Shown here: positions 1-33,967 of the stretch, piece after piece | Position numbering within the stretch: the stretch's first letter is position 1 | Layout of the letters: the number at the start of each line of letters is the position of its first letter | DNA from: an uncultured Rhodospirillales bacterium | GTDB lineage: Bacteria > Pseudomonadota > Alphaproteobacteria > CACIAM-22H2 | Direction: 5' to 3' | DNA: 33,967 nucleotides | NCBI GenBank assembly: GCA_903860935.1 | Contig: CAIOSQ010000253.1 | Location: 1-33,967 of the forward strand | Translations under genes and position numbers: made by a program | The notes under the pieces: generated by a model | The model's input: only the letters and a program-made list of their open reading frames with translations | The model's database searches: none | Told to the model about the DNA's origin: nothing

Positions 1-1433
1 CGCCGCTCGAGCAGCAGTCGGATCAGCTTCAGAAAATTCTTGTCCCAGCGCACGGTGATGCCGTATTCGGCCACGCCGCCGAAGCCGGCCATGACGCGCT
101 CGTCCAGCGGCTCCCAGAGGGTGGTGATGTCTTCGATGGGCTCGAATGCGGTGCGGCTGCCATCGGTGGCCACGCTGCTCAGGCTCGAGGGCAGCGGCTC
201 GATCTTCAGGCCATCGATGCCCACCACGCCATGCCCGTCGTTGAGCAGGTGGTGCGCCAGCGTGTAGCCGGCGGGCCCGAGCCCGACCACCAGCACCTTG
301 CGGCCCGAGCGCGGCCGCGGCAGCGGGCGGCGGAAGTCGAGCGGGTTCCAGCGCGTGAGCAGCGAATAGACCTCGAAGCCCCAGGGCAGAGCGAGCACGT
401 CCTTGAGCACGCGCGTCTCGGCCTGCGGGATGTCGACCGGTTCCTGCTTCTGGTAGATGCAGGCCTTCATGCAGTCGTTGCAGATGCGATGACCCGTGCC
501 GGCACAGAGCGGATTGTCGACCGCGATGGTGGCGAGCGCCGCGATCGCGTTGCCGCGCGCGCGCAGCGTGTGCATCTCGCTGATCTTTTCCTCGAGCGGG
601 CATCCCGCCAGCGTGACGCCCTGCGCGGTCTTCTGGTACGCGCCCGTCTTGCGGTCCTTGAGACCCTTCGAGCAGGAATCCTTCCCCTGCGGATGGCACC
701 AGATGCAGTAATTGACCTGGTCGAGCGCATGGATCGGATCCATGCCCGGATCGGTCAGGCGGAAGGCGTCGCGCTCGCGCCAGTCATGCGGCGGAAGACG
801 CATCATCGCGACGCCGTCGCGCTCGATGCGTTCGACCGGCACCAGCGATGCGGGATCGATGCGACGCGGGGCGCGGAACAGGACGCCATCCACGTGCTTC
901 GCGCGGCCCGCTTGGGTCAGCGTCGCCCAGGCCGCATAGCGCTCCGCGACGGCGAGCGCCGCCGCATGCGCATCGGGCTCGGCGGACCAACGCAGCACAT
1001 GCCGCGCGAAGGCAGCCTCGGTGAGCGGCTCGCCGCATGCCGCCTCGAGTTCGGCGGCGAGGGCCGCGCCGTCGAACGCGGCGGCGGCTTCCGGCTTGTG
1101 CGCCTTGACGGCGCGGCGCTGCACGAAATTGCGCTTCGCCTCCCAGATCGGATCGAGGCTGCGCGTCGCCTCAGCAAGCGCGCCTGCCTCGGCGCCGATC
1201 CCGAACAGGGTCGAAACGAAACGATCGAGCGCCGGTCCGAGGTCGATGATCAGTCCCGACTCGTCGAGCGCCGCCAATGTCTCGGGCGCCGCGCGCGCCG
1301 CGAGGAGACGGTTGAAGAGAGTGACATCCTCCGCCGCGAGCCAGTCCACGAAGGCGCGATCGAGCCTGACGAGGCCGTCGCGCGCATGGAGATCGGCGAA
1401 GGTCACGCCGAAGGACAGGGTCAGGTCGGACAT
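1..1433 (-). CDS. Fe-S/FAD pyridine-nucleotide oxidoreductase, glutamate-synthase-small-subunit-like (partial)
   Basis: The gene runs leftward off the window; 477 residues from the ATG at 1433 are visible. The N-terminal 240 residues are unfamiliar and mostly helical. Next comes a cysteine-rich segment: C243 and C246 (CIWC), C253, C277 (GCPLEEK), C309, then C317, C320 and C324 (CNDCMKAC). A Rossmann dinucleotide motif follows at residues 383-388 (GLGPAG). Cysteine clusters ahead of an FAD/NAD(P) fold are the layout of GltD-like electron-transfer subunits, so I infer a flavoprotein that moves electrons between NAD(P)H and a partner through [4Fe-4S] clusters. The catalytic C-terminus lies outside the window, so the substrate is unknown. 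It starts 3 bases after the MarR gene stops, so the two are almost certainly cotranscribed. Confidence 0.75.
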   Translation of the reverse strand, partial: MSDLTLSFGVTFADLHARDGLVRLDRAFVDWLAAEDVTLFNRLLAARAAPETLAALDESGLIIDLGPALDRFVSTLFGIGAEAGALAEATRSLDPIWEAKRNFVQRRAVKAHKPEAAAAFDGAALAAELEAACGEPLTEAAFARHVLRWSAEPDAHAAALAVAERYAAWATLTQAGRAKHVDGVLFRAPRRIDPASLVPVERIERDGVAMMRLPPHDWRERDAFRLTDPGMDPIHALDQVNYCIWCHPQGKDSCSKGLKDRKTGAYQKTAQGVTLAGCPLEEKISEMHTLRARGNAIAALATIAVDNPLCAGTGHRICNDCMKACIYQKQEPVDIPQAETRVLKDVLALPWGFEVYSLLTRWNPLDFRRPLPRPRSGRKVLVVGLGPAGYTLAHHLLNDGHGVVGIDGLKIEPLPSSLSSVATDGSRTAFEPIEDITTLWEPLDERVMAGFGGVAEYGITVRWDKNFLKLIRLLLER

Positions 1434-1436
1434 GGC

Positions 1437-1949
1437 TCAGCTCAGCTTGCGCAGGAGTTCGACGAAGACCGCGCGTTCGGCCGGCGCGAGCGGCTCCAGC
1501 GTGGCGTGGGTGATCTCTCTCGCGCGCGTGATCGCCTCGCGCGCGATCCGCGTCCCGGCGACGGTCAGGCTCAGGACCATCACCCGCCGGTCGGCGGGGT
1601 CCGGGCGGCGTTCGACGAAGCCACGCGCGACGAGGCGCTGCACGACACCCTGGATGGTCGCCGGATCCATGGCCGTCTGCCGACCGAGCAGGTTCTGCGT
1701 CGTCTCGCCGAACTCGCGGATGCGGGCCAGGGCCGCGAACTGCGTCGGCGTAAGGTCGAGCGTCCCCATGATCTCCTGAAACAGCGCCGTGTGACGCTGA
1801 TGCGCGCGACGCAGCAGATGTCCGGCCTGGTCCTCGAGGCGATAGGCGCCTGCATCGACGCCTGCGATCGCACCAGACGCGGCGGCGGGAGCCGAGGCGG
1901 AGGCCGGAGCCTGGGTACGCAGCGTCTGCGATGGCGGTGGCGGTGGCAC
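1437..1949 (-). CDS. MarR family transcriptional regulator
   Basis: A winged-helix repressor of about 170 residues. The core runs from GAYRLEDQAGHLLRRAHQRH through the recognition region (LTPTQFAALARI, MDPATIQGVVQRL) to a wing with the typical DPADRR turn. The open reading frame extends upstream to a TTG at 1988. I prefer the GTG at 1949, because it has GAGG eight bases upstream and because the longer form would put the start codon inside a palindrome that looks like the protein's own operator. The extra residues would be proline/alanine-rich and unconserved in character. The gene leads an operon with the Fe-S flavoprotein 3 bases downstream, so it probably represses itself and that enzyme. 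Relatives often bind aromatic acids or their CoA thioesters; the ligand here is unknown. Confidence 0.85.
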   Translation of the reverse strand: MPPPPPSQTLRTQAPASASAPAAASGAIAGVDAGAYRLEDQAGHLLRRAHQRHTALFQEIMGTLDLTPTQFAALARIREFGETTQNLLGRQTAMDPATIQGVVQRLVARGFVERRPDPADRRVMVLSLTVAGTRIAREAITRAREITHATLEPLAPAERAVFVELLRKLS

Positions 1950-1969
1950 GGGCGCATCCTCGCCGGAAG

Positions 1970-1989
1970 ATCGTTCGTATGCGAACAAT
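1970..1989. promoter_or_regulatory. Palindromic operator between the MarR gene and ctaA
   Basis: Read on the + strand the site is ATCGTTCGTATGCGAACAAT. The arms GTTCG (1973-1977) and CGAAC (1982-1986) are perfect inverted repeats around TATG, and the outer AT/AT also pair. The length and symmetry suit a MarR dimer. It lies 20 bases upstream of the preferred GTG start of the MarR gene and about 70 bases upstream of the divergent ctaA. Autoregulation is an inference. Confidence 0.55.
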
Positions 1990-2060
1990 TAGCGACAGGG
2001 CGGCTTTGCGGTCAAGGCGACTTGCGCGCCCCATCCCCCAGGACTATCTCGCATGCCCGC

Positions 2061-3101
2061 ATGACGACGTCGACCGATGCTTTGCGCCCCGTCCGCCTCT
2101 GGCTCGTTCTCTGCGCCGCGATGATCTTCGCGATGGTGGTGATCGGCGGGGTGACGCGCCTGACCGAGTCCGGGCTCTCGATCACCGAGTGGCGACCTGT
2201 CACAGGCACGCTGCCACCCCTCAGCTTGGCCGAGTGGGAGGCCGAATTCGCGAAATACCAGCGCATCCCCGAGTTTCGCGAAAAGAACGCCTCGATGACG
2301 CTCGCGGAGTTCAAGACCATCTTCTGGTGGGAATACGTGCATCGCCTCTGGGGGCGCCTGATCGGTCTCGTCTTCGCGCTGCCGCTTGCGTGGTTCGCCG
2401 TCACCGGCCGCGTGCGCGGGGCGCTGCTCTGGAAACTCGTCGGCCTGCTCGCACTTGGCGGGCTGCAGGGTGCGATCGGTTGGTGGATGGTCGCCTCCGG
2501 CCTCGTCGATCGCACCGATGTCAGCCCCTACCGGCTGGCCGTGCATCTCTCCCTGGCGCTCGTGATCTATACGCTGATCGTCAATCTCGTGCTCGACCTG
2601 GGCGGCGGCGATCGGGGTGTCCGCACCGGCGGTCCGACACGACGTTTCGGACGCATAGTCCTTGGCGCGATCGGCATCACGATCGTCGCGGGAGCCTTCG
2701 TCGCGGGCACCGACGCGGGCTTCGTCTACAACACCTATCCGCTGATGGACGGGCGCCTGGTTCCCGCCGGCTATGGCGATCTGTCACCCTGGTGGACAAA
2801 TCCCTTCGAAAACGTCGCCGCCGTGCAATTCAACCATCGCTGGCTGGCGATCCTCACGCTTCTGCTCGTCGTCGCCTATGTCGGATGGGTGCATGCGCGG
2901 CTCGCCGACCAGTCCGCGCGGCGCCTCGCGTCCTGGCTCGGCCTGTCCATCCTCGCGCAGGTCGGTCTCGGCATCCTGGCGCTGCTGCATGCGGTCCCGG
3001 TCGCGCTCGGCGCTGCGCATCAGGCGGGCGCGGTCATCGTCCTTACGCTGGCCCTGGCGACCCATCGGGCGGCGCAACACAGCGCGCGCAGCGACCACTG
3101 A
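2061..3101 (+). CDS. ctaA: Heme A synthase (COX15/CtaA, alphaproteobacterial type)
   Basis: A 346-residue integral membrane protein that oxidises the C8 methyl of heme O to the formyl group of heme A, for aa3-type cytochrome oxidase. About eight hydrophobic helices are visible. The four expected heme-ligand histidines are present: H94 (EYVHRLWGR), H162 (RLAVHLSLA), H259 (QFNHRWLA) and H320 (AAHQAGA). The conserved opening GGVTRLTESGLSITEW is present at 29-44, and the length is normal for the family. The frame is open far upstream, but only from ATG 2061 does the protein look like CtaA; no strong ribosome binding site is seen. The last 59 bases overlap the convergent zur-like gene. The divergent MarR operator could also influence this gene. 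Confidence 0.96.
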   Translation: MTTSTDALRPVRLWLVLCAAMIFAMVVIGGVTRLTESGLSITEWRPVTGTLPPLSLAEWEAEFAKYQRIPEFREKNASMTLAEFKTIFWWEYVHRLWGRLIGLVFALPLAWFAVTGRVRGALLWKLVGLLALGGLQGAIGWWMVASGLVDRTDVSPYRLAVHLSLALVIYTLIVNLVLDLGGGDRGVRTGGPTRRFGRIVLGAIGITIVAGAFVAGTDAGFVYNTYPLMDGRLVPAGYGDLSPWWTNPFENVAAVQFNHRWLAILTLLLVVAYVGWVHARLADQSARRLASWLGLSILAQVGLGILALLHAVPVALGAAHQAGAVIVLTLALATHRAAQHSARSDH

Positions 3102-3576
3102 GTTCCACGACCCGGTTTTCGATCACAAAGCCAGCGGCTGCCGCCACGGCCTCCAGCGATCGCGCGATCCGGCGATCGTCAAGCTCCACAGCCGTTCCGC
3201 ATCGGCGGCAGATCATGAACTGGACGTCGTGTGGACGACCCGGGGCACGGCAGCCGACATAGGCGTTGAGGGACTCGATGCGATGCACGAGGCCCTGCTG
3301 TCGGAGGAAGTCGAGGGTGCGGTACACGGTCGGCGGCGCGATCTTGCGCCCGGTCTGTGTCTGCATCGCCGCGAGAATGTCGTAGGCGCCGGTCGGACGA
3401 TGCCCGCCCCAGACAAGCTCGAGGACCTGCCGGCGGAGCGCGGTGAGCTTTTCGCCGCGCGCCACGCAGATGGCCTCTGCCGACTGCAGCGCGCTCGCGA
3501 CGCAATGGCCGTGATCGTGATGCGGGTCCGGAAAACCGTCCGCACTATCGTCGCCCGACCACGCCATCGCGCCCAT
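3043..3576 (-). CDS. zur: Fur family regulator, probably zinc-uptake repressor Zur
   Basis: A 177-residue Fur-fold protein counting from ATG 3576; ATG 3567 is an equal alternative, and neither has a clear ribosome binding site. It has the N-terminal winged helix (LTALRRQVLELVW, then PPTVYRTLDFL at 81-91) and the structural zinc pairs C123/C126 (CRRC) and C163/C166 (CARC). A His/Asp/Cys-rich N-terminus (DPHHDHGHC, 17-25) is common in alphaproteobacterial Zur. Zur binds DNA when zinc-loaded and silences zinc import. No znuABC genes are in view. It starts about 10 bases after the Tat-exported protein stops, so the two form an operon. The last 59 bases, encoding the second CxxC pair, are antisense to the end of ctaA. 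A different Fur-family metal specificity is possible but less likely. Confidence 0.85.
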   Translation of the reverse strand: MGAMAWSGDDSADGFPDPHHDHGHCVASALQSAEAICVARGEKLTALRRQVLELVWGGHRPTGAYDILAAMQTQTGRKIAPPTVYRTLDFLRQQGLVHRIESLNAYVGCRAPGRPHDVQFMICRRCGTAVELDDRRIARSLEAVAAAAGFVIENRVVELSGRCARCVAPPDGSPGPA

Positions 3577-3586
3577 CCGCGGGGGC

Positions 3587-3901
3587 TCAGAACCGCGGCG
3601 CCGCATTGCGCTCGGGAAGCGCCGCCGCGAGGCCACAGCCGCAGAACGGGCAGGTCATCTCGCGCACCTGGTCGATCGCCGCAGCATCGCCGACGCCAGA
3701 CTGGCCATCCAGTTCGGCGAGGAGTTGCGCGACCATCTGCTCATGAGCGTTGCGTGTCTCGCAGGCGCCGATCAACGCCTGAACGCGGGGCGTCCCCTCT
3801 TCTTCCACGATGCGGAAGGCGAAGGCTGCCGGCGAGGCCGCGACCGCGGCGACGGGAGCGGCGATCAAACCGAGACGAAAGGCCTGACGTCTGGACAGCA
3901 T
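3587..3901 (-). CDS. Small Tat-exported cysteine protein, function unknown
   Basis: A 104-residue protein starting at ATG 3901, with GGAGGG eight bases upstream. The N-terminus is a twin-arginine signal (SRRQAFRLG, residues 3-11), a hydrophobic stretch and a likely cleavage site after AFA at 26-28. The mature domain carries C47 and, near the end, C84, C87 and C89 in CPFCGCG, a CxxCxC cluster suited to metal or redox chemistry. I do not recognise the family. It sits directly upstream of the zur-like gene on the same strand, so a periplasmic metal-handling role is a reasonable guess, no more. Upstream extensions of the frame would destroy the signal peptide. Confidence 0.7.
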   Translation of the reverse strand: MLSRRQAFRLGLIAAPVAAVAASPAAFAFRIVEEEGTPRVQALIGACETRNAHEQMVAQLLAELDGQSGVGDAAAIDQVREMTCPFCGCGLAAALPERNAAPRF

Positions 3902-3928
3902 CCTGCGACCCTCCGAAATCCTGACGCG

Positions 3929-3934
3929 AGTATA
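3929..3934 (-). promoter_or_regulatory. Possible -10 element of the Tat-protein/zur operon
   Basis: TATACT read on the minus strand matches the sigma-70 -10 consensus at five of six bases. It lies 27 bases upstream of ATG 3901, leaving room for a leader with the GGAGGG ribosome binding site. The -35 region at 17-base spacing (TGGCGT) is poor, so this is a weak call. Confidence 0.3.
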
Positions 3935-4027
3935 GCGCCGCGACCTGCACCACGCCACCGATGCGGCGCTTGCCCCGGCGACGCGACCCTCTAGCTCGTG
4001 GGGTCAACAGGCTTCAGGGAGGCCCAC

Positions 4028-4750
4028 ATGCCAGCGCCCATCCTCGTCATCGGCGGCACCACCGGCATCGGCGCCGCGCTCGCGCGACGGCTCGCCGCCG
4101 ACGGCACGCCACTCCACGTGATGGGCCGCGACCGGGACCGGCTCGGTGCGATCGCGAGCGAGCTGGGATGCGCGACGACCAGCGTCGACGCGACCGATAC
4201 CGACGCCCTGGCGCGTGCCGTCTCGGAGGCAGCGCGCGATGGTCTAGGCGGCCTCGCCTATTGCGTCGGATCGATCGTGCTGAAGCCGCTCGGCCAGGTC
4301 ACGGCCGCCGACATGGCGACCGCGTTTGCCCTCAACACGATCGGCCCCGCGATGGCGGTCAAGGCGGCCGCGGCCAGCCTCGCTCCCGGATCCGGCGTCG
4401 TCTTGTTCTCGACCGTCGCCGCCCGCCAGGGCTTCGCGAACCATGTCGCGATCGCCGCCGCGAAGGGCGGGGTCGAGGCGCTCACGCTGTCCCTGGCCGC
4501 CGAACTCGCGCCGCGCCTGCGCGTCAACTGCATCGCGCCGAGCCTCACGCGGACGCCGCTTGCCGCGCGGCTGACGGGCAACGAGGCGATGGCCAAGGCG
4601 ATCGCCGGGCTGCATCCGATCGCGCGGCTTGGCGAGCCGGACGACGCCGCCGCGCTCGCGGCCTTCCTCCTCTCCGCGAATGCCGGATGGATCACCGGGC
4701 AGGTCATCGGCGTCGATGGCGGCAGATCGACCCTTCGTACCAAGGGCTGA
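4028..4750 (+). CDS. SDR family oxidoreductase lacking the catalytic tyrosine
   Basis: A 240-residue short-chain dehydrogenase/reductase starting at ATG 4028, with AGGGAGG six bases upstream. The nucleotide motif GGTTGIG is at 9-15, the catalytic-type serine is S128 (LFSTVAA) and the lysine is K146. The residue four before the lysine, where YxxxK enzymes have tyrosine, is I142 (HVAIAAAKGG). A divergent SDR subfamily with this IAAAK pattern exists, so it is probably not a simple mutation, but classical proton relay is not possible; H139 might substitute. The C-terminal GWITGQVIGVDGG is typical. It is the first gene of a rightward run with the FeS photolyase 13 bases downstream. The substrate is unknown. 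Confidence 0.88.
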   Translation: MPAPILVIGGTTGIGAALARRLAADGTPLHVMGRDRDRLGAIASELGCATTSVDATDTDALARAVSEAARDGLGGLAYCVGSIVLKPLGQVTAADMATAFALNTIGPAMAVKAAAASLAPGSGVVLFSTVAARQGFANHVAIAAAKGGVEALTLSLAAELAPRLRVNCIAPSLTRTPLAARLTGNEAMAKAIAGLHPIARLGEPDDAAALAAFLLSANAGWITGQVIGVDGGRSTLRTKG

Positions 4751-4763
4751 GATCGCGACGCGC

Positions 4764-6290
4764 ATGACGACGCTGCGCCTCGTCCTCGGCGACCAGCTCT
4801 CGCTTGATCTCTCGTCCCTGCGCGACATGGACCGCGCGCGGGACACGGTGCTGATGTGCGAGGTCGCGGACGAGACGACCTACGTGCCGCACCACAAGAA
4901 GAAGATCGCCTTCATCCTGGCGGCGATGCGGCACTTCGCGCAGGAGTTGCGCGCGGGTGACGTCGCGGTCGATTACATCAGCCTCGACGATCCCGGCAAT
5001 TCCGGCAGCTTCGCCGGCGAACTCGCCCGTGCGGTCCAGCGCCACCGGCCGGAGCGCATCGTCGTCACCGAACCCGGGGAATGGCGGGTCCGCGCGGACA
5101 TGGAGGGATGGTCAGCGGCACTCGGCATTCCGGTCGAGATCCGCGACGACACCCGGTTCTTCTGTTCGCGCGCGCGTTTCGCGCGCTGGACGGAAGGCCG
5201 CCGCAGCCTGCGCATGGAGTTCTTCTATCGCGAAATGCGCCGCGAGCACGGAACCCTGCTCGATGCGGAGGGCGAGCCTGCCGGGGGCGCCTGGAATTTC
5301 GATCGCGACAACCGCAAGCCGCTACCCGCCGCCGCGCAACCGCCCGAGCGCGTCGCCTTCCCACCCGATGCGACGACGCGCGCGGTGCTCGATCTGGTCG
5401 CGGCGCGGTTCGCCACGCATTTCGGTGATCTCCTGCCCTTCGGCTTCGCCGTCACGCGCGCCGACGCCGAGCGGGCCTGCGCGCATTTCATGCGTGTCTG
5501 CCTGCCGCATTTCGGCGACCACCAGGACGCCATGAAGACCGGCGCACCATTCCTCTGGCATGCCGTGATTTCGCCTTATCTCAATGTCGGATTGCTCGAC
5601 CCGCGCACCGTCGTGCGCGCCGCCGAGGCGGAATACGCCGCCGGTCGCGCGCCCATCAACGCGGTCGAGGGTTTCGTGCGCCAGATCCTGGGCTGGCGGG
5701 AATTCGTGCGCGGGATCTACTGGCACCGGATGCCCGGCTACGCATCGACCAACGCGCTGGGCGCGACCCGATCCCTGCCCGGCTTCTACTGGACCGGCGA
5801 CACGCGGATGAACTGCCTTGCCCAGGTGGTCGGCGAGACGCGCGCCAACGCCTATGCGCACCATATCCAGCGCCTGATGGTGACCGGCAATTTCGCCCTG
5901 CTCGCCGGGATCGCCCCGGCAGAGGTCGAGGCGTGGTATCTTGCCGTCTATGCCGATGCCTTCGACTGGGTCGAATTGCCCAACACGCACGGGATGGTTC
6001 TCTTCGCCGATGGCGGCTACCTCGCGTCCAAGCCCTACGCCGCGAGCGGCAAGTACATCGACCGCATGTCCGATTATTGCGACGGATGCGCCTACGATCC
6101 CGCCCGCAGCGACGGCGAGAGCGCCTGTCCCCTCAACTATCTCTACTGGAACTTCCTGATGGAGAACGAATCCAGGCTGGCGGGCAATCCGCGCATGGCG
6201 ATGCCGTACCGGACCCTCGCCGGCTTCGCGTCGGAGCGCCGCGCGCGTCTGCGCGCCGACGCCACGCGCTTCCTCGAGGCGCTGTCATGA
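4764..6290 (+). CDS. phrB: FeS-type (6-4) photolyase / bacterial cryptochrome (PhrB/CryB family)
   Basis: A 508-residue protein of the iron-sulfur bacterial cryptochrome/photolyase group. It opens with the family signature LRLVLGDQLS. The antenna domain covers roughly 1-170 and the helical FAD domain the rest, with GWREFVRGIYW and NTHGMVLFADGGY. Four cysteines, C351 (RMNCLAQ), C439 and C442 (YCDGC) and C455 (ACPLN), each sit one residue after the [4Fe-4S] ligands I recall for Agrobacterium PhrB, and the total length is nearly identical. Relatives repair (6-4) photoproducts in blue light, and some act as photoreceptors. Its stop overlaps the start of the next SDR gene (ATGA), so the two are translationally coupled. 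ATG 4764 gives the standard N-terminus. Confidence 0.94.
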   Translation: MTTLRLVLGDQLSLDLSSLRDMDRARDTVLMCEVADETTYVPHHKKKIAFILAAMRHFAQELRAGDVAVDYISLDDPGNSGSFAGELARAVQRHRPERIVVTEPGEWRVRADMEGWSAALGIPVEIRDDTRFFCSRARFARWTEGRRSLRMEFFYREMRREHGTLLDAEGEPAGGAWNFDRDNRKPLPAAAQPPERVAFPPDATTRAVLDLVAARFATHFGDLLPFGFAVTRADAERACAHFMRVCLPHFGDHQDAMKTGAPFLWHAVISPYLNVGLLDPRTVVRAAEAEYAAGRAPINAVEGFVRQILGWREFVRGIYWHRMPGYASTNALGATRSLPGFYWTGDTRMNCLAQVVGETRANAYAHHIQRLMVTGNFALLAGIAPAEVEAWYLAVYADAFDWVELPNTHGMVLFADGGYLASKPYAASGKYIDRMSDYCDGCAYDPARSDGESACPLNYLYWNFLMENESRLAGNPRMAMPYRTLAGFASERRARLRADATRFLEALS

Positions 6291-7030
6291 GCGTCGCGTG
6301 GATCACCGGCGCATCGTCCGGCATCGGCGAGGCACTCGCCCGGCGCCTCGCCCGGGACGGCCAGCGCGTCGCGGTGTCCGCCCGCGGCGCAACCGCGCTC
6401 GAGGCCCTGGCGGCCACCGATCCCGCGCATATCGTCCCGATGGCGCTGGATGTCACCGACGCGGCCGCCTGCGCGGCCACCGTCGCGGAGATCGAGACGC
6501 GATGCGGGGCGATCGACCTCGCCGTCCTCAACGCCGGCACCCACCACCCGATGTCGGCAGACGATTTCTCGGCCGCGACGCTCCGGCGCCTGCTCGAGAT
6601 CAATCTCCTCGGCGTCGCGCATTGCCTCGAGCCGCTGCTCGCGCGCATGGCCGCGCGTCGTCGCGGCCATATCGCGCTGGTCGCGTCGGTCGCCGGCTAT
6701 GGTGGTCTGCCGACGGCGGCGGCCTATGGCCCGACCAAGGCCGCCCTGATCAACATGGCGGAGTCGCTGAAGCTCGATTGCGACCGCCTGGGCATCAAGC
6801 TCCAGCTCGTCGATCCCGGCTTCGTGAAGACCCCGCTGACCGACCGCAACGACTTCCCGATGCCTTTCCTGATGCCGGTCGAGGATGCGGTCGACGCCCT
6901 GATCGCGGGCCTCGCGACGCAGCGCTTCGAGATCGTCTTCCCGCGGCGCTTCGCCTTGCTGCTGAAGCTCCTGAACATGCTGCCCTATGACGCCTATTTC
7001 GCGCTGGTGCGCAGGATGACCGGCAAATGA
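6287..7030 (+). CDS. SDR family NAD(P)-dependent oxidoreductase
   Basis: A 247-residue SDR with all the classical elements: TGASSGIG at 7-14, LNAG at 81-84, and the catalytic S134, Y147 and K151 (YGPTK). The C-terminal part (MPFLMPVEDAVDALIAGL, then PRRFALLLKLLNMLP) resembles SDRs that sit beside NTF2-like and FAD-oxidase genes in light-response clusters of Pseudomonas and related bacteria. It overlaps both neighbours by ATGA, so photolyase, SDR and NTF2-like protein are made as one translationally coupled set. A lipid or fatty-acyl substrate would fit that context but is not shown by the sequence. Confidence 0.93.
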   Translation: MSVAWITGASSGIGEALARRLARDGQRVAVSARGATALEALAATDPAHIVPMALDVTDAAACAATVAEIETRCGAIDLAVLNAGTHHPMSADDFSAATLRRLLEINLLGVAHCLEPLLARMAARRRGHIALVASVAGYGGLPTAAAYGPTKAALINMAESLKLDCDRLGIKLQLVDPGFVKTPLTDRNDFPMPFLMPVEDAVDALIAGLATQRFEIVFPRRFALLLKLLNMLPYDAYFALVRRMTGK

Positions 7031-7458
7031 CGGACCGCGCCGAGATGCTCGCCGCCTATGGGCGGTATTTCGAGAACCTGACGCCCGATACGTTGCCGGA
7101 GATCGCGCGGATCGCGACACCGGACATGCGGTTTCGCGACCCGTTCAACGACGTGCGCGGGATCGACGACGTGGTCCGGCTACTCGGCACGATGTACGCG
7201 CACGGCACGCCGCGTTTCGAGATCCTCGACCGGGCGCTCGGTCAGTCGGCCGGTTACATCCTGTGGCGCTTCACCAACGATCCGGGTGGTGGCCGCGCGC
7301 CCTTCGTGATCACGGGCATGAGCGAGATCCATTTCGCCCCAGATGGCCGGATCAGCGAGCATATCGACCATTGGGATTCCGGCGGTCAGTTCTACGAGCG
7401 CATTCCGGTTCTGGGCTGGCTGATCCGCCTCGTCCGGAAACGGCTGGAATTGCGCTGA
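7027..7458 (+). CDS. Nuclear transport factor 2 (SnoaL-like) family protein
   Basis: A 143-residue single-domain protein of the NTF2/SnoaL cone fold. It starts with a helix ending YGRYFENL, then has the family core MRFRDPFNDVRG, a central sheet containing ITGMSEIHFAPDGRI, and the terminal EHIDHWDSGGQFYERIP. It ends in a hydrophobic and basic tail (LGWLIRLVRKRLELR) that may touch the membrane. Members of this small family accompany SDR and FAD-oxidase genes in light-inducible clusters, with no settled activity. Its start overlaps the SDR stop, and its stop is only 4 bases from the end of the convergent glycosyltransferase gene. Confidence 0.9.
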   Translation: MTDRAEMLAAYGRYFENLTPDTLPEIARIATPDMRFRDPFNDVRGIDDVVRLLGTMYAHGTPRFEILDRALGQSAGYILWRFTNDPGGGRAPFVITGMSEIHFAPDGRISEHIDHWDSGGQFYERIPVLGWLIRLVRKRLELR

Positions 7459-7462
7459 ACGC

Positions 7463-8575
7463 TCAGCCGCTCCCCAGGACATCGCGATAGACGGCCAGCG
7501 TCCGCGCCACGCAGACCGGCCAGCGCAGGGCCGCCGCGCGCGCCAACCCCGCTGCGACCATCCGCGCGCGCAGGGCCGTGTCGGTGAGGACGCGCGCTAT
7601 CGCCCCACCCAGTGCCGCGGGATCGTCCGGATCGACATAGAGCGCGGCGTCACCCGCGATCTCGGGAATGCTTCCGGCGCGGCTGGCGATCACCGGCGTA
7701 CCGCACGCCATGGCCTCGAGCGGCGGGAATCCGAACCCCTCGCCGCGCGATGGAAAGATCAGCAGCGCGGCCTCGCGATAGAGGTCGGGCATGCGCGCAT
7801 CCGGCACCACGCCGAGGAACTCGATCCGCGCGCGCAGTCGCTCCGGAAGCGCCGAGAGGGTCGCCGCGTCGGTGGCACCGAGGGTGTCTGCGCTTCCGGT
7901 AAGACACAGCGGCAAGGCGGGATCGGCCGCCGCGTAGCCTGCGAAGACGCCGGCCAGATTCTTGCGCGCCTCGCGTCCGCCGACATAGAGCAAGTGGCGG
8001 CGTGCCGACAGGGTCGGCGATGGCGCGAAACGATCCTCGACGCCCTCGTGGATCACGACGCTCTTGCCATGGAAGATCGGCGCATGGCGGCGTAGCGCGG
8101 CGCGCGTGGCGTGCGACACGGCGACGATCCGCCGCGCCCGCCAGAGGGCGACGTACTGGCTCGCGAGGAAGCTGAGACGCTGCGTGCGGTCGCCGAACTG
8201 CCCCGCGAGATCGAGCGGCAGCAGATCGTGCAGCGTCAGCACCGCGGGCGCAGGCCAGGCCCCGCGCCAGGGGATACCGTGGTTCCACGTGGCATGGACA
8301 AGGTCAGGACGGCAGCGTGCCAGGATGCGCGAGAGGTCGCGCTGCTCCCACGCGAGGCGCGCGCGATGCCCCGCCGCGGCCGGTGTCCAGCCCGTCTCCA
8401 CGACCTCCACGCCCGACATGGTCGCGAGCGCCGGATGCAGGTCCTGTCCCGCGAGCGCCAATACGCCGACCTCGCCGCTCGCGGCGAGGCCTTCGACGAG
8501 GTTGACGACATAGCGGCCCACGCCGCTCATGCGCGCCGTAGCCGCCCGGCAATCGATCGCGACCCGTGGCCTCAT
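7463..8575 (-). CDS. Glycosyltransferase family 4 (GT-B, retaining)
   Basis: A 370-residue GT-B enzyme that transfers a sugar from a nucleotide donor to a growing glycan on the cytoplasmic face. The N-terminal acceptor domain contains SGVGRYVVNL and HATWNHGIPW. The C-terminal donor domain opens at LLYVGGREARKNL and carries the EX7E motif in GEGFGFPPLEAMACGTPV. The layout resembles mannosyltransferase-type GT4 proteins; the actual sugar cannot be read. It is the last gene of the polysaccharide operon, and its ATG overlaps the stop of the preceding glycosyltransferase gene by 4 bases (ATGA). It ends 4 bases from the convergent NTF2-like gene. Confidence 0.93.
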   Translation of the reverse strand: MRPRVAIDCRAATARMSGVGRYVVNLVEGLAASGEVGVLALAGQDLHPALATMSGVEVVETGWTPAAAGHRARLAWEQRDLSRILARCRPDLVHATWNHGIPWRGAWPAPAVLTLHDLLPLDLAGQFGDRTQRLSFLASQYVALWRARRIVAVSHATRAALRRHAPIFHGKSVVIHEGVEDRFAPSPTLSARRHLLYVGGREARKNLAGVFAGYAAADPALPLCLTGSADTLGATDAATLSALPERLRARIEFLGVVPDARMPDLYREAALLIFPSRGEGFGFPPLEAMACGTPVIASRAGSIPEIAGDAALYVDPDDPAALGGAIARVLTDTALRARMVAAGLARAAALRWPVCVARTLAVYRDVLGSG

Positions 8576-9750
8576 ACGCGTCCTCCGTCATCCGCGCAGG
8601 CGAGATCCGCCGCGATCAGGACCGCCAGCGCCTCCGGCCGCCGCGACGATGCCGCGCGTGCAAGCGCGACGCGCATCGCCGCGTGGCGCGGCGTGCCTCT
8701 CGCGGCGAGCGCGGCCCGGATCGCCGCGTCGCGGCCATCCGCATCGGCGTAGATGAACCCGATCTCGCCGTGCTCGGCCGCGATACCCGAGACGAGCGGC
8801 ATGTCCGGCGCGATCACGGGGATGGCGAAGGCGAGCGCGTCCATCAGCACCCCGCTGGCCACGGCCCGGTAATGCCCGGGATCATGGAAAAGACAGACAT
8901 AATCAAGCCCGGCGACGGCCTGCTCGTAATCGGTCCGTGGCCAGAAGCCCTCCCGCGGCGACGTCGCGAGCGCCGCATGGTCGCGCGCCGCGAGCACGCC
9001 ATCTCCGGGCTTGCGATGCCCGATCGCATGGAACTCGGCGCTCGACGAGAATGTTCGTGCCGCCGCGAGAAAATGCGCGAAGCCCTTGTCGTCGCTCGCC
9101 CAGCCGAGGAAACCGAGCCGCGGCTGGCCATCCGTGCCCTGCGCCACCGGCGGCGCCGTGCGGCGCTCAGGCAAGGGATGCGGCCAGAGCAGCGCCGACG
9201 GCGCGAGGTCGGGGCAGCGCGCCGCGAAGGCGTCGCGGATTCCTGGCTCCACGAGCACCAGGCGGTGGCCGCCGCGTAGCGCGGCGCGCAGCGCGGCCTC
9301 GAAATCGATGCGACGCAGGATCGGGTTCCGCCGGCGCGGCAACCAGAGCCGCGCCAGGATCGAATGGCAGATTGCAAAGGTCTGGCCGCGCGCGATGACG
9401 CCGCACGCCGTCAGCAAGCCCAGCGTGAGGAGCGTCGCGCGCGTGGTGGTCAGAATGATCAGGCGATCCCCCGCCCCAGGCCGCCGCGCACGCAGGAACG
9501 CGCACAAGCCGCGATCCACGACCCGCCTGCGATTGCCATGTCCCGACTCCGCGAGCGGGCCGCCGCCCACCTGGTCAGCCGCGACGACGGGCAAAGCCGC
9601 GAGCACGGACGCGCGATGCCGCGGCTCGGCGTGGAACTCGACAGCGCGGCCCGGCGCGGCGGCGAGCACGGCCGCCAGCAATCCGGCGTTGAACGGGACG
9701 TGCTCGTCGCCCTCGACATCGGTATCGAGCACGAGGATCCGACCGCTCAT
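8572..9750 (-). CDS. Glycosyltransferase-like protein of the polysaccharide operon
   Basis: A 392-residue protein. The C-terminal half has GT-B features: RLGFLGWASDDKGFAHFL as the start of a donor domain, then GVLMDALAFAIPVIAPDMPL and a downstream GFIYAD in the place of the usual glycosyltransferase loop. The classical EX7E pair is not clear, so it is a divergent member. The N-terminus begins ILVLDTDVEGDEHVPFNAGL, with no signal peptide, so it is cytoplasmic. ATG 9750 overlaps the stop of the flippase gene by 4 bases, and its own stop overlaps the GT4 start. I infer addition of one residue to the same glycan. Confidence 0.78.
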   Translation of the reverse strand: MSGRILVLDTDVEGDEHVPFNAGLLAAVLAAAPGRAVEFHAEPRHRASVLAALPVVAADQVGGGPLAESGHGNRRRVVDRGLCAFLRARRPGAGDRLIILTTTRATLLTLGLLTACGVIARGQTFAICHSILARLWLPRRRNPILRRIDFEAALRAALRGGHRLVLVEPGIRDAFAARCPDLAPSALLWPHPLPERRTAPPVAQGTDGQPRLGFLGWASDDKGFAHFLAAARTFSSSAEFHAIGHRKPGDGVLAARDHAALATSPREGFWPRTDYEQAVAGLDYVCLFHDPGHYRAVASGVLMDALAFAIPVIAPDMPLVSGIAAEHGEIGFIYADADGRDAAIRAALAARGTPRHAAMRVALARAASSRRPEALAVLIAADLACADDGGRV

Positions 9751-11198
9751 CGCCGCCTGCCGATGTCGCGCAGCATCCCGGCCAGCACCGCCACCGTCGC
9801 GCCGCGATCCACCGCAGCCAGCACACAGGCATATGTCGCCGCGCCCGCCGGAACGAGGACGGCCAGCATCTGCGCATCCGGCCAGCCCGGCGGCAGCACG
9901 GCGACGCGCAGCGCCGTGACCGTGGCCGCCATCGCGGCCGCGGCGACGAGGCTCGCGCCGCAGGCTGCGGCGATGTCCCGCCACGACACCCCCAGGGGCC
10001 GGCGTGCGCGATCGACCGCGAAGGCGAGACCGATCGTCCCGCAGCCGACCATGCCGAGCGCGGCCATCGCAAGGCCGTGCGGCGCGCCCAGCGCAAGCCC
10101 GGCGATCGCGGCGACGCCGATCGTCACCGTCGCGCGGTTGACGAGCGCCGCGTTGCCAAGGCCCTGATGCGGCAGGATCAGGCAGTATTGCAGCAGCTTG
10201 AACGGCATGAAGGCCCCGAACAGGGCCGCGACGGGGACCGCGCCGCTCCATTGCGCGCCCAGAACGGCCGGTACCGCGTGGGGCGCCACCGACGCGAGAC
10301 CCCAGTAGACGGGCAGGAACAGCGCGGACAGGACGCGCAGGCTCAGCAGCGCGTAGCGACGGATCGCCGCGGCATCCCCACCAAGGCGCGCATAGGCTGG
10401 AAAGCCGACACGGTTGACGATCGGCATGACCTTGCCGAGCGGCACGTTGACGAGTTCGCGGCATGTCCGCCAGGCGCCGAGACCCGCCGTGCCGAGGAGC
10501 CGGCCGAGCAGCAGCGTCTCGACGGCGTCGAGGGTCTGGGTCACCAACGTGCCGAACGTCACATGGGCGCCATAACGGGCGTCCTCGCGCAGCAGACGCC
10601 CAAGATGGAAACTCGGCCGCGGCACCCCTCCTGCGGCGAGCAGGAGCAGGCATTGCGCCGTCGCGGCGCAACAGCTGCCCGCCACCAGCGCCCAGACGCC
10701 AGCACCGGCGAGCGCGCACAGGACGGTCAATACGGCCGCCATGACCCCGCCGGCGAGTTCGAAGATCGCGACGAGGCGGAATTCGAGCCGGCGCTCGAGC
10801 CGCGACTGAAGGAGCGCGGTCACGCAGTTCGGCCCGAAGACGCCGATGGCAAGCGCGAGGCCGACCGTCCAGACACGCGGCTCCTCGTAACCATGGGCGA
10901 TCAGCGCGAGGGCGGCGACGACGCCGAGGAAGGCCGGCACCGCGAGAAGGAGGGCGAGCCCCACGATCTCCGCGGCGCGGGCATCGCCCAGTTCCGGCCG
11001 CTGGATCGTCAGCGACATCGGCGCAACCACGACCAGCGCGGCGAAGAAGGTGGTCGGTGCGATGCACAGCGCGAAGAGCCCGTAATCGGCGGGCACCAGC
11101 AGGCGCACGACGACCAGGGTCGAGAGCAGCGACAGCGCCTGGGCAGAGAGCCGACCAAGCGCGGTCCAGCGCAGCGCCGGGATGACCGCGGCGCGCAT
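9747..11198 (-). CDS. Oligosaccharide flippase (Wzx/MOP superfamily)
   Basis: A 483-residue membrane protein with about 12-14 hydrophobic helices. It opens in the manner of Wzx-like proteins (ALRWTALGRLSAQALSLLST, then VRLLVPADYGLFAL) and has an amphipathic middle (RYGAHVTFGTLVTQTLDAVE). The family moves lipid-linked glycans from the inner to the outer leaflet of the cytoplasmic membrane. ATG 11198 is chosen because the upstream extension is arginine-rich and not membrane-like, and because the start overlaps the stop of the O-glycosylation ligase by one base (TGATG). It is cotranscribed with that ligase and two glycosyltransferases. Confidence 0.9.
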   Translation of the reverse strand: MRAAVIPALRWTALGRLSAQALSLLSTLVVVRLLVPADYGLFALCIAPTTFFAALVVVAPMSLTIQRPELGDARAAEIVGLALLLAVPAFLGVVAALALIAHGYEEPRVWTVGLALAIGVFGPNCVTALLQSRLERRLEFRLVAIFELAGGVMAAVLTVLCALAGAGVWALVAGSCCAATAQCLLLLAAGGVPRPSFHLGRLLREDARYGAHVTFGTLVTQTLDAVETLLLGRLLGTAGLGAWRTCRELVNVPLGKVMPIVNRVGFPAYARLGGDAAAIRRYALLSLRVLSALFLPVYWGLASVAPHAVPAVLGAQWSGAVPVAALFGAFMPFKLLQYCLILPHQGLGNAALVNRATVTIGVAAIAGLALGAPHGLAMAALGMVGCGTIGLAFAVDRARRPLGVSWRDIAAACGASLVAAAAMAATVTALRVAVLPPGWPDAQMLAVLVPAGAATYACVLAAVDRGATVAVLAGMLRDIGRRR

Positions 11199-12475
11199 CA
11201 CGGCCTCGTCGCGCCGACGACCGGCCGGCGCGCGGCGGGCGGCTCGAGCGCGTGGCGCACCAGCAGATGCAGCGCGGCAGCGACCACCGCGAGGAACCAC
11301 CAGCCGTCGTAGAAGGCGAAGGAGATGAAGAAGCTGCCGACCAGATAGCCGACCATCGACACCTGCAGCAATCCGGCGAGGTCGCGGGCCCAACGCCACT
11401 CCGGCAGGTCGCGCGTGCGCGCCCGGACGGCGGCGAGATAGCGCGCGGTCGCCACGATGATCGCGAGGTGGCAGAGGAAGGCGAAGATCCCCGCCTCGAC
11501 CAGAACCTCCAGATACGAATTATGGACGGCGCGGGGGATCACCGTCGGATCGACGCGGTGCACGACCTGCGGCAGGGCGGTGGCCTGGAAACCAATGCCG
11601 GTCAGCGGATGCTGGCTGGCGAGGATCAGCGAGACGCGCCAGATCGCGAGCCGCCCCATAGCCGAGCTGTCCTGACGGAAATCGTCGATCGAACCGAACC
11701 GCGCCCAGAGCGCATCGGGGGCGAAGGCGAGTGCCACCGCGCCAAAGACACCGAGGACGGCGAGCGTCGCGAGACGATGCGGCGAGCGGAGCCAGAGCAA
11801 CCCCATCATCGCCACCAGCGCCAGCGCACCGCCGCGCGAATAGGTGAAGAGCGCGCCGACAAGCACGAAGAACGCGAAGATCCAGCATCCCACACGCACC
11901 GCGCGCAGTGCGCTGTGGATCGCAAGATAGACGATCAGCGGGATCGCCATGACCAGCGCGACCGCGAGATGGTTGTTGTCGCCGATGATCGTGCCTTCGG
12001 CGCCGCTGACGCGGTAGGCGCCGCCGGTCGCGAAGCTGAACAGCCCGCCCTTCAGGCCGAAGAACCCGATCGACAGCGCCATGATCCACACGAAGCCGTG
12101 GATGCGCAGCCGCGTGCGCAGCATGGCGAGCGTGACGAGCGCGAGCAGCAGCCCCTTCCAGATCGTGTCCCAGCGCGCGAAGCTCAGCGCGCGGTCGTAG
12201 GATCCGGCATAGGCGATGCCGCAGAACAGGATCATCGCAACCATCGCCCAGGACGTCGCCGTCGAAGGCGGCAGGCGCCGCTCGCGCGACAGCGCGAAGG
12301 AGCCGAGGGTCACGACGGCGATCAGCGCCGCGTAGCTGAACGGGACGAAGCCGTAGGTCAGCGTCTGCGGATACATCAGCGACACCCACGCCCAGAGCAT
12401 CGCCCCCGCGAATGGCGTCAGCAGCACCAGGGGCAGATAGCTGGCGTAGATCAGGACGAAGAGATAGGCGCGCAT
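11198..12475 (-). CDS. Putative O-glycosylation ligase, exosortase A system-associated (Wzy/WaaL-like)
   Basis: A 425-residue polytopic protein. The N-terminal region (MRAYLFVLIYASYLPLVLL, MLWAWVSLMYPQTL) and the core (SIGFFGLKGGLFSFATGG, GDNNHLAVALVMAIPLI, YSRGGALALVAM) match my memory of the DUF5935 plus O-antigen-ligase architecture named for exosortase A loci. Later, SAMGRLAIW and HPLTGIGF mark the large periplasmic loop, and HNSYLEVLVEAG is the conserved O-antigen-ligase histidine motif. It probably ligates or polymerises exported glycan. No exosortase or PEP-CTERM protein is in the window, so the link to sorting is by family name only. It heads the four-gene glycan operon. Confidence 0.88.
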   Translation of the reverse strand: MRAYLFVLIYASYLPLVLLTPFAGAMLWAWVSLMYPQTLTYGFVPFSYAALIAVVTLGSFALSRERRLPPSTATSWAMVAMILFCGIAYAGSYDRALSFARWDTIWKGLLLALVTLAMLRTRLRIHGFVWIMALSIGFFGLKGGLFSFATGGAYRVSGAEGTIIGDNNHLAVALVMAIPLIVYLAIHSALRAVRVGCWIFAFFVLVGALFTYSRGGALALVAMMGLLWLRSPHRLATLAVLGVFGAVALAFAPDALWARFGSIDDFRQDSSAMGRLAIWRVSLILASQHPLTGIGFQATALPQVVHRVDPTVIPRAVHNSYLEVLVEAGIFAFLCHLAIIVATARYLAAVRARTRDLPEWRWARDLAGLLQVSMVGYLVGSFFISFAFYDGWWFLAVVAAALHLLVRHALEPPAARRPVVGATRP

Positions 12476-12512
12476 GGGGTGGCCGGCGCCGCACGCCGGA
12501 CGCGCGACGCGC

Positions 12513-12677
12513 CTAACCCGACCGCCCCCGCCCCGTGACCTTTTCCGCCGGCGTTGCGTCGCGCATGGCCAGGAGCCCCCAGCTTCCGCGCGCGTCGCCG
12601 CGCCGCTCGCTGACGATCACCCAGACCAGCACATAGCCGATGGCGAGGCAGAACAGCAGAAAGGCGAGCGTGTCCAT
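12513..12677 (-). CDS. Small single-span membrane protein
   Basis: A 54-residue protein from ATG 12677, with GGAGGA ten bases upstream. Residues 4-22 form one hydrophobic helix (LAFLLFCLAIGYVLVWVIV), followed by a positively charged, polar tail, so the N-terminus is probably outside and the tail in the cytoplasm. It lies 37 bases upstream of the O-glycosylation ligase and 61 bases downstream of pxpA on the same strand, so it could be cotranscribed with either. I do not recognise the family. Confidence 0.6.
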   Translation of the reverse strand: MDTLAFLLFCLAIGYVLVWVIVSERRGDARGSWGLLAMRDATPAEKVTGRGRSG

Positions 12678-12738
12678 CGTCCGCGGATCCTCCGTTCGGT
12701 CCCGGCGCGATGATGCGCGCAACGGGGCCGTGGAAGGA

Positions 12739-13509
12739 TCATGACATCGTATCGAGCGGCCGGACATTGACCCCGGCCTGTTCAAGGGTCTTACGCAATT
12801 CGGACGCCATGGCGACCGCGGCAGGATTGTCGCCATGGACGCACACCGTGTCGGCGACCACGGGGACGCGCTTGCCGGTGACCGAGATGACGACGCCGTC
12901 CTGCACCATGCGCAGGACATTCCGCGCGGCGAGCTGCGCATCGTGGATCACCGCACCGGGCAGCTTGCGGCTGACCAGCATGCCGCGATCGTCATAGGCG
13001 CGATCGGCGAAAACCTCGCGCGCGATGCGCAGCCCCGCCTTCTCGCCGGCACGCTCGAGGCTGCCGCCCGGCATCACCATCAAGATCAGGTCCGGATCGA
13101 TCGCCTTGACGGTGCGCGCGATCGTCGCGGCCAGCGCGTCATCCTCCTGCGCGGCGTTGCCGAGTGTCCCGTGCGGCTTCACATGCGCGATCCGATGGCC
13201 GACATAACGCGCCATCCCGGCGATCGCGCCGACCTGATAGACGATCATCTTCTCGATGTCGGCCGGGTCCTCGCCCACGAAGCGCCGGCGTCCGAAGCCC
13301 CAGGGATCGAGATAGCTCGGATGCGCCCCGACATTCACGCCCTTCTCGCGGGCGAGCGCCAGGGTCCGATGCATCACCAGCGGATCTCCGCCATGGAAAC
13401 CGCAGGCGACGTTCGCGGACGTGACGATACCGAGCATCGCCGCGTCGTCGCCCATCGTGTAGGCTCCCCAGCTCTCGCCCATGTCGCAATTCAGATCCAC
13501 GCGCGTCAT
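12739..13509 (-). CDS. pxpA: 5-oxoprolinase subunit A (LamB/YcsF family)
   Basis: A 256-residue subunit of the ATP-dependent 5-oxoprolinase PxpABC, which opens 5-oxo-L-proline (pyroglutamate) to L-glutamate. Family motifs are in order: VDLNCDMGES near the start, NVACGFHGGDP, VNVGAHPSYLD, AHVKPHGTLGN and VCVHGDN. Length and content are normal. ATG 13509 has GGAG eight bases upstream. Unusually, pxpA is separated from pxpB and pxpC and faces away from them, across a 137-base divergent region with an SMP-30 gene in between. Confidence 0.95.
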   Translation of the reverse strand: MTRVDLNCDMGESWGAYTMGDDAAMLGIVTSANVACGFHGGDPLVMHRTLALAREKGVNVGAHPSYLDPWGFGRRRFVGEDPADIEKMIVYQVGAIAGMARYVGHRIAHVKPHGTLGNAAQEDDALAATIARTVKAIDPDLILMVMPGGSLERAGEKAGLRIAREVFADRAYDDRGMLVSRKLPGAVIHDAQLAARNVLRMVQDGVVISVTGKRVPVVADTVCVHGDNPAAVAMASELRKTLEQAGVNVRPLDTMS

Positions 13510-13646
13510 ATTCGTATCTCCATGTTCAACGGCCTCACCCTAGCCAAGGATCAGGGCGCCGCGCCACCGCATAGCTCGGCGCACGCCGCATCTGGCGCGC
13601 GGGCAGGCCGACGCGCGAGACCGCGAGAAGACAGGAGATGATCGCC

Positions 13647-14570
13647 ATGCGCGAAATCGCCGATGGCCTGAAATTCCCGGAAGGTCCGATCGCCATGCCC
13701 GACGGCTCGGTCGTTCTCGTCGAGATCGCCGCCGAGCGTCTGACCCGCGTGATGCCCGATGGCCGCAAGTTTCTGATCGCCAGGATGCCGGGTGGCCCCA
13801 ACGGCGCCGCGCTTGGCCCCGATGGCTGGATCTATGTCTGCAACAGCGGCGGTTTCGAGTGGATCGAGGACCCCGTGCACGGCCTGCGGCCGCGCTATCA
13901 GGCGCCGGCGTATTCGGGTGGGCGCATCGAGCGTGTCGATCCCGAGACCGGGCGGATCGAGACGCTCTACACCGCCACGGAACACGGGCCGTTGCGCGGA
14001 CCGAACGACATCGTGTTCGACGGCGATGGCGGGTTCTGGTTCACGGATCTCGGCAAGGCCCGTGAGCGCGACCGCGACCAGGGCGGGATCTACTATGCGC
14101 GCGCCGATGGCAGCCTGATCCGCGAGGTCGTCCATCCGATCCTGACACCCAACGGCATCGGCCTGTCGCCGGACGACAAGGTCGTCTACGTGGCCGAGAC
14201 CGAAGGTGGGCGGCTCTGGGCCTTCGACATCGTCGGGCCGGGCGAGATCGCGCGGGCGCCCTGGCCAAGCCCCCATGGCGGACGCTTCGTCGGCGCGATG
14301 GGCGTCTACCAGCGCTTCGATTCCCTCGCCGTGGAGGCGTGCGGCAATATCTGCGTCGCCACGCTCGCCAATCCCTGCATCACCGTGATCGCCCCCGACG
14401 GGCGCATCGTCGAGCAGGTGCCGACCGACGACCTGCATACGACCAACATCTGCTTCGGCGGCCCGGATCTTCGCACCGCCTTCGTCACGCTCTCGAATTC
14501 GGGACGTCTCGTCGCGATCGACTGGCCACGGCCCGGCCTGCCGCTTCACTGGCTCAATCGCCGGCCATGA
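13647..14570 (+). CDS. SMP-30/gluconolactonase/LRE family protein
   Basis: A 307-residue six-bladed beta-propeller of the SMP-30 type, a metal-dependent lactonase fold. Visible motifs are FPEGPIAMPDG (metal-binding glutamate), LRGPNDIVFDGDGGFWFTD (metal-binding asparagine), PNGIGLSPDDKVVYVAET (metal-binding asparagine and aspartate) and a late FDSLAVEACGNICVATL. I prefer ATG 13647: AGGAG lies nine bases upstream of it but touches the earlier ATG at 13638. The stop overlaps the pxpB start (ATGA), so it is translationally coupled to the oxoprolinase subunits. Its natural lactone is unknown. Confidence 0.9.
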   Translation: MREIADGLKFPEGPIAMPDGSVVLVEIAAERLTRVMPDGRKFLIARMPGGPNGAALGPDGWIYVCNSGGFEWIEDPVHGLRPRYQAPAYSGGRIERVDPETGRIETLYTATEHGPLRGPNDIVFDGDGGFWFTDLGKARERDRDQGGIYYARADGSLIREVVHPILTPNGIGLSPDDKVVYVAETEGGRLWAFDIVGPGEIARAPWPSPHGGRFVGAMGVYQRFDSLAVEACGNICVATLANPCITVIAPDGRIVEQVPTDDLHTTNICFGGPDLRTAFVTLSNSGRLVAIDWPRPGLPLHWLNRRP

Positions 14571-15286
14571 GTTGGGTTCCCCGCATCAGGCCGTCAGGCG
14601 ACAGCGCGCTGGTCGTCGAGTTCGAGGAACGCATCGATCCTGCCGTGAGCGCGCGCGTGCTCGATCTCGACCGCGGCCTCGCCGCCGCGCCGCCCGAAGG
14701 CGTTCTGGAAACGCTGCCGACCTATCGCACCCTGCTTGTCCGCTTCGACCCCCTGCGCACGGATGTCGCCGCCCTCGAGGCCGAGCTGCTGAGCCGCGCC
14801 GCCCGCGCGCGCGGCGACGCCGCGCCGGGTCGCCTGTGGCGGGTTCCCGTCGCCTACGGCGGCGCGCATGGCGAGGATCTCGATTCCGTCGCCCGGGCGC
14901 GCGACATGACCGCCGAGGACGTCGTTCGCATCCATAGCGGCACGGTCTACCACGTCTATATGATCGGGTTCGTGCCGGGCTTCACCTATCTCGGCGGTCT
15001 CGATCCGCGGCTCCACCTCTCGCGGCGGATCGATCCGCGGCTCAAGGTGCCCGGCGGCACGATCAGCATCGGCGGGCAACAGGCCGCCGTTCAGTCGATC
15101 GCCGCGCCGTCGGGTTGGCATCTCCTGGGTCGCACACCGCTGCGCGTCTTCGACATGCGCCGGGATCCGCCCTTCCTGATCGCGCCGGGCGACCGGGTTG
15201 CCTTCACCCCGATCGATCCGGCGACTTACGACCGGCTCGCCGAGCGGGCCGAGCGGGGCGAGATCGTTGCGGAGGTCGAGCCATGA
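14567..15286 (+). CDS. pxpB: 5-oxoprolinase subunit B (KipI-like, carboxyltransferase domain)
   Basis: A 239-residue KipI/allophanate-hydrolase-subunit-1 protein. It opens with IRPSGDSALVVEF, and its strongest block is HVYMIGFVPGFTYLGGL, followed by VPGGTISIGGQQAAV and APSGWHLLGRTP. It forms a complex with PxpC, and with PxpA it makes 5-oxoprolinase. ATG 14567 overlaps the stop of the SMP-30 gene, and its own stop overlaps the pxpC start, giving tight coupling. Bacillus KipI itself inhibits a kinase, but the pairing with PxpC and PxpA here supports the enzyme role. Confidence 0.95.
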   Translation: MSWVPRIRPSGDSALVVEFEERIDPAVSARVLDLDRGLAAAPPEGVLETLPTYRTLLVRFDPLRTDVAALEAELLSRAARARGDAAPGRLWRVPVAYGGAHGEDLDSVARARDMTAEDVVRIHSGTVYHVYMIGFVPGFTYLGGLDPRLHLSRRIDPRLKVPGGTISIGGQQAAVQSIAAPSGWHLLGRTPLRVFDMRRDPPFLIAPGDRVAFTPIDPATYDRLAERAERGEIVAEVEP

Positions 15287-16308
15287 GTCGCGGTGACGAC
15301 GCGCTCGTCGTGGCGGCGGCCGGCCCGCTCTCGACGATCCAGGACGCCGGACGCTGGGGCCATCTGCGCAACGGCGTCCCGCCTGCGGGCGCGATGGACA
15401 TGATCGCCCTCGCCGCGGCCAACCTGCTGGTCGGCAATGCGCCCGGCGCAGCCGCGATCGAGTTCACCCTGGCGGGCGACACGCTCGAATGCGCCGCCGA
15501 GAGCGCGCGCGTGGCGCTCGCCGGCGAGGCGCCGGCGTTTCTCGGCGACACGGCGATGGCACCCTGGCGCAGCTTCACCATGCGCCGCGGCGAGCGTCTG
15601 CGGATCGGCGCGCTCAAGCGCGGTGCGCGCGGCTATGTCGCGGTCGCGGGCGGATTCGCGACGCCCGATCCGCTCGGCAGCCGCGCGACACATCTACGTT
15701 CCGGCCTGGGTGGCGGGGCGCTCCGCCCGGGCGACCGCCTCGCCCTCGCCCGCGGCATAGCGCCCGCCGGCGGCGAGGTGGCGCTCGATCCGGCCGAGCT
15801 TCCGTATCTCGACGGCGCAATCCGCGTGGTGCTCGGACCGCAGGACGACCGCTTCACGGCGGCCGGCATCGCGACCTTCCTCTCCGGCACCTACACGGTG
15901 ACGGCAGACGCCGATCGCATGGGTTATCGGCTCGACGGCCCGGAAATCGAGCATCTCGACGGCTTCAACACGATCTCCGATTCGATCGTCACCGGATCGA
16001 TCCAGGTACCCGGCACCCGCAAGCCGATCGTGCTCATGGCCGACCGGCAGACCACGGGCGGCTACCCGAAGATCGCAACCACGGCGACGGCGTCGCTGCC
16101 GACCCTGGCGCAGCTCAAGCCCGGCGACCGTCTGAGTTTCGTGGCGGTCGATGTCGCGGCCGCGCGTGCCCTGCTCGCCGAGCAGGTGACACGCCTTGGC
16201 CGGATTGCGACGAATCTGCGTCCGGTGTCCAGGGACCCACGCGACCTGCCCAGCGAGATCCTGCTCGCGCACAACCTGATCGACGGGGTCGTCGGACCCG
16301 ACGCGTAG
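15283..16308 (+). CDS. pxpC: 5-oxoprolinase subunit C (biotin-dependent carboxyltransferase family, KipA-like)
   Basis: A 341-residue KipA/allophanate-hydrolase-subunit-2 protein. Conserved blocks are STIQDAGRWGHLRNGVPPAG near the N-terminus, AVAGGF in the middle, RMGYRLDGPEIEH, and the closing RQTTGGYPKIATTATA. It is the partner of PxpB in the ATP-dependent hydrolysis of 5-oxoproline. The ATG overlaps the pxpB stop. The gene ends 27 bases from the convergent DUF3833 gene, and a strong hairpin lies at that junction. Confidence 0.95.
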   Translation: MSRGDDALVVAAAGPLSTIQDAGRWGHLRNGVPPAGAMDMIALAAANLLVGNAPGAAAIEFTLAGDTLECAAESARVALAGEAPAFLGDTAMAPWRSFTMRRGERLRIGALKRGARGYVAVAGGFATPDPLGSRATHLRSGLGGGALRPGDRLALARGIAPAGGEVALDPAELPYLDGAIRVVLGPQDDRFTAAGIATFLSGTYTVTADADRMGYRLDGPEIEHLDGFNTISDSIVTGSIQVPGTRKPIVLMADRQTTGGYPKIATTATASLPTLAQLKPGDRLSFVAVDVAAARALLAEQVTRLGRIATNLRPVSRDPRDLPSEILLAHNLIDGVVGPDA

Positions 16309-16328
16309 CGGCCAGGGATCCGTCTGCC

Positions 16329-16348
16329 CGCCGCGCTATTGCGCGGCG
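16329..16348. terminator. Perfect hairpin at the pxpC / DUF3833 convergent junction
   Basis: CGCCGCGC, loop TATT, GCGCGGCG: an 8-bp all-GC perfect stem. The stop codon of the leftward DUF3833 gene (16338-16336) lies at its loop edge, and pxpC ends 20 bases upstream on the other strand. No T-run follows on either strand, so it is not a textbook intrinsic terminator. It may instead stabilise mRNA 3' ends or separate the two converging transcripts. Confidence 0.35.
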
Positions 16349-16914
16349 ACGTGCAGCGCGTCGAGATCCGCGCGCCGCGTATCCTCGCGACGGAAGGTGA
16401 TGGTCGCCTCCCCGATCGAGAAACCCCATTTCGAGACCCGCGCGCGGTTGAGCAGCACGCCATCGGACTGGAGGAACATCCAGTCGTCGAAATCGACGGC
16501 CCAGCGCGACTCGCCGACCTTGAGGGCAAAGGCGTAGCGGAACTGAAAGGCGTTGCCTGCAGACCGCCCCTGCGCGACGCCGATCACGCCGTCGGCGTGG
16601 CCCTCGTAGACGCCGGTCGACTTGCGCTCCAGACGCCAGATGCGCTTTTCGGTCTCGCCGTCGGAGTAGACGAAATCCTCCTCCATGACGAAGCCGGTCT
16701 CGCCCTCGCGGCGCCCGACGATGTCGACGGTGAACTCGCGCCGCAGGTTCCCGAAGCGATCCTCGAATATGCCCCAGGCCCGGCTACGCCCATCGAAATA
16801 GGCGAAGAGGTCCAGAGGCGGCTTGCGGTCTGCGAAATCCTCGATGCGCATCTGCTGACAACCGGAAAGGGTGAGAGCGGCCAGCGTTGCAGCGGCCACA
16901 CGATCGGATCTCAT
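16336..16914 (-). CDS. DUF3833 family lipoprotein
   Basis: A 192-residue protein with a lipoprotein signal ending in LTLSGC. The mature part shows the DUF3833 pattern, a lipocalin-like barrel: PPLDLFAYFDGRSRAWGIF, FVMEEDFVYSDGETEKRIW, GVAQGRSAGNAFQFRY, VDFDDWMFLQSDGVLLNRA and KWGFSIGEATITF. It would sit anchored in the membrane facing the periplasm and could bind a lipid. Proteins of this family recur in clusters with DUF1365, CFA-like methyltransferase and FAD-oxidase genes, which is the case here. The ATG overlaps the MFS stop (ATGA), so it is the last gene of the module. Confidence 0.88.
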   Translation of the reverse strand: MRSDRVAAATLAALTLSGCQQMRIEDFADRKPPLDLFAYFDGRSRAWGIFEDRFGNLRREFTVDIVGRREGETGFVMEEDFVYSDGETEKRIWRLERKSTGVYEGHADGVIGVAQGRSAGNAFQFRYAFALKVGESRWAVDFDDWMFLQSDGVLLNRARVSKWGFSIGEATITFRREDTRRADLDALHVAAQ

Positions 16915-18275
16915 GGCTTTTGTTCGTCGGAGGCGCCGCGTTGGATCACCGCCGCGAGCGCCGCGTGACGTTTTTCGTCCAGCGGAAAGCGCCACATCAG
17001 CGCGACCGCCGCGAGCTTGAGCAGCACGGGCCCCCAGGCATAGAGCGCCGCGAGAGCGAGGCCGGCCCCCGGAACCTGCTGCGCGGCGCGCGGTTCGAAC
17101 CCAGCGGCGTCGAGCAAGGGAAAGGCGAGACCGACGGCGAGCGCCAGGGCGAGTTTCGTCGCCATGCCCCAGACGGCGAAATAGAGGCCGGCACGGCCCT
17201 CGCCACCGGCCGCGGTATCCTCATCGACGACATCGGCCTGCATCGCCGGCGGCAGGGCGAGGTCGGCGCCAAGTCCGAGGCCGGTCACAAGACAGATCGC
17301 GGCGAAACCGAGCGCGGCGCCGTGCGGCAAAAGCGGCGCCCAGGCAAAGGCGGCGCAGGTCACGAGCATCGCGACGCACCAGGCGCGGTGCTTGCCCAGA
17401 CGCCGCGCGAGCGCCAGGGCCAACGGCACGCCCGCGAGACCGGCGAGGAAATACACGAGCAGGAACACGCCCTGGAGCGAGGCGAGGCCAAGCCGGTGTT
17501 CGACGTACATGAGAAAAAGCGTCGACGGCAGGCCGTTGGCGATGCCGTTGAGCAGATAGGCCGACAGCAGCCGACGGAACGGCCGGTTGCGCGCAAGCAC
17601 GCGCCACCCCTCGGCGGTCGCAAGCGAAGCCGCCCTGGCGGGTGGCGGCTCCGGCACCACCGCCAGCATCGCGGCGCCGCTGGCGGGCAGCAGCACGAGC
17701 GTCAGCACGGCGATCGCGGCAAGCGCGGCGCCCGGCCCGGTCTGCCCGCCGGCGTCCCCGAAGGCCGCGAGCGTCGCGGGCAGCGCAGCCGCGACGATGA
17801 CGCCGACGAGCGCGAAAGCCTCGCGGGTCGCGGCGATGCGGGCGCGCTCCGCGTAATTCGTGCTCAACTCCGCACCCCAGGCCTGGTGGGGGATCTGCAT
17901 CATCGTCCAGCCGAGATAGACGACGAAGCTCCAGATCAGCAGATGAGAGGCACCGGCCCCCTCCGGCGGGCGGAACAGCAGCCAGGCGCCGGCGAGGACG
18001 AGCGGAAGCGAGGCGATGATCCAGGGCCGCCGACGTCCAAGCCGCGTGCGCGTGCGGTCGCTGAGAAAGCCGATCAGGGGATCGGTCACGCCGTCCCAGA
18101 GGCGGGCGAGCAGCAGGATGGTTCCGACCGCCGTCAGGCCGATCCCCATCTCCTGGGCATAGAAGCCTGGAAGATGCACGAGCAAGGGCAGGCCAAGCAT
18201 CGCCGCCGGCAGGGCCGGCAGGCCATAGGCGACGAGGACGAGGCGCGGAAGCCGGCCTTGAGGTGCGAAGATCAC
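16911..18275 (-). CDS. MFS transporter (glycoside-pentoside-hexuronide-type family)
   Basis: A 454-residue carrier with about twelve hydrophobic helices. The hallmark is ARLWDGVTDPLIGFLSDRT followed by LGRRRPWI in the first cytoplasmic loop, typical of GPH-type and MelB-like carriers. HQAWGAELSTNYAERARI in the next loop also fits. The name does not fix the substrate; members in lipid or light-response clusters are not known sugar carriers. GTG 18275 is the furthest plausible start, and no good ribosome binding site is seen. It follows the CFA-like gene after 69 bases and is coupled to the DUF3833 lipoprotein. Confidence 0.88.
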   Translation of the reverse strand: MIFAPQGRLPRLVLVAYGLPALPAAMLGLPLLVHLPGFYAQEMGIGLTAVGTILLLARLWDGVTDPLIGFLSDRTRTRLGRRRPWIIASLPLVLAGAWLLFRPPEGAGASHLLIWSFVVYLGWTMMQIPHQAWGAELSTNYAERARIAATREAFALVGVIVAAALPATLAAFGDAGGQTGPGAALAAIAVLTLVLLPASGAAMLAVVPEPPPARAASLATAEGWRVLARNRPFRRLLSAYLLNGIANGLPSTLFLMYVEHRLGLASLQGVFLLVYFLAGLAGVPLALALARRLGKHRAWCVAMLVTCAAFAWAPLLPHGAALGFAAICLVTGLGLGADLALPPAMQADVVDEDTAAGGEGRAGLYFAVWGMATKLALALAVGLAFPLLDAAGFEPRAAQQVPGAGLALAALYAWGPVLLKLAAVALMWRFPLDEKRHAALAAVIQRGASDEQKP

Positions 18276-18344
18276 AACGCGTATTCGCAGCCGTGGCCCG
18301 CCTGGATCAGCGCCTTGACGGATCTCCCCAGGATCCGTCGGCCA

Positions 18345-19559
18345 TCAGCGTCGTACCAGCGCCGCCTGAACGACGTCGATCGACCCCGCGCGGAAACCGG
18401 CTTCGCAATAGGCCAGGTAGAACTCCCACATCCGCTTGAAGCGACGGTCGAACCCCATGGGCTCGAGTTCGTGCCATGCCGCCTGGAAGCGCCTGTTCCA
18501 CTCGGCGAGCGTGCGCGCGTAATGCTGACCGTAGAAATCGCTGCGCTCGATCGCGAGCCCCGCGCGTTCGCAATGCTGCGCGAGCGCCGTCATCGAGGGC
18601 AGCATGCCGCCCGGAAAGATGTACCGCTGGATGAAGTCCACGCCGCGCCGGTAGCTGTCGAACCAGCGATCGGCGATGGTGATGATCTGCAACGCGGCCC
18701 TTCCCCCAGGCTCGAGACAATCGCGAACCTTGCCGAAATAGGTCGGCCAGTGCCGCTCTCCGACCGCCTCGAACATCTCGATCGAGGCGATCTTGTCGAA
18801 CCGCCCCTCGATGTCGCGGTAGTCGACGAAGCGCGCGTCGACGCGGTCCGCGAGTCCGGCCTTGTGGATGCGGGCCTGCGCGAATTCGAGTTGCTCGCGC
18901 GAGACGGTGATCGCCGTGACGCGGGCGCCGAAATCGCGCGCCGCCACCTCGGCGAAACCACCCCAGCCGCAGCCGATCTCGAGCACGCGCTGGTCGGGAC
19001 CGAGCGCCAGTTTTTCCGCCAGCTTGCGGTACTTGGCCTCCTGCGCGGCCTGGAGATCGGTGTCGTCGCGGTCGAAGACGGCGCTCGAATACGTCATCGA
19101 GGGATCGAGCCAGCGGGAATAGAAGTCGTTCCCGAGATCGTAGTGGTGGGCGATGTTGCGCCGCGAGCCACGCCGCGTGTTGTCGTTATAGCGATGCAGG
19201 ATGCGGCGCAGCGTGGTCACGGCGCGCGCGCCCATGTGAAGCGTCCCGAACTCCTCCTCGTTGACGGCCGCCAGGATCAGCAAAGCCGCGAGATCCGAGG
19301 TCTCCCAGTCGCCATCCATGTAGGACGTCCCGAACCCGACCGATCCCCCGAAGATCAGCCGCGATACCATGCGCGGGCGGCGCACGGTCAGGTCGGCCGC
19401 GGGCCCGGGCTTGGGACCGGCCACGCGGTAGCTGCGACCATCCGGCATACGGATGGTCACGCTGCCCGCGACGATGCGGCCGGCGATCCCGAGCAGGATC
19501 CGCATGCTGCGCGGCAATCCCGCGGTCGCGCCAGGCACGCGCGGATCAAGCGGCGTCAT
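18345..19559 (-). CDS. Cyclopropane-fatty-acyl-phospholipid synthase family methyltransferase
   Basis: A 404-residue SAM-dependent enzyme acting on unsaturated acyl chains of membrane phospholipids. An N-terminal lipid-binding region (SYMDGDWETSDLAALL) precedes AHHYDLGNDFYSRWLD at about 138-152. The SAM motif RVLEIGCGWGGFAEVAA is at 191-207, and IASIEMFEAVGE and IQRYIFPGGMLPS follow. Family members make cyclopropane or methylated fatty acids. In Rhodobacter sphaeroides a relative, UfaM, methylates acyl chains on the way to furan fatty acids under singlet-oxygen control, and this gene could be either type. Its ATG overlaps the DUF1365 stop by one base (TGATG). Confidence 0.92.
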   Translation of the reverse strand: MTPLDPRVPGATAGLPRSMRILLGIAGRIVAGSVTIRMPDGRSYRVAGPKPGPAADLTVRRPRMVSRLIFGGSVGFGTSYMDGDWETSDLAALLILAAVNEEEFGTLHMGARAVTTLRRILHRYNDNTRRGSRRNIAHHYDLGNDFYSRWLDPSMTYSSAVFDRDDTDLQAAQEAKYRKLAEKLALGPDQRVLEIGCGWGGFAEVAARDFGARVTAITVSREQLEFAQARIHKAGLADRVDARFVDYRDIEGRFDKIASIEMFEAVGERHWPTYFGKVRDCLEPGGRAALQIITIADRWFDSYRRGVDFIQRYIFPGGMLPSMTALAQHCERAGLAIERSDFYGQHYARTLAEWNRRFQAAWHELEPMGFDRRFKRMWEFYLAYCEAGFRAGSIDVVQAALVRR

Positions 19560-20323
19560 CAACTCACTCCTGCGCTCGGAGGTTGGGGTCTGGAGTGGAA
19601 TTGAACGCCCTTCAGCCAGAGTTTCAAGGCCTCCCAGTGGATGCCGGCCACGACCTTCAGGGTCAGGACCGGATAGGCGAGGAAGGCCCGCAGCAGCGTC
19701 CGGTCGTCCAGGGGACGCCGCTCGCCACGATGCGTCGCGACCAGGATCGTCCCGCCCGGGCCGGTCTCGTTGATCGCGATCGAAAGCTTTTCGCCGGGCT
19801 CGTGGAGCTTGAAGGCATAGCGCGCCTCCATGCCGATGAAGGGCGACACATGGAAGATCTTGTCGCGCGCATGGCGCAACGCATGTCCGGGAAGCGGCGC
19901 CGCGTCGACCCGCACGAAATACACGTGCTGGTCGCCGAAGGTGTTCTTGACCTCGTAGAGGATCGCCTTCGGACGGCCGTCGGCGCCCTGGCACCAGTAG
20001 ATCGACAGCGGATCGAACCCGAAGCCGAGGACGCGCGGGAAGCAATGCAGCAGGACCCGTCCGTCCGTGATGTCCACACCGAACCGCGCGCAGACGGTCT
20101 CGACCCACGGTCGCAGCGGCGTCCCGTCCCGCGGCCCATGATCGCGGTCGCGCAACGAAAACACGCCGAAGCGGTTGTGGGCGAAGAGCCGTAGACGACG
20201 GTCGAGCGCCGGAAGATCGTCGAGATCGACGAGGATCGAGAAGACCCGATAGACGAAGCGATGCGCCACCGGCCGCAGCCGCCGGTGCATCACCTCGCCG
20301 ACATAGAGGCAACTCGACACCAT
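19559..20323 (-). CDS. DUF1365 domain-containing protein
   Basis: A 254-residue protein with the DUF1365 signature: LYVGEVMHRRLRPVAHRFVY at the start, FAHNRFGVFSLRDRDHG, then FPRVLGFGFDPLSIYWC and LYEVKNTFGDQHVY. There is no signal peptide or clear membrane span; the C-terminus has a moderately hydrophobic stretch (RAFLAYPVLTLKVVAGIHW). The family nearly always lies between an FAD amine-oxidase-like gene and a CFA-family gene, exactly as here, and is thought to help in fatty-acid modification, though no reaction is established. It starts 14 bases after the FAD gene stops. Confidence 0.93.
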   Translation of the reverse strand: MVSSCLYVGEVMHRRLRPVAHRFVYRVFSILVDLDDLPALDRRLRLFAHNRFGVFSLRDRDHGPRDGTPLRPWVETVCARFGVDITDGRVLLHCFPRVLGFGFDPLSIYWCQGADGRPKAILYEVKNTFGDQHVYFVRVDAAPLPGHALRHARDKIFHVSPFIGMEARYAFKLHEPGEKLSIAINETGPGGTILVATHRGERRPLDDRTLLRAFLAYPVLTLKVVAGIHWEALKLWLKGVQFHSRPQPPSAGVS

Positions 20324-20337
20324 GCGCCGCGGCGTCC

Positions 20338-21717
20338 TCAGCGACCGGCCACGGCGGCGCGCGGGGCGGGCTCGCCGGAGACGCCGACGGAACGTGGCGC
20401 GCCGTCGGCCCAGGGCCGCCGCACGCCGAACCGCTCCGCGACCGCGAGCCCCGCGGACAGACCATCCTCGTGGAAGCCGTAGCCGCAATAGCTGCCGCAA
20501 TACCACACACGGCGGACGCCCTGGATCGTGGCGAGCGACGCCTGCGCGCGCAGCGCCGCGCCGTCGAAGCACGGGTGATCATAGGCGATCTCGGCGACCG
20601 TCAGATCGCCGCGCGGCGCGCGCAGCGGATTGAGCGTGACGAAAAGCGGCCAGGCGGGATCGATGCCCTGAAGCAGATTCATCCAGTAGGTCACCGACAA
20701 GGACAGGTCGAGCGGATCGCCGGAGCGCCTCTCCGCGAGATAGTTCCACGCCGCCCAGGCACCACGACGCCGCGGCATCAACGCGGGGTCGCGATGCAGC
20801 ACCGCGAGGTTGCGCTGATAGCGGAAGGCCCCGAGGATCGCCGCCTCCGCGGCCGAGGGCGCGTCGAGCATCGCGAGCGCCTCGTCCGCATGCGCCGCGA
20901 CGATCGCATGGTCGTAGCGCCGCGTCTCTCCGTGGCGGTCCGTCACCGCCACGCCCGTCGCGTCCGGCGCGACGCGCGCCACGCCGGCCGCGATCCGCGT
21001 CTCCGGTCGCGCGGCCCCGAGCAGGTGGCCGACATAGGTACGGCTGCCGCCCACGACGGTGCGCCAGCGCGGACGTCCGGAGAACTCCAGCAAGCCGTGG
21101 TTGGCGAAGAACTGGGCGAAGCTCCGGGCGGGAAAGCCGAGCATCTCGCGGACCGGCACCGACCAGATCGCCGCCCCCATCGGCAGGAGGTGGTCCTCCA
21201 CGAAGGCTGGTCCATAGCCCTCGAGTTGCAGCCAAGATCCGAGCGTGAGGTCGACATCGTCGCCCTCCAGCAGCCGCGGCGCGGTGCGGAAGAAGCGTGC
21301 CACGTCGGAGAGCATGCGCCAGAAGCGCGGCCGCAGCAGGTTCGATGGCTGGGCCGCAAGCCCCATCAGCGACCCGCCGCTGTATTCGAAGCCGCCGCCG
21401 TCGATGCTGACGCCGAACGACATGTCCGAGGCGCGCGTCGGCACGCCGAGCTGCGCGAACAGCGCGGTCAGATTGGGGTAGTTGCGCTCGTTGTAGACGA
21501 TGAACCCGGTGTCGACCGGCTCGACACGTCCGCCGCACGGCACATCGACCGTGTTCGAATGACCGCCCAGCCGCGACTCGCGCTCGTAGAGCGTGACGCG
21601 ATGGCGTCCGGACAGCAGCCATGTCGCGCCGAGGCCCGAGATCCCTGCCCCGATGACAGCGATGTCGAGCGGCGCCGAATCAGGAGAACAGGCCGTGCTG
21701 GAACCGTCTGCGCTCAC
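20338..21717 (-). CDS. FAD-dependent amine-oxidase-like oxidoreductase
   Basis: A 459-residue flavoprotein of the NAD(P)-binding/amine-oxidase fold. FAD motifs are VIGAGISGLG at 21-30, YERESRLGGHSNTV, the conserved PVDTGFIVYNERNYPNL, and a C-terminal DGLSAGLAVAE that closes the FAD site. GTG 21717 is chosen because GGGAGAA lies four bases upstream. Proteins of this type, next to DUF1365 and CFA-like genes, are induced by light or singlet oxygen; an acyl-chain desaturase or oxidase role like that proposed for Rhodobacter UfaD is possible. It follows the photolyase gene after 16 bases. Confidence 0.93.
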   Translation of the reverse strand: MSADGSSTACSPDSAPLDIAVIGAGISGLGATWLLSGRHRVTLYERESRLGGHSNTVDVPCGGRVEPVDTGFIVYNERNYPNLTALFAQLGVPTRASDMSFGVSIDGGGFEYSGGSLMGLAAQPSNLLRPRFWRMLSDVARFFRTAPRLLEGDDVDLTLGSWLQLEGYGPAFVEDHLLPMGAAIWSVPVREMLGFPARSFAQFFANHGLLEFSGRPRWRTVVGGSRTYVGHLLGAARPETRIAAGVARVAPDATGVAVTDRHGETRRYDHAIVAAHADEALAMLDAPSAAEAAILGAFRYQRNLAVLHRDPALMPRRRGAWAAWNYLAERRSGDPLDLSLSVTYWMNLLQGIDPAWPLFVTLNPLRAPRGDLTVAEIAYDHPCFDGAALRAQASLATIQGVRRVWYCGSYCGYGFHEDGLSAGLAVAERFGVRRPWADGAPRSVGVSGEPAPRAAVAGR

Positions 21718-21733
21718 GCCGTTCTCCCGCGGA

Positions 21734-23167
21734 TCAAGTCGACTGCTTCAAGGTCGCGAAGGCGGCGAGCGCGCGATCACGGGCCTTGCCGTGATCGACG
21801 ATCGGCCGCGGATAGGTCTGCCCGAGTTCAATACCGGCGGCGCGCAGCGTCGCGGCGTCGGCCTCCCAGGGTCGATGAACGAACTGAGCCGGCAGGCGCG
21901 CAAGTTCGGGGACGAACCGCTTCACATACGCGCCGTCCGGATCGAATTTCTCGCCCTGCAGCATCGGATTGAAGACGCGGAAATACGGTGCCGCGTCGGC
22001 GCCGCAGCCCGCGACCCATTGCCAACTCGCGGCATTGTTCGCGAGATCGGCATCGACCAGCGTGTCCCAGAACCAGGCCTTCCCGAGTTGCCAGGGCAGC
22101 ATGAGATCCTTCACGAGGAAGGATCCGGCGATCATGCGCACGCGGTTATGCATCCACCCCGTCTGCCAAAGTTCCCGCATCCCGGCATCGACGATCGGGA
22201 AACCCGTGCGCCCGCGCCGCCATGCCTCGAGGCCTGCGTGATCCTCGCCCCAGGGGAAGGAATCGAAGGACGATCGCCAGTTGCGCTCAGGCAGGTCCGG
22301 AAAGTGGAACAGCAGATGGTAGGCGAATTCCCGCCACAGCAATTCGCTCACGAAATGGTCGGGTCCGCCGCCGTCGCGCGCGCGCGCGGCGTACCAGAGC
22401 TGGCGTGGCGAGATCTCGCCGAAATGCAAATACGGGCTAAGGCGCGAGGTCGCCTCGAGATCGGGACGATTGCGCTGCTCCTTGTAGTCCGTGATCGCCG
22501 CGTCGACGAAGCGCGCCAGCCGGAGTTGTGCCGCAGCCTCGCCCGGCACCCAGGCCGCGCGCAATCCACCCGCCCAGTCGGGCCGGGTTGGCAGAAGGTC
22601 GAGCGAAGCGAGATCGAGGCTCCGCGGCGGCACGGCGGGCGTGCGGAGGGCCTCCGGCGCCGGCACCGGGCGGGGCGGCGGATCGGCGGCCCGGCACGCC
22701 TTCCCGAAGGGCGTGTAGACCTTGAAGGGCTGCCCGCCCTGGGTCGCGATCGTCCAGGGCTCGAAGAGCAGGCTCGCGTTGAAGCTGCGCGCCAGGATTC
22801 CACGCGCCTCGAGGCCGGACTTGATCGCCTCGTCCCGGACGCGGATTGCCGGCTCGTAGCAACGATTCCAGAACACGCCCGCGGCGCCGGTCTCGGCGAT
22901 CAGCGCGTCGAGTTCCTCGGCGGCGCGGCCGCGGCGCAGGACCAGCGGCGCACCCCGCGCGTGCAGATCGGCGCCAAGCGCGGCGAGCGAATGATGCAGC
23001 CACCAGCGCGACGCGCCGCCCCGGCGCCATGCGCCGGCCCCCTCGTCGTCGAGGATATGGACGGGAACGATGGGCGCTCCGGTCGCGACGGCCGCGCTGA
23101 GCGCGGGATTGTCGGCGAGGCGGAGATCCTGGCGGAACCAGACGATCAGCGGCGATGGGGAGGACAT
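21734..23167 (-). CDS. phrA: Deoxyribodipyrimidine photolyase (CPD photolyase, class I)
   Basis: A 477-residue blue-light enzyme that splits cyclobutane pyrimidine dimers. It opens IVWFRQDLRLADNPALSAAV. The FAD domain carries SRLSPYLHFGEISPRQLWY, LLWREFAYHLLFHFP, FPIVDAGMRELWQTGWMHNR and LVDADLANNAASWQWVAG, including the tryptophans of the electron chain. The antenna cofactor (folate or deazaflavin) cannot be read. It is the first gene of the leftward module leading to FAD oxidase, DUF1365, CFA-like, MFS and DUF3833 genes, and it has a TGATCC-type promoter candidate about 100 bases upstream. Confidence 0.96.
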   Translation of the reverse strand: MSSPSPLIVWFRQDLRLADNPALSAAVATGAPIVPVHILDDEGAGAWRRGGASRWWLHHSLAALGADLHARGAPLVLRRGRAAEELDALIAETGAAGVFWNRCYEPAIRVRDEAIKSGLEARGILARSFNASLLFEPWTIATQGGQPFKVYTPFGKACRAADPPPRPVPAPEALRTPAVPPRSLDLASLDLLPTRPDWAGGLRAAWVPGEAAAQLRLARFVDAAITDYKEQRNRPDLEATSRLSPYLHFGEISPRQLWYAARARDGGGPDHFVSELLWREFAYHLLFHFPDLPERNWRSSFDSFPWGEDHAGLEAWRRGRTGFPIVDAGMRELWQTGWMHNRVRMIAGSFLVKDLMLPWQLGKAWFWDTLVDADLANNAASWQWVAGCGADAAPYFRVFNPMLQGEKFDPDGAYVKRFVPELARLPAQFVHRPWEADAATLRAAGIELGQTYPRPIVDHGKARDRALAAFATLKQST

Positions 23168-23250
23168 GGGGCGGTGCGGCGGGGCTCTCGGCTCGGTCTC
23201 GGGAACGGCGCGATCCGCTGCATCCCCGGATCTTTTACGTCAACCGAACC

Positions 23251-23279
23251 GGATACGCACGCATGGCGGGGAAGGATCA
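23251..23279 (-). promoter_or_regulatory. Possible ECF-sigma (RpoE/ChrR-type) promoter of the phrA module
   Basis: On the minus strand TGATCC (23279-23274) is followed after 16 bases by CGTATCC (23257-23251), about 84 bases upstream of the phrA start. TGATCC is the -35 element I remember for RpoE of the singlet-oxygen ECF group. I am less sure of the -10, where CGTA-like elements are a plausible match. The -35 overlaps the stop codon of pdeM. The motif is short and GATC is common in this DNA, so the assignment rests mainly on gene context. Confidence 0.35.
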
Positions 23280-23966
23280 CTTCGCCGGCTTCGCCAACTG
23301 GCGGCGAGTCACGAGATGCAGACGCTCGCGCCCGAGCATCAGGGCGCGGAACCCCGCCGGACCGAAGAGACCGGAAATCGCCGGATCGAGGCAATCGAGG
23401 CCGCCAGCGAAGGCCCCGAAGGCCGGCATGACCATACGCGCGCCATCCGTCACGAAGCACGCGGCGGTGACGCGACCCGCACGCGTGGCGATGCTGGCCT
23501 TGGGATGGAGATGGCCGCAGACCTCGCCGGTCGCGGGCGCGGTCCCCGGCAGATGCGTGAGCCGCAACCCGCCGGCAACGTCCATCGCCGACGCGACCGA
23601 ACCGCCGAGGCCATCGGGTATCTCGCGGTCGTGATTGCCGACGATCCAGGTCCAGTCCTGGGCCGCCACCAGCCGCCGCAGCAGGTCGCGATCGGCGGGA
23701 TCGAGACGAGCACCCGCGTCCACGTCGTGAAAGCTGTCGCCGAGGCAGACGACATGGCGCGGCCGGAAGCGCCGTATCGCCCGCATCAGACGGTCGAGCG
23801 TCGCCCGCGTGTCGTAGGGCGGCAGGAACTGACCGCGGCGCGCGAAATGCGATCCCTTTTCGAGATGCAGATCGGCGACGATCAGGGTGCCGGTATCGGG
23901 TTGGAACAAGGCGCCCGAGACATCGGCGAGGACGGCGACCCCGGCGACCCGCAGCGCGGCGGTCAC
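23277..23966 (-). CDS. pdeM: Ligase-associated DNA damage response endonuclease PdeM (metallophosphoesterase)
   Basis: A 229-residue calcineurin-like metallophosphoesterase. The metal-binding motifs are in order: ADLHLEKGS (D32, H34), CLGDSFHD (D77), VGNHD (N111, H112) and CGHLHP near residue 150. In this family the enzyme is encoded beside the LHR helicase, a DNA ligase and an MBL exonuclease, all of which are here. GTG 23966 has GAGG six bases upstream and gives the standard N-terminus. It follows the helicase gene after 126 bases. Its stop overlaps the -35 candidate of the phrA module. Confidence 0.93.
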   Translation of the reverse strand: MTAALRVAGVAVLADVSGALFQPDTGTLIVADLHLEKGSHFARRGQFLPPYDTRATLDRLMRAIRRFRPRHVVCLGDSFHDVDAGARLDPADRDLLRRLVAAQDWTWIVGNHDREIPDGLGGSVASAMDVAGGLRLTHLPGTAPATGEVCGHLHPKASIATRAGRVTAACFVTDGARMVMPAFGAFAGGLDCLDPAISGLFGPAGFRALMLGRERLHLVTRRQLAKPAK

Positions 23967-24031
23967 GATCCGCCTCGCGCGCGCGCGCGGCGCCGTGGCT
24001 GCACGGCGATCAGATTTGCGGGTCGTGTCAT
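23963..24031 (-). CDS. Possible 22-codon leader ORF upstream of pdeM
   Basis: A short frame from ATG 24031 encodes an arginine-rich peptide (22 codons) and ends in a TGA overlapping the GTG start of pdeM as GTGA. Such an overlap would allow translational coupling. There is no strong ribosome binding site, and 22 codons can occur by chance, so this is only a candidate. The alternative is plain untranslated leader. Confidence 0.2.
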   Translation of the reverse strand: MTRPANLIAVQPRRRARARGGS

Positions 24032-24092
24032 CGGAAAACGTCCACGCGGGTGCTTAACCCGCCGCCGTCGCCGGTACAATGGATCCGCCGCA

Positions 24093-26552
24093 TCAGATCA
24101 GGCGGCCCTGCGGCGGGGGCGGCATCTCGCCTGGTGCCATCGCCTCGTCGATCAGGGATCGCGCCGCCTCGTCGAGCAATTCGTCGATCGCGTCGCCGCG
24201 CACGGATTCTCGGCCGATCTCGAGCAGGACGGGGACCGCGAGCGGCGAGACGCGATCGAGCCGCTCGACATCGATGCGGCCCCGGATGCGGGCCAGGAAG
24301 ACACCGAGCCGCGCAACATCGGTCATCCCCGCGGCGGCATCGGCGCGCGTCGCGCGCAGCAGGACATGGTCCGGCTCGTGACGCCGCAGGACATCGTAGA
24401 TGAGATCGGCGCTGAAGGTGACCTGACGGCCGCTTTTCTCGGCGCCGGGATGGCGGCGCTGGATCAGCCCGGCGATGATCGCGACATTCCGGAAGCTGCG
24501 GCGCAGCATCGAGGATTCGGCCATCCATTCCTCGAGATCGTCGCCAAGCATGTCCTCGGCGAAGAGGTCCGCGATGCCGCGCGGCGGCCGCAGGCTCCAC
24601 ACCGCGATCACGTAGTCGGTGGCGACGAAGCCAAGCGGCCGCAGCCCCGCGCGCTCCATGCGCCGCGTCAGCAGCATGCCGAGCGTCTGATGCGCGTATC
24701 GCCCCTCGAAGCAATAGGCGACGAGGAAGAACTTTCCCCCGCGCGGAAAGATCTCGACCAGCAGACCATCGCGGCGCGGCAAGACCGAGACCGCGCGCTG
24801 CACCCGCAGCCAGTCGCGGACCGCCGCCGGCAGCGTGTCCCAACGCCCGGGATCCGCGAGCAGGGCACGCACGCGCGCGGCGAGTTCCGTCGTCAGGGGC
24901 AGGCGTCCGCCCTCGTAGACCGGCACCTTGGGCTCCCCATCGCGGACCGCGACGACGTCGACGACGGTCTCGCGCATGCCCTCGAACCGCAGCAACTGGC
25001 CGCCGAACATGAAGGTGTCGCCGATCTCGAGGCCCTGGACGAACCACTCCTCGACCTCGCCGAGCTTGCGGCGACGATTGAGCACGAGCGTGACCATCGG
25101 CGCCTCGACGATGGTGCCGACATTGAGCCGGTACTGCCGCGCGACATGGGGCCCGACGATCCGCCAGGTTCCGTCGCTGGCGCGGAACAGGCGGCGAAAG
25201 CGGTCATACCCGCGCAGGGCGTAGCCGCCGGTCGCGACGAAGGCGAGGACATCGTCGAAATCGCGCCGCTCCAGCCCCGCATAGGGCGCGGCGCCGCGAA
25301 CCTCCGCGAAAAGCGCGTCGGGATCCACCGGCCCGTGACAAGCGCAGCCCAGGACATGCTGCGCCAGAACGTCCAGCCCACCCGGACGAGTCCGCGGCGC
25401 GTCGATCTCACCCGCCCCGATGGCCTCGATCGCGGCCTCGCATTCGAGCAGTTCGAAGCGGTTGGCGGGCACCAGCAGCGCGCGGCTCGGCGCGTCGAGC
25501 CGGTGGTTGGAGCGGCCGATGCGCTGCAACAACCGCGCGGCGCCCTTCGGCGCGCCGACCTGCACGACGAGATCGACATCGCCCCAGTCGATGCCGAGAT
25601 CGAGCGACGACGTCGCCACGACCGCACGCAGGCGGCCCGCGGCCATCGCGGCCTCGACCTTGCGGCGCTGCTCGACGGCGAGGCTGCCGTGATGCAGTGC
25701 AATCGGCAGGTTGTCGTCGTTGAGCTTCCACAGGGCATGAAAACAGAGTTCGGCCTGCGCGCGCGTGTTCACGAAGACGATCGCGCTGCGCGCGCCGCGG
25801 AGCGCGCCATAGACTTCCGGCATCGTCTGCAGCGCCATGTGCCCGCCCCAGGGCAGTCGCGCCTCGGGCATCAGGATGCGGATATCGGGTCGCGCCCCGC
25901 CGCGGCCCCGAACGACCACCGGTTCCTCCGCGAGCCCGGCGCCCAGCCAGCGCGCGAGCCGGGGTGGATCGGCCACCGTCGCCGACAATCCGATCCGCAG
26001 CGTCCGCGGCGCCAGCGTCGCGAGGCGCGCGAGGCCGAGCGCGAGGAGATCGCCGCGCTTGCCGCCCTCGAGCGCGTGCAACTCGTCGACGACGATGGCA
26101 CGCAGGCCCGCGAACTGGGTCCGGGCGGCGGGATCGGCGAGCATCAGCGCCAGCGATTCCGGGGTCGTCAGCAGGATCTGTGGCGGGCTATCGCGCTGGC
26201 GCGCGCGGCGCGCCGTCGGCGTGTCGCCGGTGCGCGCCTCCGCACGCACCGGCAGTCCAAGCTCGGATACAGGGATCTCGAGATTGCGCCTGACGTCCAC
26301 GGCGAGCGCCTTGAGCGGCGAGACGTAGAGCGTATGCAGCCCCTCGGCCGGCCGCGCGGCGAGATCGATCAGGCTAGGCAGGAAGCCCGCGAGCGTCTTG
26401 CCGCCACCGGTCGGCGCGACCAGCAGGGCGGATCGCCCCGTCGCAGCCGCCGCGACGATCGCCAGCTGGTGCGCATGCGCGGTCCAACCACGCCGCGCGA
26501 ACCAATCGGCGAACAGGGGCGGCAGGGGCGCGGCGTCGGCGGTTGGCTGCAT
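24093..26552 (-). CDS. Ligase-associated DEXH box DNA helicase (Lhr-core type)
   Basis: An 819-residue superfamily 2 helicase. Visible motifs are Walker A at 46-53 (APTGGGKT), the DELH box at 156-159 (VVDELHAL), RIGLSATVADP, the second RecA domain with VATSSLDLGIDWGDVD, and the arginine finger block RLLQRIGRSNHR. After about residue 400 come the winged-helix and Lhr-core domains, including LGACACHG-like zinc-free segments, LGEVEEWFVQGLEIGDTF and LRPPRGIADLF. The length suits Lhr-core proteins, not the 1500-residue long Lhr. It probably unwinds damaged DNA with the nearby nuclease and ligase. It is divergent from the exonuclease-ligase pair, with a 90-base intergenic region between them. Confidence 0.94.
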   Translation of the reverse strand: MQPTADAAPLPPLFADWFARRGWTAHAHQLAIVAAAATGRSALLVAPTGGGKTLAGFLPSLIDLAARPAEGLHTLYVSPLKALAVDVRRNLEIPVSELGLPVRAEARTGDTPTARRARQRDSPPQILLTTPESLALMLADPAARTQFAGLRAIVVDELHALEGGKRGDLLALGLARLATLAPRTLRIGLSATVADPPRLARWLGAGLAEEPVVVRGRGGARPDIRILMPEARLPWGGHMALQTMPEVYGALRGARSAIVFVNTRAQAELCFHALWKLNDDNLPIALHHGSLAVEQRRKVEAAMAAGRLRAVVATSSLDLGIDWGDVDLVVQVGAPKGAARLLQRIGRSNHRLDAPSRALLVPANRFELLECEAAIEAIGAGEIDAPRTRPGGLDVLAQHVLGCACHGPVDPDALFAEVRGAAPYAGLERRDFDDVLAFVATGGYALRGYDRFRRLFRASDGTWRIVGPHVARQYRLNVGTIVEAPMVTLVLNRRRKLGEVEEWFVQGLEIGDTFMFGGQLLRFEGMRETVVDVVAVRDGEPKVPVYEGGRLPLTTELAARVRALLADPGRWDTLPAAVRDWLRVQRAVSVLPRRDGLLVEIFPRGGKFFLVAYCFEGRYAHQTLGMLLTRRMERAGLRPLGFVATDYVIAVWSLRPPRGIADLFAEDMLGDDLEEWMAESSMLRRSFRNVAIIAGLIQRRHPGAEKSGRQVTFSADLIYDVLRRHEPDHVLLRATRADAAAGMTDVARLGVFLARIRGRIDVERLDRVSPLAVPVLLEIGRESVRGDAIDELLDEAARSLIDEAMAPGEMPPPPQGRLI

Positions 26553-26642
26553 GGCGCGAGAATAAAGGTGCTGCTTCACATCGGGTGATCGCCCGGACTT
26601 GCAACCCGCGCGCCTCCGCTCCAAGTAGCGCGCAGTCCCGAA

Positions 26643-27662
26643 ATGACCATGCGCATGCGCCCCGAGACCTGGATCCGGCCGACGCCCCAGGGCTTGTACG
26701 TGGAGCCCGGCGATTTCTTCATAGATCCCGTGCGCCCCGCCGCGCGCGCCGTGGTCACGCATGGCCATGCAGACCACGCGCGCCCCGGAAACGAGTCGGT
26801 CCTCGCGACCGCCGGAACGCTCGCGATCATGCGCGCACGCTACGGCGCGGCGGCAGGCGGCACGCTGCAGGCGATCGGCTACGGGCAGAGCGTCCGCATC
26901 GGGGATGTGACCGTGGGTTTCGCGCCGGCTGGTCATGTGCTGGGCTCGGCGCAGATCGTCCTCGAGCATGGCGGCAGTCGCGTCGTCGTATCGGGCGACT
27001 ACAAGCGTCGCCGCGACCCGACATGTCCCCCATTCGAGCCGCAAAGCTGCGACGTCTTCGTCACCGAGGCGACCTTCGGCCTGCCCGTCTTCGTCCATCC
27101 CGTCGACGCGGACGAGATCGCGCGCCTGCTCGGGTCCGTCCATCGCAATCCCGAGCGCGCCCATCTCGTCGGCGTCTACGCCCTCGGCAAGTGCCAACGC
27201 GTCATCCGCCTGCTGCGCGAGGCCGGATGGGACGCGCCGATCTTCGTCCATGGCGCGCTCGCGGAGCTCTGCGCCGTCTACGAGCAGGCCGGGGTCGCGC
27301 TTGGCCCGCTCCGCGCGGTGGCCGGCGCGGAGCCGCGCGACCTCGCCGGCGCCATCGTCCTCGCGCCGCCCTCCGCCCTCGCCGATCGCTGGTCGCGCCG
27401 CCTTCCGGAGCCGCTTGCCGTAGCCGCCTCCGGCTGGATGCGGATCAGGCAGCGCGCGCGCCAGCGCGGCGTCGAATTGCCGCTCGTGATCTCGGACCAT
27501 GCCGACTGGCCGGAACTGCTCGGCACCTTCGCCGATGTCGATGCGCCGGAGATCTGGGTGACGCACGGCCAGGAGGACGCGCTCGTCCATGCGGCGGGCC
27601 TGCAGGGACGCCGCGCGCGCGCCCTGCGCCTGATCGGTCGCGACGAGGATGGCGGACCATGA
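26643..27662 (+). CDS. Ligase-associated DNA exonuclease (metallo-beta-lactamase/beta-CASP fold)
   Basis: A 339-residue protein of the SNM1-like metallo-beta-lactamase group. The metal motif HGHADH is at 40-45 (H40, H42, D44, H45), with further ligands in APAGHVLGSAQI and VVVSGDYKRR. The beta-CASP part contains YALGKCQRVIRLL and ends VISDHADWPELL and VWVTHGQ-like residues. The family trims DNA ends and is encoded with the ATP-dependent ligase. Three ATGs lie close together (26643, 26649, 26655); none has a strong ribosome binding site, so the start is uncertain by a few residues. The stop overlaps the ligase start (ATGA). Confidence 0.93.
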   Translation: MTMRMRPETWIRPTPQGLYVEPGDFFIDPVRPAARAVVTHGHADHARPGNESVLATAGTLAIMRARYGAAAGGTLQAIGYGQSVRIGDVTVGFAPAGHVLGSAQIVLEHGGSRVVVSGDYKRRRDPTCPPFEPQSCDVFVTEATFGLPVFVHPVDADEIARLLGSVHRNPERAHLVGVYALGKCQRVIRLLREAGWDAPIFVHGALAELCAVYEQAGVALGPLRAVAGAEPRDLAGAIVLAPPSALADRWSRRLPEPLAVAASGWMRIRQRARQRGVELPLVISDHADWPELLGTFADVDAPEIWVTHGQEDALVHAAGLQGRRARALRLIGRDEDGGP

Positions 27663-29263
27663 AGCGCTTCGCGCAGCTCCTCGATGCGCTGATCCTCGCG
27701 CCGGCGCGCGGCGCCAAGCTTCGCCTGCTCGTCGATCATTTTCGCAGCGCGCCCGATCCCGATCGCGGCTGGGCCCTCGCGGCCCTGACCGATGGCCTCG
27801 ACTTCCCCGCGGTCAAGCCCGCCGCGATCCGCGATCTCGCCGCGACGCGGATCGATCCGGTCCTGTTCGCGCTGTCCTACGATTATGTCGGCGACCTCGC
27901 GGAGACGGTGGCGCTGCTCTGGCCGCCGACCGGGATTGCCGTACACGCGCCGCTCCACGAGATCGTCGACACCCTCGCCCGGGCGCGCCGCCAGGATGCG
28001 CCCGCCCTGCTCGCGGGCTGGATGGACCGGCTCGACAGCGACGGGCGGTGGGCGCTGCTCAAGCTCGTGACCGGCGGCCTGCGGGTCGGCGTGTCCGCGC
28101 GCCTCGCGAAGACGGCGCTGGCCGAACATGGCGGCGTCGACGTGTCGGCGATCGAGGAGATCTGGCACGGGCTCGAGCCGCCTTATGCCGCGTTGTTCGG
28201 TTGGCTCGACGGCCAAGGACCGATGCCGCCCAAAACCGGCGCGCTCGGCTTCCGGCCGATGATGCTCGCCCACGCGCTGGACGATGCGGATCGCGCGGCC
28301 CTCTCGCCCCGGGACGTCGCCGTCGAGTGGAAATGGGACGGGATCCGAGTCCAGCTGGCCTGCGACGGCACCGGCGCCGTGCGTCTTCACGCTCGCGGCG
28401 GCGACGAGATCGGCGGCGCCTTTCCCGAGATCGTGACCGGTCTCGAGCATCGCGTGGTCGCCGACGGCGAGTTGCTGGTCGGCACCGGCTTTCGACCAGC
28501 GCCGTTCGCGGATCTGCAGCAGCGGCTCAATCGAAAGGCTCCGTCGCGCGCCCTGATCGCCCGTCATCCGGCCTTCCTGCGGCTCTACGACATCCTGTTC
28601 GACGGCGAGGAAGATCTCCGCGCCCTGCCCTTCGCCACCCGCCGCGCCCGCCTCGAAACCTGGTTCGCGCAGCGCGTGGCCGGGACGCCGGCCGACGGCC
28701 GGATCGACTTGTCGCCCCGGCTCGACGCCACGACCTGGGAGGACCTCGCCCGGCTGCGCGACGGCTCGGCCGCGATCGGCGCCGAGGGGCTGATGCTCAA
28801 GCGGCTCGACTCGGCTTATGTGGGCGGCAGGCCGAAGGGGTCCTGGTACAAATGGAAGCGCGATCCGATGCATGCCGATGCGGTGCTGATGTACGCGCAG
28901 CGCGGCCACGGCAAGCGGTCGTCCTTCTATTCCGACTTCACCTTCGGATGCTGGCGCGAGGACGGCGAGCTTGTTCCCGTCGGCAAGGCCTATTTCGGGT
29001 TCACCGATGCCGAACTGGCACGCCTCGACCGCTGGGTCCGCGCCAACGCCGTCGACCGTTTCGGTCCGGTGCTGGTGGTCGCGCGCGAACTGGTGTGCGA
29101 ACTCGCTTTCGACGGCGTGCAGCGGTCGAGCCGGCATAAATCCGGCCTGGCGCTGCGCTTCCCCCGCATCGCGCGGATCCGCTGGGACAAGCCGGCGGCG
29201 GAAGCCGACCGGATCGATGCGCTTGAAGGGCTCGTGGGACGGGATCGCGCGGATCCTCGCTAA
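27659..29263 (+). CDS. ATP-dependent DNA ligase (cisplatin-resistance/LigC-like group)
   Basis: A 534-residue ligase that seals nicks using ATP. The N-terminal helical DNA-binding domain covers about 1-190. The nucleotidyltransferase motif I is EWKWDGIRVQ, with the AMP-accepting lysine at K225. Later motifs are VADGELL (III), GAEGLMLKRLDSAYVGG (IV) and SWYKWKRDP (V). An OB-fold with FTFGCWREDGELVPVGKAY follows. There is no polymerase or phosphoesterase domain, so it is not LigD. It is translationally coupled to the exonuclease and completes the helicase-PdeM-exonuclease-ligase set. The TAA stop is part of a CtrA-like box before the next gene. Confidence 0.95.
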   Translation: MKRFAQLLDALILAPARGAKLRLLVDHFRSAPDPDRGWALAALTDGLDFPAVKPAAIRDLAATRIDPVLFALSYDYVGDLAETVALLWPPTGIAVHAPLHEIVDTLARARRQDAPALLAGWMDRLDSDGRWALLKLVTGGLRVGVSARLAKTALAEHGGVDVSAIEEIWHGLEPPYAALFGWLDGQGPMPPKTGALGFRPMMLAHALDDADRAALSPRDVAVEWKWDGIRVQLACDGTGAVRLHARGGDEIGGAFPEIVTGLEHRVVADGELLVGTGFRPAPFADLQQRLNRKAPSRALIARHPAFLRLYDILFDGEEDLRALPFATRRARLETWFAQRVAGTPADGRIDLSPRLDATTWEDLARLRDGSAAIGAEGLMLKRLDSAYVGGRPKGSWYKWKRDPMHADAVLMYAQRGHGKRSSFYSDFTFGCWREDGELVPVGKAYFGFTDAELARLDRWVRANAVDRFGPVLVVARELVCELAFDGVQRSSRHKSGLALRFPRIARIRWDKPAAEADRIDALEGLVGRDRADPR

Positions 29264-29274
29264 CCCTCGCTTAA
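29260..29274. promoter_or_regulatory. CtrA-like binding box before the hybrid pseudokinase
   Basis: CTAA (29260-29263), seven bases, TTAA (29271-29274) matches seven of eight defined positions of the full CtrA site TTAA-N7-TTAA. It lies 47 bases upstream of the kinase ATG, and AT-rich words like this are rare in this GC-rich DNA. It includes the ligase stop codon. Whether CtrA binds it is an inference. Confidence 0.4.
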
Positions 29275-29320
29275 CCCGGAGCGCCTAGCCTGCCGATCTC
29301 CTTCATTTGATGGCGCGTGC

Positions 29321-31297
29321 ATGACCGAGCGACAGCAGGACTGGCTGGCCAATCTCGGGCAAGAGATCCGCACGCCGATGAGCGGCATCATCGGCATGGC
29401 GAGGCTCTTGCTCGAAACGCCGCTGCGCTCCGATCAGCGCCAATGCGCGGAATCCATTCACGAGAGCGCGGGCCGTCTGCTCGCCATGGTCGAATCGCTG
29501 CTGGGGGACGCGCGCCAGGACATCGGGCCGCCGCGGCCGGAGACCGGCGATTTCGACCTCCCGGCCCTGATCGAAGGCTCCGCCGAACTCCTGGCGCCGC
29601 AGGCGGAGCGCAAAGGCCTCGCCCTCGGCGTCTATATCCACCCAGCCGCGATCCTGAGGCTTCACGGCGATGCCGGCCGGTTGCGCCAGGTGCTGGTGAA
29701 CATCGTCGCGAACGCGATCAGGTTCACCGCGCGCGGATCGGTCGAGATCGACGTGCGCGTCCATCCGCTCGACGCCGACACCGTCAAGCTGCGGGTCGCT
29801 GTCGCCGATTCCGGAATCGGCATCGCCCCCGATGTCCAGGCGCGGATCTTCGAACGATTTGCCCAGGCGGATGCCGCGACCGGCACCAGCGCGAGCGGCC
29901 TCGGGCTTGCGCTCTGCCGCCAGATGGTCGAGGCGATGGGCGGCGACATCGGCGTCGAGAGCGAACCGGGCCGCGGCGCGACGTTCTGGTTCGCGGTCCC
30001 CATGAAGCTGGCGGACGGCAATGTCGGGCTCGACCTCAAGGCCTTCGAACCGCTCAGCGGCCTGCGCGCGCTCGTCGTCGATTCGTACGAGAGCGATCGC
30101 CGGGTCCTGCGGCGCCGACTCCAGGCACTGGGCCTCGAGGTCGTCGAAGCGCCAGACCCGCGCGGTGCGATCGACGCTCTGGACGCGATCGCCGCGCAGG
30201 ACAATCGTTTCGATCTGATCCTTCTCGAGCAGGCCGGCTTCACAGGCCCCTTGCGCGCGGTGGTCGAGCGGATCGCGCGCGACGACGCCGCAAGACCGCC
30301 GCGTATCGTCCTCTGCACCCCCTTCGGCACCGCAGCGACCAGCTTGACCCATGACGCCCTGCGCACGCCGGACGCGTTGATCACGAAGCCGTTCCGCGTC
30401 GCCGCGATCGCCCAGACACTGCTCGGCCTGTTTGCCAGAGACGCGGCGGCTAGCACCGCCGACGCGGCCAGCGCCGGCGGGACATTCGTCGGTCAGGCGC
30501 CGCAGCAGGGTGCGGCGCGCATCCTGGTCGCCGACGACAACCGTGTGAACCTGCGGCTGATGGCCGCGATCCTCGAGCGCGAGGGCTTCGGCGTCGACAT
30601 CGCGGAGGACGGTTTGCAGGCGGTAGAACTCGCGGCGCGGCGCGGCTACGCCGCGATCCTCATGGACGTGAAGATGCCGCGCATGAACGGCCTCGAGGCT
30701 GCGGCGCGGATCCGCGCCCTCGATGGCGCGATCGCGCGGGTTCCGATCGTGGCCTTGACCGCCAACACGACGCCGCGGGCACGGGAGCTTTACCTGGCGG
30801 CGGGTATGGACGAACATGTGCCGAAACCGGTGAACCGGACCGAACTCATGGCAGTCCTGAGGCGCCTCGTCGCGCGCCCGTCGACGTCTTTTCTGGCGCC
30901 GACGCCGCGCCACGCCTTGCCGCTGCCCGCGGCGATCTTGACGGACCACCCGGACCTCGACGAGCAGCAACTCTCCGCCGTGCAGTCGGTCTTGCGCAAA
31001 GCCGAGTTCGAACGCCTCATCGCCGCCTATGCGGAAGGCGCCCAGGAGCGCGCCGACGGGCTGCGGGCCGTGGCCGCGATCGGCGACCTCGCCGCGATGA
31101 ACCGCGCGGCCCAGGACATCGGATCGATCGCCGCCAATGTCGGCGCGAGGCGACTGAAGGATCTCGCCGCCGCGCTCGAGACCGCCTGTCGCGAGCGCCG
31201 CCCCGAAGATGCCGACCGGATCACTGCCGATGTCGCGGCGGTCGCGACGCATACCGCCAACGAATTGCGGCGCCGCTTCCTGCGCCGCGCCGGCTGA
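29321..31297 (+). CDS. Soluble hybrid histidine kinase homologue with both phospho-histidines replaced by glutamine
   Basis: A 658-residue multidomain protein with no signal, membrane span or PAS domain: it begins inside the HisKA helix. Domains: HisKA about 1-65, HATPase 75-232, first receiver 248-365, second receiver 400-523, HPt-like 560-658. The HisKA box reads LGQEIRTPMSG, so Q14 (codon CAA) replaces histidine. The ATPase boxes look intact (NIVANAIRFT, ADSGIGIA, ASGLGLAL). Receiver 1 has E303 for the phospho-aspartate (LILLEQ) and a weakened acid pair. Receiver 2 is complete (VADDN, D449 in MDVKMP, VPKPV). The HPt box reads AAQDIGSIAANVGA, with Q598 (CAG) for histidine. I infer a pseudokinase or scaffold, comparable in idea to DivL. 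Its partners are unknown. Confidence 0.9.
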   Translation: MTERQQDWLANLGQEIRTPMSGIIGMARLLLETPLRSDQRQCAESIHESAGRLLAMVESLLGDARQDIGPPRPETGDFDLPALIEGSAELLAPQAERKGLALGVYIHPAAILRLHGDAGRLRQVLVNIVANAIRFTARGSVEIDVRVHPLDADTVKLRVAVADSGIGIAPDVQARIFERFAQADAATGTSASGLGLALCRQMVEAMGGDIGVESEPGRGATFWFAVPMKLADGNVGLDLKAFEPLSGLRALVVDSYESDRRVLRRRLQALGLEVVEAPDPRGAIDALDAIAAQDNRFDLILLEQAGFTGPLRAVVERIARDDAARPPRIVLCTPFGTAATSLTHDALRTPDALITKPFRVAAIAQTLLGLFARDAAASTADAASAGGTFVGQAPQQGAARILVADDNRVNLRLMAAILEREGFGVDIAEDGLQAVELAARRGYAAILMDVKMPRMNGLEAAARIRALDGAIARVPIVALTANTTPRARELYLAAGMDEHVPKPVNRTELMAVLRRLVARPSTSFLAPTPRHALPLPAAILTDHPDLDEQQLSAVQSVLRKAEFERLIAAYAEGAQERADGLRAVAAIGDLAAMNRAAQDIGSIAANVGARRLKDLAAALETACRERRPEDADRITADVAAVATHTANELRRRFLRRAG

Positions 31298-31313
31298 AGC
31301 CGCGCCGGCTGAA
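31284..31313 (+). repeat. 15-bp tandem duplication across the pseudokinase stop codon
   Basis: GCCGCGCCGGCTGAA occurs twice in perfect tandem (31284-31298 and 31299-31313). The TGA stop lies in the first copy, so the second copy is untranslated. It looks like a recent slippage event. Confidence 0.85.
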
Positions 31314-31366
31314 ACGGGCGGCGCCGCGCCGGCCAGAGGCCGCGCGCGACGCCGCCTCGTCTGCCC

Positions 31367-31573
31367 TCACCCCTTGGCGGGCGGCTTGTACCAGGGGCAG
31401 TTCTCGCGCTTCGCGGTCGACTCGTCGAAGGTCCCGTCGGTCCGCTTGTATTCCCAGAACACCACGCCACCACCGGGCATGCAGAGCGGGTCGAGGAAGG
31501 ACCCGCCCGGCTCGGAACGGTCGGCGCAGGCGGCAAGACCAAGCATCGCCACGGCCATGATCGCGAATCTCAT
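31367..31573 (-). CDS. Small lipoprotein, function unknown
   Basis: A 68-residue protein from ATG 31573, with AAGGAAG seven bases upstream. The first 15 residues form a signal sequence and LGLAAC gives a lipobox with the lipidated cysteine at 16. The short mature part has two further cysteines (C31, C58) that could pair in the periplasm, and ends NCPWYKPPAKG. I do not recognise the family. It stands alone: about 70 bases separate it from the convergent pseudokinase and 106 bases from dgcA upstream. Confidence 0.65.
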   Translation of the reverse strand: MRFAIMAVAMLGLAACADRSEPGGSFLDPLCMPGGGVVFWEYKRTDGTFDESTAKRENCPWYKPPAKG

Positions 31574-31679
31574 CTCGAACTTCCTTTCCAGAGTTGGGCG
31601 CATGAAGCTGCGCATGTCGGCATAGTACCTATCGTCAGCGCCCGCGGCGAGCGCGTCGCATGGGGCGCACGGCGGATGG

Positions 31680-32660
31680 TCAGCCCCACAGCGCAGGATC
31701 CGGCGGCGACACGATGCTGCCGTCGTAACGCAGACCGGGATCGCGGTCGCGCGCGAGAAGCAAGGGACCGTCGACATCGACCCACTCGGCCCCTTGCGCG
31801 ACCAGGATCGCGGGCGCCATCGCGAGCGATGTGCCGAGCATGCACCCGACCATGACACGGCGACCTGCTGCCCGCGCCGCGTCGCGCAGCCGCAGGGCCT
31901 CGGTCAGGCCACCGGTCTTGTCGAGCTTGATGTTGATCGCCTCGTAGCGCGTGCCGAGCTCGGAAAGGGTCGACGTGTCGTGGCACGACTCGTCGGCGCA
32001 GACCGGCACGGGATGCGGCACGTCGGCGAGCCCGGAGTCGGCGCCGGCCGGCAGCGGTTGTTCGATCATTTCGACCCCGAGCGCCGCGAGGTCGCGCGCG
32101 AACGAGGCATAGTGCTCCGCCGTCCACGCCTCGTTCGCGTCGACGATCAACCGCGCGCGGGGGGAACCCCGGCGGACCGCCGTCACACGCTCCAGATCGC
32201 CATCGCCGGTCAGCTTGATCTTGAGCAGCGGGCGTTCGGCCGCGGCCCGCGCCGCCGCCTCCATCGCCGCCGGCGTATCGACCGAGAGCGTGAAGGCGGT
32301 GACCAGCGGGCGCGGTTTCTCCAGTCCCGCGAGTTCCCAGACAGGGCGCCCGCTCCGCTTGGCCTCGAGATCCCAGAGCGCGCAATCGAGCGCGTTGCGC
32401 GCCGCGCCCGCCGGCAGCAATCCCTGAAGCGCGTCGCGGTCGGCACCCGCCTCGATCGCGGCGCGCGCCTGCCCGATCTGGGCCAGGACCGAATCGACGC
32501 TCTCGCCGTAGCGCGGATAGGGGACGCACTCGCCGCGCCCGCTGACCCCACCTTCGGTCACGGTCACGGTGACCACCACGCTCTCGGTTCGGGCGCCGCG
32601 CGAAATGCGGAACACGCCGCGGATCGGAAAGACCTCGCGGACGGTATGGAGCCTGCGCAT
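31680..32660 (-). CDS. dgcA: N-acetyl-D-glutamate racemase DgcA (enolase superfamily, dipeptide-epimerase-like)
   Basis: A 326-residue enolase-superfamily enzyme. The barrel carries the expected residues: K147 and K149 (LKIKL), D174 (VDANEAW), E200 (IEQPL), D223 (CADES) and the KxD pair K245/D247 (NIKLDKTGG). By sequence alone it could be an L-Ala-D/L-Glu epimerase. The neighbour two bases upstream is the DUF1611 acetyltransferase DgcN, and this pair is the described D-glutamate route: DgcN makes N-acetyl-D-glutamate and DgcA racemises it to the L form. ATG 32660 is the natural start right after dgcN. Confidence 0.88.
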   Translation of the reverse strand: MRRLHTVREVFPIRGVFRISRGARTESVVVTVTVTEGGVSGRGECVPYPRYGESVDSVLAQIGQARAAIEAGADRDALQGLLPAGAARNALDCALWDLEAKRSGRPVWELAGLEKPRPLVTAFTLSVDTPAAMEAAARAAAERPLLKIKLTGDGDLERVTAVRRGSPRARLIVDANEAWTAEHYASFARDLAALGVEMIEQPLPAGADSGLADVPHPVPVCADESCHDTSTLSELGTRYEAINIKLDKTGGLTEALRLRDAARAAGRRVMVGCMLGTSLAMAPAILVAQGAEWVDVDGPLLLARDRDPGLRYDGSIVSPPDPALWG

Positions 32661-32662
32661 CG

Positions 32663-33670
32663 TCACTTGATCCGCAGCATCCGGTCGACGATCCGTCCGA
32701 CGCCGGTGCGGGACGGATCGACGCAGGGAAGCCCGACCTTGTCCTCGATCCGCTTCATCGCCGTGGCGGCGGCGCGCGCTGTCATCTTCGACGTGTTCAG
32801 CGACACGCCGATGCATTTCGCCTTCGGATTGGTCAGCCGCGCATGGAGCACGTTGAGGTCGATGGCCTCTCGCAGGTCCGGCAGCTTGTAGCCGGGAAGT
32901 CCGCGCATATGGGGACGGCCGGTCTCGTGGCACATGACCAGTGCGTCGGCCTGGGCGCCATGGATCAGCGCCAGGGTCACGCCCGCGTAGGAGGCGTGAT
33001 GCAACGAGCCCTGCCCCTCGATCAGGTCCCAATGGTCCGGCGCGTTGTCGGGCGACATCGTCTCGACGCAGCCGGCGACGAAATCGGAGACGACGGCGTC
33101 GATCGACACGCCACCGCCGGCGACGAGGATCCCGGTCTGCCCGGTCGCCCTGAACGAGGCCTTGAGCCCGCGCGCGTGCATCTCCTTCTCGAGCGCGAGG
33201 GTCGTATACATCTTGCCGATCGAGCAATCGGTGCCGACGGTCAGCAACCGCTTGCCGCTGCGCCTCTTGCCGGTCGCGATCGGAAATTGCTCGGTCGGAT
33301 GGCGGACGTCGAACAGCTTCCGGCGCAGCTTCTTAGCTTTGGCGGCGATCTCCGGGATGTCGACCAGGCGCTGGTGGAGGCCGGCGGCGAGATCGAGCCC
33401 GGCCTCGAGCGCGTCGTTCATCGCCTGCATCCAGGCCGGCGAGAAGACGCCGCCGCGGTTCACCGCGCCGACGATCATCGTCTTCGCGCCCTTGGCCGCG
33501 GCCTCGCGCGCCGTCATGTCGGGCACCAGGGCGTCGGCCTTGCAGCCAGGCAACCGCACCTGCCCGACACAGGCCTCGGGACGCCATTGCGCCACGCCGA
33601 TCGACGTCTTGGCCGCCAGCGGATCCGCCGCGTCGGCGAGGAAAAGAAGATAGGGCTGCTTGATCTCCAC
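32663..33670 (-). CDS. dgcN: D-glutamate N-acetyltransferase DgcN (DUF1611 family)
   Basis: A 335-residue DUF1611 protein. GTG 33670 is chosen because GGGGAA lies seven bases upstream and because MEIKQPYLLFL is the usual family opening. A P-loop-like segment, VGTDCSIGKMYTTLALEKEM, begins at residue 145. Later blocks are RATGQTGILVAGGGV, DLIEGQGSLHHASYAGVTL and CHETGRPHMRGLPGY. Family members acetylate D-glutamate from acetyl-CoA, the first step in using this peptidoglycan-derived amino acid. It is cotranscribed with dgcA. The 200 bases upstream, to the tRNA gene, show no convincing promoter. Confidence 0.9.
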   Translation of the reverse strand: MEIKQPYLLFLADAADPLAAKTSIGVAQWRPEACVGQVRLPGCKADALVPDMTAREAAAKGAKTMIVGAVNRGGVFSPAWMQAMNDALEAGLDLAAGLHQRLVDIPEIAAKAKKLRRKLFDVRHPTEQFPIATGKRRSGKRLLTVGTDCSIGKMYTTLALEKEMHARGLKASFRATGQTGILVAGGGVSIDAVVSDFVAGCVETMSPDNAPDHWDLIEGQGSLHHASYAGVTLALIHGAQADALVMCHETGRPHMRGLPGYKLPDLREAIDLNVLHARLTNPKAKCIGVSLNTSKMTARAAATAMKRIEDKVGLPCVDPSRTGVGRIVDRMLRIK

Positions 33671-33872
33671 GGCTCGGTTCCCCCAAGGCTGCAACGCGCC
33701 GAGTGTGGCGGAATTGCCGCGGGTTACACAAGCAGGCTGGCACACGCAGCGCGAGCGGCCGCGGGGCATGCGACGCGCGCTTGCCGGATATGACCCGTCA
33801 CACACCGATCCTCAACCCGGCCCCGGGAGCGATCGGTCATGTGCGGCAACGCAAAGGCGGACGGGAAGAAAA

Positions 33873-33949
33873 TGGCGCGGCCGAAGGGATTCGAACCCCT
33901 AACCCTCCGATCCGTAGTCTGATGCTCTATCCAATTGAGCTATGGGTGC
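33873..33949 (-). tRNA. tRNA-Arg(ACG), acceptor stem poorly paired, possibly degenerate
   Basis: A 77-base cloverleaf including an encoded CCA end. The D stem GCTC/GAGC is perfect. The anticodon loop CTACGGA gives anticodon ACG, with one A-G mismatch in its stem (TCAGA/TCGGA). The T arm with TTCGAAT is intact. The acceptor strands GCACCCA and CGGCCGC pair at only four of seven positions (mismatches 3-70, 4-69 and 7-66). The 5' half is typical of alphaproteobacterial tRNA-Arg(ACG), which would normally end TGGGTGC. It may be a decaying or chimeric copy, or a functional tRNA with unusual pairing. Confidence 0.7.
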
Positions 33950-33967
33950 ACCGAAAGCGAAAGACAA

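Follow-up and report, generated by a model that had tools for sequence, protein, structure and literature searches.

A degenerate hybrid histidine kinase with one intact receiver domain in an uncultured Rhodospirillales bacterium

When a phosphorelay protein is found with most of its phosphorylated residues replaced, is its gene decaying or has it been repurposed? The question is raised by a gene at 29321..31297 (forward strand, as are all features below unless stated) of the 33,967-nucleotide stretch of DNA analysed here, hereafter the window, which comes from a 4.6 Mb draft genome (G000) of an uncultured Rhodospirillales bacterium. Its open reading frame, Pfam matches (HisKA 4e-15, HATPase_c 1.3e-29, Response_reg over two stretches, Hpt 1.1e-6) and synteny with canonical orthologues in three other species of the genus (G001, G002 and G003) identify it as a degenerate hybrid histidine kinase of 658 amino acids with the domain order DHp-CA-REC1-REC2-HPt.

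A first-pass annotation had reported glutamine at both phospho-histidine sites, a first receiver without its aspartate, an intact second receiver and no sensor domain, and these observations hold. The DHp (HisKA) domain (29321..29521) carries Q14 (codon CAA, 29360-29362) and the HPt domain (30953..31294) carries Q598 (codon CAG, 31112-31114), in aligned columns that are otherwise His and that orthologues encode by CAC. REC1 (30038..30436) is a pseudo-receiver with E303 at its acceptor site (GAG, 30227-30229; GAC for Asp in the congeneric orthologues), its second acidic residue lost and K356 kept. The full catalytic set is present in REC2 (30506..30880; D405, D406, D449, T480 and K502), of which D449 (GAC, 30665-30667) is the sole remaining phospho-acceptor of the protein. 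The stop codon of the upstream ligase gene and the start codon are 57 bp apart. A mis-set H-box was considered and ruled out, as by alignment, Pfam and AlphaFold alike Q14 falls in helix 1 and Q598 within the HPt helix. In the transmitter-phosphatase motif His-Glu-x-x-Thr, E15 and T18 are kept and Gln replaces His, so that the full motif is absent. Compared with an active hybrid kinase of the BarA/ArcB-like type (HK-REC-REC-HPt), the protein lacks the H-box histidine, an intact set of N, G1, F and G2 boxes and the HPt histidine; it shares the domain order of that type and, as its syntenic orthologues with the full architecture indicate, common descent with it. Judged from these residues, the window protein is probably incapable of classical autophosphorylation or relay.

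An alignment of 39 homologues (37 with a DHp domain, 34 with an HPt domain) puts these substitutions in context. Histidine occupies the column equivalent to Q14 in 37/37 and that equivalent to Q598 in 34/34, and column 449 is Asp in 38/38; the REC1 aspartate is present in 26 of 36, its loss being common in this family. In a codon-level search of 385 genomes of the class, QEIRTPM was found in a single genome, at the window locus only, while HEIRTPM occurred at 110 sites in 61 genomes. The loss of both histidines to the same residue had been taken as a sign of selection, for which it is weak evidence. Each acceptor loss is a single third-position transversion (CAC>CAA, GAC>GAG and CAC>CAG), two of the nine one-step changes from CAC lead to Gln, and the window protein also differs at 11 of the 28 DHp columns that are otherwise conserved. 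The double glutamine, lying one third-base change from CAC and accompanied by many other DHp changes, is therefore by itself no argument for selection. Around the HPt site, too, the conserved HDLKG has become QDIGS. An assembly artefact is unlikely, since the flanking genes on either side keep the synteny of the genus and the differences extend to several linked codons.

The gene is found at the same place in all three congeners. Upstream of it lie a metallo-beta-lactamase-fold protein and an ATP-dependent DNA ligase in G003 and G001 (the ligase only on the G002 contig), and downstream an enolase-superfamily epimerase, named from its sequence rather than from a Pfam scan, and then a DUF1611 protein, with gene order the same on the congeners' contigs where these were found. 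The window genes at 24096-29263 (an Lhr-type helicase on the reverse strand, a metallo-beta-lactamase-fold exonuclease-like protein and the adjoining ATP-dependent DNA ligase) form a genus-conserved DNA repair cluster resembling Lhr-Core/MPE/ligase, and the DUF1611 gene (32666-33805, reverse strand) adjoins that of the enolase-superfamily dipeptide epimerase, an arrangement also conserved in the genus. The congeneric orthologues are PAS-HisKA-HATPase-REC-REC-HPt hybrid kinases carrying SHEIRTPM and AHDLKGVAGNFG, that is, histidine at both sites, together with the REC1 aspartate. Q14 and Q598 are thus not conserved in the orthologues, with His at both sites in 3/3. A search of G000 for a second, intact copy of the kinase yielded none, the next best match having 36% identity, and a contig scan with the window protein for a closer strain returned only distant hybrid kinases and unrelated receiver matches.

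The sensor region differs among these orthologues. In G003 it comprises two PAS domains and an N-terminal hydrophobic segment; in G002 there is one PAS domain without such a segment, and the G001 copy, which is incomplete, begins likewise, giving a series from segment plus two PAS domains, to one, to none (L121, 4093-7206; L122, 4563-7112; window, 29321-31297). Across the genus, then, the sensor has shrunk, and only the window lineage has lost the phospho-sites. The REC1 domains of the otherwise canonical G002 and G001 orthologues (L009 and L012) keep Asp but have lost the usual MPG motif (VDEQVAARP), so that REC1 decay probably predates the split of the window lineage or ran in parallel.

The ATP-binding boxes, described at first pass as intact, are so in part. 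Within the CA (HATPase_c) domain (29636..30016) the N, G1 and F boxes are preserved, whereas the lid/G2 box (29864..29911) is eroded in the alignment, RRYGGTGLGL of relatives reading TS--ASGLGL, so that R, G, G and T (including the lid Arg and the Gly pair) are changed and two residues deleted; AlphaFold confidence is low at residues 182-191, with pLDDT below 50 in the lid loop. In AlphaFold2 modelling on 29 sequences (mean pLDDT 82.5) the DHp helices, the CA domain, both receivers and a four-helix HPt bundle (pLDDT about 92) are retained and the lid is disordered, and the encoded soluble protein is predicted still to fold as DHp-CA-REC1-REC2-HPt. Among solved structures ShkA comes closest, matching over DHp-CA-REC1-REC2; GacS and RetS follow, and DivL ranks lower.

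Whether the gene is decaying was approached domain by domain. A Tajima relative-rate test, with G003 as outgroup, compared the window lineage with its sister G002 and gave amino-acid changes (window lineage first) of 22:2 in DHp, 34:8 in CA, 30:10 in REC1, 25:12 in HPt and 16:18 in REC2; four neighbour genes are clock-like in the same test. With the more distant outgroups G004 and G036, respectively, the REC2 of the window lineage somewhat outpaces that of the slow G003 lineage (22:6 and 14:6) and does not differ significantly from that of the sister species (18:10 and 13:10); HPt is hardly accelerated with other outgroups (15:11 and 15:9). Free-branch omega was uninformative, with dS saturated and the branch length at its bound. 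It was replaced by a fit with branch lengths fixed from the four neighbour genes (1,559 codons), giving omega values on the window branch that, dS being near saturation, rest on these borrowed lengths: 0.25 for DHp, 0.15 for CA, 0.28 for REC1, 0.08 for REC2 and 0.18 for HPt. These exceed the other branches in every domain except REC2, DHp rising to 0.25 from 0.05 elsewhere and CA tripling. Omega = 1 is rejected in each domain (2dlnL 54-238) and over the whole gene (629). The neutral fraction is at most about 0.04 in REC2 compared with 0.15-0.30 in DHp, and helix alpha1 of REC2, where partners usually dock, is identical at 12/16 positions to either relative, the relatives matching each other at 9/16. 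The kinase half and REC1 are thus relaxed, REC2 is the least relaxed and HPt is intermediate, the guarding of REC2 being a matter of degree.

These rates bear directly on the possibility that the gene is an early pseudogene, whose sensor was deleted, which has since decayed without function and whose REC2 looks normal by luck. That a single lineage has lost the sensor, the lid and three phospho-sites while orthologues remain intact is what such decay could produce; moreover the ATG is the only near start codon and a clear Shine-Dalgarno sequence is absent, an open frame says little at such high G+C (the antisense strand has an ORF of 649 aa), and saturation limits the selection test. However, the frame is open over 658 codons with gene-like G+C by codon position (0.74/0.50/0.86), neutral evolution is rejected in every domain, and a model that lets the entire gene turn neutral at a single time, with a uniform neutral fraction for all domains, is rejected as well (2dlnL 23.6, 4 df). 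A promoter-like element is also kept. We therefore consider an early pseudogene unlikely. It had been proposed that close relatives with histidine at both sites would reduce the case to a loss in one strain; such relatives exist, but this is not simple decay, since the frame is kept, omega is far below 1 and the loss of constraint differs among the domains. The related suggestion of a non-phosphorylating regulator kept by selection is supported in so far as purifying selection persists, although the best-guarded part is REC2 and not the kinase core.

The promoter-like element consists of a CtrA-like box, CTAA-N7-TTAAC (29260..29275), which resembles the CtrA consensus, overlaps the ligase stop codon and has a counterpart at this position in each of G001, G002 and G003, followed about 9 bases later by a conserved CCTAG (29284..29288), possibly a -10-like element. 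Both are kept in the four species, with TCAA for CTAA in G003, and YYAA-N7-TTAA occurs only once in the window when both strands are scanned. The box at 29260-29275 is a candidate site for CtrA binding.

As REC2 is the only possible phosphate carrier in the protein, the simplest function that could have been retained is the acceptance of a phosphoryl group in trans. We tentatively favour, short of confidence, a RetS-like pseudokinase, in which REC2 would take phosphoryl groups from another kinase and the protein would have no histidine of its own for onward transfer. By comparison with the orthologues, the ancestor was an ordinary PAS sensor hybrid kinase with a His-Asp-Asp-His relay, and the window lineage has since shed its sensor region and its ATP lid/G2 box together with three of four phospho-acceptors, leaving the REC2 site alone functional-looking. 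The old dimerisation core may bind other hybrid kinases of the cell, as RetS of Pseudomonas does, and REC2 may accept phosphoryl groups from a histidine of these partners or from a histidine phosphotransfer protein. Candidates in the genome are about ten other hybrid-type HisKA kinases, a DivL-type protein and a ChpT homologue. Because the pseudo-HPt leaves no onward route within the protein, such a receiver would be a dead-end sink: with Gln in its own HPt the phosphoryl group would be stuck and lost by hydrolysis, and the partner pathway would be dampened. Alternatively, phosphorylated REC2 may change its contacts in the manner of a response regulator. The stronger proposal, that a whole phosphorelay protein has become a dedicated sink, its kinase, REC1 and HPt made pseudo-domains by single third-base changes while REC2, under full selection, drains the pathway of another kinase, is possible but doubtful. 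A function centred on REC2 is better supported than either the sink mechanism or the partner.

RetS of Pseudomonas aeruginosa (PMC5992135; PDB 6dk7, 6dk8, 7n0e) is a degenerate kinase that does not autophosphorylate and whose REC2 aspartate receives phosphoryl groups from GacS (PMC5992135). It shares with the window protein a DHp-CA-REC1-REC2 core, a degenerate ATP site (in the window protein, by sequence) and the retained REC2 aspartate, but it keeps the DHp histidine and REC1 aspartate, lacks an HPt and has a known partner in GacS, whereas the window protein has neither histidine and no sensor. Since RetS keeps its DHp histidine and the window DHp is the fastest-decaying domain, the case for a conserved DHp interface is weakened. 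The best match in both sequence and fold, over residues 7-515, is ShkA of Caulobacter crescentus (PDB 6qrj), whose REC1 is also a pseudo-receiver (PMC12632262); ShkA, however, has kinase activity and lacks an HPt.

The same weakness affects an allosteric reading, in which the dead DHp-CA would bind a phosphorylated response regulator, or heterodimerise with a kinase and control it, with phosphorylation of REC2 secondary. DivL (PMC4211667; PDB 4q20) is a precedent in the alphaproteobacteria, a pseudokinase with its DHp His replaced and poor ATP binding, and a DivL-type protein with Tyr for His (SYELRTPL; L134, G000:C48:10190-10393) is encoded in the same genome. E15 and T18 of the phosphatase motif are kept in the window protein, and a pseudokinase mutant of ChrS boosts signalling via its paralogue HrrS (PMC9491836), native ChrS and HrrS being known to heterodimerise and an interaction of HrrS with the mutant not having been observed (PMC9491836). 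Yet a docking surface should be guarded; the DHp interface of DivL is conserved, whereas the window DHp changes fastest and is altered at 11 of 28 conserved positions, and we regard such an allosteric role as improbable. The identification of the window protein as DivL itself was rejected: it has Gln, not Tyr, and REC1, REC2 and HPt domains where DivL has no REC2 or HPt, and it is not the DivL orthologue of this genome, the separate DivL-type protein sitting elsewhere, on contig C48.

AHP6, a plant pseudo-HPt protein, has Asn for His and inhibits the cytokinin relay. By analogy, the Gln-bearing pseudo-HPt of the window protein might dock onto receivers of other relays and block them. Plant pseudo-HPt proteins have been described in the literature, a well-folded four-helix bundle is predicted here and the acceleration of HPt is small, but the change from HDLKG to QDIGS alters the receiver-docking face as well as the phospho-site, making competition of this kind decidedly unlikely. 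AHP6 and Asp-to-Glu pseudo-receivers are similar to the window protein in having lost the phospho-residue while keeping the fold, Glu being the commonest replacement at the Asp site of pseudo-receivers (PMC12632262), but are single-domain proteins or occur in other contexts, whereas here several pseudo-domains are joined to one live receiver. The ATP-driven switch without phosphotransfer that had also been suggested is the least likely of these readings and very improbable, because despite the kept N, G1 and F boxes, and the ATP binding and hydrolysis known in some kinases without an H-box (PMC11784639), the G2 box and lid are eroded and both DHp and CA, with its tripled omega, are among the relaxed domains.

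The locus represents a pseudo-hybrid kinase variant so far limited to one species. Pseudokinases like DivL and RetS are few in bacteria and old in origin. Here the active form is present at the same locus in sister species and the sensor shrinks stepwise through the genus, which makes the passage from relay kinase to non-kinase regulator traceable and testable, and the domain-by-domain rate test offers a cheap way to separate a decaying kinase from a repurposed one.
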